Assembly: GCF_024462775.1 (NCBI RefSeq)
Contig: NZ_JANGCE010000007.1
Span: forward strand, 1-64,000
Origin: Butyricicoccus faecihominis
GTDB lineage: Bacteria > Bacillota > Clostridia > Oscillospirales > Butyricicoccaceae
DNA length: 64,000 nucleotides
Reading direction: 5' to 3'
The position numbers and the translations under genes are program-made. Shown here in pieces: positions 1 to 64,000 of this stretch. The notes beneath the pieces are model-generated. The model saw only the letters and a list, made by a program, of their open reading frames with translations. It was not told the origin of the DNA and searched no databases. The first letter of the stretch is position 1. Each line of letters opens with the position of its first letter.

Positions 1-435
1 CTCCTTTCGGCCTGTACTAAAGACTTACGATTGTTCGGCCCTTCCCGAAAAAAAACCTTCGGTACTATGGCCTCTGCTGACTTCTTACAGTTCGTTGTTA
101 CTGCGGATTTCGGATTTTTTTCCTTACTTTCCGTCTGTAAGACCTCCCCGGGTAAGAACAATAACCTTCGTTTCATGCTGCCGCCACATTTACCGTGCAG
201 GATTCGGGTAGCATTGGACTTCGTTTTGTTGAGCAAACTCGTCCGTCCTTGCACGGCCTTATATGTGGTTTCTGTTCGTCGGCCCGAAACTTTGCCCGCC
301 AAGGCTCCTCGCATTGACATCCGGCTTCCTTCAGATTCCACCTCACGATGGACACCCTTGCCTTCGGCTAACGCTTCCTGCTACCGAGCGCGTAGTGGTC
401 TTTCACCACCTAGTTATTGCCCATGCCGGGCGCAC
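1..435 (-). mobile_element. Group II intron, 5' part (likely class C); maturase lies off the left edge
   Basis: On the minus strand the sequence begins at 435 with GTGCGCCCGGCATGGGC, the GUGYG-type 5' end of a group II intron, and goes on with the structured ribozyme region expected of domains I-III. At the left edge, minus strand, it ends in a Shine-Dalgarno-like AAAGGAG (1-12), so the reverse transcriptase/maturase gene should start just outside the window. Open frames on the plus strand here are antisense to the ribozyme and are not genes. The 5' end lies 2 nt from a strong terminator hairpin, which is the known insertion preference of class C introns. The family call rests on recalled 5'-end sequence plus this context; subclass is inference. 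Confidence 0.75.
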
Positions 436-437
436 TC

Positions 438-475
438 AAAGGGTGCGCTGCAAAGTGTTTTGCAGCGCACCCTTT
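438..475. terminator. Perfect 17-bp hairpin, terminator-like; 5' exon of the intron
   Basis: Arms 438-454 and 459-475 are perfect reverse complements around a 4-nt loop. The AAA/TTT ends give an intrinsic-terminator shape on both strands. It immediately precedes the intron 5' end on the minus strand. The gene it originally terminated is not visible. Confidence 0.8.
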
Positions 476-579
476 ATATTGGATCGTCATTTGTCGCTGC
501 GGACAGAATAAAGCATAAGAAAGCGGGAACGGCTCCGTTTCCGGTCGTAAGATAGAGATATGGAAAGGAGGCGGCATCC

Positions 580-1437
580 ATGGAGTGGACCGTATGTATC
601 AGCAACGCAATCCGCTATATCGAAGAGCATCTCACCGAGGAACTCACCACGGAAGACATCGCGCGGCAGGCGCTGGTTTCCCCCTACTATTTTCAAAAGG
701 GCTTTGCCATGCTTTGCGGTTTTACGGTAGGCGAGTATATCAAAAAACGAAGGCTCACGCTTGCCGGCAGCAAGCTCGTTTCCACGGACCAGAAAATCAT
801 CGACATCGCGCTTCAATGCGGCTACGATTCGCCGGATAGCTTTACCAAATCGTTTACCCGATTCCACGGCGCCACGCCTTCTTCCGTGCGGAAGGGCGAA
901 GCAATGATTAAAGCCTTTGCTCCGCTCAAAATCAACCTTACACTGGAAGGAGGCGATACGATGGATTATAAAATCGTGTCAAAGGCCGCGTTCACCATCA
1001 TCGGCATATCCAAGGTATTGCGGTATGAGGAAGCGGCGGCGGAGTCGCCGAAGCTGTGGGCGGCGTTTTACGAGTCCGGAAAAGACGTTCATGTACACAG
1101 CGTATACGGCGTGTCCATTGACGAACAGATGGATGGCGATCGGTTTGAATATTGGGTCGCGGACAACTACGACCCGGCCCACGACATCGCGCAGGGCTTT
1201 TCAACCCGGACGATCCCCGCGCACACGTGGGCTGTCTTTGCTTGTAAAGGCGCGGCTTCCCATGTCATGCCGGAGGTGCACCGGCAGATCTTTGCAGAAT
1301 GGTTGCCGGGCTGTAGGGACTACGAAATCGCGGCGGGCTACCATGTAGAAATGTACGGCGATCCCGCCGCCTATGCCAATGGGGTACAGGACGACAGCTA
1401 TTACAGCGAGATCTGGATCCCCGTACGGCAAAAGTAA
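580..1437 (+). CDS. AraC-family regulator with GyrI-like effector domain
   Basis: 285 aa. Residues 1-105 hold two helix-turn-helix motifs of the AraC/XylS type (LTTEDIARQALVSPYYFQK and IIDIALQCGYDSPDSFTKSF). From about 125 to the end there is a GyrI-like small-molecule-binding domain, with the typical ending EIWIPVR. This is the Rob/SoxS-like architecture in which the C-terminal domain binds a ligand and modulates DNA binding. The start follows AAAGGAGG (564-571) at 8 nt. It is a single gene closed by a hairpin at 1443. Its targets cannot be read from the sequence; the adjacent hyd genes have their own promoter. Confidence 0.9.
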   Translation: MEWTVCISNAIRYIEEHLTEELTTEDIARQALVSPYYFQKGFAMLCGFTVGEYIKKRRLTLAGSKLVSTDQKIIDIALQCGYDSPDSFTKSFTRFHGATPSSVRKGEAMIKAFAPLKINLTLEGGDTMDYKIVSKAAFTIIGISKVLRYEEAAAESPKLWAAFYESGKDVHVHSVYGVSIDEQMDGDRFEYWVADNYDPAHDIAQGFSTRTIPAHTWAVFACKGAASHVMPEVHRQIFAEWLPGCRDYEIAAGYHVEMYGDPAAYANGVQDDSYYSEIWIPVRQK

Positions 1438-1442
1438 AACGA

Positions 1443-1479
1443 GCATCAGAGCCGTTGCGTGAGGCAACGGCTCTGATGC
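1443..1479. terminator. 16-bp perfect hairpin after the AraC gene
   Basis: Arms 1443-1458 and 1464-1479 pair perfectly around a 5-nt loop, 6 nt after the stop codon. No U-run follows, so it may act as a 3'-end stabiliser as much as a terminator. Confidence 0.6.
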
Positions 1480-1506
1480 CAGCTTCGGATTTCTGCGTGA
1501 TGTGTC

Positions 1507-1535
1507 TTGCGCTATGGCGCGGTCTGTGATATAGT
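1507..1535 (+). promoter_or_regulatory. Promoter of the hydEGF leader
   Basis: TTGCGC (1507-1512), a 17-nt spacer and TATAGT (1530-1535). Transcription would start near 1542, giving a ~130-nt leader before the first coding sequence. Confidence 0.55.
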
Positions 1536-1576
1536 GATAATAGTTCCTGATACTGAAAACACGCTTTGAGGTAAAA

Positions 1577-1650
1577 GGTACGGCATATTGTTTGGGCGTT
1601 TCCATACCCAGCCGTACCGGGCCTTTCGCCTGTACGGCTGTTTTTCTTTT
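1577..1650 (+). promoter_or_regulatory. Attenuator-like leader with mutually exclusive hairpins before hydE
   Basis: GGTACGGC (1577-1584) is the exact reverse complement of GCCGTACC (1611-1618), and TGGG (1593-1596) pairs with CCCA (1607-1610) inside that stem. The same segment, CAGCCGTAC (1609-1617), also pairs perfectly with GTACGGCTG (1632-1640), followed by TTTTTCTTTT. The second hairpin is an intrinsic terminator and the first would prevent it. This is the arrangement of a transcriptional attenuator or riboswitch. I do not recognise it as a known class. Confidence 0.6.
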
Positions 1651-1672
1651 ATGAAGCATGGGAGGAATGCGC

Positions 1673-1711
1673 ATGAACCGAATCTATTGGCGCCGCGAGG
1701 TATGTCTATGA
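1673..1711 (+). CDS. 12-codon leader mini-ORF overlapping the hydE start
   Basis: ATG at 1673 is preceded by GGGAGG (1660-1665) at 7 nt, a stronger ribosome-binding site than the one in front of hydE itself. It would encode MNRIYWRREVCL, and its TGA (1709-1711) overlaps the hydE ATG (1708-1710) as ATGA. The likely role is translational coupling, with ribosomes ending here re-initiating on hydE. No peptide function is implied. It could instead be chance, with hydE starting at 1702. Confidence 0.5.
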   Translation: MNRIYWRREVCL

Positions 1712-2778
1712 CCGAACTGCACACGCTCGCCGAACAGCTTGCCGCCGAACATGACCTGCCGGATGAAGCGCTTCACGCGCTGATCGCCGGACGGAACGCG
1801 GAGATACAGCGCCATCTTGTGCAGCGGGCGGAGGCGCTGCGGCAAAAAATATACGGAAACCGTATTTATATCCGCGGCCTGATCGAATTTACGAATCACT
1901 GCAAAAACGATTGCTACTACTGCGGCATCCGTCGGAGCAACGGCAAGGCGCAACGTTACCGCCTGACTCGCGCGGATATTCTCGCCTGCTGTGAAGAGGG
2001 ATACCGGCTCGGCTTTCGCACCTTTGTGCTGCAGGGCGGCGAAGACCCCTATTTTACGGATGAGCGCCTGACCGATATCGTGCGCGCCATACGCGCGGGT
2101 TTTCCGGATTGCGCCATCACCCTTTCCGTGGGCGAACGCAGCGTCCAAAGCTATCGCGCTCTTTTTCAGGCCGGGGCCGACCGCTATTTGCTGCGCCACG
2201 AGACCGCGACCAAAGCGCATTATGACCGGCTGCACCCGCCCGCAATGGATTTTGAGCGCCGGATGGACTGTCTGCGGCAGCTGCGGCGAATCGGCTACCA
2301 GACCGGCTGCGGCTTCATGGTCGGCTCGCCCGGTCAGACGGACGAGCACCTTGTCCGCGAGCTTCGCTTCTTAAAGGACTTTCAGCCGCATATGGTGGGC
2401 ATTGGGCCTTTTCTTCCTCACGCGGATACGCCTTTTCGAGATCAGCCGGGCGGCACGGCGGAGCTGACGCTGTATCTGCTCTCCCTTATCCGATTGCTGC
2501 TGCCCGAGGTGCTGCTGCCCGCCACGACCGCGCTTGGCACCGCGGCCGGAGACGGCCGGGAGCGCGGCATCCGCGCCGGAGCGAATGTGGTGATGCCCAA
2601 CCTCTCTCCCCTATCGGTGCGGCAAAAATACATGCTCTATGATAAAAAGATCTGCACGGGCGAGGAATCCGCGCAGTGCGTCGCCTGCCTTGCGAAACGG
2701 ATGGCTTCGGTAGGCTGCGAGATCGCTGTGTCGCGGGGCGACAGCCTCATCCGGACCCAGCATAACGATTTTTACTGA
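1708..2778 (+). CDS. hydE: [FeFe]-hydrogenase maturase HydE, radical SAM
   Basis: 356 aa from ATG 1708, close to the usual ~350. The radical-SAM cluster motif is CKNDCYYC (CX3CX2C, about residues 65-72) followed by GIR, as in HydE. Near the C-terminus, CTGEESAQCVAC gives the CX7CX2C second-cluster motif seen in many HydE proteins. HydE acts with HydG and HydF to build the [2Fe] subcluster of the H-cluster. Upstream in-frame codons back to 1588 run through the leader hairpins, so they are not taken as coding. First of three co-directional maturase genes; no hydrogenase structural gene is in the window. Confidence 0.93.
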   Translation: MTELHTLAEQLAAEHDLPDEALHALIAGRNAEIQRHLVQRAEALRQKIYGNRIYIRGLIEFTNHCKNDCYYCGIRRSNGKAQRYRLTRADILACCEEGYRLGFRTFVLQGGEDPYFTDERLTDIVRAIRAGFPDCAITLSVGERSVQSYRALFQAGADRYLLRHETATKAHYDRLHPPAMDFERRMDCLRQLRRIGYQTGCGFMVGSPGQTDEHLVRELRFLKDFQPHMVGIGPFLPHADTPFRDQPGGTAELTLYLLSLIRLLLPEVLLPATTALGTAAGDGRERGIRAGANVVMPNLSPLSVRQKYMLYDKKICTGEESAQCVACLAKRMASVGCEIAVSRGDSLIRTQHNDFY

Positions 2779-2814
2779 CGGGGAAGCCGATCTGACCCGC
2801 AAGAAAGGAAACGA

Positions 2815-4233
2815 ATGATGTACGATCCCAAATCTCTGCAAGCAGAGGAATTTATCAGCCACGACGAGATCCTCGCAACGCTCGACTACGCCGAAGCGCA
2901 CAAGACCGATCTTCCCCTTGTGGACAGCATTATTGAAAAAGCCGGACAGTGCAAGGGGCTGACCCACCGCGAAGCCTCCGTGCTGCTGGCCTGCGAGGAC
3001 GGGGAAAGGATCCAGCGGATCTATGCGCTCGCCGAAGCGCTCAAAAAGAAATTTTACGGCAACCGCATCGTTATTTTCGCGCCGCTGTATTTATCCAATT
3101 ACTGCGTCAACGGCTGCACCTACTGCCCGTATCACCAAAAGAATAAGCATATCGCCCGCAAAAAGCTGACGCAGGAGGAAGTCGCCCGCGAAGTGATCGC
3201 CCTGCAAGACATGGGCCACAAGCGCCTTGCGATCGAGGCGGGTGAAGACCCGGTCAACAATCCGCTGGACTACATATTGGAATGCATCGACACCATCTAT
3301 TCCATCAAGCATAAAAACGGCGCGATCCGCCGCGTCAACGTCAACATCGCGGCTACCACGGTGGAGAACTACCGCAGGCTGAAGGAAGCGGGCATCGGCA
3401 CGTACATCCTGTTCCAAGAGACCTATCACAAGGCAAGCTACGAAAGCCTGCACCCCACCGGCCCCAAGCATGATTACCGCTACCACACCGAAGCGATGGA
3501 CCGCGCCATGCAGGGCGGCATCGACGACGTGGGGCTGGGCGTGCTGTTTGGGCTGGAGCTTTATAAGTACGAGTTCGCGGGCCTATTGATGCATGCGGAG
3601 CATTTGGAAGCCGTGCACGGCGTTGGCCCGCACACCATCAGCGTGCCGCGCATCAAGCACGCGGACGATATCGACCCCGGCGCGTTCGACAACAGCATCA
3701 GCGATGAAACGTTTGCCAAGCTATGCGCCCTCATCCGTCTGGCCGTGCCCTATACCGGTATGATCATTTCCACCAGAGAGAGCCAGCAGGTGCGCGAAAA
3801 AGTCATACGGCTTGGCGTGAGTCAGGTGAGCGGCGCGTCCCGCACCTCGGTGGGCGGCTATCAGCAGGAGGAACGGCCGACGGACACCGAACAGTTCGAC
3901 GTTTCCGACCAGCGCACGCTGGACGAGGTTGTGCGCTGGCTGATGGAGATGGGCTACATCCCCTCCTTCTGTACGGCCTGCTACCGCGAGGGCCGCACCG
4001 GCGACCGCTTTATGAGTCTGTGCAAGAGCGGGCAGATTCAAAACTGCTGCCACCCCAACGCCTTGATGACGCTAAAGGAATATTTGATGGATTACGCTTC
4101 CGAACCGACGCGGGCGATCGGCGAAGCGCTGATTCAGGCCGAGCTGCAAAATATCCCCCGTGACAACGTGCGCGATATCTGCGCGGATCATCTGGAAAAG
4201 ATCGCACATGGCATCCGTGATTTCCGGTTTTAA
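2815..4233 (+). CDS. hydG: [FeFe]-hydrogenase maturase HydG, tyrosine lyase
   Basis: 472 aa, full family length. The motif CVNGCTYC (CX3CX2C) binds the radical-SAM cluster. The C-terminal CTAC...NCC region supplies the CX2CX22C motif for the auxiliary [5Fe-5S] cluster. HydG cleaves tyrosine to p-cresol, CO and cyanide and delivers the Fe(CO)2CN synthon for the H-cluster. The related ThiH lacks the C-terminal cluster, so HydG is preferred. The start, ATG 2815 or the next codon, follows AAAGGAAA. It sits 36 nt after hydE and 15 nt before hydF, so all three are one transcription unit. Confidence 0.95.
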   Translation: MMYDPKSLQAEEFISHDEILATLDYAEAHKTDLPLVDSIIEKAGQCKGLTHREASVLLACEDGERIQRIYALAEALKKKFYGNRIVIFAPLYLSNYCVNGCTYCPYHQKNKHIARKKLTQEEVAREVIALQDMGHKRLAIEAGEDPVNNPLDYILECIDTIYSIKHKNGAIRRVNVNIAATTVENYRRLKEAGIGTYILFQETYHKASYESLHPTGPKHDYRYHTEAMDRAMQGGIDDVGLGVLFGLELYKYEFAGLLMHAEHLEAVHGVGPHTISVPRIKHADDIDPGAFDNSISDETFAKLCALIRLAVPYTGMIISTRESQQVREKVIRLGVSQVSGASRTSVGGYQQEERPTDTEQFDVSDQRTLDEVVRWLMEMGYIPSFCTACYREGRTGDRFMSLCKSGQIQNCCHPNALMTLKEYLMDYASEPTRAIGEALIQAELQNIPRDNVRDICADHLEKIAHGIRDFRF

Positions 4234-4248
4234 GGGAGGGCCCGCAAC

Positions 4249-5448
4249 ATGGGACTGAATGAAACGCCGCTGGCCGAGCGCGTGCACATCGGTTTTTTCG
4301 GGCGGCGCAACGCCGGTAAATCCAGCGTGGTCAATGCTGTGACCGGGCAGGAAATGAGCGTGGTCTCCGCGGTCAAGGGCACGACAACCGATCCTGTCTA
4401 CAAATCCATGGAGCTGCTGCCGCTTGGCCCCGTGGTCATCATCGACACGCCGGGCTTTGACGACGAGGGCGCGCTTGGCGAAAAGCGCGTTAAGCGCACC
4501 AAGCAAATTCTAAACAAAGCGGACTGCGCGGTGCTGGTCATTGACAGCGTTGTCGGCAAAACGGCCGCGGACGAGGCGCTGATCGCCCTGTTCCGGCAAA
4601 AGCAGCTCCCCTACCTGACCGTGTACAATAAGTGCGACCTTAGCGGTTATACGCCGCAGGAAGAAAACGCGATCGCCGTGAGCGCCGCGAGCGGCCTGCA
4701 AATCCACGAGCTGAAGGAACGCATTGCCCGCCTTACGCATACGGAAGGCCCCGAACGGCGGCTGATCGGCGATTTGATCGCGCCGGGCGATACCGTGGTC
4801 CTCGTCGTGCCCATCGATTCCGCCGCGCCCAAGGGACGGTTGATCCTGCCACAGCAGCAGGCCATACGCGATATTTTGGAAGCGGGCGCGCACGCGTTCG
4901 TCACACGGGATACCGAGCTGTCGGGCGCGCTTAGCGCGCTTCGTCAGACTCCCGCCCTTGTCGTGACCGACAGTCAGGCTTTCGGCCGTGTCAGCAAGGA
5001 AACGCCGCCCGAGATACCGCTCACCTCCTTTTCCATCCTGATGGCCCGTTACAAGGGTTTTCTGGAAACAGCGGTGCGCGGCGTGGCCGCGATCGGCCGC
5101 CTTGCGGACGGCGACCGCATCCTGATTTCCGAGGGCTGCACCCACCACCGGCAATGCGGCGACATCGGCACGGTCAAGCTGCCGGGCTGGCTGCGGCAGC
5201 ATACCGGCAAAGAGCTTATGATCGAAACCAGCGCCGGACGCGACTTTCCGGACGACCTTTCCCCCTACCGGCTGATTATCCACTGCGGCGGCTGTATGCT
5301 GAATGAACGCGAAATGCGCTACCGGCAGAAGTGCGCGGCGGACGCGGGTATCCCTTTCACCAATTACGGCACCGCCATCGCACACCTGCACGGCGTTTTG
5401 CAGCGCAGCCTTTCCGTGTTTCCTCAGTTGGCCGCATTGCTTCAATAA
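4249..5448 (+). CDS. hydF: [FeFe]-hydrogenase maturation GTPase HydF
   Basis: 399 aa. The N-terminal Era-like GTPase has GRRNAGKSS (P-loop, about residue 17), DTPGFDD (G3) and NKCD (G4). The C-terminal scaffold part has CTHHRQCGD and, about 50 residues later, HCGGC, the Cys/His ligands of the HydF [4Fe-4S] cluster. HydF is the scaffold on which HydE and HydG products are assembled before transfer to HydA. The start follows AAGGGAGGG at 8 nt. Last gene of the hyd unit, with a terminator 18 nt downstream. Confidence 0.95.
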   Translation: MGLNETPLAERVHIGFFGRRNAGKSSVVNAVTGQEMSVVSAVKGTTTDPVYKSMELLPLGPVVIIDTPGFDDEGALGEKRVKRTKQILNKADCAVLVIDSVVGKTAADEALIALFRQKQLPYLTVYNKCDLSGYTPQEENAIAVSAASGLQIHELKERIARLTHTEGPERRLIGDLIAPGDTVVLVVPIDSAAPKGRLILPQQQAIRDILEAGAHAFVTRDTELSGALSALRQTPALVVTDSQAFGRVSKETPPEIPLTSFSILMARYKGFLETAVRGVAAIGRLADGDRILISEGCTHHRQCGDIGTVKLPGWLRQHTGKELMIETSAGRDFPDDLSPYRLIIHCGGCMLNEREMRYRQKCAADAGIPFTNYGTAIAHLHGVLQRSLSVFPQLAALLQ

Positions 5449-5465
5449 CTGTTTTTACAAAAAAT

Positions 5466-5498
5466 GGAGCGCACTGTTTTTTTACGACAGCGCGCTCC
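5466..5498. terminator. Bidirectional terminator between hydF and the AI-2E permease
   Basis: GGAGCGCACTGT (5466-5477) pairs with ACAGCGCGCTCC (5487-5498) with one bulge. A-rich sequence lies on the left and GTTTTCTT on the right. It separates two convergent genes. Confidence 0.8.
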
Positions 5499-5504
5499 GT
5501 TTTC

Positions 5505-6818
5505 TTATTTCTTTTTGTTTTCCTGCGCCTGATCGGCGCGGCGGCGTTCCTTTTTGCTCACGGGCGGAATATTGTCCTTGGTCTCGACAAACTCAAACGT
5601 ATCGGGATCGATGCGTTTGGGTCCCCGATAAGCGTTCGTATCCGTGGAAAGGCCGCGTTTTTTGAGCAGATTGTTGAAAAACTCGGTCGCCACACTATAC
5701 AAAACAGCGAAAATCGGTACGCCGACCGCCATGCCGACAAAGCCAAACACGCCGCCGAACACCAAAATGGCGAACATGACCCAGAAGCTGGACAGACCGG
5801 TGGAATCGCCCAAAATCTTGGGGCCGAGGATGTTGCCGTCAAACTGCTGCAAGACGATGATGAAAATGCCAAAATAAACCGCCTTGATCGGGCTGATGAC
5901 CGCGATGAGGATGATGCTCGGGATCGCGCCGATAAACGGCCCAAAGAACGGTATGATATTGGTCACGCCGATGATGACCGAGATCAGCACCGCGTATGGG
6001 ATCTTCATGAGCGCCACGCCGATAAAGCACAGCACGCCGATGATGAACGAATCGATCAGTTTGCCGGTGATAAAGCCGCCGAACACACGGTGGACATGGC
6101 TGACGCGCGACATCACGCGGTTGGCGTGATCCACGCGCATCACGCCGTAGATCACCTTTTTGGCCTGCGCGCAGAAGGTATCCTTGCTATTGAGGATATA
6201 CAGCGAAATAATAATGCCGATCAGGAAATCGAACAGCAGCGACACGGTGTTTTTTACACCGCTCATCAGTTCGACCAGCCGAGGGGTAATGCCTTGGATC
6301 CAACCGATCATCTGATCGGAAAATTCCTCGTAGAGCTGCAAAAAGTTGCGTTCCAGCGCCGGATTATCCTTAAAGAAGCCCGCCACCCAGTTGGATATCT
6401 CGGTTAAATAAATATCCATAGAGCCGAGCAGCGTGATGATGCTCGCCACGAGCTGCGGCAGCACCATCCAAAGCAGCACGCCGATGATGGCAAGGCCGAT
6501 CAGCAGCGTTAAAATGCTGCAAAGACCCTTGGCAAAGCGCGTGCCGTTTTTCATTTTGACGGAAAGCCGGGGCTGTATCCTGCGGTACATGCCGTTAAAA
6601 ATCGGCAGCAGCAGGTAGGCCATGACGAAGCCGAAAATAAACGGCCCCAATATGCCGACCAGCTTTTTGAACAATGTCCAGATAAACGGAAGCCAGCCGA
6701 GCAAGTAAAAAACCAGCACGCTCGCTACGATAACACAAAATGCCGTTAAGCCCCACTGAAAATAGTGGGGCTCGGTACTGTTATCGATTTTGTCAGAAGA
6801 GTGGGATGGGTCGCTCAC
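5505..6818 (-). CDS. AI-2E family transporter (PF01594 type)
   Basis: 437 aa integral membrane protein with a GTG start preceded by AAAGGAG at about 7 nt. Eight or so hydrophobic segments, a long amphipathic middle loop (about 150-230) and the conserved region around IGVTNIIPFFGPFIGAIP, typical of the family. Some members export autoinducer-2 and others act as Na+/H+ antiporters, so the substrate is open. A charged C-terminal tail (KKERRRADQAQENKKK) is cytoplasmic. A downstream terminator is shared with hydF. Confidence 0.88.
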   Translation of the reverse strand: MSDPSHSSDKIDNSTEPHYFQWGLTAFCVIVASVLVFYLLGWLPFIWTLFKKLVGILGPFIFGFVMAYLLLPIFNGMYRRIQPRLSVKMKNGTRFAKGLCSILTLLIGLAIIGVLLWMVLPQLVASIITLLGSMDIYLTEISNWVAGFFKDNPALERNFLQLYEEFSDQMIGWIQGITPRLVELMSGVKNTVSLLFDFLIGIIISLYILNSKDTFCAQAKKVIYGVMRVDHANRVMSRVSHVHRVFGGFITGKLIDSFIIGVLCFIGVALMKIPYAVLISVIIGVTNIIPFFGPFIGAIPSIILIAVISPIKAVYFGIFIIVLQQFDGNILGPKILGDSTGLSSFWVMFAILVFGGVFGFVGMAVGVPIFAVLYSVATEFFNNLLKKRGLSTDTNAYRGPKRIDPDTFEFVETKDNIPPVSKKERRRADQAQENKKK

Positions 6819-6852
6819 GGGTGCACTCCTTTCAAATTTCGATCGCTTTTAT

Positions 6853-7155
6853 TTATTCTTCGCCATCGAAAAAGATGCGCCAGAACAGGTACAGCCAGCT
6901 CGCCACAAAGACGACGAACAGCACGCTGCGGCATTTCTTAAAAAGCTTGGCAAAGCAGGAGCCCAGCCAAAGGCCCAGAGAGAGCAGGCAAACCTTCAGA
7001 ACGGCAAAATCAAAGATAGAAAAATCGTGCGCCTTATCCATTGCAAAATTGGTCCAGCGGCAGGCGCAGCTTTTCGCGCCGTTCGCGTAATCGAGCATTT
7101 GCTCGGCACGGGCACGGATGGCGTCGCGGTCGATGTCTTCAAAGTAGTTTTTCAT
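6853..7155 (-). CDS. Small membrane protein of unknown function
   Basis: 100 aa from ATG 7155, preceded by an AAGGAG-like site. The N-terminal half is soluble and charged (YFEDIDRDAIRARAEQ). The C-terminal half has two hydrophobic segments (FDFAVLKVCLLSLGLWLGSCF and VLFVVFVASWLYLFWRIFF). The D-F-A-x-L-K-x-C pattern recalls small clostridial proteins often mislabelled phosphate ABC permease; this is resemblance only. It lies 34 nt upstream of the AI-2E gene on the same strand and may be co-transcribed with it. Confidence 0.7.
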   Translation of the reverse strand: MKNYFEDIDRDAIRARAEQMLDYANGAKSCACRWTNFAMDKAHDFSIFDFAVLKVCLLSLGLWLGSCFAKLFKKCRSVLFVVFVASWLYLFWRIFFDGEE

Positions 7156-7181
7156 GTTCGTCCTCTCCTTTTTCAGATAGG

Positions 7182-7811
7182 TCAGTTGCGGTTTGCGCGC
7201 GCTGTTTTGCCGCACGCTTCCTTTGCGATGCTGCACGGCGATTTGCCGGCGGGAGAAATGCGGCCCAGCCGCATACCGATCCGCTCCGCGAGTTCGCACA
7301 CATCGCCGGAGCCGGTCTTTTGCAGGGCCGCCTGCAGAATAAAGCCCGCGGCCTGCGCGTCCGACCCGGCTTCGTGGTGGTTGAGCGGAATGCCCAGCGC
7401 CTCGCTCACCGTGTTGAGCTTGTGGTTGATCAGTTCGGGCCATACGCGCTGCGATACCTTGACGGTGCAGACGTACGCGCAGTCCGGCAAGGGCAAATGA
7501 TAGTAGTTCAGGCACGCGCACAAAACAGCGGTGTCAAACATGGCGTTGTGGCAAACGAGCACGCCGCCGCATACGTCGTCCCGCAGGGCGCGCCATACCT
7601 CGTCGAACGCGGGCGAATTGGCGACCATGCGTTCGCGGATGCCGTGGATGCGGATATTGCCCCAGTGGAACTTGCCCACCTCGGCCGGGGGCCGGATCAG
7701 CTGCACCTCGTTGCGAACGAGCGCGTGATCCTCGAACACCGAAATGCCCACCGAACAAGCCGACAGCGGCGAAGCGTTGCCGGTTTCAAAATCCATTGCG
7801 ACGTATCTCAT
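7182..7811 (-). CDS. DnaQ-like 3'-5' exonuclease (DEDDh)
   Basis: 209 aa from ATG 7811. Motif I is VAMDFETGN, with the Asp and Glu metal ligands about residues 7-9. Motif II is around HNAMFDTAVL. Motif III is HHEAGSDA, with the DEDDh His and Asp. These are the catalytic residues of the epsilon/RNase T superfamily. It is a stand-alone nuclease without a polymerase or helicase partner, so a repair or RNA-trimming role is possible. The extended upstream frame is not used, because ATG 7811 overlaps the stop of DUF2461 by 4 nt (ATGA), indicating coupling. Confidence 0.85.
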   Translation of the reverse strand: MRYVAMDFETGNASPLSACSVGISVFEDHALVRNEVQLIRPPAEVGKFHWGNIRIHGIRERMVANSPAFDEVWRALRDDVCGGVLVCHNAMFDTAVLCACLNYYHLPLPDCAYVCTVKVSQRVWPELINHKLNTVSEALGIPLNHHEAGSDAQAAGFILQAALQKTGSGDVCELAERIGMRLGRISPAGKSPCSIAKEACGKTARANRN

Positions 7812-8509
7812 CGCGCCGCCTCCCGCGGTATGACCGCGGCGCGCTCCTTGGCCGCCAAAAGCAGGCGGTAAAACGGGGCGAGCTTTTGCATGGTGCGCAG
7901 CATCGGCTGCACGAACGAGCCGTCTAAAATGGGGGCGAAATCCTCGGTCTCTCGGAAGTCGACGCCGAGGTGCTTGCGGTTCAGCCAAGTTTGATAGGCG
8001 GGCTTTGCGTCCGGGAATTTGGGGCGCTTGTACGTCTCGCCGCCGAGAACCACCCCGGGGCAGGCGCGCACCGCCTTATACGCGTCCAGAAACAGTTTAT
8101 CTTCCCTGCGTATCATGTCGCGTATTTCGGCCATTTCCCCGCGGCCGAACGCGCCCCAGCAGCCATATGCCCAAAATTCCGGGTGCACCTCGACATAGAA
8201 CGAGGGGACATCCTCGAACTGGCGGCGGGGGCGGCGGAAAAAGAGCCATAGATTGGCGCGGTAGAGCGATTTATCGTGCGTATAGCGGGTATCCCGCCGG
8301 ACGCGGGAAACCATGCGGGAGGGTACCGTGACGAAGCTTGGATCGATTTCGAGCATGGTCGGCGCCATCTCTTCGATCAAGCGGTGGAACGGCTCGATTG
8401 CGAGGCGTCGAATCTCCATCTTATGCGCTTCATAAAATTCCTTGCTGTTATGCAGGCGGTTTAGTTGCAGCAGGTCGATGCCCTCTGCTGAAAAACCTGT
8501 GAATGCCAT
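7808..8509 (-). CDS. DUF2461 / TIGR02453 family protein
   Basis: 233 aa from ATG 8509, preceded by AAAGGTGG at about 11 nt. The start MAFTGFSAEGIDLL followed by a region with RVRRDTRYTHDKSLYRANL and FYVEVHPEFWAYGCW is the signature of the DUF2461 family. That family is widely distributed in bacteria and has no established biochemical role. It overlaps the nuclease gene by 4 nt. Upstream lies one of the dispersed AT-rich repeats and then a TauE-type gene on the same strand. Confidence 0.85.
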   Translation of the reverse strand: MAFTGFSAEGIDLLQLNRLHNSKEFYEAHKMEIRRLAIEPFHRLIEEMAPTMLEIDPSFVTVPSRMVSRVRRDTRYTHDKSLYRANLWLFFRRPRRQFEDVPSFYVEVHPEFWAYGCWGAFGRGEMAEIRDMIRREDKLFLDAYKAVRACPGVVLGGETYKRPKFPDAKPAYQTWLNRKHLGVDFRETEDFAPILDGSFVQPMLRTMQKLAPFYRLLLAAKERAAVIPREAAR

Positions 8510-8607
8510 GAAAAAGGGCACCACCTTTCTGAATACCATTGTACCGCTTTTCGCCCGCGCATGCAACAGCATTTTGCATTTTCGCCCGCCATAATACGCA
8601 AAATATA

Positions 8608-8699
8608 GATTAGTTAGGAGTTGAAGGTATCGCGCTCCGCGCGATTCTCATTACTAATTCCTAATTACTAATTACTAACTTATAATTCCTAACTCCTAC
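8608..8699. repeat. Dispersed AT-rich repeat, copy A
   Basis: The left flank is TAGTTAGGAGTT and the right flank is a run of CTAATTACTAATT-type units, so the flanks are roughly inverted. The centre is a hairpin ATCGCGC-TCC-GCGCGAT (8629-8645). The right end touches the stop codon (complement of 8700-8702) of the TauE gene. Confidence 0.75.
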
Positions 8700-9470
8700 C
8701 TACCCAAAGTATCTTACCAGAAGAATGGCCGCGCCCAGCACGGTGAGGACAACGCCGGTCGCGCGGTTTAAAACGATTGCCGGCGCTTTATTGGCGAAAC
8801 GCGCGGCCAGCCGCGCCCACAGCAGCGTGGAAAGCACGCAGAACACCAGACTCCAAAGGTCGGGCGCGCCGCCGATCGCAAAATGGCTCGCCGCGCCGGT
8901 CAGCGCGGTGAAGGTCATGATAAATACGCTGGTGCCCACCGCGGTTTTCAGCTCGTAGCCTAAAACGCTCGTCAGGATAAGCAGCATCATCATGCCGCCG
9001 CCAGCGCCGACAAAGCCGCAGATCAAGCCGATCACAACGCCGCAGACGATCGACTGCGTCAAGCGCTTTTTCGGACTGACCGCGCCCATGCTCTCCTTGG
9101 TGGTCATCACAGGCCGAACGATGAATTTGATGCCGAGGAAGAACGTCATCACGACTGAAAAGCTGCCCATCGCATGGCTGGGCACTAAGCTGGACAGATA
9201 ACTGCCCGCCAGCGTGAACACCAGAACGGACGCCATCATCACAAGGCCGTTTTTCACATCAATATTTTTGTGTCTGTAATAGGTGTACGCGCTCACGGCG
9301 CTTGCCAGCACGTCGCTCGCCAGCGCGATGCCGACCGCCGTGTACGGCTCCATCCCTAAAAACGTAATCAGCATGGGGCTGATGACGGCGGCGGCGCTCA
9401 TGCCCGCAAAGCCGGTGCCAAGCCCCGCGCCGATACCCGCCGCAAAACAGACGATGAATTTGATCAGCAT
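8700..9470 (-). CDS. TauE/SafE family sulfite/organoanion exporter-like permease
   Basis: 256 aa with about eight membrane segments and the two internally related halves typical of TauE/SafE. The N-terminal GAGLGTGFAGMSAAAVISPML and the mid-protein GFVGAGGGMMMLLILT are the repeated family motifs. Members move sulfite, sulfoacetate or other small anions, and the substrate is not predictable here. It overlaps the 3' end of the marR gene by 7 nt, so the regulator and permease are one unit under a MarR-type operator. Confidence 0.88.
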   Translation of the reverse strand: MLIKFIVCFAAGIGAGLGTGFAGMSAAAVISPMLITFLGMEPYTAVGIALASDVLASAVSAYTYYRHKNIDVKNGLVMMASVLVFTLAGSYLSSLVPSHAMGSFSVVMTFFLGIKFIVRPVMTTKESMGAVSPKKRLTQSIVCGVVIGLICGFVGAGGGMMMLLILTSVLGYELKTAVGTSVFIMTFTALTGAASHFAIGGAPDLWSLVFCVLSTLLWARLAARFANKAPAIVLNRATGVVLTVLGAAILLVRYFG

Positions 9471-9907
9471 GTTGCTTCCTCCTCCGCGAAATGCTCCCGA
9501 ATATTGGCGGCAATGCGCCGGGTCGTGCGCTCAAACACGCGGAGATCATCCGCGGGAATGTCCCGCAACAGCACGGCAAAAAATGAATCCTGCGCGCGCC
9601 GCCCCGCCTCTACCGCCGGATACGCGTCGGGCAAAAGCGACAGGTGCACCACCTTACGGTTATCCTGCTCCAAATGCGCCGCGAGCCAGCCGCGTTTTGT
9701 CAGCGCCTCGAGCGAAACAGAGACCTGCGATTTACTGAGCAGCCGCACGCGCACGATATCCCGCGCCGTGTCATACGCGGGGTTGTTTGCCAGAAACAAC
9801 AGGATGTCCAGCTCCATCCGCGTGAGGGAATATTGCTGCGTCACCGGGCGCAGCGCTTCACCGTAAAGGCGCTTGACCAGCATGGGATTGGAAATCAGTT
9901 CGACCAT
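9464..9907 (-). CDS. MarR-family transcriptional regulator
   Basis: 147 aa winged-helix protein. About residues 25-100 carry the MarR core with SLTRMELDILLFLANNP, the recognition helix region LSKSQVSVSLEALTKRGWL and a wing (HLEQDNRKVVHLSL). It is transcribed from a consensus promoter whose start region holds a perfect 10-bp-arm palindrome (9929-9952), so autorepression is likely. It is coupled to the TauE-type permease, which is presumably the regulated export function. Confidence 0.9.
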   Translation of the reverse strand: MVELISNPMLVKRLYGEALRPVTQQYSLTRMELDILLFLANNPAYDTARDIVRVRLLSKSQVSVSLEALTKRGWLAAHLEQDNRKVVHLSLLPDAYPAVEAGRRAQDSFFAVLLRDIPADDLRVFERTTRRIAANIREHFAEEEATC

Positions 9908-9928
9908 CGCGGGAAAGCCTCCTTCGCC

Positions 9929-9982
9929 ATATTGTTCTATTTAGAACAATATGATTGTACGCCTTTCCCACCTGCCTGTCAA
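9929..9982 (-). promoter_or_regulatory. marR promoter with palindromic operator
   Basis: On the minus strand TTGACA (9977-9982), a 17-nt spacer and TACAAT (9954-9959) form a near-perfect sigma-A promoter. Immediately downstream, ATATTGTTCT (9929-9938) and AGAACAATAT (9943-9952) are perfect inverted arms separated by 4 nt. That places an operator over the transcription start, between promoter and SD. Confidence 0.85.
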
Positions 9983-9997
9983 GGGCGCGGAGCGGCG

Positions 9998-10501
9998 TTA
10001 CCGCTCCGCAAGCCCTATTGCCTCGATCGCCACACCGCCGCCGCGCACGATCTCGATGCGCCCCGGAAACTGCTCGCGCAGCAGGCGGATCAATTCATCG
10101 TTTCTGGTTTCCGGCGCGGTGCTTTCCAGCAGCACCGCGTCGCGGCAATAATCCGTTATGTTTACCGTAAACACCCCGGCAAAGCGGAACAGGTCGTCGA
10201 TCTCTTGCCGGGTACAGGCGCGCACCTTGACAAACAGCAATTCCTTCTGGTGGCTTGCCGTTTCGGTTAGATCGATTACCTTGATCACTTCGACGCAGCG
10301 GTCGAGCTGCTTAACGACCTGCTCAAAGGTGCGGTCGTCGCTCGTCAGGCCAATGGTCATGCGGGAAACCGTCGGATCCTCGGTCGGGCCGACGGTCAGG
10401 CTGTTCAGATTATAGCTTTTCCCCGCGAACAGGCCCGCCACACGGGCCAGCACGCCGATTTCATTTTCCGCGAATACGGAAAGCCACCGTTTCTTTATCA
10501 T
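9998..10501 (-). CDS. ilvN: Acetolactate synthase small subunit (first copy)
   Basis: 167 aa from ATG 10501. The N-terminal ACT domain (VLARVAGLFAGKSYNLNSLTVGPTEDP, about residues 17-43) has the Val-binding fold. The C-terminal ACT-like half follows, with the conserved KELLFVKV. It regulates the catalytic subunit, and its ATG overlaps the ilvB stop by 4 nt. The in-frame extension up to 10825 is antisense-like sequence inside ilvB and is not used. A second, diverged ilvN lies at 22118. Confidence 0.92.
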   Translation of the reverse strand: MIKKRWLSVFAENEIGVLARVAGLFAGKSYNLNSLTVGPTEDPTVSRMTIGLTSDDRTFEQVVKQLDRCVEVIKVIDLTETASHQKELLFVKVRACTRQEIDDLFRFAGVFTVNITDYCRDAVLLESTAPETRNDELIRLLREQFPGRIEIVRGGGVAIEAIGLAER

Positions 10502-12234
10502 ACGTTCTCCCCTTCTTCCCCGTCGATCATTTGGTCCAGCGGCAGACCGGGCGGCACGATGGGCAGCACGTTTTCCTCCGGCCCGATCAGAAATTCGATC
10601 ACAGTGGGCACGCGGCGCTCCTCCTTTGCCGCGCGCAGCGCGGGCAGGACCTCTTCCGCACGGGCGACGCGGCACGCTTTTGCGCCGCAGCTTTCCGCAA
10701 GGCGCACAAAATCCGGCACATAGGGCGGACAGTTTAGGCCGGGCGCGTCGCATTCCGGCGGACAGCTTTTGCGCCGCCGCATGCAGGTGCCGGAATACCG
10801 GCGGCCGTAAAACATTTGCTGCCACTGGCGCACGTTGCCGAGAAAGCCGTTGTTTAAAATACAGATCACGACCGGCAGTTCATAAACGACCGCGGTGACA
10901 AGCTCCTGCATGTTCATCTGAAAGCCGCCGTCCCCCACGATGGCGACGGATTCCCGTCCGGGCTCTCCCAGCTTCGCGCCGATCGCCGCCGGCAGGCCGT
11001 ACCCCATCGTGCCCAAGCCGCCGGACAGGAGCAGCCGCCGGTTTTCATTCAGTTCCAGATACTGCGTGGCCCATAGCTGATTTTGTCCCACATCGGCGGC
11101 GATGACCGCGTCTGGAAAGACTTCGTTGATACCCTCCATGATGCGCTGCGGGCCAAACGCGCTGTTAGCGGGCGCAATGGGCCGCTGCGCCTTCCACTCG
11201 GCCACCTGCGCCGCCCAATCCCCCACGGGGAGCGGCCCGGCCTTTTCAAGCAGCAGGCACAGGGTCTTTTTCGCGTCCCCCACGATCGGGATGTCAACCG
11301 CGACATTGCGGGAGATCGACGCGGGATCGATATCGACATGGACAATGACCGCGTCCTTTGCAAACGAGCCGATCTTGCCGGTAATGCGATCGTTGAACCG
11401 CACTCCGATGGAAAATAGCAAATCGCACCCGGTGACCGCGCGGTTGGCCGCATGGCTGCCGTGAATGCCAAGGTTGCCCGCGTACAGCGGGTGGCCGGTC
11501 GGTATCGCGCCCCGTCCCATAATGGTGGTGACGACCGGCACGCCGGTTTTTTCCGCGAGCGCGGTCAGTTCCCCCTCGGCCCGGGCGATACGCACGCCGC
11601 CGCCAATGAGAAAAACCGGCCGTTTCGCCTGCGCAAGACTGCTCAGCGCCTTTTTGACCTGCCCCATATGTACCGGCGGCTCGGCCCGGTACCCGCGCAG
11701 CGCGATGCGCGCCGGGTATTCGTCATCCCCCATCGCCTGTTGGATATCCTTGGGCAGATCGACCACCACCACGCCGGGCTTGCCGGTACGGGCAATATAG
11801 AACGCCTTCTTGATGATCGCGCCCAGATCCTCGCGCCGCCTGACCGTGACCGCGTACTTGCAGATGCTTCTTGCGATACCGACCATATCGACCTCCTGAA
11901 AGGCGTCGTTTCCGATCAGGCCGGTCGGTACCTGACCGGTGAAGCAAACCAGCGGCACGCTGTCGTAATTGGCCGTTGCAATGCCGGTGACCAGATTGGT
12001 CGCCCCCGGCCCGCTCGTGACCAGACAAACGCCCGCCCTGCCCGTCGCGCGGGCGTAGCCGTCCGCCGCGTGGATCAGCCCCTGTTCATGCCGCGGCAGA
12101 ATCAAATTGATATCGCGCGCGCCATACAGCGCGTCAAATAAATCGATCGCCTGCCCGCCGGGATAGGCGAACAGCGTTTCCACCCCTTCCGCCCGCAGCG
12201 CTTTGACAAACAGCGCGGCCCCTGTGATCTCCAT
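10498..12234 (-). CDS. ilvB: Acetolactate synthase large subunit with Cys-rich insertion (first copy)
   Basis: 578 aa ThDP enzyme. It has the catalytic-Glu region (FAYPGGQAIDLFDALY), and the ThDP/Mg motif GDGGFQMNMQEL ending in ILNNG. It condenses two pyruvates, or pyruvate with 2-ketobutyrate, in branched-chain amino acid synthesis. An extra segment after QMFYGRRYSGT contains Cys in the pattern CX6CX3CX6C before VPDFVRLAES, at about 10725-10800. The second copy (22610) has the usual short linker there. SD AAGGAGGA precedes the ATG. It forms a unit with ilvN and sits 90 nt below a TetR gene. Confidence 0.93.
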   Translation of the reverse strand: MEITGAALFVKALRAEGVETLFAYPGGQAIDLFDALYGARDINLILPRHEQGLIHAADGYARATGRAGVCLVTSGPGATNLVTGIATANYDSVPLVCFTGQVPTGLIGNDAFQEVDMVGIARSICKYAVTVRRREDLGAIIKKAFYIARTGKPGVVVVDLPKDIQQAMGDDEYPARIALRGYRAEPPVHMGQVKKALSSLAQAKRPVFLIGGGVRIARAEGELTALAEKTGVPVVTTIMGRGAIPTGHPLYAGNLGIHGSHAANRAVTGCDLLFSIGVRFNDRITGKIGSFAKDAVIVHVDIDPASISRNVAVDIPIVGDAKKTLCLLLEKAGPLPVGDWAAQVAEWKAQRPIAPANSAFGPQRIMEGINEVFPDAVIAADVGQNQLWATQYLELNENRRLLLSGGLGTMGYGLPAAIGAKLGEPGRESVAIVGDGGFQMNMQELVTAVVYELPVVICILNNGFLGNVRQWQQMFYGRRYSGTCMRRRKSCPPECDAPGLNCPPYVPDFVRLAESCGAKACRVARAEEVLPALRAAKEERRVPTVIEFLIGPEENVLPIVPPGLPLDQMIDGEEGENV

Positions 12235-12324
12235 GGATATTCCTCCTTATGAATGCGTGTGCTTGCTTGCATGCTATCTATTTTTTTACGGCGCCGCCAA
12301 ATGGCGATGCCGTAAGAAACATTT

Positions 12325-12909
12325 TTATGGCGTGGGAATACCCTCGACAAAAACTTTTACGCTATTCTCGATGTACTTCCGCTGCTGCACGCCGGTCAGC
12401 TTAGCGCCGAAGGAAGCGCTGAGAAAGGTATAGCCGAAGGTGGCGGAAAAAAACGTCAAGGCCAGACTTTCAAAATCCGTTTGGGCAATCTTGCCCTTCC
12501 GCGCCATTTGCTCAAAGTAATCGGTCAGCGCGGATAGGAAGGTTTCCGGTATCTTCATGATCAGCGGCGCGGTATCTTCATAAATCTGCGGCGCGCGCAG
12601 GCCGATCGACAGGTTGACAAAATCCGGGGTCACACGCTCCATATAGGACGACATGAACATCGCAAGGTCCGCCCGCAGATCCCACCGCACATGCTGAAAC
12701 ACCTCGGGCGTGATGCCCGCGCGCCATTTTTCCTGCTCCATGCCGTGCAGCACGATATCCTTTTTGCTTTGAAATTTGCGGAACAGCGTGCATTCGTTGA
12801 CCCCTGCCACACGCGCGATATCCTTGGTCGTGGTGGCGGTGTAGCCCTGATCGCGCACCAGCGCCATAGCCGCGTCAATGATCCGCTGGCCGGTCTCCTC
12901 CGCTCCCAT
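12325..12909 (-). CDS. TetR-family transcriptional regulator
   Basis: 194 aa from ATG 12909 (upstream GGGGTG). The N-terminal helix-turn-helix is RDQGYTATTTKDIARVAGVNECTLFRKFQSKKDI, about residues 20-55, the TetR/AcrR DNA-binding pattern. The C-terminal ligand domain is not diagnostic. It is co-directional with the ilvB/ilvN pair downstream. A GCAAGCGCTTAC dyad lies just upstream of its start (about 12927-12938), and GCAAGCAAGC occurs in front of ilvB (about 12255-12268); both could be operator half-sites, but that is weak. Confidence 0.85.
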   Translation of the reverse strand: MGAEETGQRIIDAAMALVRDQGYTATTTKDIARVAGVNECTLFRKFQSKKDIVLHGMEQEKWRAGITPEVFQHVRWDLRADLAMFMSSYMERVTPDFVNLSIGLRAPQIYEDTAPLIMKIPETFLSALTDYFEQMARKGKIAQTDFESLALTFFSATFGYTFLSASFGAKLTGVQQRKYIENSVKVFVEGIPTP

Positions 12910-12971
12910 TTGCTTCACCCCATTATGCAAGCGCTTACTTTCATTTATTGTACCGTTGCCGCGCGGCAATG

Positions 12972-13763
12972 TCAAGCCGGTTTTGCGCGAAGCACCGTGA
13001 TCGCCGCGTAATGCCGAATGTCGAAGCGCGGCGGCGCGATGCGCGCCAGCAGCGCGCGGTGCTCCCCGTCAAAGCGCCGCACCTCGTCCTCGCTTAGCGA
13101 GGCCTCGATCCCCCGGCAGGCCTTGATGCGGCCGTTCCAGCTTTCCCGCGTGAAAGGAACGGACAGATCGAACAGTTCCTCCCGCTCGACCTCGAAATAC
13201 TGCCGGTAAACGGCGGGCACCTCGATCGGCCGCCGCGTCTCTCCGCAGCCCGTCCACACCGGGTTGTACTGCAAGATCAGCTTTTCGCTCGCCGCGGCAA
13301 CGTCGTCCTCCTCCGGCAGCCAAGCCATATACAGAACGGCGAACCGGCCGGGCCGCGCCAGCAGGCGGCTGAGCCTGAGCGCGAGCAGGTCATGATCAAA
13401 ATAGACAAAGCACTGGCAGGCGGTCACGACATCAAAGGTGCCCTCCGGAAAGCTAAGCCGTTCGGCCGGCATACAGCGAAAATCGATCTCCATGCCGGCG
13501 TCTCTCGCGAGCGCCTTCGCCATGCTGATCTGGCTTTCCGAAATATCGGTGCCCGTGAATACCGCGCCGTACGGATACAGGTGGCGCGGCAGCACGCCGG
13601 TGCCCGTGCCAAGATCAAGCACGCGCTGCCCCGGCCCGCAAAGACCCAGATCGCGTATCTTTTGATAGAACGCGGCGGGATAAATATCCCGGTACTTGGC
13701 ATAGTCGGCCGAGGCCCGGCCCCAATCAAAGGCCCGGCCCGCGTCGATATCGTTTCGTTGCAT
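12972..13763 (-). CDS. Class I SAM-dependent methyltransferase
   Basis: 263 aa from ATG 13763, preceded by GAGGGGAG at 8 nt. Motif I is VLDLGTGTGVLPRHL (about residues 44-58), followed by the acidic loop TGTDISESQISMAK and the motif FDVVTACQCFVYFD, which together form the SAM-binding Rossmann core of the methyltransferase-11/25 type. The C-terminal half is specific to the unknown substrate. Monocistronic, divergent from the Lrp gene. Confidence 0.85.
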   Translation of the reverse strand: MQRNDIDAGRAFDWGRASADYAKYRDIYPAAFYQKIRDLGLCGPGQRVLDLGTGTGVLPRHLYPYGAVFTGTDISESQISMAKALARDAGMEIDFRCMPAERLSFPEGTFDVVTACQCFVYFDHDLLALRLSRLLARPGRFAVLYMAWLPEEDDVAAASEKLILQYNPVWTGCGETRRPIEVPAVYRQYFEVEREELFDLSVPFTRESWNGRIKACRGIEASLSEDEVRRFDGEHRALLARIAPPRFDIRHYAAITVLRAKPA

Positions 13764-13825
13764 TCGTTTCGCTCCCCTCATTTCTAGAACCATCATACCA
13801 TGCCGCACGCCGCTTTGCAAGAATA

Positions 13826-13854
13826 TGGACAGGCGCAGGAAAACGGTGTATAAT
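13826..13854 (+). promoter_or_regulatory. Promoter of the lrp-aminotransferase pair
   Basis: TGGACA (13826-13831), a 17-nt spacer and TATAAT (13849-13854), with the ATG 38 nt further on. Confidence 0.8.
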
Positions 13855-13891
13855 AGCTTTAATTATTTCTTTTTTGATGAAGGAGGCTATC

Positions 13892-14386
13892 ATGATGGAC
13901 AATCCTGAAAAGCTGCTTAATTTACTCTCCGAGGACGCGCGGCTGACGACCGCTCAGCTGGCCGCCATGACCGGCGCGACAGAGGACGAAGTCGTTTCCG
14001 CAGTGCGCGCTTTTGAGAAGAACAATACCATTTTGGGCTATAAAACCATCGTCGACTGGGACAAGACCGCCCGCGAATTCGTCACCGCGCTGATCGAGGT
14101 AAAGATCACCCCGCAAAAGGGCATGGGCTTTGACGAAATCGCCCGCCAGATTTACTCCCATCATCAGGTGGAAAGCGTGTATCTGATGAGCGGCGGCTTC
14201 GACCTGACCGTCATCATCAACGGCCGCTCGATGCGCGAGGTGGCGCGTTTTGTATCCGAGCAGCTCGCGCCGATGGAAAACGTGCTCTCCACCGGCACGC
14301 ACTTTATTTTAAAGCGGTATAAGGACCATGGTGTGGAGTTCGATCCCTCCGACAAAGACAAGAGAGAGGTCATGATGTCATGGTAG
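13892..14386 (+). CDS. Lrp/AsnC-family regulator
   Basis: 164 aa. The helix-turn-helix lies at about residues 10-55 (LLSEDARLTTAQLAAMTGAT) and is followed by an AsnC-type ligand-binding (RAM) domain with the motif VESVYLMSGGFDLTVIINGRS. ATG 13892 follows AGGAGG (13881-13886); the next codon is also ATG. Its last codons overlap the aminotransferase start by 7 nt, so it probably senses an amino acid and controls the partner gene. The family binds DNA as dimers to octamers. Confidence 0.9.
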   Translation: MMDNPEKLLNLLSEDARLTTAQLAAMTGATEDEVVSAVRAFEKNNTILGYKTIVDWDKTAREFVTALIEVKITPQKGMGFDEIARQIYSHHQVESVYLMSGGFDLTVIINGRSMREVARFVSEQLAPMENVLSTGTHFILKRYKDHGVEFDPSDKDKREVMMSW

Positions 14387-15549
14387 ACTATCAGCAGCTG
14401 CTCTCCGACCGGGTCAAGATCGTAAAGCCTTCCGGCATCCGCAAGTTCTTCGATGTGGCCGCCGCCATGCCGCACGCGATCTCCCTCGGCGTCGGAGAGC
14501 CGGACTTTGAGACCCCGTGGCAGATCCGCCGCGCGGGCATTCAGTCCCTTGAAAAGGGGCGCACCTTCTATACCTCCAACTGGGGCCTTGCCGAGCTGCG
14601 CGATCAAATCGCCGCCCTTGCCCGCCGCAAGTACCAGCTCTGCTATGATTCTGCAAAAGAAGTTCTGGTTACCGTGGGCGGTTCGGAAGCGATCGATAAC
14701 GCGCTGCGCGCTTTCATTTCGCTCGGCGACGAAGTGCTCATTCCCGAGCCCTCCTTTGTCTGCTATACCCCGCTTACCATTATGGCGGGCGGCGTGCCCG
14801 TTCCCCTGCCGACGGTGAAGGAAGATCAGTTCAAATTGACGCCCGAGCGCCTGAAAGCCGCCATTACCCCAAAGACCAAGGTACTCATCCTGCCCTATCC
14901 CAACAACCCGACCGGCGCGATCATGACGCGCGACGAGCTCGCCGCCATCGCCAAGGTGCTGGAGGATACCAACATCCTCGTCATTTCGGATGAGATCTAT
15001 TGCAGCCTAACCTATGGGGCGGAGCCGCACGTCTGCTTTGCCGAGCTGCCGGGCATGAAGGAGCGCACCATCGTGGTGGACGGATTCTCTAAATCCTACG
15101 CGATGACCGGCTGGCGCCTTGGCTGGGCCATGGGCCCCAAGGAGCTGATGCAGCCCATTTGCAAAATCCACCAATTCGGCATCATGTCCGCGCCGACGAC
15201 GGCGCAGTTCGCCGGTATCGAAGCTATTCGCACCGGCGAGGACGATGTGCAGCACATGCGCGAGCAATACGACATCCGCCGCCGCTTCCTGCTGGGCGAA
15301 TTGCGCGACATGGGTCTTTCCTGTTTCGAGCCGCAGGGCGCGTTTTATATGTTCCCTTCCATCGAATCGACCGGTCTCAGCTCCGAGGAGTTCTGCGAGC
15401 GCCTGCTGCACGAGCAGGAGGTCGCCGTCGTCCCCGGCAACGCCTTTGGCGACAGCGGCGAAGGGCACGTGCGCATCTCATACTCCTATTCCATGAACCA
15501 TCTGCGCGAAGCCTGCTCCCGCATCCGCACCTTCCTCAAAACATTATAA
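14380..15549 (+). CDS. PLP-dependent aminotransferase, class I/II
   Basis: 389 aa fold-type I aminotransferase. Seen are the PNNPTGA motif, ISDEIYCSLTY (the PLP-interacting Asp/Tyr), the Schiff-base lysine in DGFSKSYAMTGWRLGW and the substrate-carboxylate Arg in HVRISYS. The closest families are aromatic/aspartate aminotransferases of the PatA/AraT type, and exact specificity is open. It overlaps the Lrp gene and ends at a strong bidirectional terminator. The his operon in this window lacks hisC, but nothing ties this gene to that step. Confidence 0.9.
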   Translation: MVDYQQLLSDRVKIVKPSGIRKFFDVAAAMPHAISLGVGEPDFETPWQIRRAGIQSLEKGRTFYTSNWGLAELRDQIAALARRKYQLCYDSAKEVLVTVGGSEAIDNALRAFISLGDEVLIPEPSFVCYTPLTIMAGGVPVPLPTVKEDQFKLTPERLKAAITPKTKVLILPYPNNPTGAIMTRDELAAIAKVLEDTNILVISDEIYCSLTYGAEPHVCFAELPGMKERTIVVDGFSKSYAMTGWRLGWAMGPKELMQPICKIHQFGIMSAPTTAQFAGIEAIRTGEDDVQHMREQYDIRRRFLLGELRDMGLSCFEPQGAFYMFPSIESTGLSSEEFCERLLHEQEVAVVPGNAFGDSGEGHVRISYSYSMNHLREACSRIRTFLKTL

Positions 15550-15559
15550 GAAAAACAAA

Positions 15560-15599
15560 AAAACAGGCGTGCTGCTCGAACTTGCAGCACGCCTGTTTT
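15560..15599. terminator. Bidirectional terminator
   Basis: AAAACAGGCGTGCTGC (15560-15575) pairs perfectly with 15584-15599 around an 8-nt loop, with A-run and T-run flanks. It serves the aminotransferase on plus and the membrane protein on minus. Confidence 0.92.
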
Positions 15600-15605
15600 G
15601 TACGC

Positions 15606-17204
15606 TTATTCCCAATTCAGCTCTGTCTTGCGCGACAGGCCGTAGTATTCCTTGAAATACACATCGTAATAGTCGTTGTGATACGGCATGACCCAGCCGT
15701 AAAGCTCCTTGGGCAGCTTGCGCAGGGTAAGGGTCTCGCCCCCGTCGTAAGCCGCGATCCGCGCGCGGTTTTGCGCGTCATACAAAGCGTTTAGGCGAAA
15801 GCCGTCGAACGTGTCCTTCAGCATCAGCCAGCCGCAGAATAACAGTGGCACGCAGCACAGCACGGCGGCAAGGCGCCGCGCCGGACAATATTTCCGAAAA
15901 AGCCATAGCGCGGCCGCGACGGCGAACACCGCCGCCATCAGCGCATACCCCCAATGCCAGCCGAGCATGCAGCCCGCGACAAGCAGATATGGGTAAGGCG
16001 CTTCACGAATCAGACAGGCCGCCATCAGCAAAAACGCGCCCACAAAGCATAGCATGGTGCGCGAGCCGACCGTCGGCGAGACCAGCATCATCACCTGTGA
16101 ACCAACGCCAAGGATCCAAGCGAACAGCGGCGTCCAATCCTTTTGGCGCGCCGCCGCGATCGAAGCGTACAGCGTTACCAGCAGATAGCCCACAAGCACC
16201 GCGAGAAACGCGCGCGCCACTTGGGGCGCGACCTCGCCGTAGGAAAGGACGCTTTTATCCCACTGGGGCAGCTTGAGCCAAACGGCAAAGACCGCCGTAC
16301 CGGCCAAAGCGGCAACGCCGTGCGTCCATTTCTTCTCCCGCAGCGCACGCGCAAACAGGTATGCGGGCACAGCCAGCATCACGATAAAATGAATGGGATA
16401 AAGCGTGTCCCCAAACAAAAAGCTGCGCCGCAGATTCATGACATTGAACCGCACCATGGCCAAGGCGCCGCCCTCTACCGGCGGCGCGGTGATGCTGGCC
16501 CGAAAGAAGTTGCCCGGCGCGGCGACAACGGATACCATGCCGGCAAAAGCAAGGCCAAGCGCCCACCAAACCGCCCTCGGCAGCTTTTTCTTTTCAATCA
16601 TGAGCCGCCGAAGCAGCATCAAAACAGTCAGCCCGACCGCCATCACGCTGATCTGCTCGGTCGTCAGTCCGGTCAAAACGGCGAAAACCACGGTGGCTCT
16701 CCACCCTCGTTTTTCCGCCATGCTGTCCCGCAGCAGCACCCAGTATTCCATAAACAGGGCAAGCGGCAGCACATAATTCATCGCGCCGGTGATCCAGTAA
16801 ACGCCCTGCCGGGTCAAATAGATCGGCAGCAGGAACAACCCGCAAATCCAAAACGCAGCAAGCGCGGGCGTGCGGTGATCCTTCGTGTCGGAAAGGCGCA
16901 GGCCGTTCAGCGCGATCGAGCCGAGCAGCAGCGCGATGAATACGCGCGCCAGACCGATCCGCAAATCGCTTCCAAGCAGGACGCCGTCGATCATGTGCAC
17001 CAGATTGCGGCCGTTGGCGCGCATATAATGCTGGGCGATCTGCCCCAGAAACTCGGCCGGACCAAGATTGCCCCAGCGGCCATAGAAGAAATCATCCCCG
17101 GAAGGAGTGACGAAATGCAAAACCGCGAAGCAGCCAAGAAACACGGTCAAAAACGTGCCGATGCGGCAAAGCATACCGCCCCGCCGCTTAAGCTTCTCGC
17201 GCAT
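15606..17204 (-). CDS. Large polytopic membrane protein, DUF6056-like
   Basis: 532 aa from ATG 17204; a TTG two codons earlier is possible. About 11-12 hydrophobic segments fill residues 15-470. The first periplasmic-side loop carries SGDDFFYGRWG, and the tail after about 480 is soluble (WVMPYHNDYYDVYFKEYYGL). The DD motif in the first loop plus this topology fits GT-C-like glycosyltransferases of the DUF6056 group, which are associated with cell-surface glycans. The donor and acceptor are unknown. It starts 2 nt after pyrE ends, so it may be read through from pyrE. Confidence 0.7.
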   Translation of the reverse strand: MREKLKRRGGMLCRIGTFLTVFLGCFAVLHFVTPSGDDFFYGRWGNLGPAEFLGQIAQHYMRANGRNLVHMIDGVLLGSDLRIGLARVFIALLLGSIALNGLRLSDTKDHRTPALAAFWICGLFLLPIYLTRQGVYWITGAMNYVLPLALFMEYWVLLRDSMAEKRGWRATVVFAVLTGLTTEQISVMAVGLTVLMLLRRLMIEKKKLPRAVWWALGLAFAGMVSVVAAPGNFFRASITAPPVEGGALAMVRFNVMNLRRSFLFGDTLYPIHFIVMLAVPAYLFARALREKKWTHGVAALAGTAVFAVWLKLPQWDKSVLSYGEVAPQVARAFLAVLVGYLLVTLYASIAAARQKDWTPLFAWILGVGSQVMMLVSPTVGSRTMLCFVGAFLLMAACLIREAPYPYLLVAGCMLGWHWGYALMAAVFAVAAALWLFRKYCPARRLAAVLCCVPLLFCGWLMLKDTFDGFRLNALYDAQNRARIAAYDGGETLTLRKLPKELYGWVMPYHNDYYDVYFKEYYGLSRKTELNWE

Positions 17205-17206
17205 AC

Positions 17207-17869
17207 TCAAAATACGCAGTACTGCGCCATATAAGCGTCCATCAGCGGTACGATCTCCTCATAGCCGCCGCTCGCCAGCAGGTATTCGCGGATGTCCTGC
17301 ACGGTGATGAGCGCGTGCACGCGGATGCCGAACTCCTCGCCCACCTCCATTACGGCGGTCTTGCCCGGCGTCGTGCCGACTTCGCAGCGGTTGACCGAGA
17401 TGAACATATCGTTTACCTTCACGTTCGCGCAGCCGGTCAGCACGGGCATGGTCTCGCGAATGGCGGTACCGGCTGTGATCACATCCTCGATAATGATGAC
17501 GCGATCGCCGTCCACCGGCTTATAGCCGACGATGGAACCGCCCTCACCGTGATCCTTCACTTCCTTGCGGTTGAAGAAAAACGGCTTATCGATGCCGTAC
17601 AGCCGCGCGAGCGCGCCCGCCGCCGAGGTAGCAAGCGGAATGCCCTTGTACGCCGGGCCGAACATCGCGTCGAAATCCGCGCCCACGGTCTCGCGGATCA
17701 GCGCCGCGTAAAACTCGCCGAGCTTCGCGCTCTGCATACCGGTCTTATAGTTGCCGGTATTGACAAAATACGGGGTCTTCCGCCCCGACTTGGTCGTAAA
17801 ATCGCCAAAGCGCAGCACATCCGCGCCCATCATAAATTCAATAAATTCCTTTTTCGCCGCAGTCAGCAT
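17207..17869 (-). CDS. pyrE: Orotate phosphoribosyltransferase
   Basis: 220 aa. It joins orotate and PRPP to give OMP in pyrimidine synthesis. The PRPP-binding motif is VIIIEDVITAGTAIRET (about residues 121-137), and the catalytic loop region is FFFNRKEVKDHGEGG. FGPAYKGIPLA is the conserved OPRT segment. ATG 17869 has an AAGGA site about 12 nt upstream. Transcribed from the promoter at 17902-17930. No other pyr genes are adjacent. Confidence 0.95.
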   Translation of the reverse strand: MLTAAKKEFIEFMMGADVLRFGDFTTKSGRKTPYFVNTGNYKTGMQSAKLGEFYAALIRETVGADFDAMFGPAYKGIPLATSAAGALARLYGIDKPFFFNRKEVKDHGEGGSIVGYKPVDGDRVIIIEDVITAGTAIRETMPVLTGCANVKVNDMFISVNRCEVGTTPGKTAVMEVGEEFGIRVHALITVQDIREYLLASGGYEEIVPLMDAYMAQYCVF

Positions 17870-17901
17870 AACTTTACCGTCCTTTATTTTGTTTTGGGTT
17901 T

Positions 17902-17930
17902 ATTATACCAGATTGCCCGGCCGGTAACAA
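17902..17930 (-). promoter_or_regulatory. pyrE promoter
   Basis: Minus strand TTGTTA (17925-17930), a 17-nt spacer and TATAAT (17902-17907). Confidence 0.78.
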
Positions 17931-17934
17931 GCGT

Positions 17935-18183
17935 TCAATCGGAAAACATGCGCTGAAGCAGCTTCATGCTGAAACGCATACCGGTTTCAAAAGCGTCGCG
18001 CACGATACTGTCATAATAGTAAAAGCTTTCATTCACGTATTGCGCAAACCGCTGTGCCTGTTTACCGTGTAAATGATCCTCCAGCCAGCTTTCCAGCCTC
18101 TCCATTTCCCCGCTTTCTCCCTCGCGGCTCATCGTGTCATGATCTTGCAGGTAGTAGCATAGCTGCTTTAATATTTCATCCAT
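17935..18183 (-). CDS. Small acidic protein, DUF6809-like
   Basis: 82 aa from ATG 18183, with GAGGTGA 5 nt upstream. Mostly helical and soluble, rich in Glu/Tyr, ending in RDAFETGMRFSMKLLQRMFSD. The ending resembles DUF6809-type small proteins that accompany XRE regulators and mobile elements in Clostridia. That is similarity by eye only. A decayed XRE regulator lies divergently at 18216. A TATAAT (about 18199-18204, minus) suggests it has its own promoter. Confidence 0.6.
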   Translation of the reverse strand: MDEILKQLCYYLQDHDTMSREGESGEMERLESWLEDHLHGKQAQRFAQYVNESFYYYDSIVRDAFETGMRFSMKLLQRMFSD

Positions 18184-18215
18184 TGTTATCACCTCAAGCT
18201 TATTATAATATATGA

Positions 18216-18419
18216 CAAAATATATGTTTACAAATAGACCAAAATGGCATAAAAAAACTTGCGGCATGTTTACAATGCTCGCAAACCGCCTATTCCCACT
18301 ATGAGTCGGAAACGCGTGATATCCCTACCGAGGTTTTGCGCAAGCTGGCGGACTACTACCATACAAGCATCGACTATCTCCTCTGCCGCACCGACAATCC
18401 CGCACCACCGCAGAAATAA
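18216..18419 (+). pseudogene. 5'-decayed XRE-family regulator
   Basis: One frame ending in TAA at 18417-18419 reads KLAACLQCSQTAYSHYESET then RDIPTEVLRKLADYYHTSID and YLLCRTDNPAPPQK. This is the recognition helix and C-terminal half of a Cro/CI-type helix-turn-helix regulator. No start codon is present, and a TGA at 18213-18215 closes the frame where the first helices should be. It is therefore a remnant lacking its N-terminus. Confidence 0.75.
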
Positions 18420-18532
18420 TATGGAATATGCAAAGCGGAAACATCCGCGCCTAAAATCCTATGATTACAGCGAAACCGGTGTATATTTCCTGACGGTCTG
18501 CACTAAAAACAAAGTCCATTTGCTGCAAAATT

Positions 18533-18558
18533 GTAGGGCGCGACGCCCCCGGCGCGCC
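18533..18558 (+). repeat. GTAGGGCG palindromic repeat, left copy in RAYT remnant
   Basis: GTAGGGCGCGACG followed by CCCCCGGCGCGCC. It differs by one base from the reverse complement of 18713-18738. Confidence 0.75.
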
Positions 18559-18712
18559 GTGTCCACCTCTACCGCAGTTGTCCGCTATCGGTCAATATGT
18601 TCAACGGTTAATCCTGAATATTGAAACTTGATACCCTTTTATTAAACTATTGAACCATGTCGTCATGCCAAACCATATCCACCTTTTGCTGGAAATCTGT
18701 TCATCAGAGAGC

Positions 18713-18738
18713 GGCGCGCCGGGGTCGTCGCGCCCTAC
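18713..18738 (-). repeat. GTAGGGCG palindromic repeat, right copy in RAYT remnant
   Basis: Inverted copy of 18533-18558 with a single mismatch. Related palindromes are at 20621-20646 and 53219-53247. Confidence 0.75.
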
Positions 18739-18878
18739 TCAAACGATGTTTGAAAAACCATATTGCGTTCCGCGTTCCACCACGGTCATACCGCGCGTTA
18801 TTATCACACTCAAAAAGTTTTCCAATGCGGATGATGAGTATTATTAATCTCTCTGCGCAGCAAATCGTGAGCAACGCA

Positions 18879-18915
18879 AAAACCCGGCGAAAGGACAAGC
18901 CTTTCGCCGGGTTTT
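18879..18915. terminator. Terminator of the ilv operon
   Basis: AAAACCCGGCGAAAGG (18879-18894) pairs perfectly with 18900-18915 around 5 nt, just after the ilvD stop on the minus strand. A/T-runs close the stem. Confidence 0.88.
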
Positions 18916-18920
18916 GTTGT

Positions 18921-20585
18921 TTATTCCAGCACCGCGCCCTTATCGGCGGAGGTGACGAGCCGAGAGTAACGGTACAGCCAGCCCGACTTGACGTTGGGCT
19001 CGCGCGGCGTAAATTTCGCGCGGCGGGCTTCCAGCTCTTCGTCCGATACCTTAATATTGACCTTGCTGTTCGGGATGTCGATGGAAACGATATCCCCTTC
19101 GCGGATCAGCGCGATCTCGCCGCCGGCAGCGGCTTCGGGCGATACATGCCCGATCGACGCGCCGCGGGAAGCGCCGGAGAATCGGCCATCCGTAATGAGC
19201 GCGCAGTCCTTATCGAGCTGCATGCCCGCGAGGGCCGAGGTGGGGTTGAGCATTTCCCGCATGCCGGGGCCGCCCTTGGGGCCTTCATAGCGGATGATGA
19301 CGACATCGCCCTTGACGATCTTGCCATTGTAGATCGCCCCGATCGCGTCTTCCTCGCAGTCGAACACGCGAGCCGGACCCTCGTGCACCATCATTTCCGG
19401 TGCGACGGCGGAGCGCTTGACCACGCAGCCGTTCTTTGCGATATTGCCCCACAAAACGGCGATGCCGCCGGTTTCTGAATACGGGGTCTCAAGAGGACGA
19501 ACGACTTCGGGGTTCTTATTGGTAACGCCCGCAAGGTTCTCCCCTACCGTTTTGCCGGTCGCGGTGATCAGAGACAGGTCGAGCAGGTCTCTCTTGGTGA
19601 GCTCCTTCATGATAGCCGGCACGCCGCCCGCCATGTACAGCTCCTCGATATGGTGCGGGCCCGCGGGCGCAAGGTGGCAGATGTTCGGCACCTTTGCGGA
19701 AAGCTCGTTTAGCATTTGCAGGTTCAGTTCTACGCCCGCCTCATGCGCGAGAGCGAGCAGGTGCAGCACTGAGTTGGTCGAGCAGCCGATCGCCATTTCG
19801 CAGGTAAGCGCGTTGCGGAAGGCGGCGGGCGTCAGGATATCGCGGGGCTTGATATCCTTTTGGAGCAGCTCCATGATCTTCATGCCCGCGTGCTTGGCGA
19901 GCTGGATACGCGCCGCGTGCACGGCCGGGGTCGTGCCGTTGCCGGGCAGCGCCATACCGATCGCCTCGGACAGGCAGTTCATCGAATTCGCGGTGTACAT
20001 ACCCGAGCACGAACCGCAGCCGGGGCAAGAGCCGCACTCGCACTCCATCAGCTTCGCATCGTCAATCAGACCGGCCTTGTACGCGCCGACCGTTTCAAAG
20101 GTCTTGGAAAGCGAGATTTCCTCGCCGTCATAATGGCCCGCCAGCATCGGCCCGCCCGAAATGATGATGGACGGGATGTTGAGCCGCGCCGCGGCCATCA
20201 GCATGCCGGGCACGATCTTGTCGCAGTTCGGGATCAAAACGAGCGCGTCGAACTGGTGGGCGTTCGCGAGCGTTTCCACACTGTCCGCGATCAGCTCGCG
20301 GCTTGGCAGCGAATACTTCATACCGATGTGGCCCATGGCAATGCCGTCGCACACACCGATGGCCGGAACAAGGATCGGCGTACCGCCCGCCATCGAAACG
20401 CCGGTCTTAGCGGCGGCGGCAATCTTGTCGAGGTTGATATGGCCGGGGATAATCTCGGAATAAGCGGAGACCACGCCGATGATCGGGCGGCCCATTTCCT
20501 CCTCGGTCAGGCCGCAAGCGCGCAGCAGCGAGCGGTTTGGCATGCGCTCGGCTCCGGCGGTGATATTATCGCTTCTTTTAGGCAT
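18921..20585 (-). CDS. ilvD: Dihydroxy-acid dehydratase
   Basis: 554 aa from ATG 20585, with AAGGAGG at 8 nt. It dehydrates 2,3-dihydroxy acids to 2-keto acids in Val/Ile/Leu synthesis using an Fe-S cluster. Cluster Cys lie in [10 protein letters not shown] and [20 protein letters not shown], with the family region [13 protein letters not shown] and the C-terminal [16 protein letters not shown]. Last gene of the ilv operon. A hairpin (20657) between it and the DUF6485 gene may lower its transcription relative to ilvBNC. Confidence 0.96.
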
Positions 20586-20620
20586 AATATTTCCTCCTTT
20601 TCGGGTTGCCCGTCTTTCCG

Positions 20621-20646
20621 CGGCGGGGTGGGTCACCCCGCCCTAC
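20621..20646. repeat. GTAGGGCG palindromic repeat
   Basis: CGGCGGGGTGGGTCACCCCG followed by CCCTAC. On the minus strand it starts GTAGGGCGGGGTGACCC, matching the family at 18533, 18713 and 53219. It lies between ilvD and its upstream hairpin. Confidence 0.65.
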
Positions 20647-20656
20647 GAATGGAAAA

Positions 20657-20691
20657 CGAAGGGCGGACGGCGTCAAACCGTCCGCCCTTCG
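20657..20691 (-). terminator. Internal hairpin terminator between DUF6485 gene and ilvD
   Basis: CGAAGGGCGGACGG (20657-20670) pairs perfectly with 20678-20691 around 7 nt. On the minus strand it is followed by TTTTCC, so it can attenuate read-through into ilvD. Confidence 0.75.
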
Positions 20692-20702
20692 TTCGGGTTT
20701 AC

Positions 20703-20897
20703 TTAAAATTTCAGGCCGCGGTCCTTGCACAGGGTCTCAAGGCTGCGGTCAAGCAGCGCCTCGCCCTCTGTCGAGAAAAAGCAGCCGGGGATGCCGCCCT
20801 CGTTGTCGCGATGGTGCGCGACGCAATCGCAGCACTTACCATGGCGCGGGCAATCCGCCGTACAGGGACACGGACGGGTGTTGGAACAGCCGGGCAT
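20703..20897 (-). CDS. Cys-rich small protein, DUF6485 family
   Basis: 64 aa with AAGGAGG 7 nt before the ATG. Eight Cys, including CPCTADCPRHGKCCDCVAHH and IPGCFF, match the DUF6485 pattern, a presumed metal- or cluster-binding small protein of unknown role. It sits between ilvC and ilvD on the same strand, inside the ilv operon. The IlvD product is an Fe-S enzyme, so a link to cluster assembly is conceivable but not shown. Confidence 0.8.
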   Translation of the reverse strand: MPGCSNTRPCPCTADCPRHGKCCDCVAHHRDNEGGIPGCFFSTEGEALLDRSLETLCKDRGLKF

Positions 20898-20956
20898 AGC
20901 AGATCCTCCTTCTTAACATGCAGCTTTTGTTAAGTACGTCTAAACGCCGTTCAGAA

Positions 20957-21964
<1,008 letters not shown>

Positions 21965-22006
21965 CTAAGGTTTATATATGAAGTTTATTGGCAAACAAGG
22001 TTGACT

Positions 22007-22121
22007 GAATTAGTAATTAGTAGGTAGTAATTAGGAATTATGGAGCCTACGTCAGCCATCTCGGCTCACACCTGACAGCTACGTTTCAATTATTAATTAC
22101 TAATTCCTCATTACTAATTAT
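22007..22121. repeat. Dispersed AT-rich repeat, copy B
   Basis: Starts GAATTAGTAATTAGTAGG and ends with CTAATTCCTCATTACTAATTA, which overlaps the ilvN stop codon (complement of 22118-22120). The centre lacks the GCGCGC hairpin found in the other copies. Confidence 0.7.
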
Positions 22122-22594
22122 TTCCGTATTGCGGTGACGCCGGAGCGGCACATTTCCATGACCTCGAAATTGGCGACGACCGTGAGGAACGCATCAATGC
22201 GGCTGGGCGATTCCGACAGGACGACGACCATGTACTGCCCCGCGGATTCAATGATACGCGCACCGTACACTTCGGCCACCTGACGGATGTTATCCTTCGC
22301 GGCGCCGTCCTCGGTCAAGAACTTGACAAAGACAAGCTCGCGGCAGTAGGAATCCGCTTCCTGCAAATGCTCCACCAGCATGACTTCTTCCAGCTTGGAT
22401 ACCTGCTTGATGATCTGCTCCAAGATCGGCTCATCGCCGGTAACGATGATCGACATGCGCGAGATCTTCGGATCGGTCGTGGCCGAAACGGTCAGCGAAT
22501 CGATGTTATAACCGCGCCGCCCGAACAGGCTCGACACGCGCGCCAGCACGCCTGAGTTGTTGCGAACGGTCACGGAAAGGATGTATTTTTGCAT
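22118..22594 (-). CDS. ilvN: Acetolactate synthase small subunit (T-box operon copy)
   Basis: 158 aa with an N-terminal ACT domain (NNSGVLARVSSLFGRRGYNI, DSLTVSATTDPKISRMSI) and the C-terminal regulatory half. It confers feedback control on the catalytic IlvB encoded just upstream (15-nt gap, AAAGGAG site). It is only moderately similar to the first copy at 9998. The stop codon is contained in the end of repeat copy B. Confidence 0.95.
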   Translation of the reverse strand: MQKYILSVTVRNNSGVLARVSSLFGRRGYNIDSLTVSATTDPKISRMSIIVTGDEPILEQIIKQVSKLEEVMLVEHLQEADSYCRELVFVKFLTEDGAAKDNIRQVAEVYGARIIESAGQYMVVVLSESPSRIDAFLTVVANFEVMEMCRSGVTAIRK

Positions 22595-22609
22595 GTGGTT
22601 CTCCTTTCC

Positions 22610-24274
22610 TCAGCCCGAAACGATATCGTCGACCGTGCCGCCCGCCGGGATCATGGGCAGCACGCGCTCATCCGGATCAATCCGAACGTCGATCACGACG
22701 GGGCCGGTACGCTTGAGCGCTTCGGTCATTGCGTGGCGCAGCTCCTCCATGGTCTCTACATGGAAGCCGCGCGCGCCGAAGGCTTCGGCCAGCTTAACGT
22801 AATCGGTCTTGCGGTGCGGGTCGGTCGCCGCATAATGCTTTTCGTAGAACATGGTCTGCCACTGACGCACCATGCCGAGCACCTCGTTATTGAGCAGCAG
22901 CGTGATGATGGGCAGGTTATACGAAACCGAGGTGCAAAGCTCGTTCAGATTCATATGGAACGAGCCGTCGCTCGTGATATGCAGCACGGTCTTATCCGGG
23001 CACGCGATCTGCGCGCCCATGGAAGCGCCGTAGCCAAAGCCCATCGTGCCGAGGCCGCCCGAGGTGATGAACTGATGAATCGCGTTGCGGCCGCAATACT
23101 GCGCGGCCCAAAGCTGATGCTGGCCCACATCGGTGGCAAAGATCGCGTCCGGCCCGGCCATTTCAGCCGCAAGGCCGATGACCTGATGCGGACAAATGCG
23201 ATCCACGCCGTCCTTCGGGATATAGTCGAGTTTTTTCCGCCACTCTTCGATCTGCGCGCGCCAAGCATCGTGCTTCGCGGGCTGCACGTAGGGCAGCAGC
23301 GAGCGGAGGAAATGCCCCGCGTCGCTGACGACCGCGCAATAGACCCCGATGTTCTTGTTGATTTCCGCCGCGTCGATATCGATATGAATGATCTTGGCGT
23401 TTGGCGCAAAACGGTTCGTGTTGGTGGCAACGCGATCGGAAAAACGCGCGCCGATGGAAAGCAGCACATCCGCCTTATCGATCGCCCAAGAGGCCGAAAC
23501 CTTGCCGTGCATGCCGATCAGGCCCATGCTGAGCGGCTCCGCGTCCGGGATGCAGCCAATCGCCATCATCGTGTGCGTGCACGGGATATCCGCCTTTTGC
23601 ACCAGCGCAAGCAAATCCTTGCCCGCGTCCGCCGTGGCGACGCCGCCGCCGTAGTAAATGACCGGACGTTCGGCAGAGGCGAGTATTTCGGCTATCTCCC
23701 GCAGCTTCGCTTCCGGGATTTCCGGCTCCTCCACCTTTACGGCGGGGGCGGCGGGCACATATTCGCATACGGCGGCCGTTACATCCTTCGGTATATCGAC
23801 AAGGACCGGGCCGGGCCGGTCGGAATTGGCGATGCGGAACGCTTCGCGCAGCGTATCGGCCAACTCTTCCACATTGCGCACGACGAAGTTGTGCTTGGTG
23901 ATCGGCATCGTGATGCCGGCTATGTATACTTCCTGAAAGCTGTCCCTGCCGATCAGGCTGGTGCCGACGTTGCCGGTGATCGCGACCATGGGGATGGAAT
24001 CCATATAAGCCGTGGCAATGCCGGTAACAAGGTTGGTAGCGCCCGGGCCGGAGGTCGCGATGCAAACGCCGGTCTTGCCGGTGGCGCGCGCGTAGCCGTC
24101 CGCCGCGTGGGACGCACCCTGTTCATGTGCGGTCAAAATATGTCGAATCCGGTCTGCGTTTAAATAAAGCGCGTCATAGATATTCAGGACGGAGCCGCCG
24201 GGATAGCCGAATACCGTATCGATACCCTGCTCTACAAGCACCTCCACCAAAATTTCGGAACCGTTCTTCTTCAT
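22610..24274 (-). CDS. ilvB: Acetolactate synthase large subunit (T-box operon copy)
   Basis: 554 aa ThDP enzyme with FGYPGGSVLNIYDALY (catalytic Glu region), SDGSFHMNLNELCT...LLLNNEVLGMVRQW (ThDP motif) and the standard short linker FYEKHYAATDPHRKTDYVKL where the first copy has a Cys-rich insertion. SD AAAGGAGG precedes the ATG. It is the first gene of ilvB-ilvN-ilvC-DUF6485-ilvD and is transcribed through a T-box leader, so it is the main biosynthetic acetolactate synthase. Confidence 0.95.
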   Translation of the reverse strand: MKKNGSEILVEVLVEQGIDTVFGYPGGSVLNIYDALYLNADRIRHILTAHEQGASHAADGYARATGKTGVCIATSGPGATNLVTGIATAYMDSIPMVAITGNVGTSLIGRDSFQEVYIAGITMPITKHNFVVRNVEELADTLREAFRIANSDRPGPVLVDIPKDVTAAVCEYVPAAPAVKVEEPEIPEAKLREIAEILASAERPVIYYGGGVATADAGKDLLALVQKADIPCTHTMMAIGCIPDAEPLSMGLIGMHGKVSASWAIDKADVLLSIGARFSDRVATNTNRFAPNAKIIHIDIDAAEINKNIGVYCAVVSDAGHFLRSLLPYVQPAKHDAWRAQIEEWRKKLDYIPKDGVDRICPHQVIGLAAEMAGPDAIFATDVGQHQLWAAQYCGRNAIHQFITSGGLGTMGFGYGASMGAQIACPDKTVLHITSDGSFHMNLNELCTSVSYNLPIITLLLNNEVLGMVRQWQTMFYEKHYAATDPHRKTDYVKLAEAFGARGFHVETMEELRHAMTEALKRTGPVVIDVRIDPDERVLPMIPAGGTVDDIVSG

Positions 24275-24329
24275 ACGAAACCGCCTCCTTTCTCATCTTC
24301 TCTGGCGTTTTCTTTGCAGAAAACGAAAT

Positions 24330-24615
24330 AAAAAAAGCCCATGCCTCTACATATAAGAGACAAAGACTTTACAAACTCTGCGGTACCACTCTTTTTGCCG
24401 CATGCAAAACGCACACGACCACTTAACCTGACCCGATAACGCCGGTCACGCGGTACGGCTTACTGAAAGGGCGCGCCCTTTGTTCATCCGACTGCTCTCG
24501 GGGAGACTTTCGCACTTTCCTTCCTCCGCCGTCTTACACCAACCGACGGCTCTCTATAGGATTCCAGACGCTACTTTTCCCGGTCATCGCACTTTGCTCG
24601 CTATTCAAATGTACT
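24330..24615 (-). promoter_or_regulatory. T-box leader of the ilv operon
   Basis: On the minus strand the leader shows the stem I distal motif AGAGAGCC...GGTTGGTGTAAGACGGC and the T-box AGTGGTACCGCA (24378-24391). After it comes an intrinsic terminator (24330-24368: a 12-position stem with one mismatch, then seven Ts). Uncharged tRNA binding would favour the antiterminator. A k-turn-like GA pair and the loop text GAAAGUCUC place the specifier at a GUC (Val) or CUC (Leu) triplet; I cannot decide which by eye. Both fit the operon's product. Confidence 0.92.
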
Positions 24616-24620
24616 TTATC

Positions 24621-24649
24621 ATTATAAAGCGTCAAACGCCGGTTGTCAA
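24621..24649 (-). promoter_or_regulatory. Consensus promoter of the ilv operon
   Basis: TTGACA (24644-24649), a 17-nt spacer and TATAAT (24621-24626) on the minus strand, a perfect sigma-A promoter in front of the T-box leader. Confidence 0.93.
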
Positions 24650-24748
24650 CTATTGTTTTAAATTTTTGCGGTGAAAACCGGGCCGGTGCATGAAGGCAAC
24701 CATTTTGCGCCATACTAAAGGCGAATTTATCCGAAATGGGGTTATACC

Positions 24749-25423
24749 ATGTCCGTACCGCTGATAAGAACGCTGATCCTATACTGCGCCGTGGTGGCGG
24801 CCATGCGCATCATGGGCAAGCGGCAGATCGGCGACCTTGACCCGTCCGAGCTGGTCGTGACCATTTTGATCTCCGAACTCGCCGCCATTCCGATGCAGGA
24901 TGTCGGCATTCCCCTATTCGCCGGTATCATTCCCATCGTGACACTGGTCGCGATAGAGATACTGGTTAGCTTTTTCGCGCTCAAAAGCCGCGTTTTCCGC
25001 CGCCTGCTCAACGGCCAGCCCGCCATTATCATACGGAAGGGCGAATTGGATGTTAAAAAGCTGCGGCAAATGCGCCTTACAACGGATGAGATCATTGAAA
25101 CGCTGCGCAAGCAGAACGTACACGCGATCAGCGACGTCAAGTACGGCGTGATCGAGCCGGACGGCACGCTGACCGTTATTTTGAAGCAGCCGCAAATGCC
25201 GGTGACCGCCGAAATGCTGAACCTGAACCCAAAGGATCAGGGCCTGCCGGTCGTCGTCGTATCGGACGGCAAGCTGGTGCCGCGCTCGCTGCAGCTGCTG
25301 CAAAAGGACGCGGGCGAGGTAGAGCGTCAGCTCAAAAACAAAGGGCTTTCCGTACCCGAAGTCTTTTTAATGACGCTGGACGATTGCGGCAACGTGTTCA
25401 TCCAGCCAAAGGAGGGTGCATAA
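24749..25423 (+). CDS. DUF421 (YetF/YcaP-like) membrane protein
   Basis: 224 aa. Three N-terminal membrane segments (about residues 5-80) contain the family hallmark RIMGKRQIGDLDPSELVVTIL. A cytoplasmic domain follows, with LNGQPAIIIRKGELDVKKL and the YGVIEPDGTLTV signature. Function is unknown; relatives are linked to spore or envelope biology in Firmicutes. The next gene, DUF4363, begins directly after its stop, a pairing commonly seen for these families. Confidence 0.88.
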   Translation: MSVPLIRTLILYCAVVAAMRIMGKRQIGDLDPSELVVTILISELAAIPMQDVGIPLFAGIIPIVTLVAIEILVSFFALKSRVFRRLLNGQPAIIIRKGELDVKKLRQMRLTTDEIIETLRKQNVHAISDVKYGVIEPDGTLTVILKQPQMPVTAEMLNLNPKDQGLPVVVVSDGKLVPRSLQLLQKDAGEVERQLKNKGLSVPEVFLMTLDDCGNVFIQPKEGA

Positions 25424-25762
25424 ATGCGCAGGCTTTTTATATCCCTTGCCCTGCTGGCCGTATTGATCGGCGGCTGCATTTGGTCGGATCACACGTTGGA
25501 ACACACAATCGACGCGATTAAAACCGAGGTGGAAGCCGACCGGCTTGACGAGGCCATGGCGCTGTGGACGAACGCGGAAAGCCTGCTCGGTTCGCTTTTA
25601 CCGCACGAAGAGATCGACGAGACCGATCGCCTTTTCTCCCGCGTGCAGCGCGCCAAAAGCACCGGCGCGGAGCAGGAGCTTGCCATAGAACGGGCTGAGC
25701 TGATCGGCCAGCTCACCCACCTGCCCGAGCTTGACTCCATCAGCATCAAAAATATTTTTTAA
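25424..25762 (+). CDS. DUF4363 family protein
   Basis: 112 aa that starts immediately after the DUF421 stop. An N-terminal membrane anchor (LFISLALLAVLIGGCIW) precedes an extracytoplasmic helical domain with alternating Glu/Asp/Leu residues. The Cys in GGC is not in a clear lipobox. DUF4363 proteins accompany DUF421 proteins, which is the main support for a shared function. Confidence 0.82.
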   Translation: MRRLFISLALLAVLIGGCIWSDHTLEHTIDAIKTEVEADRLDEAMALWTNAESLLGSLLPHEEIDETDRLFSRVQRAKSTGAEQELAIERAELIGQLTHLPELDSISIKNIF

Positions 25763-25881
25763 CTATTCCAAAATAATCCGTTCTTTTTTGGTCAATTTCG
25801 CCATAGCATTTTACCATTCTTTCGGGTAGAATTAAATTGTAAATAGGAATTATTCTTATTAATTGAAAGGATGCTGATCAC

Positions 25882-26505
25882 ATGGATCGAAAGGCTTACA
25901 AAAAGCTCAACTATACGCTCGCCCTTGCCTCTACCGCTGCGGAGGGCAAAAACTTCGGCTGTATCATCAACTCGCTGCATCAGGTCACCTCTTCCACGCC
26001 GGCAAAGTTCAGCGTTTCCCTGAATAACGATTCCGCTACCTGCGCGGCGCTGAAAAAAAGCGGCGTGCTTTCCGCGACCGTGCTGCGTGAGGACTGCGCG
26101 GACAAGGTTGTAAACGAATTTGGCTACAAATCCGGCCGTGCGATTGACAAATTTGCGTCCTTCCCGTTTGAAACGGACGCGGTAGGCTGCCTCTATATCA
26201 AGGAAGGGATGATTGCGCGCCTGTCGTTCAAGGTATTGGAGCCGGTTGCCGTCGGCTCGCACACGCTGTTCATCCTCGAACTGACCGACGCCGAGGTTCT
26301 GGCGGACGGCGAAGCGCTCACCGTGCGCGATTTTGAAAACCGCGGCAAGGATGTGCCGCCCACCGCGCCGGTTTTCCACCAGCTGGATGCGGACGCGGGC
26401 TGGAAATGCACCGTCTGCGGCTATGTTCGTCTGGCGGAGGATATTCCGGACGACTTCATCTGCCCCATCTGCCGCGCCCCGCGCAGCAAATTCGTCAAGC
26501 GCTAA
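25882..26505 (+). CDS. Flavin reductase-rubredoxin fusion (high-molecular-weight rubredoxin)
   Basis: 207 aa. Residues 1-150 form an FMN-binding split-barrel flavin-reductase domain (KNFGCIINSLHQVTSSTPAKF, with the conserved SxxP region). Residues 158-207 are a rubredoxin with CTVCGY and CPICRAP, the four Fe ligands. Such Hrb proteins pass electrons from NAD(P)H through FMN and the Fe centre to flavodiiron proteins in O2/NO or peroxide defence. SD GAAAGGATG precedes the start. No flavodiiron partner is adjacent. Confidence 0.9.
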   Translation: MDRKAYKKLNYTLALASTAAEGKNFGCIINSLHQVTSSTPAKFSVSLNNDSATCAALKKSGVLSATVLREDCADKVVNEFGYKSGRAIDKFASFPFETDAVGCLYIKEGMIARLSFKVLEPVAVGSHTLFILELTDAEVLADGEALTVRDFENRGKDVPPTAPVFHQLDADAGWKCTVCGYVRLAEDIPDDFICPICRAPRSKFVKR

Positions 26506-26520
26506 AGCGCTTTCCATACG

Positions 26521-26553
26521 AAAAAGAGCCTCTCTATATAGGGAGGCTTTTCG
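26521..26553. terminator. Terminator after the flavin-rubredoxin gene
   Basis: AGCCTCTCT (26527-26535) pairs with AGGGAGGCT (26540-26548), flanked by an A-run and TTTTCG. Confidence 0.8.
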
Positions 26554-26554
26554 T

Positions 26555-26583
26555 TTGCCAATATTGCCGGATTGTGGTATCAT
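26555..26583 (+). promoter_or_regulatory. Promoter of the flavodoxin-fold oxidoreductase
   Basis: TTGCCA (26555-26560), a 17-nt spacer and TATCAT (26578-26583). Confidence 0.65.
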
Positions 26584-26631
26584 CGAGGTATCAAATTTAA
26601 AGAATCGATTCGATCAAAGGAGTATCGCAAC

Positions 26632-27243
26632 ATGAAAAAACTGCTTTTTGTAAACGGCTGTATCCGTGGAGAGCAATCCCGCACGCTGCGGCTGGCCCGC
26701 CGCGTTGTCAGCCGTATTCCGGACGCTGAGATCGAGGTGCTTTCCCTGCCCGACCTGCATCTGACGCCCTATGACGCCGAAGCGATTGCCCAGCGTGACG
26801 CGCTCTCCGCCTCCAAGGCGTACGACGCGCCTTTTTTTGCGCTAGCCAATCAGTTTAAAGAGGCCGACGCCGTCGTGATTGCCTGCCCCTATTGGGATTT
26901 GACCGTACCGAGCATGGTGCGCGCTTACTTAGAGCGGCTTTGCGTCGTCGGGCTAACCTTCCATTATAACGAACAGGGCCGTTCGGTTGGCGATTGCAAC
27001 CCCCAGCGCCTGCTGTATGTCACCACGCGCGGCGGCTATGTGGATGATAACGACCCGGCGCTGACCGACCATGCCAGCGCTTACCTGCGCTCGCTCTGCG
27101 CCATGCTCGGCGTCGAACGGTTTGACTGCCTTGCCGCCGAGGGGCTGGACGTGGTCGGCAACAATGTCGCCGCCATTCTCGCCCAGAGCGAGGCCGAAGC
27201 CGACCAAGTGGCGGCGCGGTTTTGGGATGAAGCTACCGAGTAA
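26632..27243 (+). CDS. Flavodoxin-fold NAD(P)H oxidoreductase
   Basis: 203 aa from ATG 26632, with AAAGGAG 10 nt upstream. The N-terminus LLFVNGCIRGEQSRTLRLAR is a phosphate-binding loop for FMN. ADAVVIACPYWDLTVPSMVRAYLERLCVVG and VTTRGGYVDDNDP match NAD(P)H-quinone reductase/azoreductase-type enzymes (Flavodoxin_2 fold). It probably reduces quinones or azo compounds as a detoxification step. Monocistronic, convergent with the agrC-like gene. Confidence 0.85.
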   Translation: MKKLLFVNGCIRGEQSRTLRLARRVVSRIPDAEIEVLSLPDLHLTPYDAEAIAQRDALSASKAYDAPFFALANQFKEADAVVIACPYWDLTVPSMVRAYLERLCVVGLTFHYNEQGRSVGDCNPQRLLYVTTRGGYVDDNDPALTDHASAYLRSLCAMLGVERFDCLAAEGLDVVGNNVAAILAQSEAEADQVAARFWDEATE

Positions 27244-27287
27244 GGACAACCTGCTATCGCCCGCCTCTTGACGAAAAAAACTAACCC

Positions 27288-28673
27288 TTATATTAATTGC
27301 TCCACGGTCTCTTGTTCTTCTTCCTCTTCCGGGCGCATGATGCTGACATTCACCCATTCGCTTTGGTTTTGGGGAAGCATGGCGGCCGCGCGGAACATGC
27401 CGGTCTCATCGTACTCCACACGGAACATGCCGCCGTATTTGTGCGCGATTTCTTTCACCTGCCGCAGGCCAAAGCCGTGCAGGATACCGGCTTTGGAGCT
27501 TTGAAATCCCTTTTTCGTTTTTACCGGCGCCTGTTCGCTTGGATTTTCCACCATAATGACAAAAAAGTTTTGTATCAGCTTGGTACTAAGACGCAGCCTG
27601 CGATTGGCTGCGTCTTGATTTTTTTCACACGCCTCTATCGCGTTATCCAGCAAATTGAATAGAATCGTGCAAACATCGTTTCGCGGGGTATCGCACGGGT
27701 CGGGATATTGTATGTTGGCCCACACCTTAATGCCGGCATCCCGCGCGCGGTGCAGCTTGGCGTTCAGCAGCGCGTCTACCGCGCCGTCCTTCGTGGTGAT
27801 CCACTGACCCGTTTTGCCGGTGGTGCTTGTAATGCCTTGCACATATTGAAACGCCTTTTCTGCTTCGTTTCGTTCGAGCAGACCGGAAAGCGCCTGCATA
27901 TGGTTGTTCAGGTCGTGCCGCAGACCTTGGATGTCATGGTACAAAGCATCCATAGCTTTTTGCTGTTCAAGCTGCATTTCCGCTTTTACCAGCTTAGCGC
28001 TTAGTTGATTCCTGCGAGCGGTTTCCCGGGCAAGGCAGACAAAAAGAATAATAAAAACAGCAAATAGAACCAAAAAGAAAAACGGCAGCGCCATTATTAA
28101 TTCTTGTGTATTATGTTTTGCGCCGTTTACGACATAGGAACACACTGCGACAAAGCTGCCAAGCAACAAAATGCCTAAGCAAAGAAACACCCATTGAAAC
28201 AACCGAATGTGATCAATCTTTAAATCTCTCAGCCGATACCGCACAAGACCGCAGATAAGCACGAGGAAAATACAAAGCAGCACGTGTGATTCCACAATAC
28301 CAAAAATCATTACAAAGGGATCGTTCGGCGTGATCTGTTTGTGAAAAATCAGAGAATATGCCGAAGGCACCGTCATTTCGCAAACATAGACAAGCATGAA
28401 AAAAACCGCAGGCAACACAATGGAAATACCCAATTTATGCCTAGAAATATACCAGCAAATAGCCACGTCGCATAAAAAAATGATCACTGATTTCATAAAG
28501 AACGGAAGAACAGAAAGACTGAGCGATGCGGATAGTAACGCGTTTAGGATTACATATATAATTAAATTTCGTAGTAAGTTTTGCCGCCTGACCGGATGAA
28601 GCGCCACGCAATAAAGCAGCATAGATAAAACCGCATCCAGCAGCGAGGACGTAATCATTAACACCACCTGCAT
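27288..28673 (-). CDS. AgrC-like sensor histidine kinase (GHKL, HPK10 type)
   Basis: 461 aa from ATG 28673, whose codon overlaps the regulator stop as TAATG. Residues 1-220 form six membrane segments, the peptide-sensor domain. The DHp region contains LRHDLNNHMQALSGL, with the phospho-acceptor His. The ATPase part has NLLDNAIEACEK (N box) and HGFGLRQVKEIAHKYGGMF (G box). This is the family that senses cyclic autoinducing peptides. A candidate peptide gene lies divergently at 29531. The C-terminal acidic tail (MRPEEEEEQE) is odd. Confidence 0.9.
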   Translation of the reverse strand: MQVVLMITSSLLDAVLSMLLYCVALHPVRRQNLLRNLIIYVILNALLSASLSLSVLPFFMKSVIIFLCDVAICWYISRHKLGISIVLPAVFFMLVYVCEMTVPSAYSLIFHKQITPNDPFVMIFGIVESHVLLCIFLVLICGLVRYRLRDLKIDHIRLFQWVFLCLGILLLGSFVAVCSYVVNGAKHNTQELIMALPFFFLVLFAVFIILFVCLARETARRNQLSAKLVKAEMQLEQQKAMDALYHDIQGLRHDLNNHMQALSGLLERNEAEKAFQYVQGITSTTGKTGQWITTKDGAVDALLNAKLHRARDAGIKVWANIQYPDPCDTPRNDVCTILFNLLDNAIEACEKNQDAANRRLRLSTKLIQNFFVIMVENPSEQAPVKTKKGFQSSKAGILHGFGLRQVKEIAHKYGGMFRVEYDETGMFRAAAMLPQNQSEWVNVSIMRPEEEEEQETVEQLI

Positions 28674-29398
28674 TAAGACCACCGTCCCTCTTCCGTGATC
28701 AGCTTGTCCGCAAACGCCTTCTCGATTGCGGTAAAATAGGATTCACTGACGGGAATCTTTGCTTGATTATCTAAAATCAGCTCTTTCGCATTAAGTACCC
28801 TTATTCGATCGATATTGACTAGATAGGAACGATGGCATTGTATAAATATTCGCTGCGGTAATTCTTTTGCGAGATCCGATATGTTTTTGCGGCAAGATAA
28901 GTCGCCGTCATCACAAACAATTTTGCAGGTATGGTTCCCGGCTTCCGCATACAAAATATCTCCAAAAGGTACAATCCGCCACTCTCTGGACTGCTTAATT
29001 TTCAGACTTCCCTGCTCACGTAATTTTACATATGCCATTGCATTTTCCAAGCAAGGGATACAATCCGCTTCCTGTACCGGCTTTAGCAAAAACTGAAAAG
29101 CGTGCACCTTGTATCCGTTTACCGCGTAATCTTTAAAGTTGGTGGTAAAAACAATGGGCACATCCTTGGAAACGGTTCGTATAAACTGTGCCGTTTCAAT
29201 GCCCGATCGGTGCGGCGTTTCCACATCCAGAAAAAACACATCAGTTTGCATGACGCTTTCTCCGCTAATATCAAGCCCTGAGGAAACCGCAAACAAACGA
29301 ACCGCGATTTTTATCTTTTTCGCCGCACTCTCTATCACCCGCTGCAAATGCTGCTTTTGGGCTTCATTGTCTTCCAAAATCGTAATATTCAGCTTCAT
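28673..29398 (-). CDS. AgrA-like response regulator, LytTR DNA-binding domain
   Basis: 241 aa from ATG 29398. The receiver domain (1-120) has an acidic pocket (LEDNE) and the phospho-acceptor Asp in VFFLDVETP. The conserved Lys is in LLKPVQEAD. Residues 135-235 are a LytTR domain (LKIKQSREWRIVPFGDILYAEA, FIQCHRSYLVNIDRI), which binds direct repeats. It is co-transcribed with the kinase from a promoter at 29483-29512. The kinase-regulator gene order is reversed relative to staphylococcal agr. Confidence 0.9.
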   Translation of the reverse strand: MKLNITILEDNEAQKQHLQRVIESAAKKIKIAVRLFAVSSGLDISGESVMQTDVFFLDVETPHRSGIETAQFIRTVSKDVPIVFTTNFKDYAVNGYKVHAFQFLLKPVQEADCIPCLENAMAYVKLREQGSLKIKQSREWRIVPFGDILYAEAGNHTCKIVCDDGDLSCRKNISDLAKELPQRIFIQCHRSYLVNIDRIRVLNAKELILDNQAKIPVSESYFTAIEKAFADKLITEEGRWS

Positions 29399-29482
29399 AT
29401 ATGCACCCGCCCCCAAATTTCACGTCAAAAAAATGGGTTTTCAAGACAAATCTATTTTCTTTTTCCTTTAATCTGCTAATAT

Positions 29483-29512
29483 GATTATATCATTAGACGG
29501 ATAACAATATCA
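29483..29512 (-). promoter_or_regulatory. Promoter of the agrA/agrC-like pair
   Basis: Minus strand TTGATA (29507-29512), an 18-nt spacer and TATAAT (29483-29488). It lies in the 132-nt divergent gap before the peptide gene. No clear LytTR repeat pair was found by eye. Confidence 0.7.
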
Positions 29513-29530
29513 AGGAAAGCTGGTGGAAAA

Positions 29531-29671
29531 ATGAAAACAAAGTTTTCATGGTTGAAAGGGTTAATGGCTTCTGCCGCCTGCATTGTCAGCGCGGTAGCGG
29601 TACTGGCCAGCCAAACGCCCTGCTTAGGTCAGTACTATCAGCCGGAGGTGCCGAAAACGTTGAAAAAGTAA
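29531..29671 (+). CDS. AgrD-like cyclic autoinducer peptide precursor
   Basis: 46 codons, ATG 29531 to TAA 29671. The N-terminus is amphipathic and basic (MKTKFSWLKGLMASAACIV), followed by a hydrophobic stretch, then ASQTPCLGQYYQPEVPKTLK. Counting from Cys32, the seven residues LGQYYQP precede EVPKTL, the same spacing as in S. aureus AgrD (Cys, seven residues, EVPKEL). This places a five-residue thiolactone ring at Cys-Leu-Gly-Gln-Tyr. It lies divergent from the AgrC/AgrA-like pair. No AgrB peptidase is encoded in the window. Weak upstream SD (GCTGGTGG). Confidence 0.8.
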   Translation: MKTKFSWLKGLMASAACIVSAVAVLASQTPCLGQYYQPEVPKTLKK

Positions 29672-29806
29672 ATGTATAGGAAGAGAGAAGTGAATCCAAT
29701 GATGATTGAAATACGGTAAAGAAAAACACTTTTGGCACTATGCAAGGTAACATATAAATAAGCATTGTTACTATGGCATAAGCTTATTGAAACGGGAGGA
29801 AATATT

Positions 29807-30310
29807 ATGACGAGATATAAAAAACTATTCGCATTGACACTAATACTTGGTTTCACGCTCATTGTCCCGTCATTTGCAGCCACTATCAATGGTGGATATT
29901 CCAATGTTACTACTATGATCGGACTAAACGATTATGGATGGACAGCATTTGATATAACAGCAAAGCTAGCAGAAACCTATGAAAAAGAATCAACCCGTGT
30001 TAAATATTCCAGTCGATTGGCCGATGTCGAAATTTTATGTTCGAGACCTGATAACGGAGCTACATTAACTGTTCTTCCAATCCCCAGACATTATGACCGC
30101 AGCACCAATAAGACAGTAAAATCTTTTAGTATGTACAATGAATCTACATATCTGCCCGGTAATATTTCTCAATGGTATGTCAAGCGTAATTCCGATGTTG
30201 TATATTATTCAGCATCTAATAATTATGCCTGTGGTTATGGATTTAGTCTCTATGCAGACGGGTGCATTAATCCATATGCAGACACCATTACTGTCAATCT
30301 TAGCGTATAA
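29807..30310 (+). CDS. Secreted protein of unknown family
   Basis: 167 aa from ATG 29807, with GGGAGGA 6 nt upstream. A signal peptide (KKLFALTLILGFTLIVPSFA, cleavage likely after SFA at about 25) precedes a Tyr/Ser/Asn-rich beta-type mature part with two central Cys and a C-terminal CGYGFSLYADGC segment, then VNLSV. Base composition is AT-rich, unlike the biosynthetic genes. It lies 135 nt after the autoinducer gene and could be in the same transcript. Function unknown. Confidence 0.75.
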   Translation: MTRYKKLFALTLILGFTLIVPSFAATINGGYSNVTTMIGLNDYGWTAFDITAKLAETYEKESTRVKYSSRLADVEILCSRPDNGATLTVLPIPRHYDRSTNKTVKSFSMYNESTYLPGNISQWYVKRNSDVVYYSASNNYACGYGFSLYADGCINPYADTITVNLSV

Positions 30311-30327
30311 GAACGGAGGTCTCTTGT

Positions 30328-30930
30328 ATGTTCAAAAAAACAAGATTAGTTGGTATTTCGGCTCTTATGATAGCGTCAATTTTAATTACAGCCACAGCAG
30401 CCACTTATACTAACTCTCGCAGCACAGCGGAGCAAATGGAGCAAAGTCGAATTTGGGCACAAATCGATACAGCACCAGCCCCTCAAAATGATGAAATACT
30501 GATTGAAGGCAAGAATGTTACTGTGTATAAAGATGAAACAAATCGAATTGCCGAAAGATATGCCGCTGGAGACGTAGATAATGGTGAAGAACTGGCAATA
30601 AGCTATATTCTTCGACGTGAAGTTCTTTATAATGCGGGCATTGATAATAATTTTACAGCAACTGACGCTGAGGTGCAGGCAGTGATTCAACAAAATGAAG
30701 AAATGGCTAAAAATGCCATTGGCAGAGAGTTTTTTGATGAGTATTTAGAGACTGCAGGCATCACGGAGCATGAGTATTGGATCGGACAATCTGATAAATT
30801 CAAAAAAGAAATTGTAATAGAGAAATATCTATCAGATATTAGAGAGCGAAACAATATTTCTCCCGAAGAGTGGAATGCCTTTGAAGATAATTGGGTAAAA
30901 AGTCTCATTGAAGCTGAGGAAATTAGCTAA
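30328..30930 (+). CDS. Exported SurA/PrsA N-terminal-like protein
   Basis: 200 aa. An N-terminal signal/anchor (LVGISALMIASILITATAA) precedes a helical domain with YILRREVLYNAGIDNNFTAT, DAEVQAVIQQNEEMAKNA and SDKFKKEIVIEKYLSDIR. The pattern recalls the SurA_N helices of foldases, but no parvulin PPIase domain follows. A chaperone-like role for the neighbouring secreted protein 17 nt upstream is possible. SD ACGGAGGTC is strong. The region 30931-31405 downstream holds repeat elements and no gene. Confidence 0.7.
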   Translation: MFKKTRLVGISALMIASILITATAATYTNSRSTAEQMEQSRIWAQIDTAPAPQNDEILIEGKNVTVYKDETNRIAERYAAGDVDNGEELAISYILRREVLYNAGIDNNFTATDAEVQAVIQQNEEMAKNAIGREFFDEYLETAGITEHEYWIGQSDKFKKEIVIEKYLSDIRERNNISPEEWNAFEDNWVKSLIEAEEIS

Positions 30931-30984
30931 AAGGCAAAGGGGACGAAAGGACGGTCCGAAACCACTGAAAAAGGCGCAATTAAA

Positions 30985-31056
30985 GACAAGGGGATGGTTC
31001 TTTCGTCCTCTTGTCTTCTCTTGCCCTTTACGTGCCTTTTTTCACGTCATTTCAGG
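30985..31056. repeat. Tandem partial duplication of the MITE-like element end
   Basis: About 72 bp, from GACAAGGGGATGGTTCTTTC to TTCACGTCATTTCAGG, that repeats the first part of the full element starting at 31057 with a few changes. The break comes exactly where the full copy continues with TATGTTCCACG. Confidence 0.75.
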
Positions 31057-31280
31057 AAGACAAGGGGACGGTTCTTTTGTCCTCTTGTCTTCCCTTGCCC
31101 TTTACGTGCCTTTTTTCACGTCATTTCAGGTATGTTCCACGACAAAAGCATTTCCAAACCGATCGTTTGGGATTATAATAATAAATATCCTGTCTGACAT
31201 AGATTACAGGCAAGGCGGTGGCTCTACTGTTCTCCCCAGCATCAATACAACAAGACGAAAGAACCGTCCCCCTGTCTTCT
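31057..31280. mobile_element. MITE-like element, copy 1
   Basis: About 224 bp. The left end GACAAGGGGACGGTTCT is inverted at the right end as AGAACCGTCCCCCTGTC. The core contains TTTACGTG, CATTTCAGGTATGTTCCACG, GATCGTTTGGGATTATAATA and GGCAAGGCGGTGGCT. Copies 2 (32338) and 3 (36307) share the whole core. No coding capacity. The ends resemble sequences that flank Y1 (RAYT-type) transposases in Clostridia; this is recall, not a search. Confidence 0.8.
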
Positions 31281-31405
31281 CTCTCGTTGCTGCGCCTCCC
31301 TTACAAACGTTTCTCGTTCTGACTTTACTGTTTTCTCTTTCCACGGCATAAGCAATTCTCCTTTTCCCACTTATACCGTTATTTTACTCCCAAACTGTAT
31401 ACCAT

Positions 31406-31831
31406 GTGCTTGGACAAACTGTTTACTATGTGACTGGGCTATACATCTCTGGCACTTCCGGTTCTGTGCCGCAACGTCTTTCTGTTAACGGCTGGATGAA
31501 TAGCGGCGGGGATTATCCCTATGAGATTTCAACAACCAGTGTGACTCGCGACAGTTCTTACGGTTTTGGTTTTGCCCTACAAGATAGCAAAGATGGTGTT
31601 CTACATATTGGCGAAAAATTTGGCGGTGTGGCACAGTATAGCACCTCGTTTGCTAACTTCCATGGACTTGCAACTTCCTATTATGTTCATACGTGGAATT
31701 CTGGCAAGGTAAAGTCTGTGACATTTAACGCAAATGTAGGTATTAGCGGTATTGGCGGTGGCATATCTATTACGTACGAAAATGTAGATTATACTTTTTC
31801 TCTTGGTTCAGGAGGTCAAGCCTCTTTTTAG
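31406..31831 (+). CDS. Secreted-type protein lacking a signal peptide, probably 5'-truncated
   Basis: 141 aa from GTG 31406; the frame stays open back to 31352, reading ILLFPLIPLFYSQTVYHV before the GTG. The body is a beta-rich Gly/Ser/Tyr sequence (YGFGFALQDSKDGVLHIGEK, NVGISGIGGGISITYENVDY), like an exported protein, but there is no start with a signal peptide and no SD. A MITE-like element ends 125 nt upstream and may have removed the true 5' end. It resembles the 29807 protein in style only. Confidence 0.5.
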   Translation: MLGQTVYYVTGLYISGTSGSVPQRLSVNGWMNSGGDYPYEISTTSVTRDSSYGFGFALQDSKDGVLHIGEKFGGVAQYSTSFANFHGLATSYYVHTWNSGKVKSVTFNANVGISGIGGGISITYENVDYTFSLGSGGQASF

Positions 31832-31925
31832 CTAAAAAACTTAATACGCTAATGGTGACGGGGAGAATGTGTACTATATCCAAAACTGCCTCCCTAATCT
31901 ACCAAAGCGAAAAGGACTGGTTGCC

Positions 31926-32165
31926 ATGAAGCTATCCAAACTTTTTCTCATAACGTTTTTGGCCATGCTTTTCTTATTGTCAGTTTGCATTTTAGGCTAT
32001 GCTATCGCTTCTATCTCCTTTGCAATTTATCCGACTAGCGGTGGATTTGATCCGTATTTTGAAGAGCCAATGGTATGGTGCGTAACCAAAGTGTCTATTG
32101 GGCTTTCTATAGTATTCTTTGTTGCAACACTGGTTTCCTTACTTGTTGAATCCAAGAAAAAATAA
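31926..32165 (+). CDS. Small two-segment membrane protein
   Basis: 79 aa from ATG 31926. Two hydrophobic segments (LFLITFLAMLFLLSVCILGY and VSIGLSIVFFVATLVSLLV) are joined by a short loop, FAIYPTSGGFDPYFEEP. The C-terminus ESKKK is basic and cytoplasmic. Family unknown. The frame upstream of ATG 31926 (to 31869) is probably untranslated. The following 420 nt to 32588 hold a promoter-repeat and MITE copy 2 and no gene. Confidence 0.65.
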   Translation: MKLSKLFLITFLAMLFLLSVCILGYAIASISFAIYPTSGGFDPYFEEPMVWCVTKVSIGLSIVFFVATLVSLLVESKKK

Positions 32166-32196
32166 CGATCAAGGCAAGTGGACGGTTCTTTATGTC

Positions 32197-32247
32197 TTGA
32201 CACACACCCTCTCCCGCGCTATATTAGCGTTGGAGGGGGTATGTGTT
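32197..32247 (+). promoter_or_regulatory. Palindromic repeat containing a promoter, copy 1
   Basis: TTGACA (32197-32202), a 17-nt spacer and TATATT (32220-32225). The spacer and the sequence after the -10 are inverted arms (ACACACCCTCTCC with GGAGGGGGTATGTGT, GCGCTA with TAGCG), so the dyad is centred on the -10. The same 55-bp unit recurs at 34068. Confidence 0.75.
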
Positions 32248-32337
32248 TTATGCCCAAATCGACCAAAGTATTAACGAAAATAAAACATATCTTCAAAATC
32301 GAAGGCCAGAGAACGATTTGAAACCAAACCTGTCAAA

Positions 32338-32556
32338 AGACAAGGGGACGGTTCTTTTGTCCTCTTGTCTTCTCTTGCCCTTTACGTGTTTTTTCACGTC
32401 ATTTCAGGTATGTTCCACGACAAAAACATTTCCAAACAGATCGTTTGGGATTATAATAATAAATATCCTATCTGACATAGATTACAGGCAAGGCGGTGGC
32501 TCCACTGTTCTCCCCGGCATCAATACATCAAGGCGGAAGACCATTCCCCTGTCTTG
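32338..32556. mobile_element. MITE-like element, copy 2
   Basis: Same ends and core as copy 1, with a 2-bp shorter CACGTGTTTTTTCACG segment and a degenerate right end (AGACCATTCCCCTGTC). It lies between the promoter repeat at 32197 and the gene at 32589. Confidence 0.8.
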
Positions 32557-32588
32557 TGGGAAATCTATAATAAAAGGTCTGAACTGTT

Positions 32589-33017
32589 ATGAAAACGGGG
32601 GTTAAAACTTATTGCGGGTTCATATTATGCAGTCTTGTTTTACTTTTACTGACGGCCGCTTTTTATCCGTACGATATTTTTTCCAATCATCAGACGGGTT
32701 TTTCCTTTCCGCTTTTTGCAATGATCGCAATTATTATATCCTGCGCTGTTCTGTTCAGCACGAAACTACGTCATTGTTTAAAAGAATGTGGATTGGAATG
32801 GAATTTTTTCGGCGGGTTAGCCTTCTTTATTCTTCTAAATTGTCTAGGTGTGGTGGTAAACTACCTTACAAACCGCTATTTTTTTGAATCGGGAGGAACC
32901 TTTATAGCTTCTGCGTATAAAAGCACATATACTGTATCTTTTATAATTTTTATCTCTGTTTTAGAGTGGCTTTGCTTCCTTCGTAATCCCTCACATGATA
33001 ATCATGATCCTCATTGA
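32589..33017 (+). CDS. Four-segment membrane protein of unknown family
   Basis: 142 aa. Hydrophobic segments at about residues 9-27, 38-58, 73-92 and 112-130 (for example FILCSLVLLLLTAAFYPY and GGLAFFILLNCLGVVVNYL). His/Asp-rich C-terminal tail NPSHDNHDPH. SD-like GGTCTGAACTGTT is weak. AT-rich. It is one of five small orphan membrane proteins in this island with no recognisable homology between them. Confidence 0.65.
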   Translation: MKTGVKTYCGFILCSLVLLLLTAAFYPYDIFSNHQTGFSFPLFAMIAIIISCAVLFSTKLRHCLKECGLEWNFFGGLAFFILLNCLGVVVNYLTNRYFFESGGTFIASAYKSTYTVSFIIFISVLEWLCFLRNPSHDNHDPH

Positions 33018-33080
33018 TGCTTTCCAGTAGAAAACACGCTGCTGTCCTTTTTCCTCAACCCAGAGGGGGTAAATATTATT

Positions 33081-33396
33081 ATGGATACTGTCTTTTTTCT
33101 TATAATAGTCGGCCTCTTAAGTCAAATCTACGCATGCACTCATTTTTTTGAAGAGTCCAAACTAGAACTATCAGAAAAATTGCGTGTTATGAATTTTTCG
33201 CACGATCGATTATTCGCTTATAGCCGTACAATTGTATTTATAATATTGATCATTGATCGATTTTTTGATCGTTCATTTTTTCCCAAAAATCACTCTATCA
33301 AAGTTTATCATTGTCCTTTTGATCCTAGTATTTGCTATCATACATATTTTTGTTTACTTATTCAGTATGGCAGCGTATGATTTACTGAAAAAATGA
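33081..33396 (+). pseudogene. Small membrane protein with a frameshift
   Basis: The frame from ATG 33081 runs to a stop at 33380 but becomes non-membrane after IIDRFFDRSFFPK. Near TTTTTTCCCAAAAA (33276-33289) a one-base shift restores FPKITLSKFIIVLLILVFAI, continuing as a membrane segment to AYDLLKK and TGA 33394-33396. Either a real homopolymer frameshift or a sequencing error. Intact, it would have two or three membrane segments. SD AGAGGGGG precedes the ATG. Confidence 0.65.
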
Positions 33397-33491
33397 AGAA
33401 GAGGATAAGCCACGGGGGCTGTTGCCCCCCTCCCCCGCCTGCGTTGCAATAGCGTTAGATAGGGTACGCAGCGGATAAAGCTTAAAAAAGC

Positions 33492-33526
33492 GTTTGTCAT
33501 CCTGAGCTATGCTCAAAATGACAAAC
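33492..33526. repeat. GTCAT...ATGAC hairpin repeat
   Basis: GTTTGTCAT (33492-33500) pairs with ATGACAAAC (33518-33526), with an inner TGAGC/GCTCA. It is a short form of the repeat at 37388-37540. The 200-nt gap before the 33598 gene also holds a C-rich stretch (33422-33440), and TTGCAATAGCGTTAGATAG resembles the promoter repeats. Confidence 0.6.
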
Positions 33527-33597
33527 ATATGGAAATTTCTTAACTGAATGACACTTGAATATCGCATTGCACCTGTTTTTTTAGGAGGCTACCCTCT

Positions 33598-34032
33598 ATG
33601 ACCGTTTTCTTACGTTGTCTCATCAAGTCGGTTTACGCTCTTGCGATCGCGTGGCAGGTTTACTTCTATCATGTAGCGGTTTTTGCAAAACCAATCACAC
33701 ATACATACTCCGATGTTCTGTTTATTCTGGGAGTGTTATGGGTTTTTTTCAGTATCCTCGCGTTTGTCAGTCGATGGAAATTTCGTATTCTATGCGCCGC
33801 CGCTCACGCCTTCGTTCTGATCATCACAGCATTGCAGTTTTTCCCACTTACTTGTTGGCTGACCTACGGTGATATTGATTTTTCTTACTTAAATCGAATT
33901 ATGCACTGTGGAATGCTCGGGCTTATGTCTCATGTTCTATTCACCCTTTTCAGTATCTTCTTCATTCTAAAGCCTGATTACTACCGGCTTGCAGAAAAAT
34001 ATCCTTATCTAAAACAAAGAATGAAAAAATAA
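33598..34032 (+). CDS. Four-segment membrane protein of unknown family
   Basis: 144 aa, with TAGGAGGCT 9 nt before the ATG. Segments at about 9-27, 40-57, 62-82 and 107-127 (ALAIAWQVYFYHVAVF, VLFILGVLWVFFSILAFV, GLMSHVLFTLFSIFFIL). Basic C-terminus YPYLKQRMKK. It resembles the topology of the 32589 product but not its sequence. No family recognised. Confidence 0.68.
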   Translation: MTVFLRCLIKSVYALAIAWQVYFYHVAVFAKPITHTYSDVLFILGVLWVFFSILAFVSRWKFRILCAAAHAFVLIITALQFFPLTCWLTYGDIDFSYLNRIMHCGMLGLMSHVLFTLFSIFFILKPDYYRLAEKYPYLKQRMKK

Positions 34033-34067
34033 AAATACATAGGAAAGCAAAGCTCCTGTTATTACAC

Positions 34068-34121
34068 TTGACGCACACCCCCTCCGGCGCTACAATAGCG
34101 TTAAGAGCAGGTGTGCGTTTT
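34068..34121 (+). promoter_or_regulatory. Palindromic repeat containing a promoter, copy 2
   Basis: TTGACG (34068-34073), a 17-nt spacer and TACAAT (34091-34096), with the same layout as 32197-32247. The arms CACACCCCCTCC and the GCGCTA/TAGCG dyad around the -10 are conserved, and the downstream arm ends GGTGTGCG. It drives the gene at 34204. Confidence 0.75.
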
Positions 34122-34203
34122 ATCCAACGTTTCCAGTTTAAACAAGTAAAAATTAGGACATGGAAGTAAAACCTTTTCGTGTTTAGAATACGGGAGTGAC
34201 TTG

Positions 34204-34560
34204 ATGAAAAAGCATGCTATGAAAGGATATCTTCTTACTGCACTTGCATTTCTAATCTTATGCTTGGTTTTCAATATTGATATCCTGACAGTCGGAATGA
34301 AAAGAGAATTCCAGTATGTATTATTGCATTCTTTTCAAATAATTTACACGTTGATCATAGTTTTGCTCGTTTTCTTGTTATATATCTGTGAGAAGAATAT
34401 TAGCGAATCTAAACTATGGTTGGTCGATCTGACCATGTTTGTTATTCTCATAATGGTCAGCATAAACGGCAAAGCTTATCTTCAAATGTTCCCGAACATG
34501 TATATCGCGTTAACCTATGCAGTACTAGCAATCAAACATTGGGTGACTTCCAAGAAGTGA
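34204..34560 (+). CDS. Small four-segment membrane protein
   Basis: 118 aa from ATG 34204 (GGGAG 7 nt upstream). Four hydrophobic stretches: LLTALAFLILCLVFNIDIL, FQIIYTLIIVLLVFLLYIC, LVDLTMFVILIMVSI and MYIALTYAVLAIKHWV. Arg/Lys at the ends suggests both termini are inside. Transcribed from the palindromic promoter repeat. Family unknown. Confidence 0.66.
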   Translation: MKKHAMKGYLLTALAFLILCLVFNIDILTVGMKREFQYVLLHSFQIIYTLIIVLLVFLLYICEKNISESKLWLVDLTMFVILIMVSINGKAYLQMFPNMYIALTYAVLAIKHWVTSKK

Positions 34561-34608
34561 GCAAAACGACATTAGGATACCGATCGCCTTGTGGCTAGGA
34601 GGGCGCAA

Positions 34609-35568
34609 ATGAGAACTTTCTTTAAAATACTCAGTGTAGCCTTTGTTGTGATGATTTGCATTGTACATAGTCACGCTATATCCTCAGAGCAAGCAGAAAT
34701 CTATTATCAGTATTTGCGTGTACAGGGGTATCCGATTGTTTGCTTAAACGAACAAGGCGAACAAGTACCTATGCTACTTTACAAAGGTACAAACTATATC
34801 CCTATTCGTACCACAGGTGAATGGATGGGGAAAACCGTATCTTGGAATGGTAAAACAAATACAATTTCGCTATCAGGTAGCATTGACCCGACTTATCACA
34901 CGAAGAGTGCCAAAAAATCTTATAACTATGATGAGCATTTTGACAAAATTGATATCACACTTGCTCCGCAAATTGTTGTCTTAGTGGATGGGAAAATACA
35001 AAACTTTTATGATGCAAACGGCTCAGTCGTTTATCCGCTTATTAGCCACGGAACCACATACCTGCCGCTTCGCAGTATTGGTAAACTAACGGGTATGGAA
35101 ATTGCATGGCGACAAACATTTTATTCAACAGGCGGTGCTCAACTGATGTATCTACGCACTCCGCTAACGAGCGATCAAAAAGCCGAGTGTGAATCCTATC
35201 TTTCGGGGCTGGAGAAAAGATTGAGCTTCTTTGAATACATTCTTTACCATGATATTCAAGATGTATTGCGCGACTCACCAGAACAGGTAAGTGTAGAATA
35301 CTGGAAAACTACGTTACCGCGTTTGCGACAGGCATTTAACGCAATTAAAGATTACGCTCCGCCTACTGTGCCTCTGCTGGAGTACGGTTATCAAGAAATG
35401 TGTGTAACTTCGCAATTATATGATAGCGAACTTGATCTTGCCACTCAAGCTTTGGAACAAGGTGATCTGAACCAAGTGTCCAATATGTGTTTTGCTAGTG
35501 GTGTGAGCCTTGGTGATAATGTTGCCTATATGCAAAACGTCTATTATCAACCGAATACCAAAAATTAA
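34609..35568 (+). CDS. Secreted stalk-domain (copper amine oxidase N-terminal-like) protein
   Basis: 319 aa from ATG 34609, with AGGAGGG 5-6 nt upstream. A signal peptide (ILSVAFVVMICIVHSHA) is followed by two copies of the stalk domain: VPMLLYKGTNYIPIRTTGEWM (about 50-100) and VYPLISHGTTYLPLRSIGKL (about 135-185). The repeated G-T-x-Y-x-P-x-R is the hallmark. These domains mediate cell-surface attachment or assembly in Firmicutes. The C-terminal third is helical and unknown. Confidence 0.82.
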   Translation: MRTFFKILSVAFVVMICIVHSHAISSEQAEIYYQYLRVQGYPIVCLNEQGEQVPMLLYKGTNYIPIRTTGEWMGKTVSWNGKTNTISLSGSIDPTYHTKSAKKSYNYDEHFDKIDITLAPQIVVLVDGKIQNFYDANGSVVYPLISHGTTYLPLRSIGKLTGMEIAWRQTFYSTGGAQLMYLRTPLTSDQKAECESYLSGLEKRLSFFEYILYHDIQDVLRDSPEQVSVEYWKTTLPRLRQAFNAIKDYAPPTVPLLEYGYQEMCVTSQLYDSELDLATQALEQGDLNQVSNMCFASGVSLGDNVAYMQNVYYQPNTKN

Positions 35569-35583
35569 TAGCAAGATATAAAA

Positions 35584-35618
35584 AGACAAGGGGACACGTT
35601 AACCGTCCCTCTGCCTTT
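35584..35618. repeat. Collapsed MITE-like element (termini only)
   Basis: AGACAAGGGGAC directly followed by a few bases and ACCGTCCCTCTGCCTTT: both termini of the 31057-type element with the core gone. The next 60 nt (35619-35678) read KQQALERIQSGLALDDLPW and stop, an orphan C-terminal fragment of an unidentified protein. Confidence 0.65.
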
Positions 35619-35712
35619 AAGCAGCAAGCACTTGAAAGAATCCAGAGTGGCTTAGCTCTTGATGATCTTCCTTGGTAATTACTCCGTTAATAGCATTCAC
35701 AAGGGGCTTAAT

Positions 35713-36285
35713 ATGAAAAAAGAAGTGCTCATAGTTCTTTCCCTTTTGTTAATCATTGTTGCAGCATTTGTCTTTCTGTTTAATGGGAACACCCAAAGTG
35801 CTCAGCAAAAAAGTATAATGAATCCATTTCAAATTGAAATTAGCGAACCGCACATCATTCAAGAAGCTAAACAGCATTTTAATGACGGTAAGCTAGTTAC
35901 AGATAGTGGTACTGAACAGCGTTTACAGTTTACAATTTCTATATTAAACACTTCGGAATATGATTTTTCAGAAACTTGGTTTGAAGCTTCCTTGAACGAC
36001 GAGGTGAAACCTTTTATTGCGAGTCAAGTCATTAGTTATCGAAGCGATAAATTTGACGTAACTTCCGAAGCTAAGGCGGATTTAGTAAACAATAAGAACA
36101 ATTTAAAGATTACTGGTTTTAATCATAATTGGAGTTTGTTACTTACCACGCCAGATGATTTAGCTGACTATAATGGTATGACCCCTAATGAAATTGTAAA
36201 TGCCCTCCGATCGATTCATGTACAAATCCATTGGGATAGTGGCACACAAGAACAGGATATTCCGATTTCGGTTCAGTATGAATGA
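35713..36285 (+). CDS. Membrane-anchored extracytoplasmic protein
   Basis: 190 aa from ATG 35713 (AAGGGG upstream). One N-terminal membrane segment (VLIVLSLLLIIVAAFVFLF) has no lipobox. A soluble domain follows with the beta-rich pattern FQIEISEPHIIQEAKQHF, LQFTISILNTSEYDFSETWF and the C-terminal IHVQIHWDSGTQEQDIPISV, consistent with an Ig-like or NTF2-like fold. Family not recognised. The gap to 36604 holds MITE copy 3. Confidence 0.68.
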   Translation: MKKEVLIVLSLLLIIVAAFVFLFNGNTQSAQQKSIMNPFQIEISEPHIIQEAKQHFNDGKLVTDSGTEQRLQFTISILNTSEYDFSETWFEASLNDEVKPFIASQVISYRSDKFDVTSEAKADLVNNKNNLKITGFNHNWSLLLTTPDDLADYNGMTPNEIVNALRSIHVQIHWDSGTQEQDIPISVQYE

Positions 36286-36306
36286 GGTAAGGACAAGGTG
36301 ATATTA

Positions 36307-36528
36307 AAGCCAAGGGGACGGCACTTTCGTCCCCTTGGCTTTCCTTGCCCTTTACGTGTTTTTTCACGTCATTTCAGGTATGTTCCACGACAAAAACATT
36401 TCCAAACAGATCGTTTGGGATTATAATAATAAATATCCTGTCTGACATAGATTGTAGGCAAGGCGGTGGCTTCACTGTTCTCCCCAGCATCAATGCAACA
36501 AAACGGAAGAACCGTCCCTCTGTCTTTG
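36307..36528. mobile_element. MITE-like element, copy 3
   Basis: CAAGGGGACGGCACTTTCGT at the left end, AGAACCGTCCCTCTGTC at the right. The core is shared with copies 1 and 2, including the 2-bp shorter CACG segment of copy 2. Confidence 0.8.
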
Positions 36529-36604
36529 GTGCTATTTCCATCGATACTCAATATGAACGACACATGGTTATTAAGTAATTCCATTTATATTTTCGGAGGT
36601 AATT

Positions 36605-37339
36605 ATGAATAAGCAGCTTTCATGGTTAGGGCCATATGCATCATTTATAGTCATCTATATACTTTCTATATTTTTATTGCGCTTGTTCCCTTCACAGGCC
36701 GCAATTCTATTTTGTGCGCCGCTTTCCATGTCCATTGCTGGCGCACTTTTTGTAAGAAAAACCCGCTTTCCTTATAGCAAACTGTTTTCCTTTCAACGTA
36801 TATCCTTTCAAATCCTTTTATACAGTATAGTTTTTGGGATAGGTCTTATTTTAGTTGGACAGTTTAATGTTATATTTGGACAAACTGCCGTTATTGGTTT
36901 CGACTCATCTAACATGATTGCTTTTCTATTAATTCTTATAGCAACGCCCATTATTGAAGAATTCTTTTTTAGAGGTATCATATTCCATAGAACGCTCGGT
37001 TACTTTACCCCTCTTGTTGCAATGATCCTTACTTCTGTTCTATTTGCTCTACTTCACGGTATGCAAAAATTTCTCTATGCATTTCTAGCCGGTATCGTTT
37101 TCTCTTGTCTTGCATACTACACGCAGTCGATGTTATCTGCAATCATTGCACATCTACTTGCCAATGTTGGCCCCCTTTTACTATGTACACTCTTTCCCAG
37201 CTTAACAGTAGTTTTTCTCCCAGATACCGGATCAACTTATATCGGCATGAGAATCGTTGCCGCGCTGACTGGCTTACTTATTTGTGTAGTGGGCATACAG
37301 CGTCTAAGAAAGCTAATGCGGCCCCAGCCCGATCTTTAA
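36605..37339 (+). CDS. CPBP-family intramembrane metalloprotease
   Basis: 244 aa, with CGGAGGT before the ATG. About eight membrane segments. Motif 1 is IEEFFFRGIIF (the catalytic EExxxR), motif 2 is SVLFALLHG and motif 3 is LSAIIAHLLANV, the CAAX-protease/bacteriocin-processing signature. Members process peptides or prenylated proteins, or give immunity to self-made bacteriocins. It is the only clear membrane protease in the island that also holds an AgrD-like peptide without AgrB. A functional link is speculative. Confidence 0.88.
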   Translation: MNKQLSWLGPYASFIVIYILSIFLLRLFPSQAAILFCAPLSMSIAGALFVRKTRFPYSKLFSFQRISFQILLYSIVFGIGLILVGQFNVIFGQTAVIGFDSSNMIAFLLILIATPIIEEFFFRGIIFHRTLGYFTPLVAMILTSVLFALLHGMQKFLYAFLAGIVFSCLAYYTQSMLSAIIAHLLANVGPLLLCTLFPSLTVVFLPDTGSTYIGMRIVAALTGLLICVVGIQRLRKLMRPQPDL

Positions 37340-37387
37340 CCGATAACTGAAAGCGCGTGTTGAAAATAAAAGAATGTTCCAAATCCT

Positions 37388-37540
37388 TGTCATTCTGAGG
37401 AGCGAAGCGACGAGACCGTTGTCCTCTATCCTCGACTCGCCGCCGTGCGGCGAATAGGAGAGAGAGTCTCGCGCGAATGCGCGGATTTTACGTGAATCAC
37501 GCGCGTTTACGCGAGATTCTTCACTTCGTTCAGAATGACA
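37388..37540. repeat. Long imperfect palindrome with TGTCATTCTGA ends
   Basis: TGTCATTCTGAGGAGCGAAG at the left and CTTCACTTCGTTCAGAATGACA (last 22 nt) at the right are inverted. The middle has nested hairpins (AGAGTCTCGCGCGAATGCGCG, CGCGCGTTTACGCGAGA). This type of repeat is common between genes in gut Firmicutes. The rest of 37340-37825 shows no gene. Confidence 0.75.
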
Positions 37541-37825
37541 TACGGAATATTCTTTTATTTTGCAACGCGCGCTTTTCATCATTCATTTTATCGCTAGAAC
37601 CAGCATCCCCGCAGTCCAGATCAAAACGCTTTATCGCCGCTCAGCCGTAATTCGAGATCAGTTTATTTTTGCTTTCCTTTTGCGCTGGCAAGCCTTCTCG
37701 TATTTTATATTATATTTTCACCGCTTTGTTGCTTGCTACCATAATATTTTAAAGGTATATTGATAGTAAGAAAGAAAAATGCTACAGTACCGTATTTTAT
37801 CGCAACAAGAAATTCGAGGGATGTT

Positions 37826-38053
37826 ATGAAAGTAAAAGCTCTGACACGAATTACGATCGTCCTAATACTCTTTGTCGCTGTTTGCACCGTTGGCAGCATG
37901 GCTCAATCGGTTTATTATGAAAACCGTGTTTTGACCGCTGTGCCGTTGCACATGGTTCTTCTCATTGAAGCTGGGATAGGGTTATTCCTATGTCTTTTCA
38001 TTGCATTTCTTGGATGGTTTCTCAAGAAACAATGTAATCACAAGGAAATTTAA
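37826..38053 (+). CDS. Small two-segment membrane protein
   Basis: 75 aa from ATG 37826, with CGAGGG 6 nt upstream. Segments ITIVLILFVAVCTVGSMA and MVLLIEAGIGLFLCLFIAFL, with a basic C-terminus KKQCNHKEI. It ends 5 nt before the VanZ gene and is probably co-transcribed with it. Unknown family. The longer frame from 37760 has no SD. Confidence 0.62.
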   Translation: MKVKALTRITIVLILFVAVCTVGSMAQSVYYENRVLTAVPLHMVLLIEAGIGLFLCLFIAFLGWFLKKQCNHKEI

Positions 38054-38058
38054 AAATT

Positions 38059-38574
38059 ATGGAGAAGCGATATAAAATTGCGCAAGGGTTATTTATTGTT
38101 TATTTAGTCCTGCTGGTCTGGCTGATCTTATTGAAGCTGCAATTTTCATTTACAGCCTTACTAGGTGCACGTCACGTTAACTTTATTCCCTTTTATTATA
38201 CGGAGCAAGCCGGTAGCAGCTTTCACATCAGCGAAGTTATGAATAACTTATTGGTTTTCGCTCCATTTGGCATTTTTCTAGGTATACTGAAAAACGATAC
38301 GTGGTTTCTTCATAAGATAATAGGTATTGCAATTTTCAGCCTTGCGCTTGAAACCGCGCAGTTTGCTTTTGCAATCGGCAGAGCGGATATTACAGATGTT
38401 ATATCCAATACCCTAGGCGGCATGTTAGGCATTTTACTGTATGCAATCTTGCTTAAAATCTTTAAAAACAAGAAGAAATTAGACGGAGTTCTTACCACGT
38501 TGGCCGGTATTTTTACGTTTTTGGTGATTGGGCTATTAGCGGTAGTTATAGTCGCTAATTGGAATGCCGAATAA
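38059..38574 (+). CDS. VanZ-family membrane protein
   Basis: 171 aa with four to five membrane segments. NFIPFYY, NNLLVFAPFGIFLG, ALETAQFAF and GRADITDVISNTLGGMLG are the conserved VanZ-like blocks (N...PFG, E-x-x-Q, R-x-x-D-x-x-D-x-x-x-N-x-x-G). VanZ proteins are linked to glycopeptide tolerance and to membrane-lipid or teichoic-acid processes. Nothing else of a vancomycin cluster is present. Ends in a strong terminator. Confidence 0.88.
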   Translation: MEKRYKIAQGLFIVYLVLLVWLILLKLQFSFTALLGARHVNFIPFYYTEQAGSSFHISEVMNNLLVFAPFGIFLGILKNDTWFLHKIIGIAIFSLALETAQFAFAIGRADITDVISNTLGGMLGILLYAILLKIFKNKKKLDGVLTTLAGIFTFLVIGLLAVVIVANWNAE

Positions 38575-38580
38575 GACATA

Positions 38581-38616
38581 GGGGGATGCGACGATTTGCG
38601 TTTCGTCGCATCCCCC
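38581..38616 (+). terminator. Terminator after vanZ-like gene
   Basis: GGGGGATGCGACGA (38581-38594) pairs perfectly with 38603-38616, and CTTTTT follows on the plus strand. Confidence 0.9.
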
Positions 38617-38648
38617 CTTTTTAATTTCCTATCGCTTTACAAAATATT

Positions 38649-40118
38649 TCAGCTTTCCTCCATAAACATCCGGTCAAACGCTTCGCGCGTGACCCAGACG
38701 GCGGCGCCGCCGGCGGGAGCGGAGGCGGTCACGTTCCCCTCCCCATCGACGGTAACGGGCGTGGTGCATTTACCCAGCGCGTCTACCAGCGTTTTACCGG
38801 CAAGGCGTCTGCCGACATACATCCGTTTTTCGCCGCCGGTCGAATCCGAAAGCAGCATGGCAAGGCCGGAATCCGGGTGCTCCGCATCCCCCTCGCGTGT
38901 GAAACCGACGACGTTTGCATCGTCAAAATAATCGTGCAATTCACCATAGGCCAAATTGGCGCGTACCCATAATAGACGTTTCACCCCGGCCACGGGCGCG
39001 ATCCCGTCATGCGGCACGCCGTACAGGTCGCCATAGAACACGCATGGCAACCCCTGCCCGCGCAGTAAAATCAGCGCATAAGCGGGCGCTTTGAACCATG
39101 GCTGAATAAAGGTTTGCAGCGCCTGCCCGGGTTGGGTATCGTGGTTGTCGACAAAGGTGACCGCCTGATCGGGCGCGGCCTGCACAAGCGTGCCATCCAA
39201 CAGCTTCGATAAATCGTAGTTACCGTTTGCCCCGGATATGTCGAACAGATGGAAGTGCAGCGGTACGTCGAACAGGCGCATGCCCGCGCCGCCCTCCAGA
39301 TAGCCTAAGAGCCGCTCAACCTCCGGGCTCCAATACTCGCCGACGGCGGGCAGCTCGCGCCCGGCATGCCGCCGCATCTCGCCCAGCCAATCCGTGTAAA
39401 AATCGCGCTGCATATGCTTTACCGCGTCCAGCCGCAAACCATCCGGATGAACCGTATCCAGATACCAGCAGCCCCAGCGTTTCAGTTCTTCCACCACATC
39501 GTGGTTGGTCAGCGCCAGATCGGCTCCCATAAGATAATCAAAATTGCCGTGCTCGGGGTCGACCTGTTCATCCCACCGCTTGCCTTCAAACAGGTAAATG
39601 CCGCCCGTTTTCGCGCCATCGTCCCAATCGGTGCCGTTGAAATGCGTCCAGTTCCACTGAAAGCCCGAATATTTGCCCGCGCGCCCCGGAAAGGTGAATT
39701 TCGTCCACGCGGCGATCTCGCGCTCATCTCCCACGGCCTTTTCCCGGTTATCGGAAGCATCCGGCGTGGCGCGCACGTGCTCCAACTCATCCGCGCCCAT
39801 TTTATGGTTCATCACGATATCCGCCCATACGCGCACGCCAGCCTGCTGCAAGGTACGCACAGCGGCAAGGTAGCTTTCCCGCGTGCCGTATTTCGTCCGC
39901 ACGGTGCCCTTTTGATCAAATTCACCCAGATCGAACAGATCGTAAACGCCGTAGCCCACATCGGCCGCGCCGTTCGCACCCTTATAGGCGGGCGGCAGCC
40001 AAATATCGGTGATACCGAGCGCGGCAATATTTTGGGCCTGCTTTTCCCAGCGGCTCCAAAGGCATCCGTTTTCGGGCAAGTACCATTCAAAGCCCTGTAA
40101 CATGGTTTGGTTCTGCAT
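38649..40118 (-). CDS. Cytoplasmic alpha-amylase, GH13 (subfamily 5 type)
   Basis: 489 aa without a signal peptide. It starts MQNQTMLQGFEWYLPENG, typical of GH13_5 intracellular amylases (E. coli AmyA / B. licheniformis type). Catalytic residues are the Asp nucleophile in DGLRLDAVKHM, the Glu in VGEYW and the Asp in TFVDNHDTQPG. It hydrolyses internal alpha-1,4 bonds of glycogen or imported dextrins. SD AGAGAGG precedes the ATG. It lies behind the his-operon terminator and so probably has its own weak promoter, which I cannot place. Confidence 0.94.
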   Translation of the reverse strand: MQNQTMLQGFEWYLPENGCLWSRWEKQAQNIAALGITDIWLPPAYKGANGAADVGYGVYDLFDLGEFDQKGTVRTKYGTRESYLAAVRTLQQAGVRVWADIVMNHKMGADELEHVRATPDASDNREKAVGDEREIAAWTKFTFPGRAGKYSGFQWNWTHFNGTDWDDGAKTGGIYLFEGKRWDEQVDPEHGNFDYLMGADLALTNHDVVEELKRWGCWYLDTVHPDGLRLDAVKHMQRDFYTDWLGEMRRHAGRELPAVGEYWSPEVERLLGYLEGGAGMRLFDVPLHFHLFDISGANGNYDLSKLLDGTLVQAAPDQAVTFVDNHDTQPGQALQTFIQPWFKAPAYALILLRGQGLPCVFYGDLYGVPHDGIAPVAGVKRLLWVRANLAYGELHDYFDDANVVGFTREGDAEHPDSGLAMLLSDSTGGEKRMYVGRRLAGKTLVDALGKCTTPVTVDGEGNVTASAPAGGAAVWVTREAFDRMFMEES

Positions 40119-40147
40119 CGTTTCATCCTCTCTCTATGTAAATGGAA

Positions 40148-40179
40148 AAACGCCGTCCCCCGCAGCGGGAGCGGCGTTT
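40148..40179 (-). terminator. Terminator at the end of the his operon
   Basis: AAACGCCG (40148-40155) pairs with CGGCGTTT (40172-40179), with an inner CCC/GGG pairing. On the minus strand it is followed by TTTTTCC. Confidence 0.8.
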
Positions 40180-40185
40180 GTGCTG

Positions 40186-40668
40186 TCAATTACGCGGCGT
40201 TTTGCGCGAAGCTTCCAAGGAATCCGCGCGGACCATGAACACCTCGGCTACCGAAAGGTGGGCGTCCGAATAGGTCCAGCCCTCGCGGCCGGTCAACTGC
40301 TGCATGATGATATCGAACCCGTGGCGTTTCTGTTCGTTATTTTCCGCAAACTGTACGCATCCCTCGCCAATGATGGACGAAAACGCATAGCTATACTGGC
40401 AGGCCACGTCGCCGCCTTCTATCACACCGTCCTCGATATCCATCTCAAAGCAAACGTGCGGGTCGGCGCGCATCGCGTCGATCTTTTTGCCCTTTAAGCC
40501 GCTGTGGAAATACAGGGTCAGCCCATTATCATCCCACTCATAGCCAAAGTTCATGGGAATCACGTAAGGCTTGCCCTCCGCGATCATGGCAATGCGGCAC
40601 ACCTTGCAGGCTTTTAAGATCGCCTCGATATTTTCACGGCCTGTGACTTCTCTATCTTTTCTTCGCAT
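40186..40668 (-). CDS. FMN-binding split-barrel protein (PNPOx/NimA-like)
   Basis: 160 aa. ILKACKVCRIAMIAEGKPYVIPMNFGYEW, followed by LYFHSGLKGKKIDAMRADPHVCFEMD, is the pattern of pyridoxamine-5'-phosphate-oxidase-like proteins of the NimA/YP-type group. It probably binds FMN or haem, with no defined substrate. It begins 9 nt after hisE ends and has a GAGGT site, so it is the last gene of the his transcript, an association without an obvious metabolic reason. Confidence 0.85.
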   Translation of the reverse strand: MRRKDREVTGRENIEAILKACKVCRIAMIAEGKPYVIPMNFGYEWDDNGLTLYFHSGLKGKKIDAMRADPHVCFEMDIEDGVIEGGDVACQYSYAFSSIIGEGCVQFAENNEQKRHGFDIIMQQLTGREGWTYSDAHLSVAEVFMVRADSLEASRKTPRN

Positions 40669-40677
40669 CGTAGTACC

Positions 40678-41001
40678 TCAAGAATTATGGTCGGATACGT
40701 GGAACTGCTTTAGGTTGCCGATTTTTTCCGCGCGCTTATCCATCTCCGCGCAGACCTCGGCAAGTGAAACGCCGCACTCGTTCATCATCACCATCATGTG
40801 ATAGAACACGTCGTTAATTTCGCCTACCAGCTCCTCTTTATCGCCGTTTTTTGCGGCGATGATGGTTTCGGCGCACTCCTCGCCGACCTTTTTCAGCATT
40901 TTATCAAGGCCCTTCTCGAACAGGTAACAGGTATACGAACCTTCCTGCGGTTCGGCCCTGCGCTGCCCGATCACGGCCTCCATTTGTTCAAATGAATTCA
41001 A
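40678..41001 (-). CDS. hisE: Phosphoribosyl-ATP pyrophosphatase
   Basis: 107 aa from TTG 41001, chosen because GAGG lies 8 nt upstream; the first ATG is six codons later and has no SD. KVGEECAETIIAAKNGDKEELVGEINDVFYHMMVMM carries the all-alpha NTP-pyrophosphohydrolase E-x-x-E...E-x-x-D ligands. It hydrolyses PR-ATP to PR-AMP, histidine step 2. Here it is separate from hisI, with repeat copy C between them. Confidence 0.94.
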   Translation of the reverse strand: MNSFEQMEAVIGQRRAEPQEGSYTCYLFEKGLDKMLKKVGEECAETIIAAKNGDKEELVGEINDVFYHMMVMMNECGVSLAEVCAEMDKRAEKIGNLKQFHVSDHNS

Positions 41002-41024
41002 TATAAAAACCTCTTTTCTAGTTA

Positions 41025-41123
41025 GGAAGTAGGCGGTAGGAATTAGGAGTTATGGAATCGCGCGTCGCGCGATCATTTTAATATCCGGCATGGCCGGATT
41101 CCGCCAATCCTACCGCCTACCGC
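41025..41123. repeat. Dispersed AT-rich repeat, copy C
   Basis: GGAATTAGGAGTTATGGA on the left, a central hairpin ATCGCGCG/TCGCGCGAT (41057-41073) and a right end reading CTACCGCCTAATTA into the hisI stop. A second hairpin ATCCGGCATGGCCGGAT follows the first. Confidence 0.72.
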
Positions 41124-41450
41124 CTAATTATTTTTCTCCCACAGCGTGGTATAAAAGCAGGTGCGGTTTCCCGTGTGGCAGACCGGCCCCTTGGGCGTAC
41201 CTATGTAGATCAGGGTATCGTCGTCACAGTCGGACAGGATTTTTGTTACATAAATAAAATTGCCCGACGTCTCGCCCTTGTTCCAAAGCTTTTGGCGCGA
41301 ACGCGAAAAGAACCAGGCGGTGCCGCTCTCCATTGTCCGGCGGAGCGCTTCCTCGTTGGCGTAGCCCAGCATGAGCACCTCGCCGTTCCGTTCATCCTGA
41401 CAAATGACCGGAATGAGCTCGGCTTTGACAAAACATTTCGATAATTCCAT
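41124..41450 (-). CDS. hisI: Phosphoribosyl-AMP cyclohydrolase
   Basis: 108 aa. [48 protein letters not shown] and [27 protein letters not shown] contain the Zn/Mg-binding DxDxD and Cys/His residues of HisI. It opens the adenine ring of PR-AMP (step 3). ATG is 1 nt after the hisF stop, with GAGGT inside hisF. The stop codon lies at the end of repeat copy C. Confidence 0.95.
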
Positions 41451-41451
41451 T

Positions 41452-42216
41452 TTACAACCTCACCGGGATATTCTTTTCATTTAAATGCCGCTTGACCTGC
41501 CCGACCGTCAGCTCGCCATAGTGGAATAGGCTGGCGGCAAGCGCCGCGTCGCACGCGGTCTCTTCAAACACCTCGGAAAAATGATCGAGACTGCCGCAGC
41601 CGCCCGAAGCGATCACCGGGATACCGACCACATCCACAACCGCGCGGGTCAGTTCCAGATCAAAGCCGGATTTGGTACCATCCTTATCCATGGAAGTGAG
41701 CAGTATCTCGCCCGCGCCGCGCTCGTACACCTCTTTGGCCCACGCGACCGCGTCCACGCCGGTGGGCGTACGCCCGCCCGCGACATATACTTCAAACCCG
41801 GAGGGCGTTTTGCCCGTTCGCCGGCCGTCGATCGCTACAACGACGCACTGGCTGCCGTACTTTTCAGCAGCTTCGCCCACCAGCGCGGGGTTTTTGACCG
41901 CCGCCGAATTGACCGATATTTTATCCGCGCCCGCGCGCAGGATTTCTTTAAAATCGTCCACCGTGCGGATGCCGCCGCCCACGGTAACGGGCACGAATAC
42001 CTCGCGGCAGGTGCGGCGCACCACGTCCGCGATCGTATCGCGTCCATCCGAGGTGGCCGTGATATCGAGAAACACGATCTCGTCCGCGCCCTCGCGCGAA
42101 TAGAACTTCGCCAGCTCGACCGGGTCGCCCGCGTCGCGCAGGCCCACGAAGTTCACGCCCTTAACGACCCGCCCATCCTTTACATCCAAACAAGGGATGA
42201 TGCGTTTGGCAAGCAT
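41452..42216 (-). CDS. hisF: Imidazole glycerol phosphate synthase, cyclase subunit
   Basis: 254 aa (beta/alpha)8 barrel. The catalytic Asp lie in [18 protein letters not shown] (residue 11) and [13 protein letters not shown], with the phosphate loops GGGIRT and ASGGCGS. With HisH it makes IGP and AICAR from PRFAR and glutamine. SD AAAGGGG precedes the ATG. It is separated from hisA by repeat copy D. Confidence 0.96.
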
Positions 42217-42233
42217 ACAAAAACCCCTTTCTA

Positions 42234-42353
42234 TTAATTAGTAATTAGTAATTAGGAATTAGGAATTAGTAGTTAGAAATAATAGTGGCCGCCGCAAGCG
42301 GCTTATTGCATAATCGCGCAAAGCGCGATACCGCTAACTCTTCACTCCTAATT
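42234..42353. repeat. Dispersed AT-rich repeat, copy D
   Basis: Left flank TTAATTAGTAATTAGTAATT, then GTGGCCGCCGCAAGCGGC, a hairpin TCGCGC-AAA-GCGCGA and a right end CTCCTAATT, which abuts the hisA stop (complement of 42354-42356). Confidence 0.75.
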
Positions 42354-43067
42354 CTATCTTGCGGCGGCGATGGCCGCCGCAAGATCAAGCGTGCCCGCGT
42401 AGACCGCTTTGCCCGCGATCGCTTCATCGATGCCGAGGGCCTTGAGTTTCTTGATATCCTCGATCGTGGATACGCCGCCGGACGCGACGATCCCGCACGA
42501 AACAGCTTGCCGCAGCGCGGCAAGCTGGTCAAAGCTAGGGCCTTCCAGCATGCCGTCTTTTTCAATATCGGTAAAAATAATGGTCTGAACGCCGTACTGC
42601 TCCATGCGTTTGGCAAAGGAGATATAATCCACGCCGGAATCGCGGACCCAGCCCTCGGTGCGGACCGTGCCGCCCCGCGCGTCGATGCCAACTGCGATCT
42701 TATCCCCATATTTGCGCACCGCTTCGCGGACAAACGGCGGGTTTTTGATCGCCGCCGAACCGATCACCACGCGGGACACGCCGAGCGCCAGCACAACATC
42801 GACATCCTCCATCGTGCGGATGCCGCCGCCCAGCTCTACCGCCGCGCCCGCGTCGCGCAGCACGCGGCGCACCACGTCGTAATTGCGCTGGGAGCCGTCC
42901 TTGGCTCCGTCCAGATCAACCATATGGATGAGCGACGCGCCTGCCGCCAAAAAGCAGCGCGCGGTCTCCACCGCGTCCTCCGCCACCTTGTGGGCCGTGT
43001 CATAATCGCCCTTTTGCAGGCGCACGCATTGACCGTTTTTTAAATCGATCGCCGGTAAAATTCTCAT
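42354..43067 (-). CDS. hisA: ProFAR isomerase
   Basis: 237 aa barrel related to HisF. ILPAIDLKNGQCVRLQKGDY has the first catalytic Asp, IIFTDIEKDGMLEG the second, and GGGIRTMED and ASGGVSTIEDI the phosphate loops. It performs the Amadori rearrangement of ProFAR to PRFAR (step 4). Its ATG overlaps the hisH stop by 4 nt (ATGA). Confidence 0.96.
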   Translation of the reverse strand: MRILPAIDLKNGQCVRLQKGDYDTAHKVAEDAVETARCFLAAGASLIHMVDLDGAKDGSQRNYDVVRRVLRDAGAAVELGGGIRTMEDVDVVLALGVSRVVIGSAAIKNPPFVREAVRKYGDKIAVGIDARGGTVRTEGWVRDSGVDYISFAKRMEQYGVQTIIFTDIEKDGMLEGPSFDQLAALRQAVSCGIVASGGVSTIEDIKKLKALGIDEAIAGKAVYAGTLDLAAAIAAAR

Positions 43068-43681
43068 TTCCCCACCTCCGTGAGTTTCGCAAAGTTTTGA
43101 AGCATCCGCAAACCGACTTCCCCGCTTTTTTCCGGGTGAAACTGACAGCCGAACACATTGCCGCGCGCCACCATGGCGGGTACCTCGGCGCCGTAATCGG
43201 TCACACAGGCAAGATCCGCCGGATCGGCGGGTTTTGCCATAAAGCTGTGCACGAAGTACACGCAGTCGCCGTCCTGTATGCCCGCGGTCATCGCGTTGGG
43301 CCGCAAAACACGCAGCGTGTTCCAGCCGATCTGCGGCAGCTTATACGCAGTCTGGATGCGCTCAATACGACCGGGCAGCAGGCCCAGTCCCGTGCATGGG
43401 CGCACCTCGCCGGACTCTTCAAACAGCATTTGCATGCCAAGGCAAATGCCGAGAAACGGCTTTTCCCCCGCCGCCTTTTTCACCGCGTCCGTCAGCCCCG
43501 ATGCGGTAAGCGCCGCCATGGCGTCCGGAAACGCGCCCACGCCAGGCAGGATGACGGCGGCGGCGTTTTCGAGATCCGCCGCCGTGGCCGCGATTTTATT
43601 TTCATAGCCCAGATAATCCAGCGAATTATGTACGCTCATCAGGTTTCCCGCGCCGTAATCCACTATCCCAATATAGCTCAT
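43064..43681 (-). CDS. hisH: Imidazole glycerol phosphate synthase, glutaminase subunit
   Basis: 205 aa class I glutamine amidotransferase. The nucleophile Cys is in PFLGICLGMQMLFEES and the His-Glu in VFGCQFHPEKSGEVG, with the oxyanion segment PGVGAFPDAM. It supplies ammonia to HisF. The gene overlaps hisA on one side and the small membrane ORF on the other by 4 nt each. Confidence 0.96.
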   Translation of the reverse strand: MSYIGIVDYGAGNLMSVHNSLDYLGYENKIAATAADLENAAAVILPGVGAFPDAMAALTASGLTDAVKKAAGEKPFLGICLGMQMLFEESGEVRPCTGLGLLPGRIERIQTAYKLPQIGWNTLRVLRPNAMTAGIQDGDCVYFVHSFMAKPADPADLACVTDYGAEVPAMVARGNVFGCQFHPEKSGEVGLRMLQNFAKLTEVGK

Positions 43682-43851
43682 TTGTCATCCTCTGCGGCGT
43701 TTTTAACGCCGATTTTACGAATTTCCTGCAATATCTTTATGGTACAACCCACTACAATGCCGCAGCATACCGATGCGGCCAAGCAGCCGATCTCCATATA
43801 CAGAAGCCAATTCACAAACATGACGGCAACCGTCGTTGCGACGCCCGCCAA
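43678..43851 (-). CDS. Small membrane protein inside the his operon
   Basis: 57 aa from TTG 43851 (TGAGGTG six to seven nt upstream); a TTG at 43863 would add four residues. Two hydrophobic segments (ATTVAVMFVNWLLYMEIGC and LAASVCCGIVVGCTIKIL) are followed by a charged tail ending NAAEDDK. Its stop overlaps the hisH ATG as ATGA and it begins 13 nt after hisB, so it is translated as part of the operon. I know no membrane component of histidine synthesis, and its function is unknown. Confidence 0.6.
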   Translation of the reverse strand: MAGVATTVAVMFVNWLLYMEIGCLAASVCCGIVVGCTIKILQEIRKIGVKNAAEDDK

Positions 43852-43864
43852 AGCGCACCTCAAA

Positions 43865-44440
43865 TCAAAGTACCCCCTTGGCGGAAAGCACGCCGCCGCC
43901 GGTTTGGGTCACGGCCTGCTTCAGCGCACGGGCCAGCGCCTTGAAGAGCGCTTCCGTGATATGGTGCGCGTTATCACCGTATTCAGCTTTTAAATGCAGC
44001 GTCAGTCCGGCGTTCATGGACAGCGCGCGCATGAACTCCACCGTCAAACAGGTATCGTAGCTCCCACACATCGGCTGGGGCATGGGCGCGTCGAATACCA
44101 AATAGGGCCGCCCCGAAATATCGAGCGCGCAAAAGCCAAGCGCTTCGTCCATGGGTACAAACGCCTGACCAAACCGCGCGATGCCCGCCTTGTCGCCCAG
44201 ACATTTACTCAGCGCCTGACCGAGCGCGATGCCGCAATCCTCCACCGTGTGGTGTCCGTCCACCTCCAGATCGCCCTTGCAGCGAAGCGTCAGGCCAAAA
44301 CCGGAATGCACGGCGAAGGAACACAGCATATGATCAAAAAAGCCGATGCCGGTGTCGATCTGCCGCTCACCGCCGTCCAGATCGAGCGTCAGCGCGATAT
44401 CGGTCTCTTTGGTTTTCCGCGTGATCTCAGCTTTCCGCAT
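43865..44440 (-). CDS. hisB: Imidazoleglycerol-phosphate dehydratase
   Basis: 191 aa monofunctional HisB. GFFDHMLCSFAVHSGF, DGHHTVEDCGIALGQAL, RPYLVFDAP and GDNAHHITEALFKALARAL contain the His/Glu ligands of the two Mn ions, repeated in the two halves. There is no N-terminal phosphatase domain, so histidinol-phosphate phosphatase must be encoded elsewhere. SD AGGAGGA precedes the ATG. It overlaps the hisD 3' end by 14 nt. Confidence 0.96.
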   Translation of the reverse strand: MRKAEITRKTKETDIALTLDLDGGERQIDTGIGFFDHMLCSFAVHSGFGLTLRCKGDLEVDGHHTVEDCGIALGQALSKCLGDKAGIARFGQAFVPMDEALGFCALDISGRPYLVFDAPMPQPMCGSYDTCLTVEFMRALSMNAGLTLHLKAEYGDNAHHITEALFKALARALKQAVTQTGGGVLSAKGVL

Positions 44441-45728
44441 CTTCCGTTTCCTCCTGAAAGCGCACGGCGATGGAGTTTGCGTGCGCGTTTAAATGCTCGG
44501 CCTCTGCCAAGGCGATAATATCGTTTGCATAGCCCGCGAGCGCGTCCCGCGTGTATTCGATCACGCTGGTCTTTTTAAGAAAGGTATCGGTCGACAGCGG
44601 CGAGAAAAACCGCGCCGTACCTGAGGTGGGCAGCACGTGGCACGGGCCCGCCATATAGTCGCCAAGCGGCTCGGGCGCGTACCCGCCCAGAAAGATCGCG
44701 CCCGCGTTGTGCAGATAAGGCAGCCACTCGCGCGGCTCGGCGGTGACGATCTCCAGATGCTCGGGCGCGACCTGATCGGCCACGCGGCAAGCATCCGTCA
44801 GCTCCTCGAATACGATCGCGCAGCCGTAGTTCTGAACGCTTTCACGGATGATATCCCAGCGCGGCATTTGCTTGCCCTGCCGCTCCATCTCGCACGAAAT
44901 GGCTTGCGCCTGCGCCATCGAATCGGTCAGCAGCACGGCCGAAGCCAATCGGTCGTGCTCGGCCTGAGAAAGCAGGTCGGCCGCGACATACGTCGGGTCG
45001 GCCGTGTGGTCGGCGATAACCAGCACCTCGGACGGTCCGGCGATCATATCGATATCCACCGTGCCGTAAGCCAGCTTTTTCGCCGCCGCGACAAAGGCGT
45101 TGCCCGGGCCGACGATCTTATCCACCTGCGGGATAAAGCCCGCCCCAAAGGTAAGCGCCGCGACGGCCTGCACGCCGCCCACCGCGATCACGGTGTCGAC
45201 GCCCGCGATCTTGGCCGCGGCGAGCACTTCCTTCGACATATTCTCCGTCGGCGGGGTGACCATGATGAGCTCCCCTACCCCCGCGACCTTGGCGGGAATG
45301 GCGTTCATCAGCACCGAGGACGGATAGGCCGCCGTGCCGCCCGGCACATACAGGCCGACGCGGGAAAGGCCGCGCACGGTCTGCCCCAGCGTTTCACCCG
45401 GCGCGCGCTGCCACTGCCAGCTTTTCGCCAGCATTTGCTCGTGATAATCGCGGATATTGGCCGCCGCCTTTTCCAGCGCCGCGATCAGCCCCGGCTCGCA
45501 GCTGTCATACGCTCGCTCAAGCAGCTCCCGCCCGACGAGATAGGGCTTTTGCTTATCGAATTTTTCCGCGTATTCACAAACCGCGTCAAAGCCGCGCGTC
45601 TGCACGTCGTCCATGATCGCGCGCACGGTCTGTTCGATATCGCCGCGCGCGCCCGCGGCGCGCGCCTTCATCTCGCGCAGAACAGCCTGCTCAGCCGTCC
45701 CGTCCGCGAGGACTGTTTTTAAAAACAC
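44427..45728 (-). CDS. hisD: Histidinol dehydrogenase
   Basis: 433 aa from GTG 45728, with GGAGG 8-9 nt upstream; TTG 45734 is an alternative. VPGGTAAYPSSVLMNAIPAK, AVGGVQAVAALTFGAG, GPGNAFVAAAKKLAYG (NAD region), SQAEHDRLASAVLL and the C-terminal EHLNAHANSIAVR are the family blocks with the Zn ligands. It oxidises histidinol to histidine in two NAD-dependent steps. Repeat copy E starts 16 nt upstream. Confidence 0.94.
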   Translation of the reverse strand: MFLKTVLADGTAEQAVLREMKARAAGARGDIEQTVRAIMDDVQTRGFDAVCEYAEKFDKQKPYLVGRELLERAYDSCEPGLIAALEKAAANIRDYHEQMLAKSWQWQRAPGETLGQTVRGLSRVGLYVPGGTAAYPSSVLMNAIPAKVAGVGELIMVTPPTENMSKEVLAAAKIAGVDTVIAVGGVQAVAALTFGAGFIPQVDKIVGPGNAFVAAAKKLAYGTVDIDMIAGPSEVLVIADHTADPTYVAADLLSQAEHDRLASAVLLTDSMAQAQAISCEMERQGKQMPRWDIIRESVQNYGCAIVFEELTDACRVADQVAPEHLEIVTAEPREWLPYLHNAGAIFLGGYAPEPLGDYMAGPCHVLPTSGTARFFSPLSTDTFLKKTSVIEYTRDALAGYANDIIALAEAEHLNAHANSIAVRFQEETEDAES

Positions 45729-45743
45729 TTTCAATCCCTCCAA

Positions 45744-45892
45744 GAATTAGTAATTCATAGTTAGTAATTAGTAATTGTGGAAGCGCGCCTTGCGCGCAAC
45801 TTTTATTACAAATAGACACTATTTCTGTCAGACATCGAAAGCCTGACGCTTAGCTCCTAATTACTCATTACTCATTCCTAATTACTAATTAT
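45744..45892. repeat. Dispersed AT-rich repeat, copy E
   Basis: Left flank GAATTAGTAATTCATAGTTA, hairpin GCGCGC-CTT-GCGCGC (45783-45797), right flank CTCATTCCTAATTACTAATT, which contains the stop codon and last Asn codon of the hisZ-hisG gene. Confidence 0.78.
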
Positions 45893-47507
45893 CAAGGTCC
45901 TTTATCACCGTTTGAATGGCCGCCTTTTTCATTTTGGCGGAAGCGAGGTTTACGATGACGCGCGCGGAAACGGGCGCCACGTCCTCGATGACCTCGAGGC
46001 CGTTCTCCTTCAGCGTCGTACCGGTCTCCACGATGTCGACGATCGCGTCCGCCAGCTCTAAAAGCGGCGCTAGCTCGACCGAGCCCTCGATTTTAATGGT
46101 CTCCACATCCATGTTCTTGCGGCTGAAAAACGCCTTGGTCACATTCGGGTACTTCGTCGCGATGACCGGGGTCTTATAGCCGCCGTAAGCGTCCTTGCCC
46201 TTCTTGGTGGCCAACGCGAAGCGGCATTTGCCAAAGCCCAGATCGACCATTTCGTAAAAGCTGCCGCCCTTTTCCATGATCGTATCCTTGCCGACCACGC
46301 CCATGTCGCACACGCCGTGCTCAACGTAGGTGATCACATCCGCCGCCTTGGCGAGCACAATCTCCACGCCCTTATCGGGCAGCGCGAAGATCAGCTTGCG
46401 CGAGCCCGCTTCCAGTTCGGATATATCATAGCCCGCGTTGCCCAGCAGCGCAAGCGTTTTCTTTTCCAAGCGGCCCTTGGTCAGCGCGATGCGCACGGTG
46501 CCGCGGCGCTCGGCCGCTTCGGGCTTGGCGCCGGAAAGCAGGCTGTCCGCCACGCTTTCCACATCGATGCCGAAGCCGCCCGCGGGCAGATCGCGCCCAA
46601 ACTTCGCGCACAGCGCGTTATAGCGCCCGCCGGAAAGGATGGCGGCGCCCGCACCGCCGATATAGCCGCGGAACATCACGCCGGTGTAGTAATCCATTTC
46701 GTGCACCAGCCCGAGATCGATCATAACCCGATCGCCGCAGCCCACTTTTTCCAGCGCGGCATACAGGCGGCGCAAGTAGGAAACCGCGCCCAGCACGCGC
46801 ACATTGCCGGTAAGCGTTTCCACCTCGTCCAGCACCTCGATACCGCCGAAAAGCTGCGGCATGGCGCGCAGCGCACGCGCGGCCGAGCGGTCGGCGTAAG
46901 GCTCCAGCGCGTCGCCAAGGGCGGCAAAGGATTTGTTCTCGATCAGGCGGCGAATGGATTCCGCCGTCTGTCCGTCCACGCCGAGCGCTTCGATCAGCGC
47001 CTTGTAGATTTCCGCGTGGCCCAGCTCGATGCGGAAGCTGTCCGCGCCCGCCTGCCGCAGCGCCCCAAACGCGGCGGAGAGAATATCGCGGTCGGCTTCC
47101 AGACCGTCCGCGCCGATCAGCTCCGCGCCGATCTGCAAGAACTCGCCCTTATGTCCGTGATCGCCGCTGACCGAACGGAATACCTTTTGGCTGTAATACA
47201 GCTTGACGGGCAGCGCCGTATCGCTCAGGCGCGTCGCCGCGACGCGGGCGATCGGAGTCGTATTGTCCGGACGGGCGACGCAGATGCGGCCCGACCGGTC
47301 GATGATCTTCAGCATGTTTTCCTGATCGAGTTCCGGGTTGGCCGCGTGGAACACATCGAAATACTCTACCGCCGGCGTAATAATCTCGCTGAAGCCCTGT
47401 GTTTCAAGCGCTGTGCGGATGGCGGCCTCTGTCTGGCGCAGCGCCTTGCACGAAGCAAAGAGCAGGTCTCTCGTGCCCTCAGGCGTGGAAATGCTAAAAC
47501 GGTTCAT
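45885..47507 (-). CDS. hisZG: HisZ-HisG fusion: ATP phosphoribosyltransferase with regulatory domain
   Basis: 540 aa in one uninterrupted frame. Residues 1 to about 325 are HisZ, the HisRS-like regulatory subunit (TPEGTRDLLFASCKALRQTE, RPDNTTPIARVAATRL, GLVHEMDYYTGVMFRGYIGG, GGRYNALCAKFGRDLPAGGF). Residues from about 333 are short-form HisG (VRIALTKGRLEKKTLALL, the PRPP loop DIVETGTTLKENGLEVIEDV). The enzyme starts histidine synthesis from ATP and PRPP. These are normally two proteins forming a hetero-octamer; here they are fused by a linker around AKPEAAERRG. First gene of the his operon. Confidence 0.93.
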   Translation of the reverse strand: MNRFSISTPEGTRDLLFASCKALRQTEAAIRTALETQGFSEIITPAVEYFDVFHAANPELDQENMLKIIDRSGRICVARPDNTTPIARVAATRLSDTALPVKLYYSQKVFRSVSGDHGHKGEFLQIGAELIGADGLEADRDILSAAFGALRQAGADSFRIELGHAEIYKALIEALGVDGQTAESIRRLIENKSFAALGDALEPYADRSAARALRAMPQLFGGIEVLDEVETLTGNVRVLGAVSYLRRLYAALEKVGCGDRVMIDLGLVHEMDYYTGVMFRGYIGGAGAAILSGGRYNALCAKFGRDLPAGGFGIDVESVADSLLSGAKPEAAERRGTVRIALTKGRLEKKTLALLGNAGYDISELEAGSRKLIFALPDKGVEIVLAKAADVITYVEHGVCDMGVVGKDTIMEKGGSFYEMVDLGFGKCRFALATKKGKDAYGGYKTPVIATKYPNVTKAFFSRKNMDVETIKIEGSVELAPLLELADAIVDIVETGTTLKENGLEVIEDVAPVSARVIVNLASAKMKKAAIQTVIKDLDN

Positions 47508-47546
47508 GTCTCTCCGTTATCTCCTTCATTACTTTATCGCGTTAAA

Positions 47547-47575
47547 ATAATACCACGGAAAACACATCCTGTCAA
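47547..47575 (-). promoter_or_regulatory. Promoter of the his operon
   Basis: TTGACA (47570-47575), a 17-nt spacer and TATTAT (47547-47552) on the minus strand. The short ~35-nt leader leaves no room for a T-box or attenuator. Confidence 0.88.
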
Positions 47576-47592
47576 GCCCTTCCTTTGTTTTC

Positions 47593-50500
47593 TTATGCAA
47601 ACAGGCTGATCTGGGTGGTTTTGGGCATGGAGCCCAGCGCGCCGATCTGATCCAGCAATTCAATGACGGACTTGGATACCTTGGGGCAACGCACGGCGAG
47701 CTCCTCGGCGGAGAGGAAGTTGCCGTTTCCACGCTCCTCCACGATGTTCAGCGCCGCTTGCTCGCCAATGCCAGGCATTGAGGTGAACGGCGGGATCAGG
47801 CCGGTCTCCGTGACCAAAAAGGTCGTCGCGTCCGAAGCGTAAACGTCCATCGGCTCAAAGGTAAAGCCGCGGCGGTAAAACTCGTGGCAAACCTCAAGCG
47901 TTACCATCATTTCCTTTTCTGCCGCGGTGATGGTCTTTTCGCGGTCCTTCATTTGCAGTTCCCGCATTTTGTCCAGACACACCTTGTCGCCCCGGATCAT
48001 GCAGGATGCGTCAAAGCCCTTGGCGCGCACGGAGAAATACGCCGAATAGAACGCCAGCGGCCGGTGCACCTTGAACCACGCGATGCGGAACGCCATCATA
48101 ACATAAGCGACCGCGTGCGCCTTGGGGAACATATACTTGATTTTTTTGCAGGAATCGATATACCAGTCCGGCACGTTTTGTTCCAGCATGGCGGCTTCCA
48201 TCTCCTCGGTCAGGCCCTTGCCCTTTCGGACGGATTCCATGGTCTTGAACGCCAGCTTGGGCTTAACGCCCTGCAAAATCAGATAGTTCATGATATCGTC
48301 GCGGCAGCAGATACAGCCGGAAAGCGGAATGCCCTTGCGGACCAGCTCGGCCGCATTGCCCAGCCACACATCCGTGCCGTGGGACAGGCCGGAAATAGAG
48401 ACCAGCTCCGCGAAGGTGGAGGGATGCGTCTCCTTTACCATGCCGCGCACGAACTTGGTACCGAACTCCGGCACGGCGACACAGCCGAGGTCGCCCAAAA
48501 TGGCATCGGTATCCGGATTTTCGCCCGTGTATTTCAGCGCCTTGCAGCTATGGAACAGGCTCATCGTCTCCGGGTCGTCCAGCGGGATCTCCTGCGCGTT
48601 GACGCCGGTCAGATTTTCCAGATGACGTATCATGGTCGGATCATCATGGCCGAGCTCGTCCAGCTTGAGCAGGTTGGCGTCGATCGAGTGGTATTCAAAA
48701 TGGGTGGTGATGATATCGGAATCCGGGTCGTCCGCCGGGTGCTGCACCGGGCAGATGTCGTAGATCTCGATCTCTTTGGGCACGACGACCACGCCGCCCG
48801 GATGCTGGCCCGAGGTTCGGCGCACGCCCGTGCAGCCCGCGGCAAGGCGGTTTTCTTCCGCGCGCGAGCATTCGATGCCGCGCTCGTCCATATATTTTTT
48901 GACATAGCCGTAGGCCGTCTTTTCCGCGACCGTGCCGATCGTGCCCGCGCGGAACACATGGTCGTGTCCGAATATCTCGCCCGTGTAATAGTGGATACGG
49001 GACTGGTATTCGCCCGCGAAATTTAGATCGATATCGGGCACCTTATCGCCCTCAAAGCCCAAGAAGGTCTCAAACGGTATGCCGAAGCCCTCCTTGGTGA
49101 GCGGCTTGCCGCAGTTGGGGCACAGCTTATCCGGCAGATCCACGCCGCAGGAATACTCGTCGTGCCACTCGATATACTTATCATCCGGGCACAAATAGTG
49201 CGGCGGCAGTGAATTTACCTCCGTGATATCCGAGGTAAACGCCGCGAACGACGAACCGACCGATCCGCGAGAACCGACCAAGTACCCGTCAGACAGCGAC
49301 TTGGTCACCAGCTTCTGCGCGATGATGTACATGACCGCGTAGCCGTTGCCGATGATGGAGTTCAGCTCGCGGTCCAGACGCGCCTGTACCAGTTCGGGCA
49401 GCGGGTCGCCGTAGATGCGCTTCGCTTTTTCATAGCTCATATTGCGCAGATCTTCCTCCGCGCCGTCGATATGGGGCGGGTAGTTTTCGCGCGGCACCGG
49501 GCGGATGATATCGCACCAATCCGCCACCATGTTGGTGTTTTTCACGACCACCTCATACGCGCGGTCGGCGCCCAGATAGGAAAATTCCTTTAGCATCTCA
49601 TCCGTCGTTTTCAGGTATAGGGGCGCTTGATTATCCGCGTCGCCGAAGCCCTGCCCCGCCATGAGGATGCGGCGGAACGCTTCGTCCTCAGGCTCTAAAA
49701 AATGCACGTCGCCCGTGGCGCAGCAAGGCTTGCCGAGCTTGTCCGCGATCGCGAGAATCTTGCGGTTCCAATCGCGCAGCTGCTCCTCGTCCTTTGCCAT
49801 GCCTTTGGCAAGCATAAAGTTGTTGTTGCCGGTCGGCTGTATCTCCAAATAGTCATAAAAGGAGGCAAGACGTTCCAGCTCCGCGTCCTCCGCGCCGCCC
49901 GTCATGGCCCGGAACACCTCGCCCGCTTCGCAGGCCGAACCGAAGATCAGACCTTCGCGGTGGCGGATCAGCTCGCTGCGCGGCATGATGGGGCGTTTGT
50001 TGTAGTATTCCAAAAAGCTTTTGGAGATCAACTGGTACAGGTTGCGCAACCCGGCCTGATTCTTAACCAGAATGATGAAATGATACCGGGGCAAGTTTTT
50101 CAGCTTGTTTTTGCGATCGGTCTGCGCGGCCAGCACGGGATTGATATCGGAAACCGTTACCGCGTGGAACTCCTCCTGCAAGCGGGTGAGCAGCTTGACA
50201 AAAATGCGGCCCAGCACGGCGGCGTCCTCGCTGGCGCGGTGGTGCTCAAAGGGACCTACCTGCAGCTCCTTGGCCAGTATATTCAGCTTAAACTTGTGCA
50301 GATGCGGCAGCATCATACGCGACATTTCCAGCGTATCGATCGAGGTAAACTCCTTTTCGATCGAAAGCCGTTTGCATGCCGTGCGTAAAAAGCCCATATC
50401 AAAGCCCGCGTTGTGCGCGACAAAGGGGTACGCCCCCGCCCAGTCGAGGAATTTGGGCACGGCTTCGGCAAGCTCGGGCGCGTCCGCGACCGTTTCATCC

Positions 50501-51966
50501 GAAATGCCGGTCAGCTTTGTGATCTCCTCCGGGATCGGCTTGTGAGGATTGACGTAGGTTTGGAACGAATCCATGATCGCGCCGTCCTTGACGCGCACGG
50601 CCGCGATCTCGGTGATCTCCTCGCTCGCGGGATTAAGGCCGGTGGTCTCCAGATCGAATACGATGAAGGTGCCGTTCAGCGGCTCGTTGGATTTGCCGCG
50701 CACAACGGAGATCGTGTCCTCATCGTTGATATAGTACGCCTCGACGCCGTAAATGATCTTCATATCGCCGATGACGTCCTTTTGCTTGCCCTCCTGCGCG
50801 TGCAGCGCTTCGGGGAAAGCCTGCGCCACGCCGTGGTCGGTGATCGCCATCGCGCGGTGGCCCCAGCTGGCCGCGCGGCATAAAAGCGCGGAGGTCGCGC
50901 TCATACCGTCCATCGCGGACATATTGGTGTGCAGATGCAATTCGACGCGCTTCAACCCTTCGGCCTTATCCTGCCGCATGGGCTTTTTGGCCTTGACGAT
51001 GGCGGTCGGCTCCAACACCATTTCCTTGGCAAAGGAATCAAAGGTCATTTTGCCCTGTACGGTGCAGTAAAGCCCGGGCTTGATGCTCGATGCGATATCG
51101 CCCGCCTTATCGGCGGGAAAAAACTTGCTGATCCGCACCGAGTTGGTGCGGTCGGTCATATCGAAAGCGAGCTTGACATAGTCCTTGCCCGTTTTTTTGC
51201 TCTTGATATCGCGGTGATCGGTAAAGAACACCTCGCCTTGAATGGTGACCATATCGTACGCCATCACGGCTTCATTGACCGAAACGATCGGGTCCTGCAT
51301 CAGCTTGCCGAACAGCAGATCGGTCTCGCGCACCTTTTCGGTGCGGGGGCGGGCGTAGGCTCCGCCCTCCTGCCGTGGCGCGGGGCGCGGCTTTTTGGGC
51401 TTCGGCTCGGCCGCGGCGGCGGCCTGCGCTTCGTTTGCAATCGCCTTTTGCAGGATCTTTTCGCGGTGCTCTTCCGCGAGCGGCGCATCGTAAGCGTCCG
51501 TTTCGGCACGGACGGCGCGCACCGGACAGGGCGTGCCCAGCTCGTCCGCGATGCGGCGTTCCAGCTGGCGCAGCGCAACGGCAAAATGCTTTTCGCTCAC
51601 CTCGTCCATGGGAACGGACACGCCGCCGTCCTCATACCGCCAAGCGTCCGCGCGCAGCAGGCCGCGGGCGGACGGCATGCGAAACGCCATGTCTTCATAT
51701 AGGGTTTCGATATAGGCGGGCGTCGGCTCGCTCAGCTCGTAGCGCGGCTCGACAAAGACACGCTTTAAATCGTAAGCGCTCGCGATACAGCTTTCCACCT
51801 CGCGCAGCTGCGCGCGGCTGACCACGGTATCGTGCAGGTCCAGCTCAACCACCATCACCGTTTTATCGTCGCCAAACGCCAGCGAGCGCACCTCGCCCCC
51901 GGCGAGTTGCTGCGTCGCGATGCTGTCCCTGCACCGCTCAAAAAAGTCTGTCAGTTTACCCGGCAC
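47593..51966 (-). CDS. polC: DNA polymerase III alpha subunit, Gram-positive type
   Basis: 1457 aa with a GTG start (GGAG 8 nt upstream). Order: N-terminal domain, OB fold (VTIQGEVFFTDHRDIKSKKT, about 240), PHP domain (VELHLHTNMSAMDGM, about 340) split by a DnaQ-type 3'-5' exonuclease (FIVFDLETTGLN, HHRASEDAAV), then the polymerase with VGSRGSVGSSF and the catalytic PDIDLNFAGEYQ, the Zn region CPNCGKPLT, and C-terminal helix-hairpin-helix. It is the replicative, proofreading polymerase of Firmicutes. Last gene of the pyrH-to-polC series. Confidence 0.97.
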   Translation of the reverse strand: MPGKLTDFFERCRDSIATQQLAGGEVRSLAFGDDKTVMVVELDLHDTVVSRAQLREVESCIASAYDLKRVFVEPRYELSEPTPAYIETLYEDMAFRMPSARGLLRADAWRYEDGGVSVPMDEVSEKHFAVALRQLERRIADELGTPCPVRAVRAETDAYDAPLAEEHREKILQKAIANEAQAAAAAEPKPKKPRPAPRQEGGAYARPRTEKVRETDLLFGKLMQDPIVSVNEAVMAYDMVTIQGEVFFTDHRDIKSKKTGKDYVKLAFDMTDRTNSVRISKFFPADKAGDIASSIKPGLYCTVQGKMTFDSFAKEMVLEPTAIVKAKKPMRQDKAEGLKRVELHLHTNMSAMDGMSATSALLCRAASWGHRAMAITDHGVAQAFPEALHAQEGKQKDVIGDMKIIYGVEAYYINDEDTISVVRGKSNEPLNGTFIVFDLETTGLNPASEEITEIAAVRVKDGAIMDSFQTYVNPHKPIPEEITKLTGISDETVADAPELAEAVPKFLDWAGAYPFVAHNAGFDMGFLRTACKRLSIEKEFTSIDTLEMSRMMLPHLHKFKLNILAKELQVGPFEHHRASEDAAVLGRIFVKLLTRLQEEFHAVTVSDINPVLAAQTDRKNKLKNLPRYHFIILVKNQAGLRNLYQLISKSFLEYYNKRPIMPRSELIRHREGLIFGSACEAGEVFRAMTGGAEDAELERLASFYDYLEIQPTGNNNFMLAKGMAKDEEQLRDWNRKILAIADKLGKPCCATGDVHFLEPEDEAFRRILMAGQGFGDADNQAPLYLKTTDEMLKEFSYLGADRAYEVVVKNTNMVADWCDIIRPVPRENYPPHIDGAEEDLRNMSYEKAKRIYGDPLPELVQARLDRELNSIIGNGYAVMYIIAQKLVTKSLSDGYLVGSRGSVGSSFAAFTSDITEVNSLPPHYLCPDDKYIEWHDEYSCGVDLPDKLCPNCGKPLTKEGFGIPFETFLGFEGDKVPDIDLNFAGEYQSRIHYYTGEIFGHDHVFRAGTIGTVAEKTAYGYVKKYMDERGIECSRAEENRLAAGCTGVRRTSGQHPGGVVVVPKEIEIYDICPVQHPADDPDSDIITTHFEYHSIDANLLKLDELGHDDPTMIRHLENLTGVNAQEIPLDDPETMSLFHSCKALKYTGENPDTDAILGDLGCVAVPEFGTKFVRGMVKETHPSTFAELVSISGLSHGTDVWLGNAAELVRKGIPLSGCICCRDDIMNYLILQGVKPKLAFKTMESVRKGKGLTEEMEAAMLEQNVPDWYIDSCKKIKYMFPKAHAVAYVMMAFRIAWFKVHRPLAFYSAYFSVRAKGFDASCMIRGDKVCLDKMRELQMKDREKTITAAEKEMMVTLEVCHEFYRRGFTFEPMDVYASDATTFLVTETGLIPPFTSMPGIGEQAALNIVEERGNGNFLSAEELAVRCPKVSKSVIELLDQIGALGSMPKTTQISLFA

Positions 51967-52003
51967 GTTGCATACTCCAGTCTCTACTCCAAGTGCTATC
52001 GCA

Positions 52004-52026
52004 ACGGGCGGCCTTTGGCCGCCCGT
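52004..52026. terminator. GC-rich hairpin between ispG and polC
   Basis: ACGGGCGGCC (52004-52013) and GGCCGCCCGT (52017-52026) form a perfect stem with a 3-nt loop, 40 nt upstream of the polC start. No U-run follows, so it is probably a processing or stability element. A second small hairpin (GCCTGC/GCAGGC, about 52060-52082) lies next to it. Confidence 0.6.
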
Positions 52027-52094
52027 ATGCCTTTCCCGATATGCTGATCAAGGCGAAGCGTTGCCTGCATGAAAAGGCAGGCAGCTCTTTCGGA

Positions 52095-53150
52095 TCAAGC
52101 TTCATTGAACTTTGCTATTTCTTCCATCAGCGCGTCGACCAACTGCGCCTGCGGCACCTTGCGGAGGATCTCGCCCTTGCGGAACAGCAGGCCTTCGCCG
52201 TCGCCGCCCGCGATGCCAAGATCGGCCTCGCGCGCTTCGCCCGGACCGTTGACCGCGCAGCCCATGACGGCCACCTTGAGCCGCTTGCCCGTGACCGAAG
52301 CGCAGCGCTGTTCAACTTCCTTTGCAATACGGATCAGATCGATGCGCGTGCGCCCGCAGGTCGGGCAGGAGACGACGTTTACGCCGTCGTCGTTACGGCC
52401 CACGGCCTTTAAAATCGAGTACGCCGCGTGAATCTCGCGCACCGGGTCGTCGGTCAGCGAAACACGGATGGTATCGCCCACGCCGAGCGCGAGCAGGCCG
52501 CCGATACCGGCGGCTGATTTGACCGTGCCCATGTATTCGGTACCCGCCTCGGTCACGCCCAGATGAAGCGGATAGTCCGTCTTTTCGTGCGCGAGCAGAT
52601 AGGCCCGCATCGTGTCCGGCACGGAGGAGGATTTCATGGAAAGACAAATATCATCGAAATTGCAGTCATTGAGCAGCTTGACATGGTACAGCGCGGATTC
52701 GACCATGGCGTCGGGCGTCGGCCCGCCGTGCTTTTCAAGGATGTGCCGCTCGACCGAGCCGGAATTGACGCCGATGCGGATCGGAATCCCCCGCTCCTTC
52801 GCCGCGCGCACGACCTCGTGCACCCGGTCGGCTCCGCCGATATTGCCCGGATTCAAACGGATTTTGTGCACGCCCGCCTCAATCGCGGCGAGCGCCAACC
52901 GATAGTCGAAATGAATATCCGCAACCACCGGCAGCGGGCTTTCGCGGCAGATCGCGCGGAGCGCCTCGGCCGCTTCTGCGTCCGGCACGGCACAGCGGAC
53001 GATATGGCAGCCCGCATCGTTAAGGTCTGCGATTTGGCGAAGCGTCGCCTTCACATCCCGCGTGTCGGTATTGGTCATGGACTGCACCGCGATCTTGGCG
53101 CCGCCGCCGATCTTTACGCCGCCGACGTCGATCTGTTTTGTCTGTTTCAT
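52095..53150 (-). CDS. ispG: 4-hydroxy-3-methylbut-2-enyl diphosphate synthase
   Basis: 351 aa from ATG 53150 (AAGGAGA upstream). TIM-barrel N-terminal part (IAVQSMTNTDTRDVKATLRQ, CHIVRCAVPDAEAAEAL) and C-terminal [4Fe-4S] domain with VVSCPTCGRTRIDLIRI and VMGCAVNGPGEAREAD, the conserved CPTCGR...GCxVNGPGE ligands. It performs the reductive ring opening of MEcPP in the MEP pathway. It lies in the same block as dxr. Confidence 0.96.
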   Translation of the reverse strand: MKQTKQIDVGGVKIGGGAKIAVQSMTNTDTRDVKATLRQIADLNDAGCHIVRCAVPDAEAAEALRAICRESPLPVVADIHFDYRLALAAIEAGVHKIRLNPGNIGGADRVHEVVRAAKERGIPIRIGVNSGSVERHILEKHGGPTPDAMVESALYHVKLLNDCNFDDICLSMKSSSVPDTMRAYLLAHEKTDYPLHLGVTEAGTEYMGTVKSAAGIGGLLALGVGDTIRVSLTDDPVREIHAAYSILKAVGRNDDGVNVVSCPTCGRTRIDLIRIAKEVEQRCASVTGKRLKVAVMGCAVNGPGEAREADLGIAGGDGEGLLFRKGEILRKVPQAQLVDALMEEIAKFNEA

Positions 53151-53218
53151 GCTGTGCCATCTCCTTTTATTTTTTATTTCCCCAGTCAGAGATATCGCTT
53201 CGTATTCACATTCCTGTT

Positions 53219-53247
53219 TGGCGGCGGGATGAGGACACCCCGCCCAC
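53219..53247. repeat. GTAGGGCG-type palindromic repeat
   Basis: GGCGGCGGGATGAGGACACC then CCGCCCAC. On the minus strand GTGGGCGGGGTGTCC matches the repeat at 20621-20646. It sits in the ispG-rseP gap. Confidence 0.6.
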
Positions 53248-53285
53248 ATGCGCCAGCATTTCCTTATAAAACGCCCACGGTGTAG

Positions 53286-54317
53286 CTACCCGCGAAAGAT
53301 AATGCGGAAAATATCCTGCCCCGTGACGTAGACCATCAAGGCGAGCAGCAGCATCAACCCGGCCGCATGGACGTAGCCCTCGTATTTGGGGGACACGGGC
53401 TTGCGGCGAATCCCTTCCAGAATCAGAAATACCAACCGGCCGCCGTCCAGCGCGGGCAGCGGCAGCAGGTTCATCACGCCAAGGTTGATCGAGATAAACG
53501 CGACCAGATGGAAGAAATATACCATGCTTTGCTTGGCGGTGTTGGCCATGACCTCGGCCACGCCGACCGGGCCCGAAAGCTGATCGATACCGACCTGACC
53601 GGTGACCAGCTGGCCAAGGCTGGACCAGACCAGCCGCGCGTAATTGACCGAGGTCCGCGCGGCCAAATTGATACGCAGCGAAAGCGTCGCTTTTTGCTCG
53701 GCAAAGGTCAGGCCAATCAGCTTGCCGCCCGCCCCGTCGTCGATCGTGCGTTCCAAACGAACATCCGGCAGGGTCACGCGTTTGCCGTCCCGTTTGACGA
53801 CGATCTCATACGAGGAATCCTTGCCGCGCGCGAGCGCGGTATCGAAATCCCCGCGCTCTAAAATGTGGTAGCCATCCACCTTGAGCACGGTGTCGCCGGG
53901 CTCAAGCGCGCCCGCCGCAGTGCTTTCAGGCTGAACAGCTTCCAGCGTAGAGATAATATAACCGCCATTCGGCGCATTGGGCTGCAAAACAAAGCAGACG
54001 ATCAAAAAGCCGACGATGAAATTCATCAGCGCGCCCGCAACGACAATGAGCATGCGGCGGCGCAGCTTTGCCTTGCCGAAGGAATGCTCGCTTTCGCTTT
54101 CGCCGTCCTCCCCCTCCATCACGCATGCGCCGCCGAAGGGCAGCAGCTTCAGGCAGTATAACGTGCCATGATACGTTTTGGAAAACAGCGTCGGCCCCAT
54201 GCCGATCCAGAACTCGTTTACCTGCACACCGCCCCGCTTGGCGGTGATGAAATGGCCGAACTCGTGCACGATGACGAGCACGCCAAACGCTAGTATTGCA
54301 AGGATAATTTGCAGCAA
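53286..54317 (-). CDS. rseP: Site-2 intramembrane metalloprotease RseP
   Basis: 343 aa from TTG 54317, chosen because AAAGGAG lies 7 nt upstream; the frame extends to 54338 without an SD. The Zn site HEFGH is in the first membrane segment (VLVIVHEFGHFITAKR). A PDZ domain follows (about 120-190, AGALEPGDTVLKVDGYHI), then NLLPLPALDGGRLVFLILEG, with the third ligand Asp, in the last helices. It cleaves membrane-anchored anti-sigma factors or remnant signal peptides. Confidence 0.93.
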   Translation of the reverse strand: MLQIILAILAFGVLVIVHEFGHFITAKRGGVQVNEFWIGMGPTLFSKTYHGTLYCLKLLPFGGACVMEGEDGESESEHSFGKAKLRRRMLIVVAGALMNFIVGFLIVCFVLQPNAPNGGYIISTLEAVQPESTAAGALEPGDTVLKVDGYHILERGDFDTALARGKDSSYEIVVKRDGKRVTLPDVRLERTIDDGAGGKLIGLTFAEQKATLSLRINLAARTSVNYARLVWSSLGQLVTGQVGIDQLSGPVGVAEVMANTAKQSMVYFFHLVAFISINLGVMNLLPLPALDGGRLVFLILEGIRRKPVSPKYEGYVHAAGLMLLLALMVYVTGQDIFRIIFRG

Positions 54318-54362
54318 ATTGGTGCTCCTTTCAATCAAGAGGGGGAAAATAACAAATCGCTT

Positions 54363-55499
54363 TTAGCCGTTTACCGCGCGCACGCGCGCCTCGCGGTCGC
54401 TTTCCAGAATATCGGAAAGCGTGGGTTCTTTCACAAAGCGCACATCGAGCAGCGCCTTTTCCACGCGCTCCGCGATCTCGTAAAAAGCGATATCGCCGGC
54501 AAGGAAAGCGGCAACGGCGGCCTCGTTCGCGCCGCTGAGGACCGCGCCCAGATTGCCGCGCCCCGCGGCCGCGCTGCGCGCCAGACGGATGGACGGGAAC
54601 GCGGTTTCATCCGGTTCGTAAAAGGAAAAGCTGCCCGCTTTCGCAAGGTTCAAACGTTCCGCCTTGCAGGGCAGGCGCGCGGGATATGTCAGCGCGTACT
54701 GGATGGGCAGGCGCATATCGGGCACGCCGAGCTGCGCCAGCACCGCGCCGTCCGCGAACTCGATCGCGGAATGGATGATACTTTCGCGGTGGATGACGAT
54801 CTCGATATCCTCCTGCGGCATATCGTACAGCCACATGGCTTCGATCAGCTCAAGGCCCTTGTTCATCATGGTCGCGGAATCGATGGTGATCTTGTTGCCC
54901 ATCGACCAGTTGGGATGCTGTAACGCCTGCTCCAAGGTGACAGAACGCATTTCGGCGGCTGTTTTACCAAAAAACGGCCCGCCGGACGCCGTGAGGATGA
55001 TCTTCGCCAGCGGGTTGCCGCCGGCGGCCTGCACGCACTGGAAGATTGCCGAGTGCTCGGAATCCACCGGCAGGATCTTCACATGCTTTTCCCGCGCCCG
55101 GTCCATGACCAGCTTGCCCGCGCACACGAGCGTTTCCTTATTGGCCAGCGCGATATCGCAGCCCGCGTCGATCGCGGCGAGCGTCGGCTTCAGACCGACC
55201 ATGCCGACCACCGCGGTAACCACCGTGTCCGCGCCCGACGCGGCGGCGCAAGTAACCAGACCGTCTTCGCCCGCCAGCACCTCGATATCGGTATCGGCTA
55301 GCTTGGTTTTCAGATCCTTCGCGGCCGCCTCGTCAACCGCGCACACCATTTTCGGGTGCAGCGCACGCGCCTGCTTCTCCAGTAAGTCTATGCGGTGGAA
55401 TGTGGTCAATGCGGTGATTTCGGCTTCTATCGACGGCAAAATATCGACAGTCTGCGTGCCGATCGAGCCGGTCGAGCCTAAAATTGCAATTTTTTTCAT
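54363..55499 (-). CDS. dxr: 1-deoxy-D-xylulose 5-phosphate reductoisomerase
   Basis: 378 aa. The NADPH-binding GSTGSIGTQTVDIL lies at the N-terminus. The catalytic part has LPVDSEHSAIFQCVQ (metal ligands Asp/Glu) and LTASGGPFF, with GNKITIDSATMMNKGLELIE. It converts DXP to MEP, the first committed step of the MEP isoprenoid pathway. Its genomic partners uppS (isoprenoid user) and ispG are in the same block. Confidence 0.97.
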   Translation of the reverse strand: MKKIAILGSTGSIGTQTVDILPSIEAEITALTTFHRIDLLEKQARALHPKMVCAVDEAAAKDLKTKLADTDIEVLAGEDGLVTCAAASGADTVVTAVVGMVGLKPTLAAIDAGCDIALANKETLVCAGKLVMDRAREKHVKILPVDSEHSAIFQCVQAAGGNPLAKIILTASGGPFFGKTAAEMRSVTLEQALQHPNWSMGNKITIDSATMMNKGLELIEAMWLYDMPQEDIEIVIHRESIIHSAIEFADGAVLAQLGVPDMRLPIQYALTYPARLPCKAERLNLAKAGSFSFYEPDETAFPSIRLARSAAAGRGNLGAVLSGANEAAVAAFLAGDIAFYEIAERVEKALLDVRFVKEPTLSDILESDREARVRAVNG

Positions 55500-55521
55500 G
55501 CCAAGTCCTCGTTTCTTTCCC

Positions 55522-56340
55522 TTACCAAATCACGCGGAACAGAATTTCCGCCACCGGCGAAACGAACAGCACGCTGTCGAAACGATCGAGCACCCCGCCG
55601 TGGCCGGGAAAAATGCTGCCGTAATCCTTAATGCCGGTCTGCCGCTTGATCACGGAGAACGACAGATCGCCTAAAACGCCGAGCACCGCGCCGCCCGCGC
55701 CAAGCGCCGCGCCCGCCCAGATCGGCAGCTCAAGATCGAGGAACACGTTCATCAGCACCGCCGCCAGCATGACAAGAAGCGCGCCGCCGATTACGCCGCC
55801 TACCGCGCCCTCCACCGTCTTTTTAGGGCTGACGACGGGCGCGAGCTTATGCTTGCCGAAAAACAGCCCGGTAAACAGCGCGCACGTATCCGCGCCCCAC
55901 GCCGCGAGCAGCGGCAGCAGCACAAGAAACGGGCCGTGGTGGTACTCCATCTGGAAAATGCGCAGCAGGGACAGCATCAGGTACGGCACAATGAGCGCAC
56001 CGAAAAAGCCCCAAGCGATTTCTCCCGCCCGCATGCTGTCGTGAAAGCGCAGCAAAATAACAAACGAAAGCAGCAGCATCGACAGAACGAGAACCTGCAC
56101 GACCGCCTGCATGCCAAATTCCACGAGCGAGGAATGCCCCGCCGCGAACAAAAACGAAATGAGGCAGCTAAGCATCAGCATCAGCCGGTTGCGCACCAGC
56201 CCGGTCGAACCGAGCACCTCATAGGTGGCAAGCACGCACAGGGCGGCCACAATCAGTTCCAGTACAACGGGCGGAAACACATACAGCGCGAGCAGGACGA
56301 ATACAAAGCCCACAACGCCGAACAGCACCCTTGTTTTCAT
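55522..56340 (-). CDS. cdsA: Phosphatidate cytidylyltransferase
   Basis: 272 aa polytopic membrane enzyme (about eight segments). The C-terminal signature is LGVLGDLSFSVIKRQTGIKDYGSIFPGHGGVLDRFDS, the CDS family pattern with catalytic Asp residues. SPKKTVEGAVGG is also conserved. It makes CDP-diacylglycerol for phospholipid synthesis. It lies between uppS and dxr, as in most Firmicutes. Confidence 0.96.
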   Translation of the reverse strand: MKTRVLFGVVGFVFVLLALYVFPPVVLELIVAALCVLATYEVLGSTGLVRNRLMLMLSCLISFLFAAGHSSLVEFGMQAVVQVLVLSMLLLSFVILLRFHDSMRAGEIAWGFFGALIVPYLMLSLLRIFQMEYHHGPFLVLLPLLAAWGADTCALFTGLFFGKHKLAPVVSPKKTVEGAVGGVIGGALLVMLAAVLMNVFLDLELPIWAGAALGAGGAVLGVLGDLSFSVIKRQTGIKDYGSIFPGHGGVLDRFDSVLFVSPVAEILFRVIW

Positions 56341-56364
56341 ATCAATAGTTCCCCTTGCTACTTT

Positions 56365-57111
56365 TTATACGCCGCCGAACCGGCGGTTTCTGCGATGGTA
56401 CGCCTCGATCGCGGCGTCCATGTCGCTCGGCTTAAAATCAGGCCAAAGGACATCGGTAAAGTAATACTCCGCATAGGCCGATTGCCACAGCAGGAAGTTG
56501 GAGGTGCGGATTTCGCCCGAGGGACGGATGATCAGATCCGGATCGGGCATGTGTGCGGTGTAAAGCCGCGCGCCGATCGTTTCCTCCGTTATATCGCCCG
56601 GTTCGAGCGTGCCAGCCTTTACTTCCTCCGCGATGCGGCGCACGGCGTTTTTGATCTCATCCCGTCCGCCGTAATTGATGCAGAGCGAGGCAGTCGCGGC
56701 GTCCGGCCCGAGCGTGTCGGCAATGCGGTCGGTCTCTTCAATCTGCCGCAGGATATCCTCCGGCAGAGGCGACAGGTCGCCCAGCACGCGCACGGCCACG
56801 CCGCGCTGGAACATCGTTTCCGCCGCTTCCTTGAGATAACGGCGGAACAGGTCCATCAGCGCCGAGACCTCTTCTTCCGGACGCTTCCAATTTTCAGTAG
56901 AAAAAGCGTACACCGTGAAGTACTGCACGCCGATATCCTTGCAGTAGGTCGCGACCGTGCGGAAGGTCTCCGCCCCGACCTTATGCCCCGCTTTCCGCGG
57001 CAGGCCGCGTTTTTTCGCCCAGCGGCCGTTGCCGTCCATGATTACGGCGATATGGCGCGGCGGCGCCGGACGATCGGCGGCAGCTTTCTTTTTTCGCTCA
57101 AACAAGCCCAC
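56365..57111 (-). CDS. uppS: Undecaprenyl diphosphate synthase (cis-prenyltransferase)
   Basis: 248 aa with a GTG start preceded by GGGGGATA. HIAVIMDGNGRWAKKRGLPR is the active-site block with the catalytic Asp. YFTVYAFSTENWKRP, RDEIKNAVRR and DPDLIIRPSGEIRTSNFLLWQSAYAEYYF are the other UPPS signatures. It makes the C55 carrier lipid for cell-wall synthesis. It follows frr on the same strand. Confidence 0.96.
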   Translation of the reverse strand: MGLFERKKKAAADRPAPPRHIAVIMDGNGRWAKKRGLPRKAGHKVGAETFRTVATYCKDIGVQYFTVYAFSTENWKRPEEEVSALMDLFRRYLKEAAETMFQRGVAVRVLGDLSPLPEDILRQIEETDRIADTLGPDAATASLCINYGGRDEIKNAVRRIAEEVKAGTLEPGDITEETIGARLYTAHMPDPDLIIRPSGEIRTSNFLLWQSAYAEYYFTDVLWPDFKPSDMDAAIEAYHRRNRRFGGV

Positions 57112-57196
57112 AGTTTATCCCCCATATTTGGTCCACGCCCTTTATAGCACGGGCGATTCCATAGAAATGGGCGGCGTACCGCCGCCCATCCCCTTT

Positions 57197-57751
57197 TTAT
57201 ACTTCTGCCAATTCCTTGGACTTGGTGGCGACCAGACTATCGATCTCTTTTACGTACTTATCGGTCAGCTTCTGGAGCTTCTCTTCGCTCTCGTGCATTT
57301 CGTCCTCGGTCATTTCGTTCTTTTTATGAGCCGCCTTGCACTTGTCGATGCCTTCGCGGCGTACGTTGCGCAGCGCAACCTTGGCGTCCTCGCCCGTCTT
57401 GGCCACGCCCTTGATGAGCTCCTTGCGGCGCTCCTCGGTCAGCGGCGGGAAAGAAAGGCGGATCTGCTTGCCGTCGTTCTGCGGATTAATGCCCAGATCG
57501 GAGGTTTGAATCGCTTTTTCGATCATTTTCAGCGTGGAAGCGTCCCACGGCTGGATAGAGAGCGTGCGGGGATCGGGCGTGGATACCGCGGCCACCTGAT
57601 TCAGCGGCGTGGGCGTGTTATAATAGTCGATAGTAATCTTGTTCAGAACGCCCGGGTTGGCACGGCCAGCGCGCACCGCGGCCAGCTCCTGCGCCAGCAC
57701 ATCGAGGGTTTTCTGCATTTTGTGTTCGTAAGGTTTCATATCAGCTTTCAT
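57197..57751 (-). CDS. frr: Ribosome recycling factor
   Basis: 184 aa. LDVLAQELAAVRAGRANPGVLNKI and LSFPPLTEERRKELIKGVAK with VALRNVRREGIDKCK are the RRF core sequences. It splits post-termination ribosomes with EF-G. SD AGGAGGAG overlaps the pyrH 3' end. The pyrH-frr-uppS order is the conserved bacterial arrangement. Confidence 0.97.
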   Translation of the reverse strand: MKADMKPYEHKMQKTLDVLAQELAAVRAGRANPGVLNKITIDYYNTPTPLNQVAAVSTPDPRTLSIQPWDASTLKMIEKAIQTSDLGINPQNDGKQIRLSFPPLTEERRKELIKGVAKTGEDAKVALRNVRREGIDKCKAAHKKNEMTEDEMHESEEKLQKLTDKYVKEIDSLVATKSKELAEV

Positions 57752-57752
57752 T

Positions 57753-58478
57753 TTACTTCTCCTCCTGTACGATCGTACCGATTTGTTCGCCGTTCACGGC
57801 GCGGTGAATATTTTCGGGATCCGACAGTGCGAACACCAGAATCGGAATGTGGTTATCCATGGAAAGCGAGGTCGCCGTCGTATCCATAACGCCAAGGCCT
57901 TGGTTCAGCACATCCATATACGACAGGTGGTCGTATTTTTTAGCATCCGGGTTTTTGGCGGGATCGGAATCGTACACGCCGTCGATATTCTTGGCGAGCA
58001 GGATCACCTCCGCGCCGATCTCGGCCGCGCGCAGCACAGCGGCGGTATCGGTAGAAAAGAAGGGGTTGCCGGTGCCGCAGCCGAAAATAACGACGCGGCC
58101 CTTTTCCAGATGGCGCACGGCGCGCTGCCGGATGTACGGTTCGGCAATGCGGTCCATCTCGATCGCGGTCTGTACGCGTACCGGCACCTCGCGCTGTTCC
58201 AGCGCGTCCGCCAAAGCAAGGGCGTTGATTGTTGTGGCAAGCATGCCCATATGGTCGGCGCGGGTGCGCTCCATTTTGCCGCCGCCGTCCTTAACGCCGC
58301 GCCAGAAGTTGCCGCCGCCGACGACCACGCCGATTTCGGTACCTTCCGCGTTGCACTTCTTGATCACATCGCACACCGGGCCGATTACGTCAAAGTTCAG
58401 GCCGAAATGCCGGTCGCCCGCGAGCGCTTCCCCGCTGATCTTGATGAGCACGCGCTTGTATTTGGGTGTCTGCATCAT
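57753..58478 (-). CDS. pyrH: UMP kinase
   Basis: 241 aa amino-acid-kinase fold. [15 protein letters not shown] (ATP site), [32 protein letters not shown] and [20 protein letters not shown] are family blocks. It phosphorylates UMP to UDP. Two ATG codons in a row at the start follow AAAGGAG. First gene of the pyrH-frr-uppS-cdsA-dxr-rseP-ispG-polC series. Confidence 0.97.
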
Positions 58479-58512
58479 AACACTCCTTTAATTGATCATA
58501 TTCCTATCCACT

Positions 58513-58541
58513 ATTTTACCCTAATTGGCCCGACATTGCAA
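58513..58541 (-). promoter_or_regulatory. Promoter of the pyrH-polC series
   Basis: TTGCAA (58536-58541), a 17-nt spacer and TAAAAT (58513-58518) on the minus strand. Confidence 0.7.
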
Positions 58542-58591
58542 AGGGTTTTGCTCCTTTTTTACAATTTGTCCATAGGCGCGTCTTTTGCGTG

Positions 58592-58621
58592 CAAAAGGCC
58601 CCGTCCAAAATGGACGGGGCC
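58592..58621 (-). terminator. Terminator of the iolE-like gene
   Basis: GGCCCCGTCCA (58597-58607) pairs perfectly with TGGACGGGGCC (58611-58621). On the minus strand TTTTGC follows. Confidence 0.88.
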
Positions 58622-58634
58622 AGTATGTATTTGC

Positions 58635-59561
58635 TTACTTGAGGGCGACTTCGCCGCTCAGGCCGGTGTGCTTGGTGATATACTCGCGGCCCATCTTGGA
58701 GTACTCGAACGGATTGGCCTTGGCCGGGTCCTGCTCGGCTTCTACCATGATCCAGCCCTCGTATCCGGCCTTATCGAGCAGGTCGAATACGGCGTCGAAG
58801 TCCACGCAGCCGTCCGGATCGCCCGGAACGGTGAAAGCGCCGTTGCGGACAGCCTTCAGGAAGGACCAATCTTCGGCCTTGACCTTCTCAACGATCGGCA
58901 TGCGCATGTTCTTCAGGTGAACGTGGCCGACGCGGGAAGCGAATTTGCCCAGAACAGCAACCGGGTCCTCGCCCGCGAAGGTGAAGTGGCCGGTATCGAA
59001 GCAGAGGAATACGTACTTGGGATCGGTGTTCTCCATCAGGCGAATGGTCTCTTCAACCGTCTGGCACACGGTGCCCATGTGATGGTGGAAGCAGGTCTTG
59101 ATGCCGTACTTCTCCATGGAGAGCTTGCCCAGCTTGTTCAGGCCGTCGCAGAAACGGGCCCACTCGTCGTCGTTCATGATGCGCTTGTCCTTCAGAACGC
59201 GCTTGTCCTCCATACCCTGAATAGAGCCGGACTGCTCGGAAACGTTGATGGCGCTGGCGCCAACGTAGGACAGGTACTCAAGCTCCTTGATGAACTCGGC
59301 CTCAGTCTCTTCATACGGCTTGTCAACCAAGAAGGAAGAGAACCACTTGGACGCGATGGTCATGTTGCGCGCGTCGAGCATGTGCTTGAGGACTTCCTTA
59401 TCCTCCGGGTACTTATGGCCGACTTCGCAGCCGTCGTAGCCGGCGAGCTTCATTTCGGAAATGCACTGCTGGAATGTGTTCTCGTCGCCAAGATCCCACA
59501 TATCATCATTGGACCAACCGATCGGGCAGATACCTAACTTTACCTTGTTCGGATCTAACAT
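58635..59561 (-). CDS. Sugar phosphate isomerase/epimerase, IolE-like
   Basis: 308 aa AP-endonuclease-2 type TIM barrel. LGICPIGWSNDDMWDLGDENT is the inosose dehydratase start. Metal ligands lie in TCFHHHMGTVCQ, FLCFDTGHFTFAGEDP, RVGHVHLKNMR and WIMVEAEQDP. It matches IolE (2-keto-myo-inositol dehydratase), but no other iol gene is near, so another keto-polyol substrate is possible. SD TTGGAGGAA before the ATG. Confidence 0.87.
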   Translation of the reverse strand: MLDPNKVKLGICPIGWSNDDMWDLGDENTFQQCISEMKLAGYDGCEVGHKYPEDKEVLKHMLDARNMTIASKWFSSFLVDKPYEETEAEFIKELEYLSYVGASAINVSEQSGSIQGMEDKRVLKDKRIMNDDEWARFCDGLNKLGKLSMEKYGIKTCFHHHMGTVCQTVEETIRLMENTDPKYVFLCFDTGHFTFAGEDPVAVLGKFASRVGHVHLKNMRMPIVEKVKAEDWSFLKAVRNGAFTVPGDPDGCVDFDAVFDLLDKAGYEGWIMVEAEQDPAKANPFEYSKMGREYITKHTGLSGEVALK

Positions 59562-59629
59562 TTTTCATTCCTCCAATTCTTCTCTGATGCGCATGGCGCT
59601 TCTCCGGCGCATACACATTGCTATATCTT

Positions 59630-59658
59630 ATTGTACCCAAAGCCCCAAGAAAAGTCAA
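59630..59658 (-). promoter_or_regulatory. Promoter of the iolE-like gene
   Basis: TTGACT (59653-59658), a 17-nt spacer and TACAAT (59630-59635) on the minus strand. Confidence 0.85.
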
Positions 59659-59747
59659 ACCCTATTTGCCCCCGAATAGAATACATAAAAGGTACTTTCT
59701 TTTTCCGAAAACTCATGATAGAATAAATACGTAACCAAATCATCACA

Positions 59748-59793
59748 GGGCAAAGGGTGCGCACCCTTTGCCCGTTTACCGGTATCGGTAAAC
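59748..59793 (+). promoter_or_regulatory. Two adjacent perfect hairpins in the pilin leader
   Basis: GGGCAAAGGGTGC (59748-59760) is followed directly by its exact inverse (59761-59773), and GTTTACCG (59774-59781) pairs with CGGTAAAC (59786-59793). They end 25 nt before the pilin start. No U-run follows, so they are more likely a 5' UTR structure or a small palindromic repeat than a terminator. Confidence 0.6.
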
Positions 59794-59818
59794 AACTGAC
59801 AGGGGTAGGGGGTGCGCT

Positions 59819-60676
59819 GTGAATAAACGTCGAAACAATCTCGGCTTTACACTCGCCGAGCTGCTCATCGTCGTCGCCATCATCGGCGTGCTGGTCGCGA
59901 TCGCGATCCCTGTTTTCACAAGCAGCTTGGAGAAAGCGAGAGAGGCGGTATGTATGTCTAACCGGCGCTCCCTGCTAAGTATGGTTACCCATACCGCTAT
60001 GCTGAACGAAGATTTTCTTAAGGAATCAAAATCCTATACATGGAACGAAGTGAAAGAAGCTCTGGCAGACGAAGGAGAATCCTTTACAGATGATATTTGC
60101 CCGTCGAAAGGTAAGATCACTGTTTCTCGGCCTGATGCAAAAGTTGGTTTTATTGTTTATTGTGAAGAACATGAAAAAGCAGTGGATGAAAACACACGTA
60201 CAGACTGGTTGATCGGCGAACAGGCCGCAACCGATATACTAACCCGTCTTTCCTCAAGCTTTCTCCCTTCTCAGAGTGAACAGAACGATGATTACCGGTT
60301 TTTTAAAGAATATTCTAAATTGACAGGCGGCAAACTGCAAACCGCTGATATCGACGATGTACTTACAAAATTTCCTGCCGGCTCAAAACTCAACGTCAGT
60401 AAATACGATAACGGTGTTGCTTGGACTGGAGTGCGTGTGTTTTTTGATAATGAGCCGCACGATATTTTGGTGTTAGCGACAGGAAAAGATGCTGCAAGCA
60501 CTGCCGAAACGCCTCCACTAAAAGGTTTTTTGTTTTATTATAACGGAAAATATTATCGTTCCAACGATTCTGACGATAATACATATAAAACTTCCGGATT
60601 ATATGGTGGACAGAACAACAAAAAACTAAGCTTTGACGAGTTTCTTTCTCAAAAGCACTGGGTCGCCTGTGAATAA
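59819..60676 (+). CDS. Lone type IV pilin-like (pseudopilin) protein
   Basis: 285 aa with a GTG start. MNKRRNNLG is a basic leader peptide cut before Phe: FTLAELLIVVAIIGVLVAIA, with the conserved Glu at +5, is the class III (type IV pilin) N-terminal helix. The rest is a large soluble domain of unknown fold with a Tyr/Asn/Lys-rich C-terminus. No prepilin peptidase, ATPase or platform gene is in the window, so it must use machinery elsewhere. Base composition is AT-rich after residue 40, unlike its neighbours. Confidence 0.85.
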   Translation: MNKRRNNLGFTLAELLIVVAIIGVLVAIAIPVFTSSLEKAREAVCMSNRRSLLSMVTHTAMLNEDFLKESKSYTWNEVKEALADEGESFTDDICPSKGKITVSRPDAKVGFIVYCEEHEKAVDENTRTDWLIGEQAATDILTRLSSSFLPSQSEQNDDYRFFKEYSKLTGGKLQTADIDDVLTKFPAGSKLNVSKYDNGVAWTGVRVFFDNEPHDILVLATGKDAASTAETPPLKGFLFYYNGKYYRSNDSDDNTYKTSGLYGGQNNKKLSFDEFLSQKHWVACE

Positions 60677-60677
60677 C

Positions 60678-60710
60678 AAAAAGCTCCATGCTGTCGGCAC
60701 GGAGCTTTTT
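60678..60710. terminator. Bidirectional terminator between pilin and malic enzyme
   Basis: AAAAAGCTCC (60678-60687) pairs with GGAGCTTTTT (60701-60710), with a T-run on the right and an A-run on the left. Confidence 0.88.
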
Positions 60711-60719
60711 TTCATATTT

Positions 60720-61892
60720 TTATATCCTCGCCACACCCGAATCTCTCGCCGCCTCGGCGACGGCTTCGGCAACAGCTTTGATGACCTTCTCATCAAACGC
60801 CATCGGCATGATGTATTCCGGGGTCAGCTCGTCGTCCGAAACGCAATAGGCGATCGCCTTGGCCGCCGCGAGCTTCATTTCCTCATTGATATCGGACGCG
60901 CGCACATCCAAAGCGCCGCGAAAAATACCGGGGAACGCCAGCACGTTGTTGATCTGGTTCGGGTAATCCGAACGGCCGGTGCCGACGACCGCCGCGCCGC
61001 CCTTCTTCGCATCCTCCGGCCAGATCTCGGGCACGGGATTGGCCATGGCGAACACCATCGGATGCTCCGCCATGGCGCCGACCATCTCGCTTGTCAGCAC
61101 CTGCGGGGCCGACATACCGAAGAACACGTCCGCGCCCTTTACGGCGTCCGCCAGCGTACCGGTCAGGTGGGCGCGGTTGGTCACCCGCGCCATTTGCTCC
61201 TGCGCGGGATTTAAGCGCTCGTCGCCCTCACAGACGATGCCGAAGCGCTCGCACATAACGATATCCTTGACGCCGAGGAACATCAAAAATTTGGTCACCG
61301 CGATCGCCGCAGCGCCGCAGCCGTTAACCACCATCTTGATCTCGTCCACCTTGCGGCCGGTCAAACGGCAGGCGTTTAACAGCGCCGCGCCGCAGCAAAC
61401 GGCGGTGCCGTGCTGATCGTCATGAAAGACCGGAATATCGCACACTTCCTTGAGCCGCCGCTCGATCTCGAAGCAGCGCGGGGCCGCGATATCCTCCAGA
61501 TTGATGCCGCCAAACGAACCGGAGATCAATTCGATCGTGCGAACGATCTCATCCACATCCTTGGATCGGACGCAGAGCGGGAACGCATCGACATCGGCAA
61601 ACGCCTTAAAAAGCGCGCACTTGCCCTCCATCACAGGCATACCGGCTTCCGGCCCGATATCGCCAAGGCCCAGAACCGCCGTGCCGTCCGTAATGACGGC
61701 GACCAGATTATGGCGGCGGGTATACTTATAGCTGTCCGCCGGGTTTTCCTTGATCTTCAGGCAGGGCTCGGCCACGCCGGGCGTGTAGGCGATCGAAAGA
61801 TCTTCCTTGCTGTTTACCTCGCACCGCGCAACGACTTCGATCTTGCCGCCCCACTGCTCGTGCGCTTTCAGCGCGCGCTCCTTCAAATCCAT
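60720..61892 (-). CDS. NAD(P)-dependent malic enzyme
   Basis: 390 aa short bacterial type. IAYTPGVAEPCLKIKENP with the catalytic Tyr, NLVAVITDGTAVLGLGDIGP, FGGINLEDIAAPRCFEIE (metal ligands), PVFHDDQHGTAVCCGAALL and the Rossmann motif VVNGCGAAAIA. It decarboxylates malate to pyruvate, giving NAD(P)H. VNGCGAAA has Cys in the glycine-rich loop where Ala is common. There is no phosphotransacetylase domain. Monocistronic. Confidence 0.94.
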   Translation of the reverse strand: MDLKERALKAHEQWGGKIEVVARCEVNSKEDLSIAYTPGVAEPCLKIKENPADSYKYTRRHNLVAVITDGTAVLGLGDIGPEAGMPVMEGKCALFKAFADVDAFPLCVRSKDVDEIVRTIELISGSFGGINLEDIAAPRCFEIERRLKEVCDIPVFHDDQHGTAVCCGAALLNACRLTGRKVDEIKMVVNGCGAAAIAVTKFLMFLGVKDIVMCERFGIVCEGDERLNPAQEQMARVTNRAHLTGTLADAVKGADVFFGMSAPQVLTSEMVGAMAEHPMVFAMANPVPEIWPEDAKKGGAAVVGTGRSDYPNQINNVLAFPGIFRGALDVRASDINEEMKLAAAKAIAYCVSDDELTPEYIMPMAFDEKVIKAVAEAVAEAARDSGVARI

Positions 61893-61927
61893 AATTGTTC
61901 CTCCATCGGCATATATTTTTCTATTTC

Positions 61928-63343
61928 TTATTTTACAGCAAAATCTTCTTGCTGCCTAGGGGCAGAATCGCCAAAGGAGCCCGCGTCCTTCTCCTTGCGT
62001 TTGCGCATCAGCTTTGGGAAGAGCAGCAAAAACGCGATACCGGACACCACCGCCGCCAAAATGTCAGAGATCGGCTCCGCGTAAAACAGCGCGGTCGCTG
62101 AAAAGGCGGCGGGCAGCACGACCACGCCGACCAAATACACAGTCTTGCGCAGCATCGAAAAGGTAAGCCCCCATTTTACCAGCCCCATGCCGGTGAATCC
62201 ATCGACAAAGGGGTATTGGATCGCAAGGCCGATAATGCCCAGCGTGTAAGTACGGATCATCCACGCCGCCTGCTCGATATAGACGGGGTCGGTGGTAAAG
62301 ATACGCGCGAACGGCTCCGCCACCAAGCGCGCGAGCAGGAACATCACGAGAACGAACGCGAAGCACAAAAGCATGATTCGTTTTTCCGCGCGAACCACAC
62401 GGTCGACCCGACCGGCGCCATAATTGTAACCCAAAATCGCCTGCGTGCCCGCCGTAATACCGCCGAGCGGCATGGTGACGATCAGCATAAAGCTCTGCAT
62501 GATGGCGGCGCAGGCGATCAGCATGTCGCTCTCTCCCCCGCCGAAGCGGCGCAGCATCACGTTCACTGAAATGAGCAGCACATTATCCAGCCCAATAATG
62601 AGCGCGGGCGATAGACCGACCTGCGCGATGCGGCGCATCCACCCCGCATGCAGCGGGCACTTGGTAATGCCGACCGCCGCGCGCCCTCCGAACAAAAACC
62701 GCAGCGTATATACCGCGGAACAGGCCTGCGACACGACCGTGGCCAGCGCCGCGCCGCGCACCCCCATGTGCAGCAAAAAGATGAACACCGGATCGAGCAC
62801 GATATTGACCGCCGCGCCCACAATGACTGAACGCATGGCCACGCCCGCAAAGCCCTGACTCATGACGATCTGGTTCAGGCCGTAGGATATCAGGGCAAAT
62901 ACCGTGCCCGATACATAGGTCGTAAAATAGGCGTTGGCATAGGGCCAAAGCTGCTCGCTCGCGCCAAAGGCGAAGAGAATGGGCTTTTTCAGCACGAGCG
63001 CGGGCACCGTGACCAGCACACTGATGGCAAGCAGCAGATAAAAGCTGTTTGCCACAATCTGCCGCGCGCCCTCCATATCGCGCCGCCCCATGCGGATGCT
63101 CATCAGCGGTCCGCCGCCAAAGCCGACCAGCGCCGCGAACGCGGTAATCATCGTTACGACCGGCGCGCACACGCCCACGCCCGCAAGCGATAACTCGCCC
63201 ACGCCCGCGATATGGCCAACGTACACACGGTCGACCACACTATATAAAATATTGACGAACTGCGCCAGCATGGCCGGCAGCGCTAGTTGCAGCACCAACT
63301 TTCCCTCCGGCGCGGTGCCGAGAATGCTCTCCTGCTGCTCCAC
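61928..63343 (-). CDS. MATE-family multidrug/Na+ antiporter
   Basis: 471 aa from GTG 63343, chosen for GGGAGGGGG 7 nt upstream. Twelve membrane segments in two related halves: LVLQLALPAMLAQFVNILYS with VDRVYVGH at the N-terminus, and GLSPALIIGLDNVLLISVNV in the second half. GYNYGAGRVDRVVRAEKR is the conserved NorM/DinF-type loop. It exports cationic compounds in exchange for Na+ or H+. Monocistronic. Confidence 0.93.
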   Translation of the reverse strand: MEQQESILGTAPEGKLVLQLALPAMLAQFVNILYSVVDRVYVGHIAGVGELSLAGVGVCAPVVTMITAFAALVGFGGGPLMSIRMGRRDMEGARQIVANSFYLLLAISVLVTVPALVLKKPILFAFGASEQLWPYANAYFTTYVSGTVFALISYGLNQIVMSQGFAGVAMRSVIVGAAVNIVLDPVFIFLLHMGVRGAALATVVSQACSAVYTLRFLFGGRAAVGITKCPLHAGWMRRIAQVGLSPALIIGLDNVLLISVNVMLRRFGGGESDMLIACAAIMQSFMLIVTMPLGGITAGTQAILGYNYGAGRVDRVVRAEKRIMLLCFAFVLVMFLLARLVAEPFARIFTTDPVYIEQAAWMIRTYTLGIIGLAIQYPFVDGFTGMGLVKWGLTFSMLRKTVYLVGVVVLPAAFSATALFYAEPISDILAAVVSGIAFLLLFPKLMRKRKEKDAGSFGDSAPRQQEDFAVK

Positions 63344-63485
63344 CGTAATCCCCCTCCCACTTTTCAAACATTTCTATTATATCGGCTCGTACGAGTTTCG
63401 TAAAGAGTTATCTGCCTATCCCACAAACTTTTTGCCGGAATTCTTGAAAAGCGAAATTTCTGAGCCTCGGAGAACAATTTTATAA

Positions 63486-63521
63486 AAAAGGCACGCCGCA
63501 GTTTCATGCGGCGTGCCTTTT
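63486..63521 (-). terminator. Terminator of the transketolase unit
   Basis: AAAAGGCACGCCGCA (63486-63500) pairs perfectly with TGCGGCGTGCCTTTT (63507-63521), with a T-run on the minus strand. Confidence 0.9.
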
Positions 63522-63537
63522 ATGTTCGTTTAGTCGC

Positions 63538-64000
63538 TTACTTGCGCGAAACGGCCTTCTTGACAGCTTGGGCGATATCGTCAGCCGTGACGTTATACTC
63601 CTTGCGGAGGAAGTCCTCTGCGCCGACCTGACCGAAGCGCTCCTGAATACCGACCATCTCCATCGGAACCGGCTGGTTCTTAGCGAGGCAGTTTGCAACA
63701 ACGCTGCCCAGACCGCAGCCGACCTGATGGTTTTCGGCGGTAACAACGCAGCCGCACTCCTTAGCGGAGGCGATCACAAGTTCCTCGTCGAGCGGCTTCC
63801 AGGTGAACATGTCGATCACCTTGGCGGCAACGCCTTCAGCGGCCAGTGCTTCGGCAGCCTTCAGCGCTTCGTCTACCATGATGCCGGAGGCAATGATGGC
63901 AACATCCTTGCCTTCCGTGAGGGTAACGCCCTTGCCGATCTCAAAATCAGAGCCGTCGGCGTAAACGGTGGTTACGCCCTTGCGGATCATGCGCATGTAA
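63538..64000 (-). CDS. Transketolase C-terminal subunit (split enzyme), partial
   Basis: At least 153 codons; the frame is still open at the right edge, so the 5' end is missing. DVAIIASGIMVDEALKAAEA and AKVIDMFTWKPLDEELVIAS with VVTAENHQVGCGLGSVVA are the transketolase/DXS C-terminal (transketolase_C) domain. In Clostridia such proteins are the second half of a two-gene transketolase; the first-subunit gene should lie just to the right. It transfers C2 units in the non-oxidative pentose phosphate pathway. A DXS C-terminus is less likely. Confidence 0.88.
   Translation of the reverse strand, partial: YMRMIRKGVTTVYADGSDFEIGKGVTLTEGKDVAIIASGIMVDEALKAAEALAAEGVAAKVIDMFTWKPLDEELVIASAKECGCVVTAENHQVGCGLGSVVANCLAKNQPVPMEMVGIQERFGQVGAEDFLRKEYNVTADDIAQAVKKAVSRK

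Follow-up and report, generated by a model that had tools for sequence, protein, structure and literature searches.

In Staphylococcus aureus, agrB, agrD, agrC and agrA form a single operon, agrBDCA, and strain groups are described as differing in AgrB, AgrD and AgrC (PMC8919982). C. difficile carries an agr2 locus of the order agrACDB and a partial agr1 locus in which agrD stands with agrB (PMC3754575). In C. perfringens, agrB and agrD lie together with the VirSR sensor elsewhere, and a five-residue thiolactone ring is the likely signal (PMC7492741). For the C. thermocellum AgrD Clo1313_2818, encoded away from any apparent agr operon, a five-residue cyclic peptide was confirmed by LC-MS/MS; it is a lactone closed through Ser, and the sections of that report cited here name no AgrB, AgrC or AgrA candidate and propose no partner locus (PMC5322536). 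On the regulatory side, LytTR operators consist of 9-bp direct repeats with a 12-bp spacer (PMC2766830, PMC2714321). Repeats of this form precede the promoters of the peptide-controlled plantaricin (pln) regulon (PMC2714321), and 10-bp repeats with an 11-bp spacer those of the peptide-controlled sil regulon (PMC2766830), with no AgrD-type cyclic peptide described in the cited portions of either paper. The AgrD, AgrB, AgrC and AgrA families are already known, as is the existence of an unlinked AgrD (PMC5322536). A literature search at the level of titles and beginnings of abstracts, mostly outside subscription journals, returned no description of one AgrB serving several unlinked AgrDs.

Here we examine an agr locus in a 64,000-nucleotide stretch of Butyricicoccus faecihominis DNA (contig NZ_JANGCE010000007.1, positions 1 to 64,000; hereafter the window), which appears to belong to a quorum-sensing circuit divided over several places in the genome. 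The locus resembles the S. aureus system in its AgrD spacing, in the types of its AgrC and AgrA partners and in having strains that differ in the receptor, but the agrB that we assign to it is unlinked, on contig C28, with 99.5% identity in the pair of strains compared. The C. difficile agr2 order is that of the C28 operon, and of its counterpart in a second genus (genome G045), minus agrD; in contrast to agr1, the window agrD keeps agrC and agrA and lacks agrB. Like Clo1313_2818, the window agrD lies apart from an agr operon, yet its ring would close through Cys and its putative AgrC and AgrA partners are adjacent. Unlinked circuit parts and a probable five-residue thiolactone are shared with C. 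perfringens, whereas the linkage is reversed, agrD here standing beside the sensor. As in the pln and sil regulons, direct repeats precede promoters of what would be a peptide-controlled regulon, but here an AgrD lies beside the operator.

An AgrD precursor beside a divergent AgrC/AgrA-type pair

The initial annotation described positions 29399-29671, a span comprising agrD and the agrA-agrD intergenic region, as holding an AgrD-like autoinducer gene. The agrD ORF (29531..29671, plus strand) has 46 codons and a stop. Its product matches TIGR04223, the model for AgrD family cyclic lactone autoinducer peptides, at 35.6 bits (E 7.4e-9), and since this is well above the cut-off of 19 the match is more than chance. 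Our AgrD subfamily model A4 gives 101.3 bits, a score to be read with the window AgrD itself among the sequences in that model; a Pfam search of the 46-residue product found no match. The Cys-to-EVPKxL distance, first noted as staphylococcal in spacing, is indeed +8, equal to that of the S. aureus AgrD-I sequence printed in PMC10196373. Judged by family profile and by the register of Cys and tail, the window peptide is a genuine AgrD precursor. S. aureus AgrD-I is cut between M32 and D33, that is after Cys+4 (PMC10196373). From this register, and from the five-residue rings of C. perfringens and C. thermocellum, we infer a thiolactone ring Cys-Leu-Gly-Gln-Tyr (codons 29621..29635, plus strand), the same ring as proposed at the outset. 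When viral contigs were scanned with the AgrD subfamily, 23 pattern matches were obtained and 0 were confirmed.

The neighboring genes on the minus strand encode an AgrA-type response regulator (28673..29398), with receiver and LytTR domains over the Pfam cut-offs for Response_reg and LytTR, and an AgrC-type GHKL sensor kinase (27288..28682), with HATPase_c_5 over its Pfam cut-off and with RHD and FNLLDNAIEAC motifs. A GHKL kinase with a membrane N-terminus, the membrane character being read from the sequence by inspection, together with a LytTR regulator, is the make-up of an AgrC/AgrA pair, so the divergent pair of the initial annotation is upheld by Pfam. The NCBIfam equivalog models score far under their cut-offs (HisKinAgrCStaph, 49.9 bits vs 500 for the kinase; quorum_RR_AgrA, 43 bits vs 400 for the regulator), and the two proteins are therefore relatives of AgrC and AgrA, not equivalogs. 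A sigma-70-type promoter is predicted for agrA-agrC (29484..29513, minus strand; TTGATA-18-TATAAT, 11 of 12) as a pattern match only, in a region with nine such patterns against a mean of 7.8 in shuffles; agrCA would run from this promoter of its own. Scanning contigs of other genomes with the window AgrC alone gave no relative, and with AgrC alignment A1 only distant relatives, the top one at 28% identity among the best 80 of 162 confirmed. A phage search with the window AgrA returned 65 records, every one below 60% identity.

An agrD-less operon encodes the probable processing enzyme

PF04647 (AgrB) has no match in the window, in keeping with the first reading, nor elsewhere on its contig (107381 bases, of which the window is the first 64000). 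Across the genome it has three, all on other contigs: C23, C8 and C28. A genome devoid of AgrB is thereby ruled out. The canonical linkage of agrB to agrD is absent for the window agrD, both here and in the one-contig genome of a same-species strain, G004.

The three AgrB loci are of two kinds. On C23 and on C8, each agrB adjoins its own agrD. C28 holds an agrA-agrC-agrB operon, with an 8-nt gap between agrC and agrB, followed by an ORF that by eye looks hydrolase-like; no agrD was found there, even when profile matches up to E 10 or 5 were admitted. In its motif GGYHAxTPxRC, the C28-type AgrB preserves a Cys 7 residues after a His, the spacing of H77 and C84 in S. aureus AgrB (PMC10196373). 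A further locus, on C17, is laid out like the window, with agrD divergent from agrC-agrA and without agrB. A search of the genome with TIGR04223 at E up to 10 gave seven matches, of which those on C8, C54 (the window's contig) and C23 are over the cut-off; the C17 AgrD falls under it at 17.7 bits, and three more are weaker still. The C17 AgrD also matches model A3, which contains the C17 peptide, and its G004 counterpart passes TIGR04223 at 31.6 bits.

We consider it likely that these loci form a split agr system in which an AgrB, most probably that of C28, matures the window AgrD in trans. The C28 AgrB would cut and cyclise the precursor to the Cys-Leu-Gly-Gln-Tyr thiolactone, the AgrC beside agrD would sense the cyclic peptide, and AgrA would bind 9-bp direct repeats separated by a 12-bp spacer, activating agrD itself and nearby cargo ORFs. 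The C17 locus, a parallel agrD/agrCA module, would rely on this AgrB too. A distant AgrB is favored because the C28 operon has no agrD, because its kinase belongs to the same clade as the window kinase, because the two components co-occur, and because G045 has a single AgrB and a single strong AgrD that are unlinked. The initial annotation had left maturation to a distant AgrB or to a different protease; the first of these is supported, and the second is the weaker, with one genome discussed below in its favor. If one AgrB does serve several AgrDs in trans, signalling channels could be added or swapped without a new processing enzyme, and agr searches that require adjacent agrB and agrD would miss such systems.

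It is also conceivable, if unlikely, that maturation of the window AgrD falls to the AgrB encoded in the linked agrBD locus of C23, or in that of C8, and that the C28 AgrB has another role. The tail of the C23 AgrD, QPEVPQQLKR, resembles that of the window AgrD, and operators worded like those of the window also lie near C23. However, the C23 AgrD is one residue shorter between Cys and QPEVP, the C8-type AgrB is shortened in G004, and G045 holds a C28-type AgrB alone; the C23 and C8 AgrBs are 28.9-30.5% identical to that of C28, as against 47.6% for the G045 AgrB. The shortening in G004 is at the N-terminus (L053 6231-6626; an ORF of 131 residues matching profile positions 66-167 only), and the agrD there is retained.

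Window and C28 kinases fall within one clade

Within the genome, the closest relatives of the window AgrC and AgrA are the C28 kinase and regulator. phmmer gives the window AgrC 353 bits against C28, 309-332 against the C17 type and 297 against G045, with the next kinase in the set at 92; the window AgrA scores 231 bits against C28, 179 against G045 and 170-173 against the C17 type, with the next at 85. In a maximum-likelihood tree of 15 kinases, the seven AgrCs of G045 and of the window, C17 and C28 types come together at 100/99; branches within this group have less support (85/88, 86/85), and long outgroup branches drew a warning from the program.

The same components coincide across genomes. 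Of 394 genomes from the order, three carry the window's AgrD subfamily by model A4 at E 1e-8 or better. Model A5 for the C28-type AgrB, at E 1e-20 or better, matches seven of the 394, and its top three are A4's three, at 1e-104 or better, with the fourth at 3.8e-26; both models were built from sequences of the very genomes in which both proteins occur. The AgrC subfamily is present in 3/87 genomes of the family, again these three. Since two of these genomes belong to a single species, the co-occurrence represents two lineages, in two genera.

The third genome, G045, belongs to another genus of the family, and its sole AgrB match sits in an agrA-agrC-agrB operon that lacks agrD. At E 0.001, TIGR04223 gave no match in G045; the broader model A3 finds one strong AgrD (48.7 bits; next, 14.9) of the window's subfamily, about 505 kb from the only AgrB of that genome. 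No agr-type gene was seen in the 18 kb around it.

Among the 87 family genomes, at least 13 have TIGR04223 matches, a lower count because the G045 AgrD is missed, and 12 have PF04647 matches, one of them under the cut-off. An AgrD without a PF04647 match occurs in G047 (rated 100% complete), G048 (69%) and G081 (72%), so AgrB-less AgrDs cannot be dismissed in general. They lend some weight to the idea, which we regard as improbable for the window, that maturation or activation of the peptide depends on some non-AgrB protease. Against it, all three genomes among the 394 that hold the window's AgrD subfamily also hold the C28-type AgrB. The G047 AgrDs, moreover, belong to a different type; one of them is found at the edge of a contig, and the AgrB of G047 may have diverged or be missing. 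The two G047 AgrDs (L158 5813-7035; L157 49-240) are near-identical, and downstream of one lies an ORF whose start is signal-peptide-like.

The sensor differs between strains and the C28 operon does not

Strain G004, of the same species, has four AgrDs over the cut-off, three AgrB matches and an agr layout as in the window genome. At the window locus, the flanking DNA is about 98.8% identical in two long blocks, and AgrD is 91% identical in amino acids with identical ring residues. G004 is the sole relative found with this locus, and its AgrCA pair is accompanied by the Cys peptide; relatives carrying the pair without such a peptide, which would have counted against the AgrD assignment, were thus not encountered.

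AgrC is far less uniform. In 40-residue bins, the first three of the window AgrC are 70, 60 and 80% identical to G004, the next eight 98-100% and the C-terminal bin 71%. For the C17 AgrC, the first six bins are at 50-88% and the remainder at 98-100%, and for the C28 AgrC all are at 98-100%. Synonymous divergence between the two strains follows the same pattern: codons 1-120 of the window agrC have dS 1.26 and dN 0.18, against dS 0.028 and dN 0.008 for codons 210-430. In the C17 agrC, dS is saturated in the sensor and is 0.23, with dN 0.006, at codons 210-430. agrA also has raised dS, 0.33-0.38, at the window and C17, and agrA, agrC and agrB of C28 have dS of 0.05 or less. Between strains, the sensor part of AgrC is thus a mosaic at the window and C17 agrD loci but not at C28, and synonymous divergence this high suggests that a diverged allele has replaced it. 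At C17 the AgrD ring differs as well (CEGKF, CDGQF); because the window ring is the same in both strains despite the sensor difference, a ring change beside the sensor change is seen only at C17. If the C28 AgrB does act in trans, the receptor would diversify while the processing enzyme stays fixed, separating two constraints that the S. aureus operon locks together.

A ring that stays constant while the sensor differs, at a locus without agrB, could also mark a relic, an agrD that lost its agrB and no longer functions. We hold this to be very improbable, because the agrD, agrA and agrC frames are intact in both strains, a predicted operator and -10 precede agrD in both, and an intact agrB is present elsewhere.

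Downstream of agrD the strains diverge in content. Window positions 29654-33061 (about 3.4 kb) and 34603-37543 have no match at the G004 locus, where another ORF with a signal-peptide-like start follows agrD. About 1.5 kb of cargo at C28 is likewise absent from G004. Two window ORFs downstream of agrD, both on the plus strand with signal-peptide-like starts and without matching DNA at the G004 locus, are 29807..30310, with no Pfam match, and 30328..30930, with SurA_N_3 below the Pfam cut-off. AlphaFold predictions from single sequences of two cargo ORFs gave mean pLDDT values of 37 and 41, too low to be of use.

A repeated predicted operator with a 21-bp period

Scanning the agrA-agrD intergenic region with an S. 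aureus AgrA consensus gave nothing convincing, and a general repeat listing of that region gave none. The operator wording was instead derived from repeats seen in C17 and C28 and then searched for. Upstream of agrD, a predicted LytTR operator (29418..29447, plus strand) has two mismatches to the consensus pair and is followed 32 nt on by a predicted -10, TATGAT (29480..29485, plus strand). Both elements occur in both strains, the G004 operator (L049 11023-11052) having one mismatch. Three more operators are predicted on the plus strand, each within a repeated unit and with TATAAT 30 nt on: 31114..31143 upstream of ORF 31406-31831, 32392..32421 upstream of a membrane-type ORF, 32589-33017, and 36362..36391 upstream of ORF 36605-37339, which is Rce1-like (CPBP; PF02517, E 4e-20). 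These predicted operators have the LytTR layout of 9-bp repeats and a 12-bp spacer. Just upstream of the last three are GGGGACGG-type hairpin repeats (window 31064, 32344 and 36314), which resemble REP elements.

Fifteen stretches of this genome, selected around agr and kinase loci, were searched for TTTCACGTC followed, across a 12-bp spacer, by a TTTCACGTC-like word, with three mismatches allowed. The pair occurs nine times at the 21-bp period (window 29418, 31114, 32392 and 36362; two at C28; three at C23), and no other period between 12 and 40 has more than three. Shuffled TTTCACGTC words reached four or more pairs in 1/200 trials on the window, L011 and L014, as against six for the true word. 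A G004 control of 400 kb (20 evenly spaced stretches, a tenth of the genome) held 0 pairs at the 21-bp period and five at other periods. The best -10 lay 30-32 nt after the operator in 13/13 listed sites, with offsets of 20-44 nt permitted and ties resolved nearest to 30, and 11/13 had five or six of the six TATAAT matches; the 13 comprise 12/14 rows of the operator search, near-copies and G004 orthologues included and periods 19 and 23 omitted, plus the C17 site added by hand. A consensus-free scan for a repeat with a -10 gave 38 at period 21, whereas nine other periods each gave 10-25. Repeats of different wording with the same 21-bp period lie upstream of agr genes on C17, C8 and C23; the C17 wording differs from that of the window and C28 operators. 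In two G045 stretches, before agrA and before agrD, no 21-bp-period repeat was found, only one 20-bp-period pair with two mismatches.

Not all copies are independent. Over the 45 nt that follow the operator, identity is 89-100% among the three cargo copies of the window and one from C23; the C23 pair and G004 site L052 resemble them at 67-78%. Six of the nine operator copies are thus probably one dispersed repeat family, which leaves few independent cases, about four. The copies at the window agrD and C28 are no more than 64% like any other, and that of C17 no more than 33%. We considered whether the operator is part of a dispersed repeat, and this could be rejected in part, the copies at the window agrD, C28 and C17 standing apart.

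A structured stretch beside the C28 operon

A candidate small RNA of 153 nt (L011 4005-4157, minus strand) adjoins the C28 agr operon behind a perfect operator (L011 4199-4228, minus strand) and a weak -10, TACAGT. Its predicted fold has -61.8 kcal/mol vs -33.9 +/- 3.9 for shuffles (z -7.1), and z is -3.4 without the last 40 nt; for two controls taken from behind window operators, z was 1.4 and 0.3. A terminator scan of the region did not list the final hairpin. The 153-nt stretch is identical in both strains and has no further copy among the loci compared. Rfam gave nothing above threshold for the candidate and one match far beneath its threshold, and we treat the stretch as a candidate RNA only. 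In G004 the operator before it is intact; the C28 cargo operator is degraded and the cargo gone.

Taken together with the split system proposed above, these elements allow a wider arrangement that we put forward tentatively and with some doubt. One near-invariant AgrB from an agrD-less operon might mature several unlinked AgrDs, each having a receptor pair of its own in which the sensor half diversifies independently, with 21-bp-period operators, some spread by a dispersed repeat, tying together agrD, cargo ORFs and the AgrB locus, where an operator-driven and highly structured small RNA might act in an RNAIII-like manner. Our confidence in this network was lowered because of the dispersed repeat family and the degraded C28 cargo operator in G004.

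At Rfam gathering thresholds, no agr RNA was found in the window. Elsewhere in the window, matches to group II intron domains D1-D4 lie at 38-352 (minus strand), and a T-box leader lies at 24353-24596 (minus strand), upstream of an ORF that by eye is acetolactate synthase-like.
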